A stretch of 64,000 bases of DNA from Heterohyrax brucei (taxonomy: Eukaryota > Chordata > Mammalia > Hyracoidea > Procaviidae), in NCBI GenBank assembly GCA_028571685.1, contig CM053142.1, forward strand, positions 65,063,296 through 65,127,295, written 5' to 3'. Every line of letters begins with the position of its first letter. Within the stretch, counting starts at the first letter, position 1. The position numbers were made by a program, and so were the translations under genes. The notes under the pieces were generated by a model, which was not told the origin of the DNA, searched no databases, and saw only the letters and a list, made by a program, of their open reading frames with translations. This document shows, piece by piece, positions 1 to 64,000 of the stretch.

Positions 1-545
1 TTTCCACCCATTCTCAATCAAGGAGATAAACTGATAAATCAGGCCTGGTGTTAACCCAGCTAGTCCTTTATCCTATAGGTTTGAGAGACTGTGTACTGAG
101 GCCCCTGAAGTAGATACCATGGGAAGTTTGATGGGAAGAGTTCAGCAAACTAAGTGGTTTAAGCAATCTGGGCAGAATAGAACTCTTTAATCCACTCTAG
201 CAACAAAATGTGATCACTTTTCCACACCGGAAGTCAGGTATTTGTCTAGGTTGACCCTGGTTCAGGTATACCTGGGCTGAATGTAAACGGTCTTTTCCCC
301 AGGCTAAGCCTAATCCATTTTTACCTAGTCAAGTGCAGTAGTCACTGGAGACAAAGGTCAGAGTTTGGTGATGGTGGCAGAGGGTAGATTTCCAGGACAT
401 TTTACATTTTACATTCAATGAAGAGCCAGCAAAAGCTACTTGATTTACGGACCCATCAGCATGGCTTGCAGGGAACCTCAGTTACTTCAGATCATTAGAC
501 TGGTTCTGATCTCAAAGATTTTGGTGATTATGAAAGAGTGATAAT
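1..545. other. single-copy DNA, no feature recognised
   Basis: No ORF, RNA gene or repeat family could be recognised here. Composition is ordinary for mammalian intergenic or intronic DNA. Confidence 0.5.
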
Positions 546-549
546 GTCA

Positions 550-700
550 GGAAATATTCTAGGTGGCTTTACAAGTATTAAGTCCTCTAGTTGTCACAAT
601 TCTAGTGAATTGCACATATTGGGAAACAAGGCACAGAAAGGTCAAGTATCTTGCTTAAATGTCCATAACTTTTTAGCAGTGGGATGAACCCAGGATATCC
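550..700 (-). mobile_element. MIR SINE fragment
   Basis: The stretch holds the antisense MIR pattern: an AAACAAGGCACAGAAAGGTCAAGTATCTTGC-like core, then 'AGCAGTGGGATGAACCCAGG'. It is diverged and partial. MIR is an ancient tRNA-derived SINE family of mammals. Confidence 0.55.
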
Positions 701-935
701 ATTTCTAAACCTGTGATCCTATCTACCTTGCTACTCTCCCTTTTTTAAGTAAGTATCTTGCTCTTTGAAACACAAAATAGAGATGCAAAAAGCAATTTCA
801 TTTAAACTAGTAGAATATTTCACAGTGCAAGGCGGTATGATTTTGCAAACAGGACAAGTCAGTATACCAGAAATTAAGACCCAAGGTGTAAATGGTCCTT
901 TAGTTATTTTACTTCCTGGACTTCCCTTCCCTAAA

Positions 936-1095
936 CCAAAAAAAAAAAAAACCCCCGCTGCTGCTGAGTCAATTCTGTCTCATAGTGACTGTTTAGGACA
1001 AAGTTGAACTGTTCATAGAATTTCCAAGGAGAGCCTGGTAGACTTAAACTGCAGACTTTTGGGTTAGCAGCTGCAGCACTTAACCACCATGTAAC
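936..1095 (-). mobile_element. AfroSINE-type SINE, full length
   Basis: Read on the minus strand this is the tRNA-like head (CTTAACCACCATG on plus), the CCAAGGAG block, and the tail pair TGAGTCAATTCTGTCTCA. The A-rich stretch at 939-952 is its 3' tail. Diverged from the family pattern seen elsewhere in the window. Confidence 0.8.
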
Positions 1096-1234
1096 TAGCA
1101 TTTCCTTCCTCCCCTAAAGTCACTGTAATTTCACCATGCAACGTACCACATATACAAGTGACACATGTGACACACAACCAGTTTAGCCCATGTCACCACC
1201 ACCACCAAAATAGGCTTCTGAAGTGCTTGAACTT

Positions 1235-1437
1235 TTAACTGGCTCACCTGGGTGGCACAGGTGTCTAAGGGCTGTACAACTGGCCAAAAGATCAGCAATG
1301 CAAACCTACCCGGAGGTGTCTGAGATATCAAACCTGGTGATCTGCTTGCAAAAGATCACAGGTTTGAAAACCTCGTGGAGTAATTCTACTCTGCACAGGT
1401 AGGGCATGAGTAAGAATCAACTCCATGGCTACTAACG
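1235..1437 (+). mobile_element. AfroSINE-type SINE, long (~200 bp) subtype
   Basis: Has the GGTGGCACAG head, the 'GATCTGCTTGC' middle block typical of the long subtype, and an ATGAGTAAGAATCAACTC tail. The long subtype carries about 45 extra bases between head and tail compared with the common ~155 bp form. Confidence 0.7.
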
Positions 1438-1439
1438 AG

Positions 1440-2020
1440 ACCAAGTTTTAACTCCATTCTCTTGGTATCCTGTGTAACCTCAGAATGGTAAAAAGAGAAG
1501 GAGTACAAAGAAATAACTCAGAGAGGCGAGAAAGCCAACACATGTGTCATAGCCATTTATTTCTTCATTGAGTCAACAATGATTTTAGAAATGCTTCCCA
1601 TAGGACTGGCACTGCTAGGCACTCGGCTAGATTAGTTAGACAAAGATCCTGCCCTTGAGCAGCTCCCAGACTGGTAAGAAAGGAAAGATGTATGCAGTGA
1701 TGAGAGTACAAGAGTCAGAGTGTGGAGTGTCCCCAAAAGAGAAAACAAAGCTCTTTAGAAACTGGGAGAGGAACATCCAGCTAGGGCCATCCCAGAAGAC
1801 TTCCGAGGGGAGGAGAAATTTGAGCTTCTACCACCACCAAGCAGTGGTTCCAGCACTCCAGAGCCAGTCACTGAGGCTTCTGAATAACTCCTTGCAGGAG
1901 TCACCTAAAAGCTCTGGTTCCCTGCTAGACAAATAGCACCCTTGAGCTAAGCCAGCCCAGGGCCCCTGCCAGCCACAGTCTCAGCCACTTATCCTCAGGG
2001 GCCCCTCCCAACTCCCAGTT
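1440..2020. other. single-copy DNA, no feature recognised
   Basis: No repeat or credible gene. A 93-codon plus-strand ORF lies here but has no recognisable domain or codon pattern. Confidence 0.4.
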
Positions 2021-2032
2021 TTCCTGAATGAA

Positions 2033-2075
2033 CAGCTGCTATAAAGGGGGAGGGAGAGCTCTGCAAGTTAATTTG
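2033..2075 (+). promoter_or_regulatory. TATA-box promoter candidate
   Basis: A TATAAAG box (2040-2046) sits directly behind a CAGCTG E-box (2033-2038) and before a purine-rich run. A start site would be expected near 2068-2075. It lies outside recognised repeats in a fairly GC-rich stretch. No downstream exon could be identified, so function is inference only. Confidence 0.3.
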
Positions 2076-2219
2076 AATCCACTCTCATTTTGCTGGCTTC
2101 TTCTGTGTGTGCCAGGGCCGAGGAGACAGCCTGGCTGTGCAGTAAGGGAGAAAGGAACCTGTGCTGGGGACAGAACAATAATGAAGTCAATGAAGCAGAG
2201 CAGGAATGGAGATTAAAGG

Positions 2220-3020
2220 CGCTTTCTGAGGCCTTCCTGTCCTGGGGTGACTTGTCCGGTTAACTTCCCCCTCCTCCTCTCCTTTTCTTCTTTCCTTAAC
2301 TACACATACTCTAATGGAAAGCCCCTGAAATACATGGAATCATATTTATGTCAGATTGGCCTATGAGTTTGCCAGAAGGCATTATGGTCCAAGTTGTATT
2401 TGCTTTCTAGTATTCTTGTAAGGAGGGAAGGAGATTTGGTGTTATTTTGCTCTGTGGCTCAGACACAGGGCATAGAAGCACAGAGAAGGTAAGAGACAAA
2501 ACAAAGACCACACAGCAAGCTGGCACCCTGATCCTGAAGAGCACCGGAGTCCTCAGCAACTTGAATGAGCACTACTCCCATTGCTGACATTTAATTTTTC
2601 CCATTCACCCATTTCCCCATTCCGTAGAAGTTTACTGAACATCTAACATAATACAGATGCTACAAATAGAATTAAGTTTTGTCAGTGGCTAGAGCTTATT
2701 CTTAAATATTAATCTCCCTAAAAAATGTAACACACATGCATGGTTTGCATGTGTCTAAGTTGACTCCTGACAATACTCTGAAATTCCATAATCACTGAAC
2801 TGATTTATTCTCAGAGAACAGATGCCTACATATATTTGCTGCCATTAGCAATGCATTTATTCATGTATTCATTCATTCATTTGGAAAACATTTTTCAAGT
2901 ATTTCATGCTACAGAATTCGCTCTAGTGGGGACAGCCAAGTTACTGATGAGAAGTGGACAGACATGTGGCCAAATAATAGAATTAGCATCTCTTCATTGT
3001 CTAGTGTTTTATATCTGCTG
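2220..3020. other. single-copy DNA with faint old-repeat traces
   Basis: Around 2840-2910 an ATTCATTCATTCATTTGGAAAACA-like run resembles the edge of an L2 or MIR element. Nothing else recognisable. Confidence 0.35.
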
Positions 3021-3024
3021 TCTT

Positions 3025-3140
3025 GTTGCAGTTTCCCTGTAGACCTAAAAGGTATTGCTGGAGGCCCTTTTGTGCAAAAGAGAAAACAGAGGCTCAGAGA
3101 GCTTAGGTAGCTGTACCAGGCTCCATAGTAGCAACAAATG
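3025..3140 (-). mobile_element. MIR SINE fragment
   Basis: The antisense MIR core is visible: AGAAAACAGAGGCTCAGAGA followed by a GTAGCTGTACCAGGCTCCATAG-like block. Confidence 0.6.
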
Positions 3141-3429
3141 ACAGATACACCAAAGTAAATCCCCACACAAAGCAGACATGTGAACAGACTGCTGAGGGAG
3201 GTGGAGGTAGAATCCAGACCTCTGCTTGGAAGGGCTCTGGGATTGCAACCCTAAGAACACAGGCTTCCTCTTAAGCTCCATGGGCAACCAGGCAGTTCTT
3301 TTTAGAGAAAAGAGTAAAGTCATCTGACTGAAAGAAGGGAGATCAAGATGAAGTAACCATTCACAGAGGTGTGTTCCTGACCTTCCAGTGGGTTTTTTCA
3401 TCACCTATAGCAGGAGGGGAGGATTAGAA

Positions 3430-3536
3430 ACACTGGCAGCATAGTGGTTAAAAGCTTGGAAACTCTATGGGGCAGTTCTCCTGTGTCCTATAAGGTCACA
3501 ATGAATTGAAATCGACTCCACGGCAATGGGTTTTCC
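3430..3536 (+). mobile_element. AfroSINE-type SINE with internal deletion
   Basis: Head CATAGTGGTTAA is joined directly to GGAAACTCTATGGGGCAG and the tail CGACTCCACGGCAATGGG. The tRNA-like B-box half between them is missing. Confidence 0.8.
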
Positions 3537-4008
3537 AGTGTAGTGGGATTTGTATGAACCCGCAGGATTAAAACAGGAAGGAGATACCCAGAAAGAATAC
3601 AGTTTGGTGGTTGAAATAGAAGCTAGAGGAACACTGTAGTAGTTCATTTCTTTGTAACCAAGAAAGATTGGAGAAGGAAGGCTTTTGGGATAACTTTCAT
3701 ACATATTCAAAACCCAGGCATTCAGGTAAAGGTGGGTGGGACATAGCCCTGACTCCACTAGGGGGTAGCAGTAGAGGTTACACAGAAGATACGGCCCCTG
3801 GCCTTGGCCCCACACTTTGTCCCGGGCTTCAGGGTAGATGAGGCCCCTCATGGAAATCACAAGGTACATGCTCCAGTACGTGCCCCAGGATGGTGTACAG
3901 ACAAGGCCCCAATTACTCATTAGCCAGCCTGGGCACCAGCCTCTATGTCTCTGCCCTTGGCCACAAACAGATCAAAGCAGAGCCGCCATATCTGGGAGAG
4001 GCAGGCCT

Positions 4009-4045
4009 GATAGCTCAGTAGCTATCTCAGCCTTTAACATTATCA
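4009..4045. promoter_or_regulatory. cluster of three GATA-type motifs
   Basis: WGATAR-type motifs occur at 4009-4014 (TGATAG), 4022-4027 (CTATCT) and 4040-4045 (TTATCA, followed by AAAG). They lie in non-repeat sequence. Such short motifs are common by chance; clustering alone is weak evidence for an enhancer. Confidence 0.2.
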
Positions 4046-4766
4046 AAGCCTGAGACAGCCGAGACAGAGGAGGGAGGCTGGAACTTTCAAACCTTTGGGG
4101 CACTTTACAACTCTTGTGTGCCCTGCCCCCTACCCCTCACCCAAACAAACACAAGTGCAAGGGGAAAAAAAAGTATCATTAGTGGAGAGGGGATTTTAAC
4201 AGATGGCTCCTGGGGCAAAGATTCCCTGAGCCAGCTTTGGCAAGGACATGCCAAGATACACTGACAGAAGGAAGAAATCCGTCTGAAAGTCCTTTGCTGG
4301 GCCCTTGGAATGGGCTGCTCTCCCTTTACCTCAAGGCTGAGAAACAGGCCCCTTGGATGACACTTCAAGGCACAGCCAAGTCATTTCAAGACCTTGGTCC
4401 TGCCAAACCTCTGCCTGCTCAGTTATTCTCCTTACAAAGGAGTTGTGGATAGTGCCCACATGACCGTGCCTACTTTGCCTTCCAAGATTTTCCCACCCAT
4501 CCTCATTGACTGGGATCAGGCTAGAAAATGGCAAGTTTCCACAACATTGTCTGAAGGAACCCAACTAGCACTGAAAGACCCACTCCATCTACCTCAAACC
4601 TAGCCATGCAACCAGAGTCCCTGGCTCATTGTCCATGGTGCTATCAATGGGGTTAGAGGCTGATACTCAGATAGAGAAACTGAAGCAGAGTGAAAGAAAA
4701 AGCTGGTATTCAGAGCTTCTGAAGGTCCTTGTTCTTGACTCTTAAGCTGCTCCTTGAGTAATATCC

Positions 4767-4905
4767 AAAGCAAACCCACTGCCATTGAGATGATTCTGAC
4801 TCATAGCAACACTATAGGACAGAATAGAAGTGCTCCATAGAGGTCTGAAGGAGCATCTGGTGGATTTGAACTGCCGACCTTTTGATTAGCGGTCATAATA
4901 GGTAA
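4767..4905 (-). mobile_element. AfroSINE-type SINE
   Basis: Minus-strand copy: tail CCCACTGCCATTGAGATGAT then TTCTGACTCATAGCAAC, ending in the B-box half GGATTTGAACTGCCGACC. The head is cut short. Confidence 0.85.
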
Positions 4906-5144
4906 CAGTAATAAAAGACCAACAAGTGCTAGATGGTCAGGGCTGCCACAAAGAAGGCAAAAGGAAATCCTCATCTATCCCATTTACTCAGCATTCAAGA
5001 AACATTGTAAGAGTCACTACAGTACACCAGGGGTTAAACAAATGATTAGTATAGATAGAACCACCTAGCCCGGACTTCAAGGAGTCCCCAAACATAGAAA
5101 AGAATAGTTTTAAACAATAATTATAACAACAAAGCTGTCATTTG

Positions 5145-5290
5145 TCAAGCACCTACTACACGCTCCCACAATCATGTAGGACTGCACTATCATCATCGTT
5201 TTGCAGAAGAGGAAATTGAGGCTCAAAGAAGGCAAAGTTTTTGCAAGCCTGATAGGTGGTAGGGAACCATACTCTACTCTGGCATGTATG
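5145..5290 (-). mobile_element. MIR SINE fragment
   Basis: Antisense MIR: CAAGCACCTACTACACG, then GAAGAGGAAATTGAGGCTCA, then a degraded tRNA-like end. Confidence 0.65.
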
Positions 5291-5559
5291 ACTCTGGTAA
5301 GGAAGTTTAAGGATATATGACACTTGGCCACCAGGAAATTTATTTTTCTCCTCATCCACATTCCTAAGCTGGTTCTCCCCTTACCTCCCCACTCCTTTAT
5401 TTCTATCTCCTTTGCTGTCTTACCTTCCCCTCGCTAATCCTTGAAAATGGATTTGATCCTCATCTCTGCTTTCTTCAGTCACCACTGTTGCCTTTCCTCA
5501 GGTTTCAGTCATCCTTTGTGGGTTCCAAAACTGTACTGCCAGCTCCCACCTCACTTCAC

Positions 5560-5900
5560 GCTCCAGCTCCCCATTTCCATCCCCAAATCATTTCAGATAC
5601 CCAAGACCACTTGGCCATTGTCAGGCCACTTTTTTCAGTATCTCTTTGCCCTTTGTCTGGACTATTTCAATAAGAGGAATCTCCTCCGTCACTTTTCTCA
5701 CTTCCTGTTTCAGGACTCCTTGCCTTCTTGATGGTTCTTCCTAAATATCTCTGTTTTCATATCACTACCTTACTCAGGAATCTTCAGTAGTTCCCTAATG
5801 CCCATGGAGCTATGTCCATGTGCCTATAGAGCCCTCTGTGTTCTCACCTAAACGTCTACTTCACTCTTCTTGGATCCTGTATCGCAGGACTTCTCACCAT
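5560..5900 (+). mobile_element. L2 LINE 3' fragment
   Basis: The pattern AATCTTCAGTAGTTCCCTAATGCC matches the L2 3' region ('cttcagtggctccctattgcc'). Flanking text is C/T-rich as in L2. Diverged and boundaries approximate. Confidence 0.5.
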
Positions 5901-6449
5901 TTCCCCAGTGCATGGCAGTGCTTTTGCTCACTGTGCCTGCCTCAGCATCTCTCCCTTTGGACTCCTACCCTACCCATTATGATCCTACTCCACCTATCAT
6001 GATACAGCCAGAACAGGTGTCTTCTGTGGATCTGGTTCTGATTCCCACAGCTAAATTTGGGCTCTCTCTCCCTGGATTCCCATTGCAGTTTTTTCCGTAA
6101 TCAAAGTATACACAGCAAAACATACACTTATTCAGCAATTTTTACACGCAGTTCACTGACCATGGTTGCATACTTCAATTCACATCATGTCCCATTCTCA
6201 TTCTTGCTGCCTCTGTTGCTTCATCACCATTAACTTACACTCTCTGCCCCTGAACATCCCCATGTGTGATTGAGAGTTATGCTGTCGTTTCTCTCTCAGA
6301 TAGCTAATTTTTCAATAGGGTGCAAACCTCAAAATCTCTGTGTTTATTGAGGTAAATTGTTGTTTAAAGATGATTTCATAGTGTAATTTTGGTTCAAGGA
6401 TCAAAACTTATCTCCTGCAATAGATCCCAGGGTTCTTCCAGTCTCAATG

Positions 6450-6617
6450 GAAACCCTGGTAGGGTAGTGGTTAAGTGCTACAGCTAATAACCAAAAAGTT
6501 GGCAGTTCAAATCCACCAGGTGCTCCCTGGAAACACTATTGGGCAGTTCTGTTCTGTCCTATAGGGTCACTATGAGTTGGAATCAACTCGATGATAATGG
6601 GTTTCATTTTTTTAGTT
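6450..6617 (+). mobile_element. AfroSINE-type SINE, full length, with target-site duplication
   Basis: A perfect 14-bp direct repeat TTCCAGTCTCAATG flanks it (6436-6449 and 6618-6631). The head GGTAGGGTAGTGGTTAAGTG, B-box half GTTCAAATCC and tail ATGAGTTGGAATCAACTCG are intact. It lies in L1 3'UTR sequence that continues uninterrupted on both sides, so this copy is a clean reference for the family's ends. Confidence 0.95.
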
Positions 6618-6740
6618 TTCCAGTCTCAATGTGTCCAGTCTGTCTGATTTTTAATAAGAATTTGAAGTTCTGTTCCTCAATTTTCCTCATTTTGATAAAG
6701 ATCCATCTATTGAGTCTCTGATCAAAATGTTCAGTAATGG

Positions 6741-6791
6741 TAACCAAAACCAAAACCAAATCCAGTGTCATTGAGTCGACTCCAACTCATG
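6741..6791 (-). mobile_element. 51-bp 5'-truncated AfroSINE with duplication
   Basis: Only the SINE 3' end is present: an AACCAAAACC repeat tail and the TCATTGAGTCGACTCCAACT block. An 8-bp direct repeat AGTAATGG flanks it (6733-6740, 6792-6799). An intermediate size between full copies and the 25-30 bp insertions elsewhere in the window. Confidence 0.85.
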
Positions 6792-7153
6792 AGTAATGGC
6801 AGCCAGGCACAATCTATTCTTTTGGGTTCATGGCAAGGGAGGTAATAGTTCATAGAGGCAATTATACCTCAAACCATTTCCTTTTCAGATTTCAGATCTC
6901 TTTCTTCCTCTGTTGTCCCGCGCAATTAAAGACCATGGTGGTATCTTGGATGGCCACTGGGAAGCTTTTAAGACTCCAGGCCCTGCCCATGGAATTATGT
7001 ATGAACAAGTGCAAAGACTCTTAAAATAGTATTAGGCCAATTAACTGGATAGATACGCAAGAACACCACTCTAAACCCTTGAACCAAGAAACTATTCCAT
7101 GAGATATTATTTGTAGCTAAGTATTATCAATGGCTGTGGCTATTTTTTTCCCA

Positions 7154-7375
7154 TCAGGTCAAACAGCTTCTTAATTTTTCATTTTGTTGTGCTGCATTTT
7201 GTATAAGGTCTAGAAGGGCTCTGTATATAATCCTTTTGTATTCATCTTCTGGCTCGCATTCATCTTCCAAAGATTTCAGGAAAGTTTCTTCATCTGGGTG
7301 TTTTGTTTGGGAGCCTTCTGAAGCCATGGATGATTTCTTATTTGCCACAAGTGTCTGTTGCTTTTTGGGTTTCAT
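7154..7375 (-). pseudogene. L1 ORF1 N-terminal fragment (73 codons)
   Basis: The 73-codon frame starting MKPKKQQTLVANKKSSMASE aligns, nucleotide by nucleotide, with the degraded start of ORF1 in the plus-strand L1 at 55401-55640. Shared blocks include (E)EAFLK/ETFLK, YKRII.RALL, and NEKL. In L1, ORF1 makes the RNA-binding chaperone of the retrotransposition particle; this N-terminal piece precedes the coiled coil and the C-terminal RNA-binding domain. One missing base after the NEKL codons shifts the frame relative to the other copy and brings a stop; homology runs on about 15 bases, then sequence jumps to 3'UTR. The start codon follows the 5'UTR units. No complete protein can be made here. 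Confidence 0.75.
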
Positions 7376-7596
7376 GTGAGTAAGTAGAGGCTGGGAGAGA
7401 TACTGTGAGGATGGACTGCAGAGGTGTCTCTAGGCTGTTTTAAAATGTAAAGCAAAAGGTATCTAACCACTTCCTAAGTCAGTCAGGTTTTCAGGTGTAG
7501 AGGTCCCTCTTCCCAACTGTCAAAGTAAGCATCTTTATATCCAACCTCAGATGATATGAACTAGTTCAAAATACAGCAATGTTACTGCCCTGTTGG

Positions 7597-7940
7597 CCTC
7601 TGCTGACAGGGCTCAGCCTTAAGTGACACTGTGTAAACTTCTGATTTTCTGGTAGAAAAGTGCTCTCCTGTGGGCAGGCTCCAGCTCCCAAGCTAAGAAT
7701 TAGGTCCTGCTGCAGCCACTGTATCTAAGATGGTGCCCTCCACATGGTCGGCGGATAGAGGGGCTAAAGGTGTCGAGACACAGTGAGTCCTCAGCCTCTG
7801 TTGCCAGGTCCCCGCCATAGGCGACACTGTGTAACTACTGCTTTTCTGTTGGAGAAGCACTGTCTTGTTTGCAGGTACTGGCTCCCAGGCTAAGAATTAG
7901 GTCCCACTAAAATCTCCATATCCAACATGGCATCCCGCAC
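7597..7940 (-). repeat. two tandem units of an L1 5'UTR, ~198-bp period
   Basis: Two similar units occur 198 bp apart, anchored by GACACTGTGTAA at 7625 and 7823. Both continue to a shared GCTAAGAATTAGGTCC block. Each unit ends with an AAGATGGTGCC / AACATGGCATC element, the inverse of a YY1-type CCATNTT motif, at the same relative place. Tandem 5'UTR units act as promoters in some L1 lineages (known for mouse A/T/G monomers); promoter activity here is inference. Confidence 0.65.
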
Positions 7941-8499
7941 ATAGGCCCCACAGTTCCATACAAACCACACTGTGGCAGAGATAAAAAAAAAAAAAAAAAA
8001 AAAAAAGAGGCCCAAACTGCCTAGGTGTACAGAGTCCTAACCCTGGCTCTCAAAATATGGCAATTTCACCCGCCTATCCCACCAGCAGTGCGTCTGAGAG
8101 TAGCTGCTAGGCAAGACTCAGCTCCTCCCGCTGGCCAAGACAGAGGGAAAAAAAAAAAAGTCACAACGGTGTGTTACATTCAGTCCGTGAGAGCCAGGGC
8201 TAGTCGGGAGCGGGAATCAGCGAAAGAGAGGTGGTTTTTCGTTCAGTGGTATGAAGTCTAAATTAGCAGCCCTGTGCCGTGTCCTGGGGCTCACTAGGTG
8301 AGCAAAAGGCTCCGTTTGATTATCGATTCAGGTCTTGGTTTCCAGAAGGATATAAGGAGATATGTGCTTACTCTGCCCCTCTGGCTTTTTTTGCTATTTT
8401 TTTTGTTGTTAAATTATTCCATAGCACTTTGTTATTGCATATCCTTTGGTGCTGGGTTCAACCTTGCCTTACAGTTTGTTCCAGGGGAAGAAGTTTGGG

Positions 8500-8640
8500 C
8501 AATGAAATCTGACTGCACTTGAGTTCTGGTTCAGCAACTTCCTAGCAGTGTGAACTTGTGTTCTCTAACTTGAGCCTTTTCTTTTCCTCCCAACTGTAAA
8601 ATGGGCAGAAGACTAAAAATTTGCTGTGAAAGTTAGAAGT
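8500..8640 (+). mobile_element. MIR SINE
   Basis: MIR order is visible: GTTCTGGTTCAGCAACTTCC, TAGCAGTGTGAACTTGTG, then CAACTGTAAAATGGGCAG. Confidence 0.65.
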
Positions 8641-8683
8641 AACGCATATAAAAACACCCTACACAAGCAAGTGATTAATGATT

Positions 8684-8850
8684 AATACCAACCCAAAACT
8701 CTTTGCTGTTGTGTGGTTTCCAATTCCCAGTAACCTTATAGGACAGAGTAGAATTGCCCGAAAGGGTTTTCAAAGAGCCACTGATGGACTCAAACTGCAA
8801 GCTACTGGTTAGCAGCTGAGCTGTTAACCACTGTACCCCAGGGCTCCAAT
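8684..8850 (-). mobile_element. AfroSINE-type SINE, full length
   Basis: Minus-strand copy running from an AACCCAAAACTC tail to GTTAACCACTGTACCCCAGG. A diverged version: the CGAGTCGATTCC block is reduced to 'GTTTCCAATTCCCAG'. Confidence 0.85.
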
Positions 8851-9096
8851 GGGCAATGGATGGTAGTTATTAATATTACCATTATGTATTTTTTATCTTC
8901 CCATAGGACATAAATTCCTTGTGACTGGGGCTGACTAGCTTCTATTCATTTTTTTTGCATCAGTCTAGCCACCAACATATTACCAAGAATACAGAAGCAT
9001 TTCAGCCAGTGTTCATAGAGTGCAACTAGACTGAAGAAATCAAGATTTCCTAGTTTCTCTACTAATACTATTGCTACTACTGCTACTGTTACTACT

Positions 9097-9252
9097 GTTG
9101 GAAACTTGGTGGTATAGTGGTTAAGCACTATATCTGGTCACCAAAAGGTTGGCCGTTCAAATCTTCCAAGCACTCCCTGGAAACTCCATGGGGCAGTTCT
9201 ACTACATCTTACACTATGAGTCAGCATCAGCTTGATAGCAGTGGGGTTTGGG
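9097..9252 (+). mobile_element. AfroSINE-type SINE, full length
   Basis: GGTGGTATAGTGGTTAAGCA head, GGGGCAGTTCTACTACATCT middle, ATGAGTCAGCATCAGCTTG tail. Confidence 0.9.
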
Positions 9253-9383
9253 GTAAGTCCTCTACTACTGTCTTGTCATTTCGACCCTGCTGTCTCCATG
9301 GTCTCAGCCCCAGGCCTTTCCTACCATCTAACTGCTTTTCCATCCCCAAATGCCTCAATACCCATCCCACGTGCCATACTTAA

Positions 9384-9580
9384 AAGGACCCTGGTGGTAC
9401 AGTGGTTAAGGGCTTGGCTGCTCACCAAAAGGTTGGTGGTTTGAACCCACTAGTGGCTCAGAAAGAGAAAAGACCTGGAGATCTGCTCCTGTAAAAAAAA
9501 TTACAGCCTTGGAAAACCTGTGGGTTCATTCCACTTTGTCACACAGGATCTCTAAGAGTCCAATCAACTCAGTACACAAA
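9384..9580 (+). mobile_element. AfroSINE-type SINE, long subtype
   Basis: Head GGTGGTACAGTGGTTAAGG, then the long-subtype block GACCTGGAGATCTGCTCC and ATTACAGCC, then the tail TAAGAGTCCAATCAACTC. Confidence 0.85.
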
Positions 9581-9987
9581 AATATGTCATACTTACAAGA
9601 TGTTTTTTAAGGTCTTTGCATGAAAGAACTCAGCTGTAGGTGGCAATGAATGTTGAAAGTTTCTCAAGGGAACAGGAATCATAAATCACTCCTATGCTGG
9701 GATAAAACACTAGGAAGCCCTGCCATGCAAACCGCAATTCCATAAACCTCTGTAAAAAGTGGCCTTGAAACCCCTGGAGATCTGGCAGGAGATTCTTTGG
9801 TACTTGGCTGTTCTAATTCTGGCTAAACCCCAAAAGCCCCAAAGCATAAAAAACCTTAAAAGTCCCAATACCCACACTGAGATGAAGACACAGTAGGGGC
9901 CCCACATCACTTTCTCCCTTCATCCTTAATGCAGAGCTAAATTCCTATGGGTCTCTAGGTTATAAATAGGAAATCATGGTACCAGGA

Positions 9988-10197
9988 AGGAGGATGGGTG
10001 GCACAAGTGGTTTGTGAACCTAAATGGTTTGCAAACCTAAAACCTGGTGGTTCAGATCACCCTTGGCTCTGTGGAAGAAAAGCCTGATGAACCGCTTCTT
10101 TAAAGATTTCAACCTAGAAGCCCTAAGGAGCAGTTCTTCTGTGTAACACAAGGGGTCGCCATGAGTCAGAAGCCAAATGAATGATTGTTAACAATAA
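9988..10197 (+). mobile_element. AfroSINE-type SINE, long subtype, diverged
   Basis: Contains GGTGGCACAAGTGG, a long-subtype middle ending in TTAAAGATTTCAACC, and the tail GGGGTCGCCATGAGTCAGA followed by TTAACAATAACA, an RTE-like end. Confidence 0.75.
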
Positions 10198-10199
10198 CA

Positions 10200-10920
10200 C
10201 AGTCTAGGATATCTAGGGTGGCTTGTCCCTGCATCTGTGACTTACCCTAGAATCAAGACCTGAGATTGTCTGTACCTCAGGTAGATGTCACAGCTAGAAA
10301 CTACCACAGGGAATCTCAATCTCTGGCTTTTGCAGAGTGCTCAGCAAGGCCTGAGGCCAAGGCCCTTGAGCCTGGGACGGGAACACTGGTTGCAGATGCA
10401 AGCTTGCAAGAAGTTTTCACATCCTGAACAGGATCAGGAGGCGTGGGAAGTGAGACTTCTGTTCCCTTGAGCTCCCACAAGGCAAAGCCTTTCCGTTATC
10501 TTATAGGCTTCAGCCTAGCCTAAAGGTGCTGGCTAAAGTCTGTCTTGGCCCAGAGTAAATTAGGCCAGAACCAAAGAAAGCACTTGAATCAAAGTGGAAA
10601 ATTAGACACTGTGCAGGAGAAAGCTTTCCTCTCCAAAATATATATGCATCAAAGTGTACCCCTGTCTAGCTGGGACAGGAGCCATCAAAATGCAAATGTG
10701 GGTTTTGAGAATGCTAATGTTGGAAGTGGAGAACAATACTGAGACAGACTTCTTGGGGCCAGGGAGAGGGCCCCAGGGCAGGATGTGGGAGCCGAGTGGG
10801 GGCAGGGATGAAAGGGGTAAGGGAAGCAGGGTGAGAGAGCCTGGAGGAGAGACAGCAGCAGGAGTGGAGAGGTTGAAAAGCTGACCTGGCAAAGGGGAGT
10901 GCTCAAGAGGAGGGGTCAGA
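10200..10920. other. single-copy DNA, no feature recognised
   Basis: GC-moderate sequence without recognised repeats. Overlapping ORFs on both strands at 10545-10906 have no family resemblance and reflect a stop-poor G-rich run. Confidence 0.4.
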
Positions 10921-10925
10921 GGACC

Positions 10926-10960
10926 TGACCGCTAACCGCTGACCGCTGACCACTGACCTG
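10926..10960 (-). promoter_or_regulatory. five 7-bp units resembling stacked DR1 half sites
   Basis: Five tandem heptamers (TGACCGC, TAACCGC, TGACCGC, TGACCAC, TGACCTG). On the minus strand each gives an AGGTCA-like hexamer (AGGTCA, TGGTCA, CGGTCA, CGGTTA, CGGTCA) separated by one base, the DR1 spacing known for RXR, PPAR, HNF4 and COUP-TF binding. Most likely a short tandem repeat that happens to build the motif; binding is not shown. Confidence 0.35.
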
Positions 10961-11224
10961 AGGCTGTGTGTCCAGGAAACAAGGGCCAAAGCAGGGATAT
11001 TTTTCTGAGTGGCAGCCCAGGCGAGCGGAGAGTCAGGATGATCCTAGGGTCCAGACTTGGACTTGAGGTCAGGGCCTGGAGAAACAGACAGAAGGATCTG
11101 TGGCTCTGTAAGACATTCTCTACTCACATAAAACTGGCACATGAGGCAGATAGCGAGAGGCCTTCAAAAGAGAGGCTTGAGTACGGGGTGCTCAGCCAAA
11201 CCCAGGGCTGGTTTCAGATCACCG

Positions 11225-11400
11225 GGAGAGCTGTTTCTCTGAGTTTAAATCCTGACTCTTGTCACTTTAGGGGAGTTGCTTTCTCTCTCTGTGCTTCACT
11301 TTCGTATCTGTGCAATGGAGATCGCTAGTGGCTGGGAAGACCAAATAAGTTAAAATAGTGTCTGGCACAGAGTAAACGATTTGTGCATGGATGTTTGTTG
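11225..11400 (+). mobile_element. MIR SINE
   Basis: MIR order: AAATCCTGACTCTTGTCAC, TGCTTCACTTTCGTATCTG, GCAATGGAGATCG, and TGTCTGGCACAGAGTAAACG at the end. Confidence 0.65.
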
Positions 11401-11447
11401 TTACTGTAGATGAAGAGGTTAAGACTCAGAACCAGTTAATGTGTGCA

Positions 11448-11550
11448 ACTCTGTTGCTAGCAGCCATGGAGTCAGCCCCACTCATGGTGTCCCCAGATAT
11501 TACAGAGGAAAACTGTACCATAACACTTTCTTGGCCATAATCTTTATGGA
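11448..11550 (-). mobile_element. AfroSINE-type SINE fragment (long subtype)
   Basis: Reads on minus: tail block GCCATGGAGTCAGCCCC, CAGAGGAAAACTGTACCATA, and CTTGGCCATAATCTTTATGG, the long-subtype middle. The head is missing. Confidence 0.55.
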
Positions 11551-11779
11551 AGTGAAAGAGAGTTGGTAAAAACAACCGGGCCCTCATACCTATGGTCATG
11601 TTTCTTAGCACACACTGGTGAATTTGTTAGTGACAAGTTTCTTATTTGTTCCTTCCTTGTCCCTCTTACGCTGTTGTTCTTTCAAGAAACCAGATGCCAA
11701 GTGTGGGCAAGTTTGAACCAGAGGTGGTCATCACCTGACCTTCCACTGGGGACAAAAGTGAGCTGGGACCCACTCTGAG

Positions 11780-12060
11780 TATTTGAACTGGTGTCTAAGA
11801 CGTAAGGCCAATGCTGAGCATGCTCAGCAAGGCGACAGTGACTCCACCTTGTGGAAGATAGGGAGCACACCTCATGAATATGGATAACCTGATTACCACA
11901 GCCCCCACATATGAATCCCCACTTAACTACCCTAGACAATTTGGAGAGGCTCTGTCCCCGACTGACTCCTTTTACTTGTTACAAGTAAAATAAACCTGCC
12001 AAAGTTACAGCCAACTGTCTTCCTTGCTGTTCTTACTTTGGAAAAGACAAAGACCTTTTG
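11780..12060 (+). mobile_element. possible old LTR fragment
   Basis: The segment has LTR-like traits: CTCTGTCCCCGACTGACTCC followed by an AATAAA polyadenylation signal near 11988 and a pyrimidine-rich stretch. Two perfect palindromes lie in it (11812-11829; 11970-11990). No terminal repeat, matching partner or duplication was found, so this is a weak call. Confidence 0.25.
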
Positions 12061-12139
12061 TGTCTCCTGGAAATTAGTAACAGAAGCAGCTCACCAGGCC
12101 TTTCTTGTGCAGGGCTGCAGGATAGGTTTGAACCACTGT

Positions 12140-12235
12140 GCAGCTCTAGGTAGCAAGAAAGTGGTGGATATTAGATTTTAATTCAAATCCGTCAGACTCC
12201 AATATCTATGCCAGTACACCATGCCACACTATCTG
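12140..12235 (-). mobile_element. MIR SINE fragment
   Basis: Antisense MIR head: AATTCAAATCCGTCAGACTC, then CTATGCCAGTACACCATGCC. Confidence 0.5.
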
Positions 12236-12485
12236 CCCATCCTGATAGGTGTGTGAACTGACTTACACAGAGAACATGCACCCAGAGATAGGCTCTGGGG
12301 TCCCAGAGAGGTAGAAGAATAGCCAAAATTGTGAAGCTAAGAGCCAGTCCAAAAGTGGAAGCCTTGGGCTTGTGAGAGACAAAGGTAGAAAGTAATCAAT
12401 GATAGGTATAGGTGGGTTTTACAGGGCAAGGAAGTGTTTGTTTTGTTTTGAGGCTTGTTCACTCACCAAGTGTAGGCAGTGCCCA

Positions 12486-12642
12486 TTACTACTCATTGCA
12501 GTCGAGTATATTCCAACTCATAGCGACTCTGCAGGACAGAGTGCCCCACAGTGTTTCCAAGAAGAGGCTAGCAGATGTGAACCACTGACTTTCTTGGCTG
12601 GCAGGCAAGCACTTAACTAGGTACACCACCAGAGCTCTGGCC
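12486..12642 (-). mobile_element. AfroSINE-type SINE, full length
   Basis: CATTGCAGTCGAGTATATTCC tail, ACTCATAGCGACTCTGCAGG, and the head end CACTTAACTAGGTACACCAC. Confidence 0.85.
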
Positions 12643-12689
12643 CCTGATAAAAGCCCAATAAATCATTGTTGCATGACTCAGTTTCCCCA

Positions 12690-12790
12690 TCTAGACTGTA
12701 AGTTGCTGGAAGGCAAGGATTTGTGTCCTGCATTTGCTTTGCATTCTCCAGGGCCTTGTACAGCTCTTGATAAGTGGTTGTTAGACAAGT
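12690..12790 (+). mobile_element. L2 LINE 3' end
   Basis: AGACTGTAAGTTGCTGGAAG, GCAAGGATTTGTGTCC and CCAGGGCCTTGTACAG follow the L2 3' terminal pattern. Confidence 0.5.
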
Positions 12791-13286
12791 TCATTCGCTA
12801 ATGCCAGCCCTTTTGCTAAACCCTGGGAATACACAGATGAATATGATAATGTTCCTTGCCCTTGGGTAACTCCTCCTAGTCTGGTGAATAAATAAAGGAA
12901 AGAATGAATGGAAACTAGGGGAAGGGCCATGCCATTCTGCTAATTTTGTTATGAACTGGTAGATAGCACGGAGATATCCCCTCAGATAGCCAGCTTTCTT
13001 CCTGGCCACTCACATGCCTGGTTACATTTAAAGTTCATAAGAGGCTACCATCTGGGTGTCAGAGCTCTACATGAATGTGTCTTTTAGAGACAAAAGTGAT
13101 ACTACCCACCCACTTTCTCCTCCTCACACTCCAGCTTCAGAGAGCAATGTATAGATGCCCTGAATTACTCCCTTGTTCAGGACCAAGGACTGTCTGAAGT
13201 AGCAGGAGCCAGAAGGCTGGGGAAGCTGAGATTTTCCTTGTGTGAAGTCCCCTGCTGAATCACTTGAAATTCCTAACACAGAAAAA

Positions 13287-13492
13287 AAATCAGTTGCCAT
13301 GGAGTCAATACCAAATTCATGGTGACCCTATGCATGTCAGAGTATTACTGTGCTCCAATAATTGACATTTTTTCAGAAACAGTTTGCCACGCCTTTCTTC
13401 CGAGGTGCCTCTGGGCAGGCTCAAACTTCCAATCTTTTGTTTAGCAGTGGAGCATTTTAATAACTGGCACCATCTAGGGACTCCTCCCTAGC
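13287..13492 (-). mobile_element. AfroSINE-type SINE, ~205-bp subtype
   Basis: A distinct subtype on the minus strand: CAGTTGCCATGGAGTCAATA, TGTCAGAGTATTACTGTGCT, and the diagnostic CTTTCTTCCGAGGTGCCTCT before ACCATCTAGGGACTCC. Confidence 0.8.
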
Positions 13493-13499
13493 TCGGAAA

Positions 13500-14100
13500 A
13501 GACAGCCAAATGAGTTGCATGGCTCAGAGCTACACAAAGCTCTGCCTTTTCTGATGGAGACACCTCCCCTCAGAGGTCATGAGAAGGGTTCAGCGAAAAA
13601 GCTGACTCTTGCAAAGGAGGGCAGCTTTTAAAAACATTCAAGAAGGCGCATGTTCTTGCACATCTCAGCGCAAGGTTCGTTTCTATGGGGTTAACCTCAA
13701 GGGACAGGTGTTGCATTCCCTCTTCGGTACAAGCAACACAGTCTGAGGCAGCCACGTGGAAGGAGGAGAAACTGAAAGTGAAACAGACCGGTGCCTTTCT
13801 AGGGCTCAGGCTGAGCAGAAAGCAGAAGAGGGCAAGATTGGCTGGGGGCCTCCGAGTAGTGACTGGCAGGACTTGAATGAAATAGGGCTGCATGCTAAGG
13901 GGCCTTGTGAGGACAGGGAAAATGGCCTCATATGGCACATCCCCACAAACTTGGCCCGCAGTCAAAGTTCACACAGGAGGCTCTGCACCTCCACTGTGTT
14001 AACTACAAAGGGAGCCAAATAACCAGGAACCTTCTCTGCCTTGGAGAGCTAGCCCAAGGGAAATGCCAAGACACCCTGCAAAGGACAGCCCAAGGAGGTA
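13500..14100. other. single-copy DNA containing the ISRE-like site
   Basis: No repeat recognised. A 131-codon minus-strand ORF (13570-13965) and overlapping plus-strand ORFs have no family resemblance. Confidence 0.35.
13753..13784 (+). promoter_or_regulatory. E-box plus ISRE-like triple GAAA element
   Basis: CACGTG (13753-13758) is followed 9 bases later by GAAACTGAAAGTGAAAC (13768-13784). Three GAAA units spaced by two bases match the interferon-stimulated response element that IRF factors and ISGF3 bind. It lies outside recognised repeats. No nearby exon was found; a role as enhancer or promoter site is inference. Confidence 0.45.
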
Positions 14101-14140
14101 AGGATATACAAGATCTGACAATTAAGTCTGTGAACTTAAT

Positions 14141-14221
14141 TGTTGTAAGTGCTACATACCTCTTTGCTAAATATCATTAATTGTTATAAGTGCTTCATAT
14201 CTCTTTGCTTAATATCATTAC
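14141..14221 (+). repeat. 41-bp tandem duplication inside the mariner
   Basis: Two near-identical adjacent units begin TTGTTGTAAGTGCTACATAC and TTGTTATAAGTGCTTCATAT, and both end in TATCATTA. It lies just inside the left terminal repeat. Confidence 0.8.
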
Positions 14222-14455
14222 TGTCACCTTTGCAGTACCCCCTTGGACTAGCCAGTGCCTAGTGCACCCTTCAAAAAATTTTAGAACTCTTTGTGGAATG
14301 GCCATTCTGCATGGTGGCACAGAGGCAGGTCCATGAACTTAATTGTATAGTTGTCTATGAGGGAGTTTTTAGCCAGTAAATAAATAACTGTTGGAACACC
14401 CACCCTACTCACTTGATCTGTCCCCCAGTGACTTTTTTCTTTACCCAAAGATAAG

Positions 14456-14480
14456 CCAAAGCCAAGTGCCGTTGAGTCGG
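14456..14480 (-). mobile_element. 25-bp micro-insertion (SINE/RTE-tail type), copy A
   Basis: Flanked by a perfect 14-bp direct repeat TACCCAAAGATAAG (14442-14455 and 14481-14494). The 25 bases between carry, on the minus strand, CCGACTCAACGGCACTTGGC. The second mariner copy at 39070-39110 shows the unfilled site (TTTATTCAAAGATAAAGG), so the insertion is real. It splits the transposase remnant just behind the DFFLF codons. Confidence 0.85.
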
Positions 14481-15029
14481 TACCCAAAGATAAGGAAAGA
14501 CATTTTGATGATATTCAGCACATCAAAAGTAATAGAATGATGACTCTGTTGGCCATTCCAGAAAAAAAGAGTTTCAAAATTGTTTTGAAGGGTGGACTAG
14601 ACACTGTTGTCAGTGCATAGCTTCCCAAGTGGAGTTCTTCAAAGGTGACCATAGTGATATTCAGCTGTGAGGTATGTAGCACCTTTTCTAGGGTAAGTTC
14701 ACAAACTTAATTGGCAGTCCTTGTGTGATGACTGACAGGAAGAGAAAGAGGGAGAAAGGACAGATGCACTTCTAACACATGTTGCCCTATGGATTCCCAT
14801 CCATATTCCACAGTAAGAATGAGCATCAGCAGACACGGACCCAATCTCAAGGGATGTTGGTAGATGTGGGAAGGGCTAGGTTTTAGGACCTTACATATAC
14901 TTTTTACTAGGAAAACATGGGGAAAGATAAGCAAACTGGCTTTTGAAGAAGTTCCATGTTGATGTTCTCTTCAGTCTAACAACTTCTCTCTCATCATCAT
15001 CATTGAAGTCCAAGCTCCCATCATCTCTT

Positions 15030-15269
15030 TTTCTTTTTTTTAATAATACTTGACGATGATTTTTTAATGAAAGTTTACACAGCAAATTAGGTCCCCATTT
15101 GACAATTTCTACACAAATTGTTCAGTGACATTAATATGTTTTTCACAAGGTGTTACCATTCTATTTAATTGCATTCTGGTTCTCTTGCTTCCACTACTTC
15201 AGTTTCCTAGACCCCTTACTGTCTCATTTTTGCTTTACTTGTTGACCTTTTGGTCCCATATAGGAGAAT
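15030..15269 (-). mobile_element. L1 3'UTR insertion, 5'-truncated, with 14-bp duplication
   Basis: Direct repeats TCCCATCATCTCTT flank it exactly (15016-15029, 15270-15283). On the minus strand it ends ...TGTAAACTTTCATTAAAAAA and an A-rich tail. Same family as 50664-51390. It interrupts L2 sequence. Confidence 0.85.
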
Positions 15270-15283
15270 TCCCATCATCTCTT

Positions 15284-15720
15284 CCCTTGGACCACCGCAC
15301 ATCTTCTTGCTTTGACTCTGAACTCTTTCCTCTGCCTCCATTTAATTTGTATCCCATGCATCAGGTACTAATATATAAAAAATACAAGCTGGACTGTATC
15401 ACCCTTCAGCTTAAAATACTCCGATGCCTTCCTATCACTCTTAGGATCCTGACTGAAATCCTGAAAGGCCTTGCATGACTGGTCCTATCCCTCTTCTGCT
15501 ATCTCTCTCCTCCAGCTAGGCTGGCTTTCCCTGGTTCCTGGAATGGTCAGCCTCCCTCCTGCCACAGGGCTTTTGCACATGTATGCCAATCACCCTTTAA
15601 TGCTCAGTTCAGTTTCAAATACATGCATTTTTTGGGATTGATCCATGATTGTTTAATTGGCTTGACTGATGGATTGATCAGTCTTTTCCCCATTGAATGA
15701 TAAGTTCTCTCAGGACAGAA
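15284..15720 (+). mobile_element. L2 LINE 3' portion
   Basis: GATGCCTTCCTATCACTCTT, GCCACAGGGCTTTTGCACAT and ATGATAAGTTCTCTCAGGAC follow the L2 3' consensus order. The insertion at 15030-15269 split it. Confidence 0.6.
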
Positions 15721-15771
15721 ACCTCAGCTAGTAACGCTCTTTATTGCAGTCCCTGTGACAGACAGCAGCTT

Positions 15772-15880
15772 GGGGAGGGAGGGAGGGAAGAAAAGGGAGG
15801 AAAGAAAGAAAGGAGGGAGGGAGGTTAGGAGAAAGGAAAAGGGAGGGGGAGGGAGAGAGTAAGGAAGGAAAGGAAGAAAA
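15772..15880 (+). repeat. purine-rich GGGA/GGAAA simple repeat
   Basis: A polypurine run of GGGA, GGAA and GAAA units just upstream of an AfroSINE. Confidence 0.9.
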
Positions 15881-15881
15881 A

Positions 15882-16040
15882 CATGCATTGCCATCCAGTG
15901 GATTCAGGATTCTGACTCATAGTGACCCTGTAAGGCAGATACCTGTCCCATAGGGTTTCCAAGGAGCACCTGGTAGAATGAAACTGCTAACCTTTTGGTT
16001 AGCACACATAGCTCTTAACTACTACACCACTGGGGTTTCT
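15882..16040 (-). mobile_element. AfroSINE-type SINE, full length
   Basis: CATTGCCATCCAGTGGATTC tail, CTGACTCATAGTGACCCTG, and the head end ACTACACCACTGGGGTTTC. Confidence 0.9.
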
Positions 16041-16232
16041 TCAAGCTTGCTGCATAGCTGATGTTTAGAAGATATTTGTTGAAAAAGTGAAGGAATGAAG
16101 TATTGGAGCCAGTTCTTCAACTCACAGATACTTTGTAACTAGAAAGATCTTAGAAGTCATTCAGGCCTGGTGAGGAGCTTCAGGCTTGGAAGAGCAGTGA
16201 CTTGTCAGAGATCACATGGTTTGCATCAACGG

Positions 16233-16290
16233 AGAGGGTCACTATAAGTTAGAATCTACTCAGCAGCGATGGGTTGGGTTTGGTCTTACC
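16233..16290 (+). mobile_element. 5'-truncated AfroSINE tail
   Basis: Only GGGTCACTATAAGTTAGAAT, CTACTCAGCAGCGATGGG and a TTGGGTTTGG tail remain, about 58 bp. Confidence 0.75.
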
Positions 16291-16749
16291 TTCTTCCCCA
16301 TGTTGTTCAGATTCAGCCACCTGGTGGTGATTGTGGAGGTGACTGCAGGGTCAGTTTCTAGATCACAGCTGAGAGAATGATACCCAGAAGACTCTCCTGT
16401 TAACGCATAATGCTTCCCTGCTTCAGGATCCATCTTCCTTAGAAATAGCCATAATTGACTCCAAGACATCATTGCTAATTCAAAGAAACAACAGCATAAT
16501 TTTTTTTAGAAAACTACTTCCTCCAAGTTTAGGAATATATTCTTCAGTTCAATTTTTTTTTTTAAGTAGGCTGAGTCTATCACATAACAGAATAAATGCC
16601 AAGACAAACAAAACATCAGTGCAGAGACCAATTTTTGCTACTAAATGGACACACTAGGTACTGCTCTTTGGTAGGGAAGGCTGCAAGTCGTGTTTTCCAG
16701 GTTCACATTCACCAGTAAGCATCAAAAAGACAACTGTCTCGTTTACCAT

Positions 16750-16805
16750 TATACTGTCTGGTTTATAATAAGTGCTCAATAAATATTCATTGAATGAATA
16801 AATGA
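16750..16805 (+). mobile_element. L2 LINE 3' terminus
   Basis: AAGTGCTCAATAAATATTCA followed by TTGAATGAATAAATGAATGG is the usual L2 end with its ATGAA tail. Confidence 0.65.
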
Positions 16806-17011
16806 ATGGAACTTTTATTGGAGTGGAAAGAGTCTGAGTGGCAGGGGCAAAATCACAGGACTAAAGTGGCTAGACCCCTCTGTTTCAGCATTTCCTGCCA
16901 GACCTATTCGGAAGTTCCATTATTGTATAATAGAATTGCACAACAGAAACAGAGAACTAGAGACAGGTTCTAACACTTCTTGACTACTTGAATGTAGGTA
17001 AATTACCTAAC

Positions 17012-17370
17012 AGCACTGGTGGTATTGTGGTAGAAATCTCATCTTCATGCTGGCACCTGGGTTTAACTCCCAGTCAATGCACCTTAGGCGCAGCCACCAC
17101 CCCGCTGTCAGTGGAGGCTTACTTGTTGCTATGATGCAGAACAGTTTTCAGCGGAGCTCCCAGATTAAGACGAATTAGGAAGAAAGGCCTGACAATCAAT
17201 TTCCAAAAATTAGCCAGTGAAATCCTGTGGATCACAACAGTTCTGTCTGCAAATGATCACGCAAACGGTATAGGAACAGAATTTTGTTCTGTTAGGCGTG
17301 CGGTGGGAGTAGAAGTCACTCCGAGTCAGTGGCTGACTTGATGGTAGCTTATAACAATAACAACAACAAA
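17012..17370 (+). mobile_element. tRNA-Gly-headed SINE with RTE body and tail, copy 1
   Basis: The head GCACTGGTGGTATTGTGGTA ... GGTTTAACTCCCAGTCAATG resembles tRNA-Gly (A and B box positions). The body (CAGTTTTCAGCGGAGCTCCC ... TTAGCCAGTGAAATCC) matches the RTE 5' region at 38340-38440. The tail (GAGTCAGTGGCTGACTTGATGGTAGC-like, then AACAACAACAA) matches the RTE 3' end. RTE machinery in trans is the likely mobiliser. Confidence 0.85.
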
Positions 17371-17590
17371 GTGACCTAGACTGTCTGAACTTATAGGGCC
17401 CTATGAAGCGGGCCTAATAGTTTTTCATTTGCCTGAAGATAACTATTAATGAATTCAGCCTAACATTTGTGACGTGTGCTGGGGATGTAGTACAAGACAA
17501 AAGTGGAAAATTGTTCAGCGCTGAGCAGCAAGAATCAAATCTCAACGCACCTCCCAGTGCTGAGAATAGACTCAGAACCTTACACTCGTC

Positions 17591-17640
17591 TGAAAACCAA
17601 AACCAAACCCATTGCCATCAAGTCAACTCTGACTCGTGCA
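17591..17640 (-). mobile_element. ~50-bp 5'-truncated AfroSINE
   Basis: AACCAAAACCAAACCCATTG then CCATCAAGTCAACTCTGACT: only the 3' end in minus orientation. No clear duplication. Confidence 0.8.
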
Positions 17641-18119
17641 TAATTGGGCTTGTGCCTCTCATTTTAGAAATGAGAAAAAATGAGAACAACAACGTAAAGA
17701 GACCTAGCCAGGGTCACACATAAATGTAGGTGTGAACAGGGCATTAGTTTGGACTCCTCTTTCTGCCACATACTTCACTGTTTATGAGTCAGTCTGTGGT
17801 TCCTCTCGCCTTCTGCAATTGGGGTGTAACTGAGAAATGACAAGTGGGTAGTTGAATTTTGAAGCAGCCCACCCTGAAAATGGATTGTCCTGGAGCTTAT
17901 AGGACACGGTCCTGGGAAACTGAGGAAAGGAGCACCTCGTACAGGGACGCAGAGAGCGCTCTCTGCAAGGCCAGGTGAGGAGACTCCCGCAGTTCGCAGC
18001 CAGCTCCCCACCCTCTTACTCTGGACTGGAATGGAAATCAGGAGCTCCAAGGCCCTGAGGCAGCCTCCTCTGTAGGTGGCTCAGCCTCGTCTTTTCATTT
18101 CCCTTCTGGGCTTTACCTC

Positions 18120-18760
18120 CCTAAACAAACAGCCGGAGCCTCCCACCCGCGTAACACCGCACCCCCATGCTCCCCATAGCTTTAACCCCGCTCCCCGCCC
18201 CCGGGACAGGAAACAAGCAGTGACAGCTACCAGCCCGCACCTCCCTTTTGGATCCCAGGCTAGCAACCCAGCACCGCTGCGCTCCGATTGGCTAAACCTG
18301 GAGTAAACGGTGCAGCGCTCCTCCAATCGGGAGCCCGAGTCGGCCGGGCGCGCCGGGAGTTCTCGCGCTGCCGGGAGGCGGTGGGGAGCGAGGTTTTACA
18401 TGCCTGTGGTATTTGCTCAGAGGGGCATGACCACTTTGGGCAAGTCTTTAAATGTGAGTCAGCTTTCGGCCGATCCCTGGGAAAAATTCCTTCGGTGTTG
18501 TCAGGCAGGGCTTGCTAACTGCAGCTTTTATTTATTTATTTAGAAAAAAAAAAAAAAACACAGTTCAAAAGGGATAATCTCAGTGAATGGGGAAAGGCAT
18601 TCGGACCCTGTCTCCGGCTCCTCTGTGAAGAAGCCGCGGGCGGGGTTCGGAGGGGCCAAGCCACCTCAGCCCTGGGGCGGGCCTGAGGGGGGACAGAGCT
18701 CCGAGGTGCAGGCTCCCAGGAGAGCTGATTTTCAGGAGCCAGGGCCCCTGAGGACGTCTA
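18120..18760. promoter_or_regulatory. CpG-island promoter candidate
   Basis: About 21 CpG dinucleotides in 18181-18400 by eye, and about 9 more in 18600-18760, while the flanks are CpG-poor. It carries an inverted CCAAT box ATTGG (18287-18291), a direct CCAAT box (18323-18327) 36 bp on, GC boxes at 18193-18202, 18638-18645 and 18674-18681, and TTCTCGCGCTGCCGGGAG near 18359. Inverted plus direct CCAAT is a common NF-Y layout in TATA-less promoters. No TATA is evident. An A-run at 18544-18557 divides the island. No first exon was recognised on either strand, so the gene served, and the direction, are unknown. Confidence 0.6.
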
Positions 18761-18879
18761 GTGTGCAGTGTGAATGGTGCCTGCTGGAGTTGTGCAGCAT
18801 ACCTTGCTTAACGTGGGAAATACTTGCTCCCCTTCTTCCCTTTATGCCCTTAGCTGCCTCTGTCCCACTGTGGTTCTAG

Positions 18880-18990
18880 TCTTGGCTCCACTTAGTACGT
18901 GTGTAATTTTAGGTAACCTCTCCACCTCTCTAAGCTTCAGTTTCCTCATTGGCAAAGTGAAAGGCGGACAGTAGAGGAAGGTAACTGATC
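18880..18990 (+). mobile_element. MIR SINE
   Basis: GTCTTGGCTCCACTTAGTAC, GTGTGTAATTTTAGGTAACC and CTTCAGTTTCCTCATTGGC follow the MIR order. Confidence 0.65.
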
Positions 18991-19029
18991 TGGAAGCGTG
19001 GAAACTCGAGGTGTTTTCCTAGCTGATTC

Positions 19030-19120
19030 TTCCTTACTTGCTTGGGCAAGTCACTTCTGCACTCTGAGCCTCAGTTTCCACATCTGTAGGATGAGGGAGT
19101 TAGCATATAAGAGCCCTCAG
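19030..19120 (+). mobile_element. MIR SINE fragment
   Basis: CTTGGGCAAGTCACTTCTGC, CTGAGCCTCAGTTTCCACAT and CTGTAGGATGAGGG form the MIR core. Confidence 0.65.
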
Positions 19121-19689
19121 GGGACTTTCACTTCAATTAATGTAGTTCTGTCCGGCCATCTCTATCACCCCCTCCTGGGACTTGGGCCACTGGAGTAGAC
19201 AAAGCTCTGTGACTTGCCAGCTTACCCAGGCTCAATTCGATAGATGCTCAGCTTTCATTCCCCACACATCATCTCAAGACAATTCCAACAGAAAGGACTG
19301 GGAGTACTGAGGAGGAAAAAAAAAAAAAAAAAGACTGAAAAGGCCCAAGACTAAGGGAAATAAGCAAGGACTGGAGGGATTTATGTGCGATTTGATTTTA
19401 AATGAACATCTTTTGCAAAAGAAGGGGCAATTTGGCCCCTGTTACCGGTGAGTTAATAGTTTAGGCACTCTTGGTAATAGAGTTGCAATACTGTGAAGAC
19501 AGATTAGCTCAGATGGCAGTGAATTACAAGAAGAGTTGCCTAGAGAGAGGCTGTAGAATCTCTGGCTGGTAATCTTTTAAGGATATGGTAAGCGTCATAC
19601 TACTGTCTTTGAGATGCCTTGACACCCAGGATGAATGTAACCTTTAGAACCTTCTGAATAACCAGAACCTCCTGTATGTGTGAAAAGTG

Positions 19690-19850
19690 TGGTTTGATGA
19701 AAAGAGCATTGCACGCTGCTACTAATTCAGTGAAGTGACTTTGGGCAAGTCACCTACCTGTTCTCAGACTCCTTTTCAAGAGGGATTAAACTAATTGACC
19801 TCTAAAAGTCCCATCCAGGTTTGATATACCATGATTAAATGGAATAATGT
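19690..19850 (+). mobile_element. MIR SINE
   Basis: GTGACTTTGGGCAAGTCACC and the following TTCTCAGACTCC, then TTGACCTCTAAAAGTCCC, as in MIR 3' parts. Confidence 0.5.
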
Positions 19851-19989
19851 ATAAATAATTGTTTTGAAAAACAGGGGGCGGGGGGAGTTAGCTGTTATTT
19901 TTATATAGATTAAGGCAATCTGAGAGTTCACCAAGGTCTAACATTGGTTAAAAATGAAACCATCCTTTGGACTCAGGGAAAGAGTGAGC

Positions 19990-20235
19990 ATGTGGTGTGT
20001 GTACTTTATGGTTTTGTACGTTTATAGAGGGCTATCCTACAGGTTTCTTTCTAGAGCGGAGAGGAGAGGAGGGGACAGGCGCACCAGTTGGGAGGATACT
20101 AGATGTAAAGAGTGAAAAGGAGTGTGCTGTCACAGGGTGGGGAGAGCTGATAAGTTGTAGAGAGGCGGGCATGCACAATCGACTTGGATTGTATACTTTC
20201 ACTTAATCATAATAAAAAAATTTTTTTAATAAAAG
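19990..20235 (+). mobile_element. L1 3'UTR fragment
   Basis: Ends CTTGGATTGTATACTTTCAC then TTAATCATAATAAA and an A/T-rich tail, the same terminus as 61331-61717. The 5' limit is uncertain. Confidence 0.55.
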
Positions 20236-20811
20236 AGGCCAACCACTGGAAACTACAACAGGGTGTTTGTTGGAAGATGGAGTTTCATTGTGCCCTACAA
20301 TTCAGAATTCTTTATTCTTTTCCTACCAGCAGTACCCACCCTGACCTTGCAGCCCAACAGCCACTGTTCCCGCTCTGCCTTGCTTTCCTTACTCTGACTT
20401 GCCTTTTCCAACCACTTGCAATTTAGATGAATTGTGTTGTACCATTGCCAAGTTTGGCTTCTCTGGAAACCAGACTGCAAATCTTGAGGAAGAGAAACTA
20501 GAACCAGATTGGTTTACCACCACTAATTTTGACCAGGCCCCATTTCCTTACTCTGTGATCTTCTCATTCCCCTGGGGGTTCCCAGCTTTGGGGAAGATAG
20601 AGGAGGGAGAATGGATTGAAGATAGAAAACGGAAGGGGCCAATCATAAAGAGAGAGAAGAGACAAAAGTGTTTTCCTTGTCATCATTGTTGTTTGTTTTA
20701 AAATTGTTTCTGCCAATTCAGAAACCAGGAAGGACATGTAAGCCATGATAAGCAGGACTGGATGATCATTACATGCTGAACAAAAAGAATTCCTAAAGGC
20801 TGTGGGAGCCC

Positions 20812-20977
20812 GAGGAACCCTGGTAGCACAGTGGTTAACAGCTCAGCTACCAATCATAAGGTCGACAGTTCATATCCATCACCTGCTCCTTGGAAACCCT
20901 ATGGGACAGTTCTATTATGTTCTAGTGGGTTACTATGATTTGTAATAAACTTGACAGCAATAGGTTTGGTTACAGGT
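20812..20977 (+). mobile_element. AfroSINE-type SINE, full length
   Basis: AACCCTGGTAGCACAGTGG head, TATGGGACAGTTCTATTATG middle, AATAAACTTGACAGCAATAG tail. Confidence 0.9.
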
Positions 20978-20989
20978 GAGAGCATAGTG

Positions 20990-21340
20990 GAGACTTTATT
21001 TTGCTTAAGAGGAGGTGACATCTGGAATAATGCTTAAAGATGGAGAGGAGTTTGTGTTATATTGAAAAGTATCTCCGGGCTGAGCAAAGGGGATATGCAA
21101 AAGGTGAGAGTACACATTGGGGCCTGGGTTTCCCAGGGAAGGTTAGTTATTAGATGTGTCGGGAGTGCAGAACACTTGGGTGAGGGTGGCAAAACTGAAA
21201 CTCAGGACAGGGTTATGCTTGGTCTTACCTTATTTTAAGGACTTTGTACTTTATTTTGTAGGAAATGGAGACCAGTAATTGCAGGCTTTTAAACCGGCAG
21301 AAGAGATGGGTCATGAAGAACGTTGTGCTTCAAACTTCTG
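20990..21340 (-). mobile_element. L2 LINE fragment
   Basis: AGAGGAGGTGACATCTGG, GATGGAGAGGAGTTTG and AAGGACTTTGTACTTTATTT resemble the antisense L2 3' region. Confidence 0.45.
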
Positions 21341-22620
21341 GTTGTGTAGTGAAATTCAAGCCGTGGCTAACATTTTAAAAATTGAGTGGATGAGTATAGC
21401 ACGGAATAGAAAATACCAGAGGATGTACATGTGGTAAGCCTGAGTATTGTTTCATGAAATATATGTGTGTGTGTTTGTGTGTGTTCTGAGATATGGAATA
21501 AAATGTACTTATTACTGTGGGTCATGGTCAGAAAAATATAAAACCCACTCAGTTTGCAGACCCTTCAGGCTACATCAGGAAGGGTAAGTTTCAGGGGGTG
21601 GTGACAGGAAGTTCTTGCAAATAGGACAGGTGACCTCCATTCCCTCCCACTTCAAGTTCCTGAGAAGGAAATTGCTTAACTTTTAAAGAGAGTTAACTGA
21701 TCTCTTCCAAAGCCTCCTCCGCAGAGGAAAGGTGGTTATATTTGCCCTGCAGAGAAATGGAGGAGACTATTAAGTATTTGATAGCTTGCTGCTGAGGCCC
21801 TTTACCTCACAATTCACATACTCTGGGCCAACAGTTGAAACCTAGTTTCTTCCAATTTCTGCCACAAACCCACACAGCCCCAGTACAAATCCTGATCCAT
21901 GACTTAATAACCATGGTATTTTTCCATTCTTCCAATAAAACATCATGCAATAGTATAGCTAGCATTTTGGGGCAAAACAGCCAGTGACTTTGATCCAGGT
22001 ATGTGTTTGGTAAGATGGGAGAATCTTAGGGCCTAAAAGCACTAATAAGGGACATCATTGTCTCAACCTGTCACACACTGCCACACATGGCCTTGTGTTT
22101 AAAGTACTTAAGAAGGCTATGTCTTAAACTCTCCTGGTCAGTAATCATCATGTTTTGACAGACCTGAGTGTACAGAAGGCTTTTGAGGATAATGTAGTTA
22201 CTCCTTGATGTGAGCACAGTATATTTCCTCCTCTACTGGCCTCAGAAAAACTGGGGAGCAGCTGGCTACCATCTGCCCCACAACACACTCATTACTTCAG
22301 GACTTTTTCTAAGAGTCTATGTTTGCTGTTGCTCAGGCAGCTTTACGTGTACCGGGGGCCCATTGACTTTCCAGAGCCAAGCCATGTGGAGCATGTTGCT
22401 CCCCTGCTGTGATACAATGTGGTCCAGTCTGGTTCTTTTTAAGGTGACTAGTGCTGTGTGTGTATATGATTACATTCTGTGCTTTCCCATGTCCTCCTCC
22501 TCCATCCCGACTCAAACTAATCCCTACTCAGATAGGGCTGATACCTGTTGATTTACATTAACTCCAGGTACACCACCTTTTGGTTACATGTTCGTGACAA
22601 ACATACCCACACTTCTCTTT
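21340..22620. other. single-copy DNA with a short TG repeat
   Basis: A GTGTGTGTGTTTGTGTGTG run lies near 21464-21485. No gene or interspersed repeat recognised. Confidence 0.4.
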
Positions 22621-22621
22621 C

Positions 22622-22785
22622 AAAAAAAAAAAAAAGCTCGTTGCCTTTATGTTCATTCCAACTCATAGTGACCCTATAGGATAGTATAGAACTGTACACA
22701 GAGTTTCAAAGGAGGGGCCAGTGGATTCAAACTGCCAATCTTTTGGATAGTAGCTGAGCTCTTAACTACTGTGCCGCCAGGGTTC
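22622..22785 (-). mobile_element. AfroSINE-type SINE, full length
   Basis: A-run tail (22622-22635), TTCCAACTCATAGTGACCC, and the head end CTACTGTGCCGCCAGGGTTC. Confidence 0.9.
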
Positions 22786-22797
22786 CATACCTCTCTT

Positions 22798-22945
22798 CAA
22801 ATCCATTGCCATTGAATCGGTACTGACTCAAAGCAATTCTATAAGACATAATGGAACTGCCCCATGGAGTTTCCAAGGAGTGTCTGATGGATTTGAACTG
22901 CCAAACTGTAGGTTAGCAGCTGTAGCCCTTAACCACTGTGCAGCC
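22798..22945 (-). mobile_element. AfroSINE-type SINE
   Basis: ATCCATTGCCATTGAATCGG tail, TGGAACTGCCCCATGGAG middle and CCCTTAACCACTGTGCAGCC head. Tandem with the preceding copy. Confidence 0.9.
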
Positions 22946-23059
22946 TCTCTTAGGACTCTATAATTTGTGAATCTTTACCACCTAAGCCAGGAGTTTTCCA
23001 GTTTCCTTACTCCTAGTCAGTACTTAATCTGTAATGGCAAGAGCAACCTACCATAGTCC

Positions 23060-23260
23060 AAACACAACTATGTACCAGTTCCTTTACTAGGAACTTTATA
23101 TATTCAAATAAAATTCAGTGACATTATTATCTTTCTTTTATAAATACCAGAACAGAAGCTGAGACATTGTTCAAAGTTTCACATCTAGTTAATGATCAAA
23201 TTGAGTTTCAAAGCCAAATTCCTCTAGATAGTAATTCCTTTCTCTGACTCCTGAGATATA
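23060..23260 (-). mobile_element. MIR SINE
   Basis: TATGTACCAGTTCCTTTACT, CCAGAACAGAAGCTGAGAC and AAAGTTTCACATCTAGTTAA form an antisense MIR. Confidence 0.6.
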
Positions 23261-23954
23261 TGACTTCCTTGGATTCCTTTCAGTAGCCTCCTCCCACCAG
23301 AGCTAGGAATACCTACTCTTTTCCCATTGTGTCCTAGAAAAATGGTGAAAATCCACTTAACACCTTAGAGGGAAGGTCTGAACAGAATTTAGTTTTGCAA
23401 TGGGCCTCGTACAAACGAAGAGTTTTTTAAAGTTATGTCCAGACTTGTCTCTCCACAGAATTCTCTGACTGTGAGAAAAAGGTTTTCTTCAGTATAGGAT
23501 AGAGTAAGCAAGGGAAAGGAAGTACTCTAAATGCACAGCTCCAGATCTAAAGAAGCTTGCACTGTGAGCCAACTGTGTGCTCCACTGTACGTATCCTTCA
23601 CCCCTTTCTTCACCACTTATTCGTTTCTTATTCAGAGCTTCACTTGCCATGCTCACCTTCCTCCGGGCATCCACTGTTAACGTCAAAAACACCAGTCATT
23701 CCACAAGTATTGGAGTGGATCTTTATCAGACGCCTTTGCTGTGCATAACACCACTCTTGACATATTCAAGGGCTGGACACCAACTACTCTGTGGCCACAG
23801 ATAAGATCACAGCTAACCAGAAGCACAGTGAGCTATGATGTGGAGAGACGCACACTTCTACAGATGCAAGACTGGAAGCAGTCCTTTTGACCAGCATGTG
23901 TCCCTACCTGACGTAACAATGGTCTCCCTTTTTCTGTTTGCTTAAAACAAGGAA

Positions 23955-24370
23955 TTGTAGGATTTCCTGAGTTGGAAAGGCTCTAGGGAATTACCTAATC
24001 CAGCCCCTCACATTGGATGCCGGAATCTGCATTATGGCTTCTCTTATAATTGTTCATTCAACTTCTCCTTGAACACTTCCAGATAAAAGCTAACTTGCTG
24101 TTTTACAGGGACTACTCACTCCATTTTTTGAAAACTTTGTTAGCCAGTTCATACAATTCTATATCAAGCTTGATCTGATTCCACGGTACTGTTACCCATG
24201 GATCCCATTTCTACTCCTTGAGGTAACATAGAAAAGTTGTAATGCAGCTTTTATAAGACAGTCCTTCCAACATTTGAAGGCAGATATGATGTTGTTCTCA
24301 GTGTTCTCTTCCTCAGACTGAATATGCCGAGTTTGTGCCAGTTTTGCAGTTGTGTTGGTACTCTTACTAA
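23955..24370. mobile_element. CR1/L3-type LINE fragment
   Basis: GAGTTGGAAAGGCTCTAGGG, TACCTAATCCAGCCCCTCAC and CTCAGACTGAATATGCCGAG match the general pattern of CR1/L3 3' regions. Strongly diverged. Confidence 0.5.
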
Positions 24371-24409
24371 TGTCAACCTCAGCTGTAGAGCATACTAGAA
24401 TAAGTGAAT

Positions 24410-24570
24410 GAATAATGGGCTTTTCCTATGTGCCAAGCCCCTTAAAATATATTCTGTAATTCAATTCTCATGTCCAGCCTGTAAGATAAGAACACTTACT
24501 GTTTTACTGAGGAGGATACTGAAGCTTAGGATGTTAGATGTTTAGGCCATGGTCATCCAGTTAGAAATAA
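24410..24570 (-). mobile_element. MIR SINE
   Basis: CTATGTGCCAAGCCCCTTAA, TAAGATAAGAACACTTACTG and GAGGAGGATACTGAAGC follow antisense MIR. Confidence 0.6.
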
Positions 24571-24737
24571 AAGTGGCTAATTAACCTTTCACCAAACACA
24601 TGTACATTATTTTTAGCTTCATACACGAGTTTCACCAGAGTGAGGATGTCACAAGGAATTCAAGATACAGATTTAGTCCTTCTTAACCAAATGTGAACAT
24701 TGAAAAGAGGTGATATGTATCTCTGCAGTCTTAATTC

Positions 24738-25070
24738 TTACTCGTTAGAGCTTCTTTCCTCCTCTAGTTCTTCCTCATCTGCTTCTGGCTGTAGATTGTA
24801 ACAAGATAGTGGAGCACCCTCTCCGTTTTTCCAGCTAGAGAAACTGAGCAGAGCAGTAGATGGTTTCTGTCCATACAAACTTAGAGACATACTACAGTAA
24901 TCAGAGCTGAAGCTCCAGATCTCAAAGACAGTTGCTAGTTCCACATGTGTTAGTTTAGAGTCGAAAATATTGGAGACTTTTGTCACTTTTCCATAATATT
25001 TTTGGAATACAGGAGCCCTCTGGTGGACAAAATAGTAGCGGGAGGGTGTCCTTGGAAAAGTCAGGTGATG
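24738..25070 (-). other. unrecognised 110-codon open frame
   Basis: A stop-to-stop frame of about 333 bases on the minus strand ends in an acidic tail (EADEEELEEERSSNE). It has no ATG near its start; the longest listed form begins at GTG (24986). The ORF is outside recognised repeats and has varied, protein-like composition, but no family could be named. It could be a terminal exon, an old processed fragment or chance. Chance is the likeliest reading in 64 kb. Confidence 0.15.
25012..25026 (-). promoter_or_regulatory. CTCF-like core motif
   Basis: On the minus strand CCACCAGAGGGCTCC fits the CCASYAGRKGGCRSY core at 14 of 15 positions. Single-motif matches are frequent in large genomes. Confidence 0.3.
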
Positions 25071-25079
25071 ATTCTATTT

Positions 25080-27035
25080 TCTCCAGTACTTCTCAGAGAT
25101 CTCTGGCTTCATTTGTGGGACTCTTCTTTTGCATTTATCTCTTTTCTTCCTATTTTCATAGAGGGTTCCTTGCTTTTTGCAAACCCTCCCTTCTTTCTCC
25201 CTTGAGTTCCTCTCTGCACCTTCCCCTCCAACCCCAGTTGTCATCCCCTCATACTCCAGGAATTTCTCTCTCTGCAGTCGTTGGCCTCAAAGGACCCTTT
25301 CTGAAATATGGCCAGTTCCCCTGTGGCAGGTGCTGAGCGACAGCTGCTGCCTCTGCTGCTGCTTCAGTAGTGTGTAATTCTTATCCCTTGTGGGTGTTTC
25401 GAGCCTGCAGATGGATTAACTAATGATGCCTGTTCATCAACAAGCATTTGCAGCATCCTGCTAAGCATGGAGGGAATGCTGATCATCACTCAGAACCAAG
25501 CTTTCTTGGAAGAGCTGATGAATCTCCTCTCCCTTAGGCAGGAGGAGCTGATCACACACCACCAAGTTCCTGGAGCTGGCCAACTGTCCAGAGTCAGGCT
25601 ATTCTAAGTTTCTGTGTACAGCTCTCAGTTGTGCAGAAGTCTGATTTCCTCGTTGTAGTTCGCTTGGAATGGTATGCTTTCTGTAAATCCGTGCTGCATG
25701 ACAGCACCTAAGAGGCCAACAGTAAACAAAGAAGACTCACAAAGTAGGTATTTGATTCCACATGTGGACAACTGAGAGTTGAGCTCACCCAGAGGCAGAA
25801 GTTATACTGGTGACCAGCGGCTTCAGTGAACCAAATAATGGCAAATAAAGCTAGCACAGGACAGGGAAGAAATGTAAGCTAAGAGTTTAGGCACAATCAC
25901 TCTGGCTTTTAGTGTAGCAAATTAATGGGGCAGTATAACACTTAGAAAGCACTTTGGACCCTTTGAGAGAAAGACTTTCTTTCAATGAGCTAGAGGCTTT
26001 TATTACCCTCTGTCCTTATGATTAGTAGCTCAATCACAGGGCAACTGGGAGAGATAGGCCAATTCATTACCCTCATTCCGGAGACAATCAGAAAAGCCCT
26101 TCAGGACATGTTGCAAGAGGGTGGTCAGATGGAAACAGAGTATGGCGCTCCTCTACTTGTTAGAAGGACAGCTCAAGGAGAGCCATAGAAGTCTGGAAAG
26201 CTGCAGAAGAAATGTCCAGCAAGGACATAGTGTTACAGAGGACATTCCGCTAGTCAGTTACAGTCAAACTCAATGAAAGGATTTTGCAGTGGTGACAAAA
26301 TGCAGCTAGGTTTCTGTTTCTGCTACCTCCCCAGCAAGAGGGAGTGGTCTTTGGAGGAAGCCAGATGAAGTTTTGTTCCTACTTTTGAGGATTAGGGTAG
26401 TGTTAGAGAGTATCACATGGGATACTCTCACATGGGAATTGTCTTCTCTCCAGATTTTAAGGAAGTATATATAGGTAAGTCTTTTTGGAAGCCTGCAGGT
26501 ATTTATCAGTGAAGCCCTGCTTGTGGGGTGGATAAGCTTCCCAAACCTGTCATTCTAGAATCTTGGTAGGCTTCTTGTTTTCCTGCCCCTTATGGATTTT
26601 TAAAGTACATTATTTCAAGGGATTTCTAGTGAAAGGGTGAGGTTAGAGGGTATGTTAAATATGTCATGTTAATCCAATTTTTCTCAATAGGCTACTTCCT
26701 TGCCTTGTATTACCACCCTGCAAACCACAGGTAGATACTCTTACCTCCCAGTTTCTGGCATAACTTACAGGATCCACAGTAACTTTGCCATCCCACCAAG
26801 CACTCTTGTATTAAGGGTTGTGCACGGTGCATTTAATTTGTCCCTTGGTTCCGTGTGTGTGCACTCACCATAGTGTCCTTCCTAATAGAGCTATCTGCAT
26901 TGATGTGGTCAATTCTCTGTTCTCACACTAAGCTTTTGGGCAAAGAGCCTGGACCACATTTACTAAATATGCTTTGTTTTGCAGCTCTTTCCAAAGACAG
27001 GTGCTAAATAAATTGATTTTTATAGTGATCCTGAT
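25080..27035. other. single-copy DNA, no feature recognised
   Basis: About 2 kb with no SINE insertion, which stands out in this window. No gene or regulatory element could be named. Confidence 0.4.
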
Positions 27036-27039
27036 GACA

Positions 27040-27215
27040 TGATGAAAAAGGGCATCGGCTTGGAGGTTAGATGATCTGATTTATTCCCTGCCCCACCATT
27101 TAGCTGTGTGTGACCTTAAATATCTCTTCGCTTCTCCATGCCTCAGTTTTTAAGTTTCTGCATGACATTTGTATTAAATAATCTTATAGTGCACCTCCAG
27201 CTCTGAAATTTTGTA
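27040..27215 (+). mobile_element. MIR SINE
   Basis: TTGGAGGTTAGATGATCTGA, ATTTAGCTGTGTGTGACCTT and CTCCATGCCTCAGTTTTTAA follow MIR order. Confidence 0.65.
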
Positions 27216-27263
27216 CTGTCATAATAATGCCCTTCTCTGTAAAGACTGTAAGCTCCTCAGAAA

Positions 27264-27520
27264 ACAACCTGTTGCCACCGTGTTGATTGCAACTCATAGT
27301 GACCTGTTAGAAAACAAACAAACCGAACTCACTTCCGGGGAGTTGATTCTGACTCCTAGTGACCCTGAAGGGGCAGAGTAGAACTGCTCCATAGGATTTC
27401 CAAGTATAGAGCAGAGTAAAGCCCTCCTGTAAGGTTTTCAAGGAGGATCTGGTGGATTTGAACTGCTTACTCTTCGGTTAGCAAGCCACCGTTGTTAACC
27501 AGTACACCACCAGGGTTTAC
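27264..27520 (-). mobile_element. nested AfroSINE-type SINEs
   Basis: An outer minus-strand copy starts CCTGTTGCCACCGTGTTGAT and stops at CATAGTGACC (27303). A second, truncated copy runs from the AACAAACAAACC tail to ATTTCCAAG (about 27312-27402). The outer copy then resumes at TATAGAGCAGAGTAAAG and ends GTACACCACCAGGGTTTAC. Confidence 0.75.
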
Positions 27521-27735
27521 ATAAGCTCCTCAGGTGCCAGGAGGAACTTTCTGTAGCCCTTAAGGCAAGGGTGGGAGAGGGGAAGACTTAAGTATGTGTC
27601 ATGGATAAATCATAGGCAACCACTGTAGAAAAGCTTCCAGGTAAAAGCTAAATGGTATTTTTGGAGAAAGAAGCACCGGAGGGATTGATTTTCTTTCTGA
27701 CACCACCTCTTGTTTTCATACCTAGTGGGTGCTCA

Positions 27736-27880
27736 TTGGAGACCTTGATAGTGTGGCGGTTAAGTGCTACGGCTGCTAACCCAAAGACTGGCAGTTCAGA
27801 CTCACCAGGCACTCCTTGGAAACTCTATGGGGCAGTTCTACCCTATTCTATCGGGTCGCTGCAGTTGGCTTGCTTTTGGT
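27736..27880 (+). mobile_element. AfroSINE-type SINE
   Basis: GTGTGGCGGTTAAGTGCTAC head, CTATGGGGCAGTTCTACC middle, ATCGGGTCGCTGCAGTTGGC. The tail block is short, losing GAGTCGGAATCGACTC. Confidence 0.85.
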
Positions 27881-27899
27881 TTGATATGCTCAATGTTCC

Positions 27900-29340
27900 T
27901 TAGCCTCTACACCTAAGAACTGCAGAAAGTGACCCTGGCCCTAGAGCTGGAAGAGAAGAGTGTAGACGGCTGCACAGTCCGTCTAGTGTTCCTCACCCTG
28001 TTACGAGTTGGGAGAACTCTTGTGTCTCATGACAAGGCAAGCTTCATGGTTTTCTATGAAAGTTTTCATGTGAATGGGAAGAAGAGGCTAGAAACTTTGG
28101 GAATGGAGCCGAGGCTTTTGTTAAGGATAAAATTTCTCAGCTGTCATAAATATCAGTGGAAAAGAAAACAGGTGGTGAATCCCTATTTCCCTTATACAAG
28201 TATTTTAAGTGGATCATAAAGCCCCTCTGTTCTTCCAGCCCATTAACTCCTCACAGCATTTTAGTGCTTAGAATGCCAAAAACATTTTTACATACCAAGC
28301 ATGAGCATCACTGTGCTAGTGTTTTGGGTAAGCAGACTGTGGTTCTAGGAGGCTGGCTTGAGAAATAATTCCCTCACCTTAGGTAGATGGAGAAGCTGGC
28401 CCAACTTCCTGCATGCAATTGACTTAGAGATTGTCACTGGAAATATTTTATTACTGATAACCAAGCCTCAGCATAAAGGAGTTATGTTTGTCAGGCAGGC
28501 AAGGTGGGAAGTCTTGGCAACAGTGCTGGGCGAAACCGGGAAGAACATGATGAGGCTAACTGACAGAGAACGTCACTGGTTTCTAATGAGGGGGTGCATG
28601 TCAGAGTATCAGGGCTTGGGCGGGTGAGAGAGGATACAGAGAGGGGACCTATGTCCAGAAGGGGTATGCTCTGAGAAGTAGAAAGAGAGAGGAGACCAAT
28701 TATTATCTGTGGCTCTTTTAAAGAAATTAGAGCTAGCAGAGATAGAAGTAGATGGTAAAGCTCATTATGGGATCCTGGGAGCAATTCTGCTCACAGTGAA
28801 CAGAGAGGAGAGAGAATTGCAAAGTGCCTTAAAGGCTTCTGGGGCCAGTCCCCTTATTTTGTAGGCGAATAAACCGGGGCTTGTACCAGAAGTAACTAAG
28901 ACAGTCTTCTTTTTTAGAATAGGACACTTCTAGTACATTAGCATGGTTTAGGGGGAAAGCACGGGGCCTAGATTCTAACAGACCTGAGTCAATACCAGTG
29001 ACCCAATTACTGTGAACTTGGAGGATATTAATGCCATCCTGTTGGGACTCTTGAAATAAGAAGATGAGAAAATTTATGTGAAAGCCCCCCAGCATAAAAT
29101 TTGGCACTGTCTGATAAGTACCCATGAATAGTCCTATCCCTTCTATTATAATTATGATCCACTTGACTAACAGGGCCCAGACTGCTATGACCATGAATGA
29201 ACAAACATTAATTAAGTGATTACTGTATGCCAGGCACACTCCTGTTATATCACAGGCACTCAGTTAATTATTAAGATTATATTACTCTAATGAATAGTGG
29301 TTTAAAATCCTAACAGTAATGCTAATGAATAAGTAATAAC
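27900..29340. other. single-copy DNA with faint MIR/L2 traces
   Basis: A MIR/L2-like ACTGTATGCCAGGCACACTC lies near 29222-29245. The 89-, 97- and 136-codon ORFs here have no family resemblance. Confidence 0.35.
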
Positions 29341-29344
29341 AGTG

Positions 29345-29520
29345 CTGGTAACAGCAAAACAAAACAAAAAACAGTCAAGTCAATTCCAACTCATGGTGAC
29401 CCTATGGGTCGGAGTAGAACTGCCCCATAAAATTTCCAAGGAGCACCTGGTGGATTTGAACTGCCAGCCTTTTGGTTAGCAAGCTGTTGCACTTAACCAC
29501 TACATCACCAGGGTTTCTGG
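29345..29520 (-). mobile_element. AfroSINE-type SINE, full length, with duplication
   Basis: TGGTAACAGCA before the A-rich tail and TGGTAGCAGCA after the head form an 11-bp duplication with one mismatch. Internal blocks are complete. Confidence 0.9.
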
Positions 29521-29829
29521 TAGCAGCAGTAGTGATAATAAAGGAAATGAAGGGACAACAGATGAAATGAAGGAATGAGAAGAAAGAAAAAGTTCTTTGG
29601 GGATCAAACTCTTACGATGGCTTTGGTTTAAGATGGTGAGTAACCTGAGGAATAGAAAGCCTATGGGGTCACTTCAGTTCTCTATACCTCTAATGAGCGG
29701 TTATTGCGACTTATTATGTGCTAGTTGTTTTTTTAGGAACATGGTATTAGACAAAAACAAAGTCCTTTCCCACATATCGGATACATTCTGCTGGCGGCAA
29801 TAAACAGAAAAGGAAGTAGATGACATATT

Positions 29830-30080
29830 TCTAGGCAGTGATAAGACAAAGGAAAACAAAATCAGGGCAAGGGGAGAGAGAGTGACTGAGAGCACGGTAG
29901 TTATTTAGGTAGGGGGATGTATCTCCGAAGAGACACTTGAGTAGAGATCTGAATGGAGGAAAGGAGATAGCCATGGGAACACCAGGGGGTTGAGAAAGTG
30001 CCAGGCCGAGGGAACAGCATGTCTCGAAGCCTTAAGGAAGAACACGAAGGAGGCCGTGAGTCTGGAGTGTGACACTGCTT
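29830..30080 (-). mobile_element. L2 LINE fragment
   Basis: GAGTAGAGATCTGAATGGAG, GTGCCAGGCCGAGGGAACAG and CATGTCTCGAAGCCTTAAGG follow the antisense L2 pattern (gagcagagacctgaa ... agggaacagca ... aaggccctgagg). Confidence 0.6.
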
Positions 30081-30479
30081 CATGGCTGAAGATGTAAGTG
30101 CTATTTCTGCCTGAACTCAGAAAAATGATTTGATGTGAAGAGGCTTTTCTCTGAAGAACCTTCAAACAGGCCTGGGACAGGATACAGTTAGCAGTGAAGA
30201 AGCAACCTGAAAAGACTATGTTTTAGAACCATAAGAATCTGAGAAGTGGCACCTTGAAACAGAATGCAGGAACCATGTGGCTCTGTCCCAGTCCAGGTTT
30301 CTATCCCTGTCAGATACCCAATATATTCATGGTGGAGGTAATGCACAGGTAAACCCAATTGTCAGCCTCAGAGAACTGAGAGACTTCCCACCCTTCCATC
30401 TCCCCTCTTGTCCTCACTAACTTATTTGCAGTCACCTGATACGAGATTTTCTAGTTGCTTTTAAAGACATGTATCTTTC

Positions 30480-30610
30480 CCAATGGTACTGTTTCTGCAA
30501 GAAGACCTGTGAGGACAGAGACCTTGTCAATTCCTGGAATTCCCATAGGAAGCAAAGCACTTAGCACAGAGCTTGAAACACCGTAGGACTAGACGAATGT
30601 TTGTTATCTA
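30480..30610 (+). mobile_element. L2 LINE 3' end
   Basis: CTGTGAGGACAGAGACCTTG, then TAGCACAGAGCTTGAAACAC and CGAATGTTTGTTATC. Confidence 0.5.
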
Positions 30611-30829
30611 ATAAGTACTGCAAGTTTACCACTCATCTAATAAAAGACCTGCCTTTTTATTTGTTCTGCATTTTATCTCCTTCAAGCTTCCGGGATTATC
30701 CCAGGCTATAGCTTTGTAGAACAAATGAGCAAGCCTTTACCCTGTTCACATCCTCCATGATCTTCTGAACCTTATTTGTCTCTTTTTGCAGCCTGTTTTC
30801 TAACTCTGATGAATTCTTGCAGATTTGGG

Positions 30830-30960
30830 TCATAGTAAGAAGAGCACTGGACTTGGGGCACTGTTTCTAACATTTATTAGCTGTGCAACCTTGTAACCTA
30901 ACCTCTAGGAGCTAGATTTTCTCACCCAAAGGTGCTGGATTGCATTCTTGCATTTTATAG
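30830..30960 (+). mobile_element. MIR SINE fragment
   Basis: AAGAGCACTGGACTTGGGGC, ATTAGCTGTGCAACCTTGTA and a degraded 'CTAGGAGC...TTTTCTCACC' region. Confidence 0.55.
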
Positions 30961-31059
30961 GGTTTTGTCAGTGTCCTCCAACAGACTAACTGGATATTAT
31001 GTGTTTTTCATGAATTGTAAAGTGTACATTGAGGGTATTGTGGGCTCTCTTCCACTAAC

Positions 31060-31700
31060 CCACTATAGTCTTCTGATCATCCTAGTTGCCCTTTACTGAA
31101 CTTCTCCAGCTGCTAAGTTTTTATTTTATTTTATTTTATTTTTATGGGCAACTGAACATTGGACTTGGCCAAAGGCTAAATCATGTTTTTCACTTTGCTT
31201 CTAACATCTTCCCTTTACTAGCTCCGCCCCCTCCTTTGACAGGCACAGCCAGAATGCTCCTCAGAAGCAAGGATGGCAAGACTTTATCTCAAGTGTTTTG
31301 GACACATTAGACAGGAAACCAGACCCTGGAGAAGGTCATCATGTTTCGTAAAGCAGAGGGTGAGTGAAAAAGAGGAAGGTCCTCAATGAAAGTGCCTTAA
31401 TGGAATGGCTGCAACAATGGTCTCAAACATAACAACAATTGTGAGATGGGTGCAAGGCAGGGCAGTGTTTTGTTTTGTTGTGCGTAGGGTTGCTGTGAGT
31501 CAGAACTAGTGCAATGGCACTTAACAACAACAACTAGACTTCAAGGAATAGTCTGTAATGATCCCCAGATTCTTTCCAAGGACATAAATATTCAGAACCC
31601 ATTTCTCTGTCATGCAGGTAATTTCAACTCTTTACACACAGAGTGAGTTCCTGGTCTGGGTTGTGCTTGTCACAAGAGATCATGGGGGATGAAAAAATGA
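31060..31700. mobile_element. CR1/L3-type LINE fragment, split by an RTE insertion
   Basis: GATCATCCTAGTTGCCCTTT, ACTGAACTTCTCCAGC and later TAATGATCCCCAGATTCTTT, ATTTCTCTGTCATGCAGG match CR1/L3 3' blocks in order, separated by 31235-31535. A TTTTA run lies at 31118-31143. Confidence 0.5.
31235..31535 (+). mobile_element. RTE LINE 3' end, 5'-truncated
   Basis: CAGCCAGAATGCTCCTCAGA, GGAGAAGGTCATCATG, then GGCAGTGTTTTGTTTTG and the terminus GTGAGTCAGAACTAGTGCAA / TGGCACTTAACAACAACAAC. Parallel to the ends at 37490 and 42640. Confidence 0.9.
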
Positions 31701-32299
31701 ATAAAGAGTGACCAAGGACCACTGATTAAACAAGAGTAATGGACGTACTGTGGACAATATCATGCAAGACAAAGTAAGAGAGGTTCCAGTAAAGCAAAGT
31801 GCTGTGGGAACACAGAGGAGTGAGCAGTCAGAAACGACGGAAAGGATGAGGTTGGCTTCTCAGTATGGCTGCTTTTCCTACTAGGCATTTGACTGAGCAT
31901 CTTTCATTTGCCCCAAACTTGGCCATCATATCCTTACCAGCAGCCTTGTAAATACTGATGGACTGGAGTGGGGTGCTTTCTTACCTTATTAGGGTAGGGT
32001 CTATAGGGGGAAAGTGCACCCAATTTTGAGAGTAAGAAGTCTCTGAACCAATAGCTGGAAAACCAGGTGGAAGGGAAAGGAAGATTGGACCAGGGCTCAA
32101 AAAAAGAAAAGAAGCTTGGCTTAGCAGGGGTTTGTCTTGTACCAGGACCCCTTGGGGTTTTATACTAGGGACTGGGCTGTGACATTCTGCTTAGCACAAG
32201 TCCTGGCAGGAGACTTTGACTAGTCAGGCTGAAAGGAGCCTGGACCCTGTCATTGAGACCATCCAGCCTGGCTCTCGCTGTCCTTTGTCAGGGCCCGGG

Positions 32300-32400
32300 A
32301 GGCTCCGTATCATTACTCCAGAGCATTCTGCTTCCCTCCAGCCTCATTACGCAGTACATTAGCTGTGGGAACTAAACCCATTACAAAAAGGAGGGGGTGG
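32300..32400. promoter_or_regulatory. candidate conserved noncoding element
   Basis: Non-repeat sequence with several ATTA/TAAT cores (CTCATTACGCAG, TACATTAGCTG, CCCATTAC) within 80 bp. Homeodomain factors bind such cores. Conservation cannot be tested here. Confidence 0.2.
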
Positions 32401-34700
32401 AATTGGCACGCAGGGAAAGAGGCCTTCTCAGATCAAGCTAACAACTTGTGCCTATTAACTAAAGAAGATCATTAGAAAATTCCCATCTCCTCCTCTCCTC
32501 TCCCCCTGCCTTGTCCCCTCCCCCAACACTTGCCTTGTCAGACATGGCAAGAGAGCAGGGCTCACACACAAGATCTGCCTGCTGGTTTCTTGCACACACA
32601 CCCAACCTTAAAGGGGCCTTCCTCAGGGTTCTATGAAAGAGCAAGCTTGGGAAAGCAAGGACGGATTGCTTTGACACTGAATCAGATTTTAAATGAAAAA
32701 GACTTTTCTTCTCTCTCAAAGATGGTTCTTTTCTCTTGGTGAAGATACTTACTGAAATAAAGTAAGTCCCACCTCAGGATTATTTGCTAATACTCTATGA
32801 CAAAATAGACAAAGAAGAAAAGGTTTTCTGTCTGCTGCTCAGTTACGTAAATGTTAGTGCTGGAAAAAACACTTGAAAATTAATCAGTTTAAGCCTGTTT
32901 CTGCAGATGGGGACACTGAGGCCAGAGACAGTGAATAATATACCTCACAACTTACGAAGCCTGCTGAGGTCTCTGGTTAGCAAGTCTGAGGTTTTTTCTT
33001 TTTCAGCAAGCTCCCTCCAGTGTGCTCCTTTTCTCTTTCATTTTTCCTTCAGCCTCTGATTATTTTACTGTCTCCTTGGCTGTGTTCCCTAGTTAGGGGT
33101 TGGATAATATCCTCAAAGAAACCAGTAAGGGACCTTTGATGCTAGGCCTCTTCCTCATGTTAAAAAACAAGAAAACATACAAAACATGGCTTGTGCTGTG
33201 GTCGCAGGGCAAAGGTCTGACTGGGCTTTCTGTGTGTCATCATCACCCTGACTGAAATAGAAGAAACCCTTACTCTGTGGTCTCCTCCCCACATTTCCAT
33301 TGCCAATGGCAAGCTGTCAACCCAGACATTGACCTGGTGAAATGTGTCTTCAGGTTGGTATATACATTTTTGTCTCTGCATGTTTGGCCTCAGCCTGAAA
33401 CTGTTCATAGAAGGGAACGTGGGGAAGACAAACCCTTGCTGGGCCTCTCTCACAGCTTTATCAAGTCACTGGAGGAAACATGGGGGAGACTTGTAGAAAC
33501 TCAACTGTGCTAGTTGTGTGGGATACTGAGAAAAGATATTTTTACCCTTAAATCAGAGCTCTTTTTTACATGTATGTGTCTGTGTGTGTGTCAGTGTGTG
33601 TGTTTTACTATACACTATAAAAAGGTCTGATTAGCATTTCCTTTTCAGTTGCTCCTTCTCCATCCCAGCTGCACCAATTGTGGTCAGTAAAACAGAATTG
33701 GTGCAATAGCAATTCAAGAAAGCAGCTGAAAGGGAAAGAGTGAAGAAAAAAACAAGGGAGAGTTTTCCTTAGAGCTTGAAGAAACCACTCCAATTAAAAA
33801 GAGAGCCAGAGAAAGAGAAAGAAGAGATGAGATGAGATACTTGGAAGGAGTAGACAAAAAGATTCCAAAGAAACGGGAACCCAAATTAAGGAAGAAAAAA
33901 GGAAGAAAGCTGACAGAAATTACTTACACTGAGAAACAGATGAAAATTTTTTTAAAGTGTATGTAAAAAAATGTAAAAGAAAAATTCAGAACAACAAGGG
34001 ACATAAAAAGCTGGAATTTTCAAAACTGAAAAGGTAGAGATAGAAATTTCCTTATTTTCTTTCCCTGGTTTTTCTTTTTATTAATGCCTCTTTTAATACA
34101 TTTTTAAAATAGGAAATGAAATTCTGCATATGAAGAAGGTGGGTTCTTAGCTTATAGTAACTTAGGCAGTAGAGATGGGATTGATCTAGCCACCCTGGCT
34201 TTAGGACTAGACCTAGCTTCTTTCTCCTAAGTTTCCCCCTTGATCTTAAGCACATTTCCTTTCTACTCAGTTACTTCCTTTTTCTCTGAATGTAATAGCC
34301 TTTTGACATCAGTTGGATGCTGGCACAGTTAATGAGGGCATGTTGGATAAGCACTTAGAGCTCTACAGAATAAATGCAATGGAGAAAGTTTCATGTGTTC
34401 ATAATGATGATTCTTGGGGTCCTTTAAAAAGGTCTGCAAAACATTGCTGTGACTGCTCGCTTTTAAAGGGTTACAGCTTACCCCTCAAAATTACCTAATT
34501 GGGACTGAAATATCTCTGTCTGGCCCTCAGCCCCAAGGAGGTTATTCTTGGAAAATTTGACTTGTGCTCCATTTACTTTCCTGCTTGTGAGAGATGCAAG
34601 AGGATGTCTACTTTATTGGGAAATGTCAGAGCTTCAGTTCACAGTGGAAACATGGTACAGCTACTGGCAGTGAAGAAAGTGCTTGAAGTGGGGGTCTAAG
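32400..34700. other. single-copy DNA with a purine-rich segment
   Basis: No SINE in 2.3 kb. A short TG run lies at 33575-33603, and 33720-34020 is strongly A/G-rich. No gene recognised. Confidence 0.4.
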
Positions 34701-34707
34701 GAGCCTC

Positions 34708-34874
34708 TGGAAACCACGGTGGCATAGTGGTGAAGTGCTGCATCTGCTAACTAAAAGGTCAGCAGTCCAAATCCACTAGGCGCTCCTTAGAAACTCTATG
34801 GGGCAGTTCTCCTCTGATCTGTAGAGTTGCTGCAAGTCAGAACTGACTCAGTGACAGTTGGTGTGGTTTGGTTT
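34708..34874 (+). mobile_element. AfroSINE-type SINE, full length
   Basis: GGTGGCATAGTGGTGAAGTG head, TATGGGGCAGTTCTCCTCTG middle, AAGTCAGAACTGACTCAGTG tail, then GTGTGGTTTGGTTTT. Confidence 0.9.
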
Positions 34875-34885
34875 TAAGGAGCCCT

Positions 34886-34965
34886 CCACTGAGTTGATTC
34901 TAACTTACAATGATCCTGTGAGTCAGAATGAACTCTATGGCAATGGATTTTTTTTTTTTTTTCTC
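34886..34965. mobile_element. 80-bp hairpin-like SINE-tail insertion
   Basis: A perfect 11-bp direct repeat TAAGGAGCCCT flanks it (34875-34885, 34966-34976). Inside, a minus-sense tail (ACTGAGTTGATTCTAACTTA) is fused to a plus-sense tail (GAGTCAGAATGAACTCTATG GCAATGG, then a T-run). Two tails back to back suggest inversion during target-primed reverse transcription. Confidence 0.8.
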
Positions 34966-34970
34966 TAAGG

Positions 34971-35165
34971 AGCCCTGGTGGCACAGTAGTTAAGTGCCCA
35001 GCTGCTAAATGAAAGGTTGGTAATTCAAACCCACCCAGAGGTTTCATGGGGACCTGGCAAGCTGCTCGCATAAAGATTATAGCCTAGAAAACTCTATGAG
35101 GCAGTTTTATTCTGTCACATGGAGTCACTATCAGTCAAATTGACTCAACATCACATAGTAACAGC
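34971..35165 (+). mobile_element. AfroSINE-type SINE, long subtype
   Basis: GAGCCCTGGTGGCACAGTAG head, GGACCTGGCAAGCTGCTCGC and AAAGATTATAGCCTAG middle, CAGTCAAATTGACTCAAC tail. Confidence 0.9.
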
Positions 35166-35279
35166 AGTGTGTAGGCAAAGTTAGATTATTTGTATGAAAA
35201 GTATGGTACTTATTAGGTAGATACTACAGGGGATGTTATATTATCGTGTAGACATCGATCTTATCCTTACTGTCACATA

Positions 35280-35400
35280 TCTGTGTGACCTCTAATGGGT
35301 GGCTTAATTTTCAAGAACCTCAGTTTGCCCATCCATAAAATAGATGTAGTAGTCTGCTTCAACTTTGTGATTGTATCAACTTCCTATTTTTACATTTCTG
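35280..35400 (+). mobile_element. MIR SINE fragment
   Basis: CTGTGTGACCTCTAATGGGT, AACCTCAGTTTGCCCATCCA and TAAAATAGATGTAGTAG. Confidence 0.65.
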
Positions 35401-35980
35401 TGTTTCAAAAGTGTTTAACAGAGAGTTGAGCTTTCAGAGCTAGGCCAGGATAGCCTATAGAAGCACTTGTTCTTTGGTTATCTTTACCTACTTCCTTTTA
35501 GCCATGAGCTCATTGATCTGGCCCTTTATACAAAGAGCAGAGACTTCCCAGGAAAAAGAAATCATCCCTTCATTTGGTAGGCCTACAGTGTAGTCACCAA
35601 CAGAAGATATCAGATATATCAGAAAAAGTTTAATGTGCAAAGCTACATTCAAGTACATTCAAACTAATGTGGTAATTTTCTAGAATCAGGGTTAAAAGTA
35701 TGGGCTTTGGTGTCAGACCTTGTAATAGGTTGAAACTCTAGCTCCATCAGGGTTGTATCCTTTCACCTGTATACTTACTTAATCTGTAAACTGAGCAAAT
35801 AATTTGAGAAACTGAACTAAACTAAGCAGAATACAGCATCAGGATTGGAAGAAGACTCATTAATAATATGCAGGTGATACAGCCTTACCTGCTGAAAGTG
35901 ATGAGGGTGTGAAGCACTGATTAATGAAGAGGACAGTTGAGAACCTGCATCTAACTTTTTAAAAATAGCATTAAAATAAA

Positions 35981-36208
35981 ACAAGGAAGGGGAGGGAAGG
36001 GAGGGGAAAAGAGTGAGGAAGAGAAGGAGGGGGAGGAGAGGTGGGAGGGAGAAAGGAAGAAAGGAGGGTGGAGGGAGAAAGGAAGAAAGAAAGAGAGAAA
36101 GAGAAAAAAGGAGAGAGAAACAAAGGAAGGAAGAAAAGAAGGAGGGAGGGAGGCAAGGAGGCAGGGAGGGAGGGAGGAAGGAAGGAAAGAAGAAAGGAAG
36201 GAAAGGTC
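35981..36208 (+). repeat. polypurine GGAA/GGGA simple repeat inside RTE
   Basis: About 230 bases of A/G only, rich in GGAAG, GGGAG and AAAGA units. The long ORFs here are artefacts of the repeat. RTE sequence resumes near 36285. Confidence 0.9.
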
Positions 36209-36753
36209 AAGAGTCAGGAAGAGGCCTCTTTCTAAGGAGAAGGGACCATTCCAGGAGCAAAGTCACCACAGGAAGATCAGGTCCTGTGTAGTATATATTG
36301 CACCTCAACATCAAGAAAACAAAATCCTCACAACTGGACTAATAAGCAACATCACAATAAAGAAAGAAAAGACTGAAGTTATCAAGGATTTCATTTTGCT
36401 TGGATCCATAGTTGATGTACGTGGAAGAAGCAGTCAAGAAATCAAATGACACATTGCATTGGGAAAAATATGCTGCAGAAAAAAAAGAACTCTTTAAAGT
36501 GTTAAAAATCAAAGATGTCACTTTGAAGACTACAGTGCACCTGACCCAAGTCATGGATTTTTCTATTGCCTTATATGCATAATAAAGCTGGGCAATAAAC
36601 ATGGAAGACTGGAAAACTGATAACTTCAAATTATGGTGTTGGGGAAAAATATTGAATGTATCATGGGCTGCCAGAAGAATGAAAAGTGTATCTTAGAAGA
36701 TGTACAGCCAGAATGCTCCTTAGAAACAGGGATGGCAAGACTTCATCTCACAC

Positions 36754-37244
36754 TGTCTTAGTCATCTTGTGTTGCTTTAACAGAAATACCACAAGTGAAT
36801 GACTTTGAAAAGAGAAAAATTATTTTGTCACAGTTCAGTAGGCTAAAAGTCCAAATTCAGGGTGTCAGGTTCAGGAGACGGCTTTCTCTGTGCTGGCTCT
36901 GGAGGAAGGTCCTTGTCAGACTTTCCCTAGACTGAGAGCTTCAGATGTACAGGGATCCCAAGTCCTTTCCAAAGGACGAGCTCTGCTCCTAGCACTGTTT
37001 CTTGGTAGCAGGAGGTCCCCAACTTTCTTTGTTAGCTTCTATCTTTTATAGCTCAAGAGATTGCCTCAAGGCACAAAACAAGCTTTCACATTCAGTCCCA
37101 GCCCAACAACATAACTGCTGTCCTTCAACCCTCACTAACGTTAAAGAGGCAGGGTTTAGAGCATGGAAGAACATCACACAATACTGGGAATCACAGCCTT
37201 ACTAAATTACTACATGTATTTTGGGGGAAACACAGTTCATGACA
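36754..37244 (-). mobile_element. solo LTR, MaLR (ERVL) type, 491 bp
   Basis: Bounded TG...CA with 5-bp flanks CACAC/CACAT inside RTE sequence that continues on both sides. Ends TGTCTTAGTCATCTTGTGTT and CAGTTCATGACA. It matches the LTRs at 44037, 49163 and 51412. No internal retroviral region is present. Confidence 0.8.
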
Positions 37245-37769
37245 CACATACTTTGGACATGTTATCAGGAGAGACCTGTTCCTGGAGAAGGACATCATGT
37301 TTGGTAAAGCAGCAGGTCAGCAAAAAAGAAAACGACCCTCAACAAAATAGACTGACATGGTAGTTCCCACAAACGGTTCAAAGACAGCAACAGTTGTGAG
37401 AATGGTGCAGTTCTGGGCAGTGTTTTATTCTGTTGTACATAGGTAACTATGAGTCAGAACAGACTTGATGGCACCTAACAATAACAACATTGTTATTTTC
37501 ACTATGGTTAACACTGTTGTCTTCCATTGTCACAGATGAAATATGTAGAGAATCAGATTTTGAAGGATAGAACAGAGGATTTGGCTATGGGGAAGGGACC
37601 TAGGAAATGGCCTTTGTTGAGCATCATGCCCATTTGAATCTCCTGGGCAGGCCCCAGCTGTCCAAGCAATTCTGACATACAGTCAGGGGTGACAGAAGAG
37701 CACAACAGTCATGGGCAAGATTCAGTAATCGTGGCCCTGCAGACAAAGAACTAGAATTCCTAGCTTTGG

Positions 37770-37905
37770 GGTATGGCTCTTCCTCTAACTAGCTTCCTGA
37801 TTCTGACAATTGCCTTGCCTTCCTGGATTTTAGTTCCTTCATTTGTAAAATGAGGAGGGCTGAACTGCCCTGAATGAGCTCTAGGTCTCCTTCCAGCTGA
37901 AATAT
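37770..37905 (+). mobile_element. MIR SINE
   Basis: GCTTCCTGATTCTGACAATT, TTTAGTTCCTTCATTTGTAA and AATGAGGAGGGCTGAACTGC. Confidence 0.6.
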
Positions 37906-38699
37906 TCAACAATCTTGAAGGACTTTTCTTGACTGCATGAGAATCCATGGTGAAGCATCATTAGTGGTCCTTTCAGTTCATCTGTCAGATGCTTTTCTGA
38001 AGATGGCAGGACCTGTAGTGAGCCATCTGGGTTTTCCCACTTCACTCATGCTAGATCACTGCATGGGTTATATCAGCTCACTCCCCAGTCTGACTTAGTC
38101 TCTACTTGGCATCACGGAAAGAGATCAGGTAAGAATGTAGTGTGCAGGAACTCAGTGACACTCCAGTCAGAGTGGCCACACGGCATGGCTTAGAACTTTA
38201 TAATTGTACAACTTGGGGCTGCTCATAGTAATTGCATTTCTCACAACCACTCCTCTGACAGTTTGTCCTATTGTCGTGGCTTGCATGTTTCTGTGATGCT
38301 AGAAGCTGGTATTTCAAATACCAGCAGGGTCACCCATGGTGCACAGGTTTCAGCAGAGCTTCCAGAGTAGGACAGCCTGGGTAGAAGGACCTGTGCTCTA
38401 CTACTGCAAAAAAATAGCCAGTGAAAACCTTATGGATAGTGGCAGAACACTGTGTGATACAGTGCCCAAAGACGAGCCCCTTGGGTTGGAAGGCACTCAA
38501 AATATGACTGTGAAAGAGGTGCCGCTTTAAAATAGAGTCAATCTTCATGACCTAGACGAAGTAAAGTTTTTAGGACATCCATTTTCTGATGTGGCATTAC
38601 TCAAAATGAGAACCCAATATATAATTTAGTGATGGATGAATCAAGGAAAATTGGAAGGTGTCAAAACTGAAATGAAATGCTTGAAGATTGGTATCTAGC

Positions 38700-39030
38700 T
38701 CTCTGTTGTTTTAAAACTGATCTTTTTATCACTGTTGTTTCTATCATCAAGATAATGTTTTGCAACTATCAATCCTTTATTTACAACTTTCACATTCTAA
38801 TCACCAGTGATAATCACTGCATCTTAATTGCATATTTTGCAGAAATTTGTAACAATCTTCAATTTCTTCATCTTTGGCATTAGTATTTGGTGCATAAATT
38901 TGAATCACACTCATATTAACTGGTGTTCTTGTAGGCATATAGATATTATCCTATTAATGACAGCATTGTACTTCAGGATGGATCTCGAAATGTTCCTTTT
39001 GATGATGAATGCGATGTGATTCCTCTTCAA
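38700..39030 (-). mobile_element. inverted RTE endonuclease segment
   Basis: On the minus strand this reads as the middle of the RTE endonuclease: codons for VIQIYAPNTNAKDEEIEDCY lie near 38840-38905, with GATAGTTGCAAAACATTATC downstream. Upstream (to 38695) and downstream (from 39356) RTE sequence is on the plus strand, so the block is inverted inside the element. Confidence 0.8.
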
Positions 39031-39040
39031 ATAACTATAT

Positions 39041-39355
39041 TGGAAGACCATCCTTACTCACCTGATCTGGCCCTCAGTGACTTTTTCTTTATTCAAAGAT
39101 AAAGGAGATATTGAAAGGAAGACATTTATAGGAAGACATTGTAGATATTGAAAGGAAGACATTATAATGACATTTAGGACAACAAGGCCATTCCAAAAAA
39201 AGAGTTCCAAAATTGCTATGAAGGGTGTACTAGGTGTTGATGTCAGTGCATAGCTTCCCAAGAGGAGTACCTGGAAGGTGACCATAGTGATATTTAGCTA
39301 TGAGGTATGCAACACTTAGAACAATGAAGTACATGGACGTAATTGCCAGACCTTG
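39041..39355 (+). mobile_element. mariner-type transposon, 5'-truncated
   Basis: Same family as 14109-14723: DLALSDFFF codons near 39066-39090, an EFQNCYEGC-like region, GCATAGCTTCCCAAGAGGAG, and the right terminal repeat GTAATTGCCAGACCTTG ending at 39355, followed by TA. The left half is missing, and a GATATTGAAAGGAAGACATT unit is repeated at 39109-39170. Confidence 0.85.
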
Positions 39356-39454
39356 TACCTTTTTACAACAACATAAATGGCAATTTGTACAGATAGACTT
39401 TGTGGGATGGAATATACTGGAATCAAATTGACTACTTCTGTGGAAAGATAATAG

Positions 39455-39481
39455 CCAGCCAAGTGCCGTCGAGTCGGATGA
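39455..39481 (-). mobile_element. 27-bp micro-insertion (SINE/RTE-tail type), copy B
   Basis: A perfect 15-bp direct repeat GTGGAAAGATAATAG flanks it (39440-39454, 39482-39496). On the minus strand the insert carries TCCGACTCGACGGCACTTGG. The host is the RTE endonuclease-linker region, which reads through once insert and one repeat are removed. Confidence 0.9.
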
Positions 39482-39760
39482 GTGGAAAGATAATAGAGAA
39501 GCTCAATATCATTCATCAGAACATAGCCAGGGACCTATTGTAGAACAGGCCTTCAGTTGCTCATATGCAAATTCAATCTGAAGCTGAAGAAAATTAAAAC
39601 AAGTCCACAAGAACCAAAGTATGATCTTGAATTTAGAGACTATCTGAAGATGAATTTAGAGGCCGTCTCAAGATGAGATTTGATGCCTTAAACACTAATG
39701 ACCAAAGACCAGATGAGTCGTGGGAAAGTATGAAGGATATTGTACATGAAGAAAGCCAAA

Positions 39761-39925
39761 AACTACTACTAAACCCACTGGTGTCAATTTGATTTTGACT
39801 CATAGCAACACTATAGGTCTGAGGAGTACTGCTCCATAGAGTTCCCAAGGAGCACCTGGTGAATTTGAACTGCCGACCTTTGGGTTGGCAGATGTAACAC
39901 TTAACCACTACGCCACCAGGGTTTC
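39761..39925 (-). mobile_element. AfroSINE-type SINE with duplication
   Basis: TGAAGAAAGCCAAAA (39747-39761) and TGAAGAAAGCAAAA (39926-39939) flank it. Tail ACCCACTGGTGTCAATTTGA, head ACCACTACGCCACCAGGG. It interrupts RTE coding sequence. Confidence 0.95.
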
Positions 39926-40067
39926 TGAAGAAAGCAAAAGGTAGTTAAAAAGACAGAAAAGGAGGAGGGGGGAGAAAAATCAAAATAGATGTCAGAAAAG
40001 ATTCTGAAACTTGCTCTTGAACATTGAGTAGCTATAGAAAATGGAAGAAATGATAAAGTGAAAGAAC

Positions 40068-40092
40068 CTATAGACTTCAAAGAAGTCTATAG
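40068..40092. repeat. perfect inverted repeat, 11-bp arms, 3-bp loop
   Basis: CTATAGACTTC and GAAGTCTATAG around AAA. The motif AGACTTCAAAG recurs again at 40107-40117. It sits in RTE sequence and looks like a local duplication that formed a hairpin. Confidence 0.85.
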
Positions 40093-40226
40093 ACTTCAAA
40101 GTCAAAGACTTCAAAGAAAACAAAGTAAATTATTATAATGAAATGTACAAAAATTGGAATTTAGAAAACCAAAAGGGAAGAACCTTTGGCATTTCTCAAG
40201 CTGAAAGAACTGAAGAAACAAATTGA

Positions 40227-40390
40227 GCTTGGTGTGATATAGTGGTTAACAGCCATGCTGCTATCCAAAGTGTTGGCAGTTGAAATCCACCAGGCACTCC
40301 TTGGACACTGTATGGGACTGTTCTAGTCTGTCCTATAGGGCTGCTATGAGTCAGAATCGACTCAACAGCAATGAGTTTGATTTTAGGTTT
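40227..40390 (+). mobile_element. AfroSINE-type SINE, full length
   Basis: GATATAGTGGTTAACAGCC head, TGGACACTGTATGGGACTG middle, AGTCAGAATCGACTCAACAG tail. RTE sequence continues on both sides (AAACAAATTGAG / GAGTTGCAATATTG). Confidence 0.9.
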
Positions 40391-40405
40391 TGGTGAGTTG
40401 CAATA

Positions 40406-41330
40406 TTGAAAGATTCTATGGGCAAGATACTGAACTATGCAGGAAACATCAAAAGAAGATGGAAAGAATATATAGTGTTGCTATACAAAAAAAGAACTGG
40501 TCTACATTCAGCCATTTCAGGAGGTAGCACATGGTCAAGAATAGATGGTACTGAAGGAAGAAGTCCAAGCTGCACTGAAAGCACTGATGAAAAACAGAGT
40601 TCCGGGAACCGACAGAATACAAAAATAAGAAGTTTCAACAAACAAACGCAGGACTGAAGGTGTTCACTGGTCTGTACCAAGAAATATAGAAAGCAGTTAT
40701 CTTGCCAACTGACTGGAAGAGATCTAGATCTGTGCCCATTACAAAGAAAGCTGATACAACAGAATGCAGACATTATTGAACAATATTATTAATATACACA
40801 GGTAAAGTTTTGCTGAAGACAATTCAAAAATCATTGCAGCAGTAGATGAACAGAGTATTTTCAGAAATTCAATCCAGATTCAGAAGAGGATGTGGAACTA
40901 GAGATACTATAGCTGATGTCAGATGGATCTTGGCTGAAAACAGAGTATACCAGAAAGAGGTTTACCTCTGTTTTACTGGCTATGAATCCACATTAAACTG
41001 TGTGGATCAGTACAAATTATGGATAACATTGCAAAGAATGGGAATGGAATTCAAGAATACTTCATTGTGCTCATGAAGAACATATACGTAGACAAGGAAG
41101 CAGTCATTCAAACAGAACAAGGGGATACTGTTTAAAACCAGAAAAGGTGTGCATCTGGGTTGTATCCTTTCATCATATTTATTCAATCTGCATACTCAGC
41201 AGATAATTTGAGACGCTGGCCTATACGAAGAAGAATGCAGCACCAGGACTGAAAGAAGACTCATTAACAATCTGCATTATGCAGATAACACAACCTCATT
41301 TGCTCAAAGTGAAGAGGACTTGAAACACTG
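40406..41330 (+). pseudogene. RTE reverse transcriptase remnant
   Basis: Codons for MKDSMGKILNYAGNIKRRWK start at 40406, and for FRRGCGTRDTIADVRWILAE at about 40880-40940. Catalytic motif A, normally F-I-D-Y-A-K-A-F-D, reads FTGYESTLN (near 40971-40998): the key aspartate codon is GGC (40978-40980). Motif C, normally YADD, reads YADN (41278-41289). The frame is broken several times. In an active RTE this enzyme copies the element RNA at the nicked target. With both motifs damaged, and no intact frame, it cannot function. Confidence 0.85.
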
Positions 41331-41470
41331 ATGAAGATCGAAGTCTACAGGCTTCAGTGTAGATTACACCTCAACATAAAACAAAACCCTTGCAACTTGA
41401 CCAATAAGCAACATCATGACAAACAGAGAAAAGATTGAAGTTATCAAGAATTCGATTTTACTGACATGCG

Positions 41471-42049
41471 GTAAAGACAACCGAGAAGACAGAGAGACCC
41501 ACAAGAGTGGGTGCCTACATCGACTTGGGACCAGAAGAACCAGATGGTGCCCGGCCACCACCAGTGATAGCCACAATGGAGCTCACAGAGAGGAGTCTCA
41601 CTGGCAACACAAGAATAAAAAGGAGTGCATCATGAGATCTCCACTAAAAGACCTCAATTGATGGTCCAGCGGTTTTGGGGTTCCTCTGAGAGCATGGCCC
41701 CTGGCCCTGATGCTGCCCTTTCCCATAAATTATAACAAAGGTCCACTCTTTGGTCAGGAATGGATTGGCCTTGGCAATGCAGAGTGACCATATATTGGAA
41801 GCACTTTGTGGTTCTATACATCTACAGGATATCATCTTGCTGACCTCTGGCTGGAGGAAGGGGAGTGGATGGAGAGGAGGGGAAAGGAGGTTGTTGGGAG
41901 GATAATTCATGTATGGAGCAGAGAGGAATAGTGTGCAGTCACCAGACAGGGAGAGCAGTGGAAGCTGCATATAGGTGGGCATGTAAATTTATACGTGAAT
42001 GTACATTTTCACTCAGTTATGTTAAATAAAAATAAAAATTAAAAAAAAA
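41471..42049 (+). mobile_element. 579-bp retroposon (L1 3' end type) with poly(A) and duplication
   Basis: AAGAATTCGATTTTA (41456-41470) and AAGAATTCCATTTTA (42050-42064) form a 15-bp duplication with one mismatch. It ends AATAAAAATAAAAATT and an A-run. The other RTE copy near 36379-36404 shows the unfilled site. Its 3' 147 bp recur at 63311-63457. Part near 41520-41570 resembles the L1 3'UTR copy at 50664-51390. Confidence 0.8.
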
Positions 42050-42649
42050 AAGAATTCCATTTTAGTTGGATTCACAATCAATGTCCATGGAAGCAGCAGC
42101 CAGGAAATCAAATAACATTTTGCACTGGGCAAATGTGTTGCAAGAGAGTTCTTTGAGTGTTAAAAAGCAACAATGTCACCTTGAAGACTAAAATGTGCCT
42201 AACCCAAACCCTGATTTTCTCAATCACTGCATCTATATGTGAAAGCTGGACAGTGAGTAAGAAGGACTGAAGAAGAATTGATGCTTTCGAATTATGGTGT
42301 TGGAGAAGAATATTGAATATATCATGGACTTCCAGAAGAAGAAACAAATCTGTCTTTGAAAAAGTACAGCTATAATGTTCTTCAGATGCAAGGATGGTGA
42401 TATTTCATCGTGCATACTTTGGACATGTTATCAGGAGGAACAAGTCCCTGGAGAACATCATGTCTGGTAAAGTAGAGAATCCATGAAAAAGAAGAAGAGC
42501 TTCAATGAAATGGATTGACAGAGTGGCTGCAACAATGGGCCAAAACATAGCAGCAATGCTGAGAATCACTGATGACCAGGCAGTGTTTTGTGTGTTCCAG
42601 CACTATGAGTTGGAACAAACTTGATGGCACCTGATAACATTTTTGAGAA

Positions 42650-42850
42650 TTTATAAGGTGTCAAGTACTGTACTAAGAACTTTAAATGACATTGGCATGA
42701 AGAGTTCCATTTTATAGCAATAGATGTGGAATCCAAAGCCTAAAGAGGTTAGATAACTTGCCCTAGATCTCACAGCTGGTACATGGTGGAGGTAGGGCCT
42801 ATCCCCGGGTCTGCTGGGCTCCGCCAAGCAAGGCTTTTCTCTACAGTGCC
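42650..42850 (-). mobile_element. MIR SINE
   Basis: TCAAGTACTGTACTAAGAAC, GCCTAAAGAGGTTAGATAAC, and AGATCTCACAGCTGGTACAT. It abuts the RTE end. Confidence 0.7.
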
Positions 42851-43129
42851 GTTACCTTCTGTAAACTACAAGTCCTAGTCACTTCCTATACCAATGAACA
42901 GATCACACAAGATAAGTACAGGTTTGAAGCCTCATGCTTAAACCATTGCATTTGTTATGTTAGGTCCAAGAGGGGTCTCTAGAAGCCACTTACTTCTTTA
43001 TCTGTCTTAGATGCCCTCCCAAATCTGCCACCACCTTAACTTTCCAGTCTCATCACTCTCTGACCACCTGCGTAGTAGACTCTTTGCTGTGATCAGGCCA
43101 GAGGCAGCGTTACTGAATGGTTAAAGACC

Positions 43130-43640
43130 CAGCCAATGGTCTGGTACTTCATTCTTGAATACAGTAGTCACTGGCCTCATGTGGTATAGAGCACTTGAAA
43201 TGTGCTAGTCCAAACTGAGATGTGGTGGTGTCGTGGTTAAGCATATGGCTGCTAACCAAGAGGCTGACAGTTTGAGTCCACTGGTTGCTCCTTGGAAACC
43301 TTTTGGGACAGTTCTACTGTGTCCTACAGGGTCACTATGAGTAAGAATCAACTCGGAGGCAACAGGTCTGGGTTTTTTGTTTTTATTTTATTATTGATAA
43401 GTGTAAAACGCACACCAGATTTCTAACAGTTGGTTTTAAAAAGACTGGATGTTTCATTAGTAATACTTACATTGATTACATACTGAAATAATATTTTAGA
43501 AATACTGGTTTAAATAAATATATTATTAAAATTAATTTTACCTGTTTAATTTAATTTTTTTAATATGGCTACCAGAATATTCATAGTTACATTTGTGGTT
43601 AGCATTTGTAGCTCAGGTTATATTTCTGTTTGGAGGGAAG
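43130..43640 (+). mobile_element. ancient hAT-type DNA transposon, split by a SINE
   Basis: GTAGTCACTGGCCTCATGTG, AGCACTTGAAATGTGCTAGT, then after the SINE AAGTGTAAAACGCACACCAG, TATATTATTAAAATTAATTT and AATATGGCTACCAGAATATT follow a well-known mammalian MER element. Exact family not assigned. Confidence 0.6.
43218..43388 (+). mobile_element. AfroSINE-type SINE, full length
   Basis: GGTGGTGTCGTGGTTAAGC head, GGGACAGTTCTACTGTGTCC, GAGTAAGAATCAACTCGGAG tail. Confidence 0.95.
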
Positions 43641-43800
43641 CCACCTTGGTTTGAATCCCAGCTTTGCCACATACTAATCTGTGCTATCCTGGGACAAGTT
43701 AATTACTCCCTGTGTGCCCTAATTTCACCATCTGTAAAATGGGGATATTAATAAGACTTACTTTGTAAAGTTGTTGTGAATATTTAATGACTTGATGTCT
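43640..43800 (+). mobile_element. MIR SINE
   Basis: GGTTTGAATCCCAGCTTTGC, CACATACTAATCTGTGC, CACCATCTGTAAAATGGGGA: a well-preserved MIR. Confidence 0.75.
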
Positions 43801-44036
43801 CAAACTGTGTGCCTGGATTTATTTTTATTCTTATTTATTGTTTGCTGCTTTTATTAGTCACCGATGCAAGAAGAGGTCAGGTTCATTTCTAGCCTATGTC
43901 AGGCTATTTTCCTCTCTTTGGAAGGCTGTCTACCACCCTAATTTCTGCATCTTTCAGAACACTGTGACTTTGGAACTCCTGTGACTTTCTTTATATGAAT
44001 ATTAAATTTCTTGCTTTATTAGTTGGTACTTCAGTG

Positions 44037-44519
44037 TGTGTCATGGACTGTATTATGCACTCCTCTAATAGGTGTATCAGTTTGGCTGGACCATGATTCC
44101 TGGTATTGTCTGATTTTCCTGTATATTATAAATCCTACTTCTATGATGTTAACAAGGGAGGATGAGTGGCAGTTTATTAGTGAGGCTGAACTCAGTCTAC
44201 AAGACTGGGTTGTATCTTGAGACAGTCTCTAGACATACAAAAGAGATAAATGAGTAGAGAGACAGGGGAACTTCATGCCACCAAGAAAGCAGTGCTGGGA
44301 GCAAAGTGAGTCCTTTGGACTCAGGATCCATGCATGGAGAAGAAGCTCCTAGTCTGGAGGAAGATTGATGAGAAGGCCTACAGAAAGAGAAACTCTTCCT
44401 CTGGAACTGATGCCCTGAATTTGGACTTTTAGCCTACTTTCTGTGAGGCAATAAACTTCTCTTGGTTAAAGCCATCCACTTGTATATTTCTGTTACAGCA
44501 GCATGAGATAACAAAGACA
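44037..44519 (+). mobile_element. solo LTR, MaLR (ERVL) type, plus orientation
   Basis: Starts TGTGTCATGGACTGTATT, has TTGGCTGGACCATGATTCC, a polyadenylation signal in GCAATAAACTTCTCTTGG, and the end AAAGCCATCCACTTGTATAT ... AACAAAGACA. The end is the reverse complement of the starts at 36754 and 51412. No duplication was seen. Confidence 0.75.
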
Positions 44520-44671
44520 CTGCACATACCTGCAGTATCATTTGAAGTAGACTATGAGCTTCTTGCAATCAGTACTTGTGTCTACTGTCTTATTTGTCTT
44601 TCTGTTTCCTTTTTTGTCAAACTCTCTATAGATCTAACAAAGTTTCTGGTACAAAGTAGTGTTGCATAGAT

Positions 44672-45148
44672 AGGTGGGTGGATGGATGGATGGATGGATG
44701 GATGGATGGATGGATGGATGGATGGATGGATGGATGGATGGATGGATGGATGGATGGATGGATGGATGGATGGATGGATGGATGGATGGATGGATGGATG
44801 GATGGATGGATGGGTGGATGGGTGGGTGGGTGGGTGGGTGGGTGGGTGGGTGGGTGGGTGGGTGGATGGGTGGATGGGTGGATGGGTGGATGGGTGGATG
44901 GGTGGATGGGTGGATGGGTGGGTGGATCCCCAAACAAAAAGCCCACTGTCATTGAGTCAATTCTGACTTATAGTGACCCTACAAGACGGAGTAAAACTGT
45001 CCCATAGAGTTTCCAAGGAGTGCTTGGTGATTTCGAACTGCCATCCTTTTGGTTAGTTGCTATAGCACTTCACCACTATGCCACCGAGGTTTTAGATGAT
45101 GCATGGATGGATGGATGGATGAATGGGTGGATGGGTGGATGGATGGAT
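44672..45148 (+). repeat. large TGGA/TGGG tetranucleotide array, split by a SINE
   Basis: TGGA units dominate 44680-44812, then TGGG, then alternating TGGATGGG to ~44924. After the SINE, TGGA units resume at 45103-45148. The six overlapping ORFs translate only the repeat (WMDG on plus, HPSI on minus). The array directly adjoins the 3' end of the RTE derivative at 45149. Confidence 0.95.
44926..45099 (-). mobile_element. AfroSINE-type SINE inside the TGGA array
   Basis: AAACAAAAAGCCCACTGTCA tail, CTGACTTATAGTGACCC, and the head end CACTATGCCACCGAGG. Confidence 0.95.
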
Positions 45149-45595
45149 AACTGCCACCGAGTTGACTCTGATTCAAGGCAAACTGACGTGTAACAGAACT
45201 AAACATTGCTCAGACATACATCATCCTCAGTATCAACAACACGTTCAAGTCTATCTTTGCAGCTATTGTGCCAATCTATCTCACCAAAGGCCTTTATCAC
45301 TTCTCTGGCCCTTTACTTTACCGAATAAGATGTCTACCTCCAGCACTGGATACCTCCTGATGACATTTCCAAAGCAAGTGAGTCAGATGGTGTTCTGTTG
45401 TGATTCTTGAAATTTTCATTGCCTAATTTTCAAAAGTAGATAGTCCTTTCATTCTAGTCTGTCTTAGCCTGGAAGCTCTGCTGAAATCTGTTCTACCTGC
45501 TGGTATTTGAAAAACTAGTGGTATCACTTTCAGCATGGTGGCAACACATAAGCCACCACAGTACAACAAACTGATGGACGGGTAGTTGCATGAAT
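45149..45595 (-). mobile_element. internally deleted RTE derivative (5' end + 3' end)
   Basis: Reading minus: CAGTTTGTTGTACTGTGGTG, the RTE 5' block TTTTTCAAATACCAGCAGGT (also at 38310-38335), CAGATTTCAGCAGAGCTTCC, ATTAGGCAATGAAAATT, then directly the RTE 3' end (CATCAGGAGGTATCCAG ... GAATCAGAGTCAACTCGGTG). The open reading frame is absent. Its 3' end abuts the TGGA array. Confidence 0.75.
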
Positions 45596-45599
45596 AACT

Positions 45600-48500
45600 A
45601 TTAATTGATTAATTGGTTGAAGAATTAACTTACTTCCTCCCACAAAATGCTAGCCAGATGATGATTTTCTTCATTATTTTAGACTCCTTACAGTAAAGAA
45701 AGGGAGTGATCACCTTTCCTTGAGCCACTGTCATTTCTTCTGGTTAATTTTTCAAGCATGAAACAGCTCCATCACTTTAGTTACCATGCCCTACCATCCT
45801 TCAGGCTTACAGAGAGGGTGAGATTTTTTTGAGCACGTGAATGTTGAGATCAGCTATAATTTCGAAGCCTTCAAAGAAGTAGCCTGGGTTAATTAAATTC
45901 TAATTGCCCTGATGGTAAGGAAAGATAGTTACTTTAATTAAAGAAGACCTTCCTTAGCTAATGCTGTGGCTGTGGGGATGGTGGTGGTGAACACTGCATT
46001 GCTGCTAAGAATGATGATAACTTATGTAGTATTCAAGGGAATTCACCAGAACACAACCACAGGCAGCCCAGTCTTCATGTCTGCCAAATGTCTAGTCTGT
46101 CATTACTTTCCTTGGGAACTTACCCAGAAGGGGAATCTTTTGCTGCATTTGGATCCCACTCAAAGTTCAGGGAACATGTCTCCTGGGAAAATAAAATTCC
46201 CCCAAACCACATACCTTTGAGAGGAAGGATTGAGTTTTTGTTTTGCTTTAACAATCCAATGTTTAATGAGACACCATTTCTAACACTGATATTAAAATTA
46301 CAACACTAACAGCCTTTTCCACTGAGTTAAGCATGGGATCTCTATGAGGACCAACTTTGAAATATTCCTTGACAATTAGGAGAAGGCAGTATATTGAGTG
46401 CAGAGCTCTTAGTGTGGGTTCACACTGAAATGTTGAAATTCCAGGATACTAGAAGGGAGAGAGGAAATAAAGAATTTGGGAAAGAATGTGGGATACAGTG
46501 CTGGAAAAATTATACAATTTTAATGAGTTTTCCAAGGCCAGCTGACAGCAGGACCCAGCTAAGCTCAGAAGTATCCGATTAGCAGGTGTAGTAGATGCTG
46601 TGTTGCATTGCCCAGATCCTTCATAAAGACTGAAGCATGTATTCTCCTGCCTGCTGGGAATGTGGCTGGCTTACAGCGTTCAGCTCCCAGCCTTCTCTGG
46701 GACTGCCCTTGCTAAAGAGATGCTTCATCCAAGGACGTACCACCTTCCCAGAGGCAGCCTGTATCTAGTGGCTATGAATGCAGGCATGTGAAAACTTGGT
46801 ACTCTTAACTCATATTAGACGGTGCCAAAGGGCCATCCCAGCTTCAGAACCTCCCTGTGTGCGTAGCTGAAGCCTTGTGACTGCATTGCAGCCCAACATT
46901 TCCCTCTGCTCAATACTGCTTCCTTCCCCTACCCCGTAGGTGTTAATCCCAATATATTCCAATAAATTTCCTTCACACTATTCTTCATTATAGACTCTAC
47001 TGTCTGAGAAGCCTGACCTGCAACAGTTGATGTCTTTTTTGGCATCCTAACATACCTCCGTATTGGACTCCAGTGGCCTTTCTGCAGATCCACCAGTCAG
47101 GTGACCTTCAGTATCTGTTTTTTCCCTTACATATTCTTTTGCTTTTTGTCCGAAGCATGGACCACTCTGACGTAATGTCTGCAAGGAGACATACTACCTT
47201 TAAGCTCAGTTCTTATCTTAATAGGTATGTGTGTGTTTGCATCTACTGAATGCCTCTGCTTCCATTTCCAGATGAGACTTTCTTGAGAGAGAAGAATGTG
47301 TCTCATTTTATCTCCCTAGCATACTTAGTTCAGTCAGCTTTCTTTGGGAACAGTGCTGCCTGTCAGACCTGGCTTCCAGAACTCTCTTTGCCTATGCAAA
47401 GAAGACTGTCCTAGACCTTGACAGTAGGGAGCTCAGAGGTCATTTAGTCTAGCTTCCCATCTAACAGAAATCCTCCTTGACATCCCAGAAAGGCAGTCTC
47501 AGTTTAGTAGGGTTTTTGACCAGAAACACTCAAGATGTCATCCAGTCTTACTGCTAAGCACCTGAATTAACTGTAAACCCAACATCTTAGCTACGTTTGT
47601 TAATGCCAGGCAAAGCCAGAAAGAAGTCACTCTAGAGGGTAAATCAGCCAACAAGAGTACTCAAGGAGCTGAATGGTAAGAAGGAATTGTAATGAAAGGT
47701 CAAACATAATTTATTTTGGTCTGCTTAGTTAAGAACAAGGAGAGTAAGGCTAAAAAAATACACATCTGAATATCACTCAGCCTTGCAAATATGAGAAGAT
47801 CCTCCAAAAGTCCTCTAGACAGCAACAGACATGCTTCTTCTTTAGACGTAAGGAAAGAGTATGTTTTAGATTGACTGGCCACTTCTCCTAGTGCCTTTCA
47901 ACCCAGACAGGTAGGAAGTTCCCTCAGCTCTCCAATTAAAACCCTTCTTGGTTCCCACAATACCTGTCCTCGCTGAAGGACAGAGAAGAGCTTGTCCTTC
48001 ATTCCTCATAGGCTTGCCTGCACTTGAACTGTCAGTCCTTCCTGGGAAAATGGTTTCTCTGGTGGGGGGTGTGTGTGTCCAGAGCACCATTCCCCATGGC
48101 CAAGTGCCGTGACAAAAGTGTCGGGGCTTTTGAAATTGTCAGAGAAACTGATTTCCTTGTCAAGTCTCATCCTGTACAGTTGGAGGGCCAAATTCTACTT
48201 TTGTGTTAGCTGCCACGCAGATCAAAGGCTGCTGACAAGGAGCTGAAGGGTTTGCGCCTGGTCTGCTTCAGCCTTTCCTCAGTCCAGCATGGGGAATGCT
48301 CTTGCCTTTCGGCTTTCTTGAACTCTCTTATCTGTTCTCCCTTATGGGCCAACAGATGAAGGGCCTGGGAAGTAATCTGGAGGGATATAAGTAACTCAGA
48401 GAAAGCATTCTTAACTTTTCAGTGGGAAGGAGCCCAGAGAAACAAGAAGACAGAGGGAGGTACAGACAGAGTCATCCATTGCCTCACAAAATGCAGGCTT

Positions 48501-49155
48501 ATTAAGAGATCAGGATTGGTTGGGGAGCACCCATCAGTGGCAGTACCAGAGGAAAAAATGGGCGAGATATCAGCACATAGTGGAGGCCAGAGAACCTCCA
48601 CTAGATCTCCCAGAAGAAGGACTAGTCTTCCCATTGCTTATTTGGGGTATTGCATGAAGGTAGGGTACAAAGGGGATAATTTCTGAAGCCCTTTCATATG
48701 TCGTGTTTATCATAATCCTGTGATGAAGAGGTAAGTGAGAGATGGGAGAGTCTAGGTTATCAGTAACCTCAGGTATATCTGAAAGTAAAGGAGTCTGTTG
48801 CAGTAACCTGAGATTATGGGAATAGTCCCAGGATAGTGGTGCTTCTCAGTTCAGGACAGCCCACTGTTGACTTCTCAATTGGAACTTTCTCTTTGTCTTT
48901 TGGACACTCTCTCCTCTCTACCTACTTCTCTCAACATCCCATTTTTCCCCTCTACATGTATGTCTCTGCCCACAGACAAGCTGCACACCTCAGCTGAACT
49001 AGAGAAGGTGGTTTTGCAGCCTCTTTAGAACATTATTCAGGCACAGTATCAGGATGCACAAGGACTATGAAGGTCCCAAGAAGGAGAAGAGAAAACATCT
49101 TTAGAGGAAGAGATTGAGTGCCCTACATCTGACCACATCTTTAATCTGGAAAGCC
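45600..49155. other. longest single-copy block, no feature recognised
   Basis: Some 3.5 kb without a recognised young SINE. ORFs up to 84 codons show no family resemblance. The low insertion density could mean constraint or chance. Confidence 0.35.
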
Positions 49156-49162
49156 TCTACCT

Positions 49163-49668
49163 TGGCTGTCTAGTGCTGCTATAACAGAGATACCATTGTG
49201 GATGGCTTCAACAAAAAGAAACTTATTCTCTCACACTCTGGGAAGCTGGAAGTCTGAATTCATGGTATCAGCACCAAGGGAAGGCCTTCTGTCTCTGTTG
49301 TCTCTGAGGGCAAATCCTTCTCATCCATCTTCTTCTGCTATAGAAGCTTCTCAGAGCAAGGCCCCCAGATCCAAAGAATGCACATTCCTGGCTCTGCTTT
49401 CTTAGTGGTATGAGGTCTTCATGTCTCTCTGCTCAGTTATCTGTTTTATGTCTCAAAAGAAATTGACTTAAGACACACCTAATTTTGTAGATTAAGTCCT
49501 GCTTCACTAAGTGCCCCAAATTCTGCTTCATTAACATCATAGAGTTAAGATTTACAACACATAGGAAAATCACATCAGATGAAAACAATGGGTGAAATCA
49601 CATAATATTGGGAATCATGGCCTAGTCAAGCTGATACACATTTTGGGGAGATAATTCAATCCACAACA
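49163..49668 (-). mobile_element. solo LTR, MaLR (ERVL) type
   Basis: TCTAGTGCTGCTATAACAGA, GGAAGCTGGAAGTCTGAATT, and the end TTGGGGAGATAATTCAATCC ACAACA. Same family as 36754-37244. Confidence 0.75.
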
Positions 49669-49708
49669 GCCTCATATTAACCTGTTCTCATCTGTGGAAT
49701 GGGGAGGG

Positions 49709-50042
49709 GCATTGGTGGCTCGGTGGTAGGATTCTCACTTTCCATGCAGGAGACCTAGTTTGATTCCTAACCAGTGTACCTGACGCACAATCACCACCTG
49801 CCTGTCAACAACATGGCTCGCCTATTGCTATGATGCTGAACAGGTTTCAGCAAAGCTTTCACTAAGACTGCTAAGAAAAGTCTGATGGTCCTGAAAATCA
49901 GCCAGTGAAAACATTATGGATCACAATAGTCCCATCCACAACCAATCATGCAGGTGAGGCAGGACTAGGTAGCCTTTAGTTCTGTCGTGTATGGGTCATC
50001 ACAAATAGAGGGCTGACTCCACCTCCATGATAGCTAACAGTA
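49709..50042 (+). mobile_element. tRNA-Gly-headed SINE with RTE body and tail, copy 2
   Basis: Head GCATTGGTGGCTCGGTGGTA ... GTTTGATTCCTAACCAGTG is close to tRNA-Gly. Body AACAGGTTTCAGCAAAGC and AATCAGCCAGTGAAAAC matches RTE 38345-38430; the tail GGGCTGACTCCACCTCCATG with GATAGCTAACAG matches the RTE end. Confidence 0.9.
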
Positions 50043-50267
50043 AGATCCCAGGGGTAGGGACCGTAATCTAAGTTTCCATTCCTTGCTGTTCATTCTCAAG
50101 TCATTCTCCTTCAGTAGTACATAAAATAGTGAGCTCTCCTAATCTATTCCCTTCCTAAGGACTATAGGCAGTTCAGACAGTCAGTTTGCACAGAAAAGGG
50201 TCCCACATTATCTTAATCTGTTTGGCTATTGCATTTTATGTAATATGCAGTGAGAATCTAGAAAATC

Positions 50268-50470
50268 CATTAACCCGTTGCCTTTTGCATCACTCCAACT
50301 CTTTGCAACTCTAGAAGACAGAGTAGAACTACCCTTTAGGGTTTCCAGGCTGCAGTCTTTATTGAAGCAGGCTGCCACATCTTTCACCCATGGAGCGGCT
50401 GGTGGTTTCAGATCACCACCTTTTCCTTGAGTCGGCAAGCACTTAACTACTGAACCACGGTGGTTCCTTG
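50268..50470 (-). mobile_element. AfroSINE-type SINE, long subtype
   Basis: ACCCGTTGCCTTTTGCATC tail, CAGGCTGCCACATCTTTCAC middle, CTTAACTACTGAACCACGGT head. Confidence 0.9.
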
Positions 50471-50579
50471 AGGATCTAGATATCAAAGTATTATGCAAAA
50501 ATTTGTCTGATCTGTTAAGTATCTGGGTTTGGATAGCAAGGTTTACTTTTACTTCCTGTGTATTTACATAACAGCCTCT

Positions 50580-50660
50580 TTCACTAGACAGAGAGTTTCT
50601 TGAGGGCAAATGCCATGCTTCTCTTTGCCACTGCCTGGCACATAGGCGCTGTCTGAATTC
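50580..50660 (+). mobile_element. L2 LINE 3' end
   Basis: AGAGAGTTTCTTGAGGGCAA and GCCACTGCCTGGCACATAGG are L2-terminal blocks. Confidence 0.6.
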
Positions 50661-50663
50661 CAT

Positions 50664-51390
50664 TTTTTAACCTTTTATAAAAAAATAATATTTATTTGGG
50701 TTTTACGTGAAAGTTTACACAGCAAATTAGATTTACACCTAGCAATTTTTATGCAGATTGTTCCATGCCACAGGTTACAATTTTCACAAGGTGCCAGCAT
50801 TCTCATTATTTCCACTTTGTTTGTTCTGTTTCCATTGATTTAGCTTCCCTTCCCCTCCTTGCCTTCTCTGCTTTTGGGTAAATGTTGACCATGTGGTGTT
50901 GTAAAATTGTTTAAGGGAGCACATTACACATGGGTGATATTGTCTGTTTTATAAACCAGTTTATTATTTGGCTAAAGAGGACCTGCAGAAATGGCTTCAA
51001 ATCCAGGTTCAAAGGTTATCTTATAGGTACAGCTTCTCTAGTCTCTGTCCATCTGGTCGGTGTGGTGTTTCTTTTAGCACTTTGAGTTTTGTTCTACATT
51101 TCTCTCCCATTTTAGCTGGGACCTTTAATTGTGTCTCTGGTCAGAACAGTCAGTGGTGGTAGCTGGAAATAATCTCATTCTTTTGTCTCAAGTTAGAAGA
51201 AGCTGTGGTTCTTATGGGCTATTAGTCCAGTGGATTAGTTTCTTCTTTGAGCTCTTGATTTCCTTCATTTGTTATTGCTCTGTATGAGACCAATAGCTGT
51301 GTCTTAGATGGCTGCTGACAAGTTTTTAAGATCTTCACTGCTCCTCACTAATCTAAAATACAGAACATTATCTTTGTGAACTATGTTATA
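50664..51390 (-). mobile_element. L1 3'UTR, 5'-truncated
   Basis: Minus-strand end TGTAAACTTTCACGTAAAAC followed by an A-rich tail; internal CCAGCTGG-free block CCACCACTGACTGTTCTGAC near 51150. Shares its end with 15030-15269. Confidence 0.65.
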
Positions 51391-51411
51391 CCAGTTGATT
51401 ATGCTGTGCAC

Positions 51412-51921
51412 TGTCTTAGCTATCTAGTGCTACTGTAGCTGAAATGGCATAAGTAGATGGCTTTAATGAAGAGAAATTTATTTCTAGAAGTCTGAATTCA
51501 GGCAAAGCTTTCTCTCTGTAGGCTCTGGAGAAAGGTCCTTGTCTATATCTTCTCCTTCTCTGGAGCTTCTTAGTGCAGGAATTCCAAATCCAAAGGAACC
51601 ATGCTCCTAGTTCTGCTTTCTTGACATTATGAGGTCCCCGTGTCTTTCTGCTCAATTCTCTCTTGTATCTTAAAAGATATTGACTTAAGACACAGCCTAA
51701 TCTTATAGTCTTGTCTCATTAAAATAACTGCCACTAATCTCCAGTCGGATCTGACTCGACGGCACTTGGCTTAATCTCAACTCATTAACATCACAGAAGT
51801 AGGATTTACAACACATAGGAAAATCACATCATGAAAAAATGGTAGATAATCATACAATACTGGGGATGGTGGTTTAGTCAAGTTGACACACACTTTAGGG
51901 GGACAGAGTTCAATCCATAAA
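51412..51921 (-). mobile_element. solo LTR, MaLR (ERVL) type
   Basis: TGTCTTAGCTATCTAGTGCT start, AAGTAGATGGCTTTAATGAA, and TTTACAACACATAGGAAAAT near the end. It holds micro-insertion C. Confidence 0.75.
51742..51771 (+). mobile_element. 30-bp micro-insertion (SINE/RTE-tail type), copy C
   Basis: A 7-bp direct repeat TAATCTC flanks it (51735-51741, 51772-51778). It carries CTGACTCGACGGCACTTGGC preceded by AGTCGGAT, giving the partial palindrome AGTCGGATCTGACT. The LTR copy at 49163-49668 has no such sequence at the corresponding place. Confidence 0.75.
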
Positions 51922-52040
51922 ATGTAGTGTCTGAATTTTTTATGAATACATTTCGCAGAAAGGGTTGGAAACTCTGGTTAGACATTGGAGTTGGTGAACT
52001 GGATCAGATGGGATTGGACACTAGAAAACAGAAAGCCAGC

Positions 52041-52196
52041 ACAGTATTCTCAACCTTGGCTGTCGGCTAGAATCACCCAGGGAGGCTTTAAGGCATGTAC
52101 CGGTGCCCTGGTCCCATCCTGGACCATTCAAATCAGACTAGAACTTTGAAAGCTCCCCAGATAACCTCAGTGGAGATCCAGATTTGAGAACTACTG
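52041..52196. mobile_element. MER5-like hAT MITE
   Basis: The left end CAGTATTCTCAACCTTGG and right end ATTTGAGAACTACTG are the inverted ends of the CAGTGNTTCTCAA group. Inside, AGAATCACCCAGGGAGGC and GAAAGCTCCCCAG are typical. Confidence 0.65.
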
Positions 52197-52205
52197 GTCT
52201 ACCAT

Positions 52206-52538
52206 AATCTTGGTTCAGTGTTAGAATTCTGATCCTTCATGTGAGACACCTGGGTTTGATTCTTGGCAACTATACCTCAGGCAGAGCCACCCACCGCCTG
52301 TCTGTCAGTAGAGGTTGTGAATTGCAATGCTGAACAGGTTTCAGCAGAGCTTTCAGACCAAGGTGGACCAGGAAGAAGGATCTGTTGATCAACTTCCAAA
52401 AATCAGCCAATGACAACACAATGATGGGTCTGATCCACAGTTACTTGTGGGGATGGTGCAGGACAAGGCAATGTTTTCTTCTCTTGTGCATGGGGTCACT
52501 GTGTGTCAGAGGCCAACTAAACAGCAGCTAACAACAAC
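52206..52538 (+). mobile_element. tRNA-Gly-headed SINE with RTE body and tail, copy 3
   Basis: Head TTGGTTCAGTGTTAGAATTC ... GGGTTTGATTCTTGGCAAC; body AACAGGTTTCAGCAGAGC, AAAATCAGCCAATGACAAC; tail GGGGTCACTGTGTGTCAGAG, then AGCTAACAACAAC. Confidence 0.9.
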
Positions 52539-52539
52539 T

Positions 52540-53900
52540 TGGAAAAGCATATGGTGTGTTCGTCCTACTGATAGGATGTTGGCCTTCACCAGTTCACACA
52601 TGTTAAGGAAATGTGCCTGCTCACAGACATTTACTTATTTGCATGTTGCCAAGGAGCCAACACTTTGATTTGGTGAACCATTTGGGCCATTAAGAATGTC
52701 AGTGTAACTTGATTCCTGCCTCATTTCATGAGGGTTTACTAAGCCCAGCAATGTGGTCGGTACTGTGCACGTTATAAAAGGAACTCTGGCAAAGTACCTT
52801 GTTTGCAAGTGAGAGACAAAGCCAGCACATGTGAATGTTTACAATGCAGTGCATCGGCATTATATACGGAAGTGCTTGGTGGAGATAAACTATGGCACCC
52901 AAAATGAGGTTAGAATTAAAGCAACGGAACAATCAAGAGCCTGCGCAGTCTTCAAAGTTAGGCATCATGCCTTACTTATCTCTGTGTTCCTATACCTGGA
53001 ACAGGGTTACTGTGTAGTAGAATCAAATTTTTGAATAAATAATGAACATAGAGATGATCCCAAAGGCATAAGGATCCAGTGGCTCAAGCTACTGAAGCCA
53101 AGGGCTACAGGGGCTAAGTGATCAAATCAGGCTGACTCAGTATGTATTAGCAGTTATCTCTGAGGTTCCACTAGAAGCGTGCTGAATGTGTGGCAAGGAA
53201 AACTTTGCAGTCTGGAGAAAACCAAAGCACAGGGTGAATAAGAGCAATGACAATACTACCTTTCAGTTCTTCAGTGTTTTCAGGCTTATGAGGGGTACTC
53301 ACGTACCTTATCTAGTGCATGTAATCTGCAGAACAACCTCTGAAGGATATCGAAGAGTGATTTAGATGTGCTCCCTGTCCTTTTCTTCCTTGAGTGCCAA
53401 TCAGATGCAGTGGGAGCCAGGGGATTGTTTACCTTTAACACATGTGGAGTAGGAAGTCAGAAGGTCATTAGAAGAAACGTTGGCTTGATTCGAAAGCCAG
53501 CTGTGCAAGGAGACTTGGTGGATAAGGAGCCAGGGAGCCAGAATAAATATTTAACTTTCATTTGGAAACACTATGCTTGTGTGGCTATCACCATTGTGGT
53601 GGGCAAGCTGTGAGAGCTAAATATTTACATTTTCTGATGGTCCCCACCAAACTGCTGGATGCCCCCACTCTACTGTAAGTTATCTATTTGTTTATTTATT
53701 TATTTTGTTTGTAATTTATTTATTACTTTGGGAAGGAGGTTGGTGAGGGGGAGAAAACAAGCAGAAGCTGAGTAAAGATTCCCTTCCCTCTCAGAGAAAG
53801 AAAGCAAAACCACAAGGTGGAAGAGACAGAGAATGTATGACTGGCTTCTACCTCTTTTAAACACAGTTTATTTAAAATGACAACCACAAGAAATAAATAA
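52540..53900. other. single-copy DNA with an ATTT run
   Basis: ATTTATTTATTT runs lie near 53688-53725. ORFs of 67-82 codons show no family resemblance. Confidence 0.4.
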
Positions 53901-53914
53901 ATAAAGCACTTTTT

Positions 53915-54800
53915 ATTTTGGAATAATTTTAGATTTACAAATATTGTAAAGACAGTAAAAAGAGTTCCCATGTACTTTTACCCTCCACCAAAGGTTAACA
54001 TCTTATATAATACCCATAGTAGATTAACCAAAACTAAAAAATTAGCATTGGTGTATTACTATTAACTAAATTCTATAGCATCTTCAGTTTCACCAGTGTT
54101 TAACTATTATCTTTTTTTTCTGTGCCAGAATCCAATCCAGGATACCATACTGGTGTGTATCAGTTTCTCACTCTTGTTTTTCACCACCATGACCTATAAA
54201 AACTTAGGTATTTTATAGAATTTCTTCAATTTGGGTTGGTCTGATGTTTTCTGATGCAAAGACTGACGATAGGAGTGATGGGGAAGAAACTGTAGAGATG
54301 AAGTGCTCTTCTCATCACGTCATGTCAAATGACATGTGATATTTACCTGACTTAAAACCAAAAGAACCCAAACCCACCACCATTGAGAGGATTCCTACTG
54401 ATAGCAACCCTATAGGACAGAGTAGAACTGCCCCATAGAGTTTCCAAGGAGTGCCTGGCATATTTGAACTGCCAACCTTCTGGTTAGCAGCCACTAAGCC
54501 ACCAGGGTTTCCATACCAGACTTAGCACTGATGATATTAGCTTTGAACATTAGGCTACGGGGGGCATCTGCCAGAATTTTCCACTGTAGAGTTACCACTT
54601 TTCACTTTCTATATTCTTTGGAAGCAAGTCACTAAATCCAGCAGACACTCAAAGGAAGAGAAATTAAGCTACACCTCTGGGAGGGATGATTATTTGAAAT
54701 TCTTTTCTAAGGGAGATATATCTGCTTTATATTTATTCAGTTATTTGGCTTGGCTATTTATCCAAGTATGGATTCATATTTATTTCATTCAAATCAGATT
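53915..54800 (-). mobile_element. old L1M 3' region
   Basis: TTTTAGATTTACAAATATTG, AGAGTTCCCATGTACTTTTA, AATCCAATCCAGGATACCAT and TTTCCACTGTAGAGTTACCA recur in L1M-type 3' sequences. An AfroSINE splits it. Confidence 0.65.
54352..54513 (-). mobile_element. AfroSINE-type SINE, full length
   Basis: AACCCAAACCCACCACCATT tail, AGAACTGCCCCATAGAGTTT middle, GCCACTAAGCCACCAGGGTT head. Confidence 0.95.
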
Positions 54801-55400
54801 TTTCTCCTCACATCCCCCTCAATTACTCCAGCTTTGGCCATTGTCAGCTTTTTCAAATTGACTTCTGTGTCCTTTGAGCTGCCCCCATCTTTCTTTTCCT
54901 CATCTTTCTTCTCCTTGCCTTTTTCTCTGTGTTTAAGTGCTTTCTTGCATCCTTCCCAAGCTTATCTTCTTTTTTCCTACATCAGCCCTAGAATCAGTCA
55001 TTCTCCCAAGCATCGCTGGTTCCTTTTATTGAAAATTGTTATGTAGAAATCAGGCTCTGAATGCTAGATGTGATCATTGCTGTTAGGGTCAATATTTCTA
55101 AACCCTCTCTGCAAATAGAGCTTCTTAAAATAAGACTGTCTGGAGAATTAATTGCTGAGCGGCTGAGCAACATCTCTTCCAGTCTTTGCTAACCCACATC
55201 ATAGGGTCCATTGATGGCCCCCCAGTGAATTCATAAGTAGGGAGCCATCTTTGCCAGCCAGCAGGTAGAGACTGCCACCTCAGGGAGTCCACTGAGACCA
55301 GTTACTGGAGTACACAGAGACAGCTGGTGACCAACTCCCTTCTCAGAACTACAACTCATCTCCTGTTCAGGTAACACTGGAGAAACTAAACAGCCTACAG

Positions 55401-56343
55401 ATGACCCAAAGGCAACAAACCATTACTAACCATTTAAAGAAATAGTCTGCAATGGCTCTGGAAAACTCCCAAAATAAAGAACCAAAAACCTTCTCAGATT
55501 AAGAAGCCTTTCTGAAACTATGGAAGGTCAAGTATAAAAGAATTATATAGAGAGCCCTCCTAGAAGTTAAACAAAAAGCAGCAGAATGAAATGAAAAATT
55601 AAGTGAGCTATTTGAACTGATGGAACAACAATGATCTGAAATCCAGATCAGTACAAAATTACAGATTTAGAGAATTTAATCTAAAGCCAAAAGAGTGGAA
55701 TTGAGGAAATGGAAGTCAGACTTAGTGTCCTTGAGGCTAGAGTGACTGACACCAGCATTTATGAGGAGAAATCAGAGAAAAGAAGTAAGAAAAATAAAAA
55801 GCATTAAGAAACATGTGGGATTCTATTGAGAGGAATAATTTGTGATTAATTGGAGTTCCTGAGCAGGGAAGGATAGCTGAAAACAGAGTATTGTTGTTGA
55901 GTTGCTGACAGAAAACTTCCTTGAAATTAAGAAAAAAGAGAACATAGATATCCAAGATGTGTATCAAATGCCACAAAAACCAGAACCCAAAAGAAAGACA
56001 CCAACACATATTATACTCAAGCTTAATAAAATTAAACATAAACAGATCCCCTTAAACACAGAGAGGCTCAAAGCAAAACTAACATTCACAGGGAAGCCCT
56101 GTAGGCTTTCCTCTGACTTCTTGGAAGAAATGATGTTGGCAAGGAGGCAGTGGAATGACACATTCAAAGCCTTGAAGGACAAAAGCTTCCAACCAAGAAT
56201 TATATTCTGTAAAATTGTCTCTCAAATATGAAGATGAAATTAAGATATTCACAGATAAACGCAAGGTTAGAGTCTTTGTAAAAACCAAACCAAAACTATA
56301 GGAAATACTGAAAGAAGCTCTTTGCTTAGAAAAACAAAACTGT
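55401..56343 (+). pseudogene. L1 ORF1 remnant
   Basis: The N-terminal part is frameshifted but matches 7154-7375. The C-terminal half is open from 55902 to 56231: PKRKTPTHIILKLNKIKHKQ and RLSSDFLEEMMLARRQWNDT match the L1 ORF1 RNA-recognition and C-terminal domains (mouse and human 'HIVIRL' and 'ARREW' blocks). ORF1 protein coats L1 RNA and acts as a nucleic acid chaperone. Stops and frameshifts around the coiled coil region show it is dead. Confidence 0.85.
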
Positions 56344-56785
56344 TAAGTATATATTTAAGGAAACAATGCAGGGCACAGCATCCAGAATCCTACTCAGTTA
56401 GGGAAGTCACAAAACTCAATCAAAGCTACAATAGTAAAAGAAGGGAACCAGTGATCATATCATAAAAACTGTGACACCATCACGCTGAAAAGTAGTTATA
56501 GTCCTCTATAGTACAGTACTTATAGTCCTTTCAGATGGAGAGTAAGTTAAAATGATATGCAGAAGTTAAAAATTGGGTTTAAACTTAGAATATTAAGGGG
56601 AAACATTAGGGGTAGCCTCAAAGCACAATAACAGTACAATATATTAAAGAAAGAAACATAATGCTGAGTCTCAACAGACACAAAACCTACACTGAAAAAG
56701 ATGAAAACTCAGCCCATAAAAAATGACCTACACAGAATATTAAGAGCAACAGAGAAAACACCAACACAAAAATAAACCCATCAAA

Positions 56786-59700
56786 ATGACAGCACTAAAC
56801 ACATAACTATCAATAATTACACTGAATGTAAACAGTCTGAATGTTCCAACAAAGAGACAATAAGTGACATCCTGGATCAAAAGATGCAACCTGTCTATGT
56901 ATTGCTTACAAGAAACACACCTTGAACTCAAAGGTATGAACAAACTGAAAATTAAGGGATGGGAAAATATATATCAAGCTAACAACATACAAAGAAGAGA
57001 AGATGTGGCAATACTAATCTCAGATAAAATAGATTTTAATGTAAAATCCACCATCATGGACAATGGTGGTCACTGTTGGTGAAAGATTCCATACACAAGC
57101 AGGACTTAACAATATTAAATATTTATGCACCTAATAACATAGCATCAAAATACATCAAACAAACACTGACTACTTTGAAAAATGAGATGCAGCACTCTAC
57201 AGTGATAGTGGGAGACTTCAACACTCCACTTTCAGTAATGGACAAGTCATCTAGAAAAAAGCTCAGTAAAGATACAGAAGATCTTATTGTGACAATTAAC
57301 CAACTAGACCTCATTGATATATACAGAACTTTTTATCCATCAACAGGTAAATACATCTTCTTCTCCAATGTATGTGGAACATTTTCCAGAATAGTCAATT
57401 TATTAGGACATAAAGCAAATCTCAACAAAATCCAAACCATTAAATTATTGCAAAGCATCTTCTCAGATCATAAAGCCATAAAAGTCTAAATCGATAACAG
57501 AAAAAACATAGATAGAAATTAGAACTCACAGAAACTGAACAATACTTTGCTCAAAAAGTCATGAGTTATAGAAGAAATGAAGGATGGAATAAAAAAAATT
57601 ATGGATTCAAATGAGAATGAAAACACATCCTACCAGAACCTATGGGATACAACCAAAGCAGTACTCAGAGGTGAGTTTATAAATGCACACATCCAGAAGG
57701 AATAAATGATGCAAACCAAAGAATTACTCCTACAGCTTGAACAAGTAGAAAGAGAGCAACAGAGGAACCCCTCAGGCACCAGAAGAAGACAGATAATAAA
57801 AATTAGAGTGGAACTAAATGAATTAGAGAATAAAAGAACAATTGAAAAAATTGACAAAATCAAAAGCTGTTTTCTTTTAAAGATCAACAAAATTGACAAA
57901 CCATTGGCTAAACTTACTAAAGAAAAACAGCAGAGGAAACAAGTAACCTGGAAAAGAAATGAGATGGGAGATGTCACAACAGACCTAGCTGAATCAAAAG
58001 TATCAGAATACTACTAAAGATTGTACTCAAACAGGTTTGATAACCTAGAGGAAATAGACAAATATCTAGATTCATATCTAGATATGACATATCTAGATAA
58101 TTTTGGTAGGAATTATCACAAGGAGAAAGAGAACAACTTAATAAACCCACCACAAAGGAAGAGATTGAAAAAGTAATCAAAAAACTACCAACTGAAAAAA
58201 GTCCTGGCCCAGATGGCTTCACTGGAGAATTCTACCAAACTTTTAGAGCAGAGTTAACTCTGATACTATTGAGACTATTTCACAGCTTACAAAGGGATGG
58301 AATACTCCCAAATTCATTCAATGAAGATCCCAAAGTCAGGGAAAGATCTCACTAAAAAAGAAAATTATAGACTAATATCACTCAAGAACCTAGATGCAAA
58401 AATCTTCAACAAAGTCCTTGCCAATAGAATTCAACAACACATAAAAAAAATAATTCATCATGACCAAGTTGGATTCATAGGCTGAATCCAGGGATGCAAT
58501 GTGGGTTCAGCATCAGAAAAACAATTAATGTGGTCAGCCACATAAATAACACAAAAGATAAGAATCATCTGATTTTGTCAATTGATACAGAAAAGGAGTT
58601 TGACAAAGTCCAACACCATTCATGTTAAAAACTCTCAGCAAAATAGGCACAGAAGGGAAATTCCTCAGTGTGAAAGAGGACATCTACACAAAGCCAACTG
58701 CCTACATCATCTGGAATGGGAAGAGACTGAAAGAATTCCCCTTGAGAACAGGAAACAGGCAAGGATGCCCACTCTTACCACTTCTATTCAACATTGTACT
58801 AGAAGTTCTAACCAGAGCAGTTACACAGACAAAGAAATAAAGGGCATCTGTATTGGCAAAAAAGAAGTAAAAATCTCCCTATTTGCAGATGGTATAATTG
58901 TGTATGCAGAGGATCCTAAAGAATCCGTAAGTAAACTCCTGGAACTAATAGAAGAGTTCAGCAAAGTATCAGGATATAAGATAAATGTAAGTAAATCCAC
59001 AGGATTCCTTTATATCAACAGAGAGATCATCAAAGAAGAAATCACCAAATCAGTACCACTTACTATAGCCCCCAAGAACATAAAATACCTAGGAAGAAAT
59101 CTAACTAGAGAAATGAGACCTATACAAAGAGAACTGCAGTACCCTACTGCAAAACAAAAAAAGCAAGAGAGACTTACATATATGGAGAAACCTACCCTGC
59201 TCGTGGATAGGAAGACTTAACATTGTGAAAATGTCTGTTTTACCCAAAGCAATCTACATATACAATGCAATCTCAGTAGAAATTCCAGTAACATTTTTTA
59301 ATGACATGGAGAAACAAACCACCAACTTTGTTTGGAAAGGGAAGAAATCCCAGTTAAACAAAGCACTACTGAAGAAGAGGAACACAGTGCGAAGCCTCAC
59401 ACTACACAATCTTAGAACCTATACATTGCCACAGTAGTCAAAACAGCCTGGTACTGGTACAAAAAGAAACCTATAGACCAACAGATCAGAGTTGAGACCC
59501 CAGAGATGCCACCATCCTCTTAGAAACAGTTGATATTCGACAAAGGCCTGAACATTGTAAACTGGAGTAAAAACAATTTCTTTAAGAAACAGTGCTGGCA
59601 AAATTGGATATCCATCTACAAAAAATTGAAACAAGACCCGTATCTTACCCCTTACACAAAAACTGACTCAAATTGCCTGAAAGACCTAAATATCAAACCT

Positions 59701-60045
59701 AAAATGATCAAGGTCATGCAAGAAAAATTAGGGCCAACAATGGAAGTTTTAATATAAAATTAGGTGGAATTCAAAATCTGACAAACAAAGCACAACAAAC
59801 AGAAGAGAAAATAGATAAATGGGAACTACTAATAATCAAACATTTTTGCTCATCCAAAGACTTTATCAAAAGAATTAAAAGACCACCTACAGAATGGGAA
59901 AGAAATATTTGGGAGCTCATGTCAGACTGACATCTGATCTCTATAATCTACAAGGTACTACCAAATGTCAACAAGAGAAAGATAAATAACCCAATAAAAC
60001 GATGGGCAAAGGAGATGGACAGACACTTCACCAGAGAGTGTATTA
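56786..60045 (+). pseudogene. L1 ORF2 remnant (endonuclease + reverse transcriptase)
   Basis: The endonuclease starts MTALNT and shows ITLNVNSLN, CLQETHLEL, VGDFNTPLS and FSDHKAIKV; the SRIDH block reads SRIVN, losing an aspartate. Reverse transcriptase shows [20 protein letters not shown] and [17 protein letters not shown], motif A as [26 protein letters not shown], and motif C as FADG instead of FADD (58882-58893). The longest open piece, 58582-59220, is out of frame at its start and in frame from about 58840. ORF2 normally nicks DNA and copies L1 RNA. Frameshifts, damaged catalytic residues and a missing C-terminus make it inactive. Confidence 0.9.
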
Positions 60046-60506
60046 TTTCTCCTAAAAATACTTTTGTGAATATCTTAACAAATTAAAAAAGAAAAAATTG
60101 ATCACTTGTCTTGTAAGTCATCACTTGTATTCTGTTGTCTGATTATTTATTATTTCAAGTTTTCCTCTTTCTTGCTGTTTATTGTAAATTTGTAGCTCTA
60201 GAATCTCAAGTACATAGTGGTTCATGTGTGGTGCACTGTATTTCATATTATGTTATATCAGGAGACACACACTGTTTGTTTCTTCCCAGTTTTAGTGATG
60301 TTAAGTTTGATCAGTGGGTTGAAGATTTGTTACTCTGATTTATCCATTATAATGCTTCTCATCCATATTATCGTTAATGGTTTCACCATCTACGGATACT
60401 GCATTAGTTCATTACGCATTGCAAAATGCCATTGCTTCTACATGTATTTGTTGGCATTGTTCTATAAAATACTACTTTTTCTCAACTTTTTCACTATCTT
60501 GGGGAA

Positions 60507-60536
60507 CGGATCCGACTCAACGGCACTTGGCTTGGC
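60507..60536 (+). mobile_element. 30-bp micro-insertion (SINE/RTE-tail type), copy D
   Basis: A 7-bp direct repeat TGGGGAA flanks it (60500-60506, 60537-60543). It reads CCGACTCAACGGCACTTGGC, preceded by CGGAT, so CGGATCCG is palindromic. The host is old L1M sequence. Confidence 0.75.
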
Positions 60537-61111
60537 TGGGGAAAGCAGGATAAATGTTTAATTACTTTATTTAGCAGTTTTCAAAATAATGAATTGGTGT
60601 CCTGACAACCTCCAAAGACGTCCAATGGAAGTTGTTTGTATATTTTGAGATATCATTATGTACTCAGGTTTTTAAGATCAATTTGATTAAAACATGATTA
60701 ACATAAAGACCACTACACGTTTTTTGACAACTGTGTACCCTGACAAGTGATCACACACAATCAAGATGCAGAATGTTTTGCCTACCCCCCCAAAGTTTCC
60801 TTGCAGTCAGTAACTTCTTCCATTCCCATTCCCATTCCACATTAGTTTTTGTAGTCTAGAGTTTCATATAAACAGAATTATGCAATGTATATTTTTTGTG
60901 TGTGGCTTCTTTCATGTAACACAGTATTTTAGAGATTCATGTTGTTATATGTATCAATAGTTTCTTTTTATTACTGAGTGGTATTCCATTTAATGGATAT
61001 GCTACAATTTGCTTATTCATTCATCTGTTGATGGACATTTGGGTGTTCCAAGTTTGGATTATTACAAATGAAGCTGCTGTGAACATTTGTGTACAAGTCT
61101 CTATGTGGAAG

Positions 61112-61235
61112 TGTCATGGTTTTTCAGTGACTAAGAGTTTAGGCTGCTAACTAAAAAAGTCAGCAGTTTGAATCCAACAGCTGCTCTTTGGAAACCCTGT
61201 GGGGCAGAATTGACTAGATGGCAACAGGTTCTCTG
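61112..61235 (+). mobile_element. AfroSINE-type SINE, internally shortened
   Basis: GTCAGCAGTTTGAATCCAAC, GCTCTTTGGAAACCCTGTGG, then directly GCAGAATTGACTAGATGGCA: the CTATAGGGTCGCTATGAGTC block is deleted. Confidence 0.85.
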
Positions 61236-61330
61236 CGTAGATATATGCTTTCATTTCTCTTGAGTAAATACCTCAGAGTAAAATTACTGGGCTGTATAAT
61301 ATGTGAATGTTTAATTGTTTAAGAAATTGC

Positions 61331-61717
61331 CACTTAAAACCCCAAGTACCTGCCTCTCTGTAATTCTATCTGCTCTCCTCACCCTAATGACAGCACTCTC
61401 TTCTTTTTCACTCTTTAGTTCTAGTATCCACTCAACCAATACTTCTCACTTCTCTGCACCCTCTCCTTTCCTCTCTAAAACCCATAGGACAGCCTCATGT
61501 ATATACTAAACCTCAACGTACACACACCACATGCATTGTTCTACATTCCCAAGTCCAATATAATCTTTGTCTGAAGTGTTGGCTTCAATACTGGTACCAG
61601 CTCTGGGCTAGCAGCAAGTTCGGGAGCCATGTACTGGAAAATTCACTTGGATTGTAAACTTTCACTTAATCACAATAAAGGTTTTTTTTTTTTTAAAGGA
61701 AATGCATTATTGAAAAA
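61331..61717 (+). mobile_element. L1 3' end insertion, 5'-truncated, with duplication
   Basis: AAGAAATTGCC (61320-61330) and AAGAAACTGCC (61718-61728) flank it, one mismatch. It ends TGGATTGTAAACTTTCACTT then AATCACAATAAAGG and a T-run instead of a plain A tail. Confidence 0.7.
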
Positions 61718-62164
61718 AGAAACTGCCTAACTGGTTTTTGTACTGGTTGTATTGTTCATTTCCACCAGCAAGCGATGTATGAGCATTCCAGTTGCTCCAG
61801 TGACTTGTCAACCCTTGATTTTGTCAGTTTTTTTTCTAAATTTTAGCCATTCTAAGTTATGTGAAATGGTATCTCATTATGGTTTTAATTTGGGTTTCTT
61901 GATGACTACTGAAGTATTTAACATATCTTTCCAGGCTTATTGGCCATTTTTATATCTTTTGTTGAAGTGCCTATTCAAATCTTTTGGTTATTTTTTTTTT
62001 TTAACAGACTGTCTTCTTATTATTGAGTTGTTTATTTGGGGTACTAGTCTTTTACCAGATGTATGTATACAAGTATGTTCCATGGACCCATGGATTGTTA
62101 CATATTTGTTTTGTTTCAGTCAGTTGCCATCATTATTCCTTTTAATCCTCAAATTGTTCTATTT

Positions 62165-62590
62165 TTAAGACAAAGTTTTTTTTACAAACACACATACTTG
62201 AACCATTTTCAACGGGAATATGCCAGAAATTTATCCTTGTAGTCTCAAACAAAATATATTGAGCCCACAGTTTAGATTTTTCTTGATAAATCTTAAATGC
62301 CATCTTATAAATACTCAGGATTTCCTTTGGGTCAGATGAGGGAGAAGATGCTAACCACCTAACTAACAAATGATATCACATCATCATGTTATATGACTCT
62401 AAAGAAATAAAATTGTTTTTATAACAAACATGCCAGAACTTAAATGAAATGTGACTTGTTCTTCACACAACTTAGGAAACTATCAACCTATTTCAAAGAG
62501 GGTGATTAATATAACTCATCACATTTCTGAGCTCTTCTTTGGATGGTTTTCAGATTCTATTTATGAGTCACACAAGAAAATCAACTTGTG
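62165..62590. other. single-copy DNA, no feature recognised
   Basis: AT-rich, no repeat family identified. Confidence 0.35.
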
Positions 62591-62599
62591 CCTTTCAAC

Positions 62600-62830
62600 C
62601 ATATTTAATAGCAAGCACTTACTGAGGCTTGACTGGGCCAGGCACAGTACTGTATGCTTCATATCCATTATTTCACTTAATCTCACACAAATCTTGGGAG
62701 GCAGGTGCAATTAGCTCTATTCTGCAGACTACGAAATTGACAGAGAGAGATTAAGTTACATGCCTTGGATCGTACAATCACTAAGTGGCAGAGCTGGACT
62801 CAACCCTGGTTCTCTGTGACTTCCAATGAG
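62600..62830 (-). mobile_element. MIR SINE
   Basis: AAGCACTTACTGAGGCTTGA, CCAGGCACAGTACTGTATGC, TTGGGAGGCAGGTGCAATTA and GTGGCAGAGCTGGACTCAAC: a nearly complete antisense MIR. Confidence 0.8.
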
Positions 62831-63292
62831 CTCTGCTCATTTTAATACACCATAATACCTCCTGTCATTTTTACTGGTTCAAAAAAATAAATTTCACTTC
62901 AAGTGGTGGAAGATTTACAAAGGGGAACTTTTTAAACATGCATTGTAGAGTCCACAGAGTATTTGAAAGAAGATTCCAACACTGTCATTAGTGGTAGAAG
63001 CTCCCAGAACAAGTTACCTATCTGTCAGAATGATTGCTTTAGACAAGGCAGACTAAGGATTTCTCAGTCTCACATCTTCTTTGTCTCTTCCTTCCTTGTA
63101 GATTGAGTGCCTGTCAATTTTAATTTCTGTTCATGTTTATTGGTGTCTCTAACCTGATGTTTAATCATCTGTTCTTTTGAGGGAAGATGACTTGAGAGCA
63201 GCTACGCAGCTATGCATCTTCAGATCTCTATGATCTGTGTGGTTGGCTGAGATCTATGTATTCTGTAGTTTGATTTCTAAAGCGGGTTTGGG
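62830..63292. other. single-copy DNA, no feature recognised
   Basis: AT-rich sequence between MIR and the retroposon at 63311. Nothing recognisable. Confidence 0.35.
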
Positions 63293-63310
63293 ACTTCTCA
63301 CTTTTTAAAA

Positions 63311-63457
63311 ATTTTTTATTTATTTATTTTTATTTAACATAACTGAGTGAAAATGTACATTCACGTATAAATTTACATGGCCACCTATATGCAGCTTCCA
63401 CTGCTCTCCCTGTCCGGTGACTGCACACTATTCCTCTCTGCTCCATACATGTCTCAT
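63311..63457 (-). mobile_element. 147-bp retroposon, same family as 41471-42049, with 18-bp duplication
   Basis: A perfect 18-bp direct repeat ACTTCTCACTTTTTAAAA flanks it (63293-63310, 63458-63475). Its minus strand matches the last ~150 bp of 41471-42049, including CAGTCACCGGACAGGGAGAG and GTAAATTTATACGTGAATGT. Long duplication plus A-rich tail is the L1 mechanism. Confidence 0.9.
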
Positions 63458-63475
63458 ACTTCTCACTTTTTAAAA

Positions 63476-63606
63476 TTCAAGTTTTTACTTTGAAATAATT
63501 ATAGATTCACAATCAGTAATGAGAAAATATACAGAAAGATTTTGAATTCCCTTTACCCAGTTTCTTTCCCCCAGTGGTAACATCTTACAAAACTATAGTT
63601 ACAATA
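63476..63606 (-). mobile_element. old L1M 3' fragment
   Basis: TAATTATAGATTCACAATCA, GAATTCCCTTTACCCAGTTT and GGTAACATCTTACAAAACTA parallel 53920-54010. Confidence 0.6.
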
Positions 63607-63610
63607 TCAC

Positions 63611-63920
63611 AGATTTTTTAAAAATTTCACTACACTTTAGATGAAAATTTACAGTGCAAGTTAGTTTCTCATTCAAAAATTTGTACACAAATTTCTTTTT
63701 ACGTTGGTTGCAATCGCTCCAAATGTGTCAGCACTCTCTCCTTTTCTACTCCAGTTTCCACATGTCTGTCTATCCAGTTCTTCTGTCCATTTTTGCATTT
63801 TCATAATTTGCATTGGGCATGTGCTGACATTTGATTTCACATACTTAGTTGAACTAAGAAGCATGTTCTTTAAGTATGTTATAGTTTGTTTTATAAGGCT
63901 GTCTAATCTTGGGACGATGG
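63611..63920 (-). mobile_element. L1 3'UTR fragment
   Basis: TTAGATGAAAATTTACAGTG, TTAGTTTCTCATTCAAAAAT and ACTCTCTCCTTTTCTACTCC are the antisense end of the family seen at 15030 and 50664. Confidence 0.6.
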
Positions 63921-63924
63921 CTCA

Positions 63925-64000
63925 TTAAAAACTGGGTTACACAGATGGCACAACTTTGTACACTGAAAGTGAAGAGAACTTGAAGTACTTACTCAAGAAG
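63925..64000 (+). mobile_element. RTE LINE, cut by the window edge
   Basis: CTGGGTTACACAGATGGCAC, AACTTTGTACACTGAAAGTG and AAGAGAACTTGAAGTACTTA correspond to the RTE motif C region at 41265-41330. Here YADD codons read YTDG. Confidence 0.8.

Follow-up and report, generated by a model that had tools for sequence, protein, structure and literature searches.

Micro-insertions of 16-60 bp are apparently extreme 3'-terminal remnants of a single young AfroSINE subfamily

What kind of element leaves behind an insert of only 27 bp between two perfect copies of a 15-bp target sequence? The locus raises this question together with three similar ones in the window, by which we mean the whole stretch of 64,000 nucleotides that was analysed. 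A core 20-mer matches the window at four places with up to 3 mismatches, two per strand (14460-14479 and 39457-39476 on the minus strand, 51752-51771 and 60513-60532 on the plus strand), while the mean in 100 dinucleotide shuffles was 0. The features are as follows:

14442..14455, no strand: left copy of the 14-bp target-site duplication TACCCAAAGATAAG of micro-insertion A, from sequence
14456..14480, minus strand: micro-insertion A, 25 bp, CCGACTCAACGGCACTTGGCTTTGG, with the SINE sense on the minus strand
14481..14494, no strand: right copy of the 14-bp duplication of A, from sequence
39440..39454, no strand: left copy of the perfect 15-bp target-site duplication GTGGAAAGATAATAG of micro-insertion B
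39455..39481, minus strand: micro-insertion B, 27 bp, TCATCCGACTCGACGGCACTTGGCTGG on the minus strand, the centre of this finding
39482..39496, no strand: right copy of the 15-bp duplication of B
51735..51741, no strand: left copy of the 7-bp duplication TAATCTC of micro-insertion C
51742..51771, plus strand: micro-insertion C, 30 bp, CAGTCGGATCTGACTCGACGGCACTTGGCT
51772..51778, no strand: right copy of the 7-bp duplication of C
60500..60506, no strand: left copy of the 7-bp duplication TGGGGAA of micro-insertion D
60507..60536, plus strand: micro-insertion D, 30 bp, CGGATCCGACTCAACGGCACTTGGCTTGGC
60537..60543, no strand: right copy of the 7-bp duplication of D

Coordinates and strands of the four insertions (25, 27, 30 and 30 bp, with repeats of 14, 15, 7 and 7 bp) are exactly those of the sequence-only reading, and the observation itself is confirmed in a stronger form than was originally claimed. 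The duplication of A has a 12-bp core detected by script, to which 2 further matching bases were added by eye. Our listing of SINE and RTE ends in the window also agrees with the statement that none of them carries the tail of the micro-insertions. A tRNA finder run on the window returned no tRNA gene.

The core is abundant in the 3.49 Gb assembly. A 23-mer, CGACTCRACGGCACTTGGCTTGG, has 10,298 exact copies; its last 16 bases have 27,334 and its last 14 bases 44,748. A 35-mer extending 21 nt upstream of the 16-mer matches 33,104 places genome-wide at up to 3 mismatches. Reversed patterns gave 0 throughout, a control that may carry extra CpGs and was not relied on for the 14-mer. Scaling 33,104 by the sample fraction, 82/29, yields an estimate of about 90,000 copies of at least 16 bp, about 80,000 of them shorter than 60 bp. 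A big hidden class of still shorter inserts was considered and rejected: the difference between 44,748 14-mers and 27,334 16-mers needs no such excess, since CpG decay of ACGG can account for it (ACGG is kept in 7 of 14 long copies with the GG intact, as counted by eye). Some loci on C1 are one insertion lying in duplicated DNA, namely L035, L036, L043 and L045 (about 21.8-25.4 Mb); single insertions inside duplicated DNA likewise underlie L016-L018 with L138, and L166-L169.

A full-length parent with the same tail, absent from the window, was found elsewhere in the genome. It is an AfroSINE subfamily of about 160 bp made of a tRNA-related head, a body and a CACTTGG(CTTGG)n tail. We take the head to be tRNA-related on its likeness to the AfroSINE head and on PMC3747384 rather than on a tRNA model. 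In the few micro-insertion sites that extend far, the sequence upstream of the core is AfroSINE body followed by the tRNA-like head, and every sampled copy that extends far enough follows the SINE, up to full length. Approached from the other side, a 34-mer of the SINE body matches 6,577 places genome-wide at up to 2 mismatches. Our sample of long copies comprises 20 of the first 21 of these places listed, all exact, the remaining one being L050. A CACTTGG-type tail is present in 19 of the 20, with point changes in a few, and nearly the whole tRNA-like head in about 7 of the 20, judged by eye; L109 and L110 are full-length copies that combine head, SINE body and micro-insertion tail. The exception, L151, is a tailless, 3'-truncated copy whose SINE body breaks off short of the tail, early in hairpin 2 (see below). 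A 35-mer of the head matches 5,173 places genome-wide at up to 3 mismatches. The 3' region of this SINE shares homology with the older AfroSINE as well as with the 3' end of an RTE LINE, and the sampled sites revealed no LINE parent with the same tail. A named Repbase subfamily, AFRO_LA, is mentioned in PMC11292518 and in PMC3747384.

Copy length was measured as 16 plus the ungapped upstream match, leaving out further tail bases. The sample took in every exact 16-mer match on C1 as far as 21.7 Mb, which makes 94 of 100 listed (27,334 in the genome). Twelve sites judged by their like flanks to be the same insertion in duplicated DNA were removed (L017, L018, L138, L101, L102, L140, L161, L167, L168, L169, L180 and L027), leaving 82 independent sites; the length of L114 was fixed by hand at 84 nt upstream owing to an internal deletion. 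The median is 30 bp: 71 of the 82 copies are shorter than 60 bp, 7 measure 60-99 bp and 4 reach at least 100 bp, 2 of these being full length. Lengths range from about 16 to about 160 bp, and no sharp peak stands out at 25-32 bp. Genome-wide and sample fractions agree for the SINE body (6,577 of 33,104, or 20%, vs 7/29); for the head they are 16% of 33,104 vs 2/29, the head pattern decaying less because it holds fewer CpGs.

Two readings of the four insertions had first been offered: extreme 5' truncations of a subfamily missing from the window, or copies of a very short RNA. A distinct mobile unit of 25-30 bp does not stand: lengths are continuous with those of truncated SINEs and reach full length without a sharp peak, and parents exist. 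The first of the two readings is supported by the full-length parents with the same tail and by their same apparent age. The micro-insertions are apparently extreme 3' stubs, of 16-60 bp and in tens of thousands, of one young AfroSINE subfamily.

The suspicion that something unusual was at work held as well, as the ultra-short fraction is extreme in the young subfamily and not in the older tail type. The older AfroSINE consensus was checked against local copies and gave 74-87% identity in window matches. The control was an exact 23-mer of the older tail, found at no fewer than 36 places (a sampling frame only, as common words may be skipped), of which 20 were taken. At least 100 bp were present in 18 of these 20, compared with 4 of the 82 young copies (p = 3e-14); the two short ones, L181 and L198, measure about 88 and 38 bp. 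When the young tail was selected with a like 23-mer, just 1 of 94 independent sites (100 less six duplicates) reached at least 100 bp, namely L007. Older-tail sites in local DNA are nearly full length in 12 of 13 cases. The contrast is nevertheless one of degree, since older-type stubs do occur, including one in the window at 6753-6790.

That stub, on the minus strand, has 38 bp aligned and lies between copies of an apparent 8-bp repeat, CCATTACT. Further short 3' pieces of older-type AfroSINE are found in the window at 17600-17635 (minus strand) and 16235-16283 (plus strand).

Short and long copies of the young subfamily look equally young. Over the same 18 bases, non-CpG mismatches number 6 of 348 in 29 short copies and 6 of 228 in 19 long copies (L151 left out), and CpG mismatches 32 of 174 and 27 of 114, respectively; both groups were picked by exact matches elsewhere, so that their rates are biased young in the same direction. 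The idea that micro copies represent a younger wave than long copies is unsupported, the mismatch rates being alike.

The putative partner looks far older. In local DNA, ten of twelve aligned 3' ends of the RTE LINE diverge by 14-29% from the majority, the two alignments above 50% divergence having been excluded as not real members. A 35-mer of the LINE 3' end, in our own reconstruction, has 5 exact matches and 3,331 at up to 3 mismatches genome-wide, and no young partner LINE was seen with this 35-mer or among the local copies. The SINE appears to be much younger than the LINE copies seen, judging from divergence. A natural candidate explanation of the aborted copies is that the enzyme available in that period was weak, rare or foreign.

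Duplications and target sites bear the marks of insertion. A duplication score of at least 7 was obtained at 36 of 133 sites, against a mean of 1.6 when flanks were exchanged between loci, so that even a 7-bp repeat has a chance of only about 1% per site. Direct repeats are clearly above chance, as had been proposed; the other 97 of the 133 sites lack a duplication scoring at least 7. Among long copies with a tail, 7 of 19 score at least 7, and one of these seven sits in a TA repeat; the number is too small for a comparison of target signature. Relative to the first duplicated base, T is found at positions -12, -11 and -10 in 20, 21 and 19 of the 36 duplicated sites, a modest enrichment (single-position p of 0.009, 0.004 and 0.02, uncorrected, with 43 positions examined). 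The preference for C at -2 is strong (22/36, p = 2e-8), and T occupies -1 in 21/36. The first duplicated base itself, position 0, is mixed (A11 C12 G3 T10). According to a passage of PMC13295347, RTE-clade elements have TA at the nick and, roughly one helical turn before the first duplicated base, a T-stretch; the 36 duplicated sites match the T-stretch but not the TA, their nick following CT. Junction microhomology of at least 2 nt between duplication and element occurs in 22/36 vs 0.068 expected, in a duplication search looser than the scoring of the 133 sites and with no shuffle control of its own. At L025 (about 1447-1492), an inverted copy of the apparent target duplication lies upstream of the insertion, as if the end of the cDNA or of the target had snapped back.

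An empty site can be reconstructed at L087, where an older antisense AfroSINE harbours an insert of 24 bp together with its 14-bp duplication. When the insert and one copy of the repeat are taken out, the older SINE is restored without a gap and aligns with a score of 172, vs 132 for the filled site. L116 is similar (29-bp insert, 5-bp repeat, 186 vs 122) but has one inserted base at the site. Removal at L030 and L047 brought no useful gain in score (94 vs 92 and 84 vs 84).

The explanation that we consider highly probable is that the micro-insertions are 5'-truncated copies of the young AfroSINE, made by RTE-type target-primed reverse transcription of SINE RNA that aborted within or just before the 3' hairpins. 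The enzyme of an RTE-clade LINE would nick its target site some 10-12 nt past a T-rich tract, on the downstream side, and copying would begin at the (CTTGG)n tail of the SINE RNA. The reverse transcriptase would then drop off within or just before the two 3' hairpins; the short cDNA would be joined to the target, often by microhomology of 1-4 nt, and a duplication of roughly 7-16 bp would be left behind. On this account an RTE-clade LINE would have supplied the enzyme, the template would have been full-length RNA, and it is the enzyme that would have stopped rather than the RNA that ended. The 97 sites without a duplication scoring at least 7, the missing TA at the nick and the far older look of the partner LINE tell against this account.

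The 3' end of the parent is predicted to fold into two hairpins, and the 5' ends of the copies cluster just 3' of hairpin 1: among copies still extending there, 20 of 36 stop in that spacer. The truncation hazard per nt is highest, at 0.096, in this spacer beside the base of hairpin 1; it is 0.035-0.052 in hairpin 2 and 0.02-0.03 in hairpin 1, and every segment other than the spacer, as far as the 5' arm of hairpin 1, lies at 0.02-0.05. Deletions that skip part of a hairpin were seen by eye in L114 and L077. At L135, also by eye, the stub is adjoined upstream of the core by the same SINE body in inverted orientation, a foldback resembling L1 twin-priming. The hairpin-skipping copies and the foldback fit stalling.

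Hairpin strength as the sole cause of shortness was, however, rejected. The older AfroSINE has almost the same two predicted hairpins as the young one, at a similar energy (-36.2 vs -38.2 kcal/mol), folds about equally well and is rarely truncated, so hairpin blockage alone is insufficient. Predicted structure would indicate where copying tends to stop, not why the young subfamily stops so often. Covariation in the hairpins, counted over 32 copies (19 long young ones and 13 of the 20 older ones), is mixed. The percentage paired (0/500 shuffles), the double-change cells (3/500) and the covariation score (8/500) are favourable, while the pairs with a double change (484/500) and the further pair types (498/500) are unfavourable, falling below most shuffles.

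The alternative that survives best is that the templates were short 3'-terminal SINE RNAs, processed or degraded to about 20-60 nt, which retained the tail that the LINE protein recognises and were copied all the way to the end. The length distribution, extreme in the young subfamily and not in the older one, speaks for it: the lengths contrast although the predicted folds are almost alike, so something besides structure differs. Besides, L032 and L050 begin about where the tRNA-like head would end. However, the 5' ends of the 82 sites fall on 40 different positions rather than on a few cut sites, the microhomology of at least 2 nt found in 22 of 36 sites suits an unfinished cDNA better than run-off, and the hairpin-skipping and foldback copies indicate stalling. 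The wide spread of 5' ends, the excess of microhomology at junctions and the link between end points and hairpins favour aborted reverse transcription over short RNA templates, which we regard as improbable. A broader formulation embraces both routes: the SINE subfamily may have become a generator of micro-insertions, with about 80,000 inserts of 16-60 bp produced via short 3' RNA fragments or via a hairpin-stalled reverse transcriptase. We look on this formulation as doubtful, albeit worth keeping in mind; if true, it would be a mode of retroposition whose usual product is a stub, easily overlooked by repeat annotation.

Far less probable is that the inserts are patches captured during double-strand-break repair, independently of a LINE endonuclease. 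The 97 of 133 sites without a duplication scoring at least 7 would suit such an origin, and part of PMC4516963 reports retrotransposon capture at breaks in mouse zygotes. At sites with duplications, however, capture is already unlikely: duplications in 36 of 133 sites vs 1.6 by chance, the positioned T-tract and the C at -2 all stand against it. Moreover, 19 of the 20 long copies, picked irrespective of tail, share one 3' end, unlike the products of random capture. Slightly less probable still is an independent mobile unit, a very short DNA or RNA with no relation to the SINE. The window holds no parent and the genome holds 27,334 exact 16-mers, as such a unit might suggest, but the sequence upstream of the core tracks the SINE parent as far as each sampled copy extends, the tail is also common on long copies, and the continuous series up to full length, without a sharp peak, refutes it. 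Shortening of full-length SINEs by later deletion, considered because deletions are common in old repeats, found no supporting evidence and has a negligible probability: the scored duplications lie no more than a few bases away from the truncated 5' end (closeness that the scoring required and that flank-exchanged controls rarely matched), L087 has a clean empty site around a 24-bp insert, and short copies are as young as long ones.

On genome counts, stubs of 16-60 bp are the commonest product of one SINE subfamily, and they are easily missed by repeat masking. In genome comparisons they would resemble ordinary small indels, and they may be markers of descent. The opposite truncation rates of two subfamilies with near-identical predicted 3' structure make the determinants of 5' truncation in LINE-driven retroposition directly testable. 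In the literature searched we found no description of such micro-insertions; earlier work on RTE1_LA and AfroSINE target sites may mention short copies.

Compared with known systems, the micro-insertions belong to a familiar class of event, the retroposition of 5'-truncated SINEs, with an outcome that is extreme and specific to the subfamily. Afro SINEs (AFRO_LA, PSINE1) are listed with RTE1 as partner in a section of PMC3747384. The young subfamily resembles AfroSINE and RTE1_LA in having a related head and body, two predicted 3' hairpins and an RTE-like 3' end. It differs from the older AfroSINE in its tail (CACTTGG(CTTGG)n vs CARTGGGTTTGG), in being mostly ultra-short and in being apparently much younger. 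The T-tract, which lies upstream of the nick by about one helical turn, recalls the Tn-TA signature of the RTE clade (Bov-B, plant RTE); unlike in that signature, the nick follows CT, and there is no consistent A or T at the first duplicated base. Truncation, junction microhomology and duplications of varying length are shared with 5'-truncated L1, as described in part of PMC2912911. The same part associates short duplications with L1 copies 5'-truncated in cis and not with copies made in trans, and the SINE, unlike those L1 copies, is copied in trans. Truncated LINE copies measure 100 to 1,000 bp according to a passage of PMC3747384, whereas the median micro-insertion has 30 bp. Tailless retropseudogenes, as presented in a portion of PMC5322556, are likewise small retroposed pieces of RNA with duplications and with end points tied to RNA structure; they are, however, 3'-truncated and tied to L1, while the micro-insertions are 5'-truncated, keep the 3' tail and have an RTE-like target.
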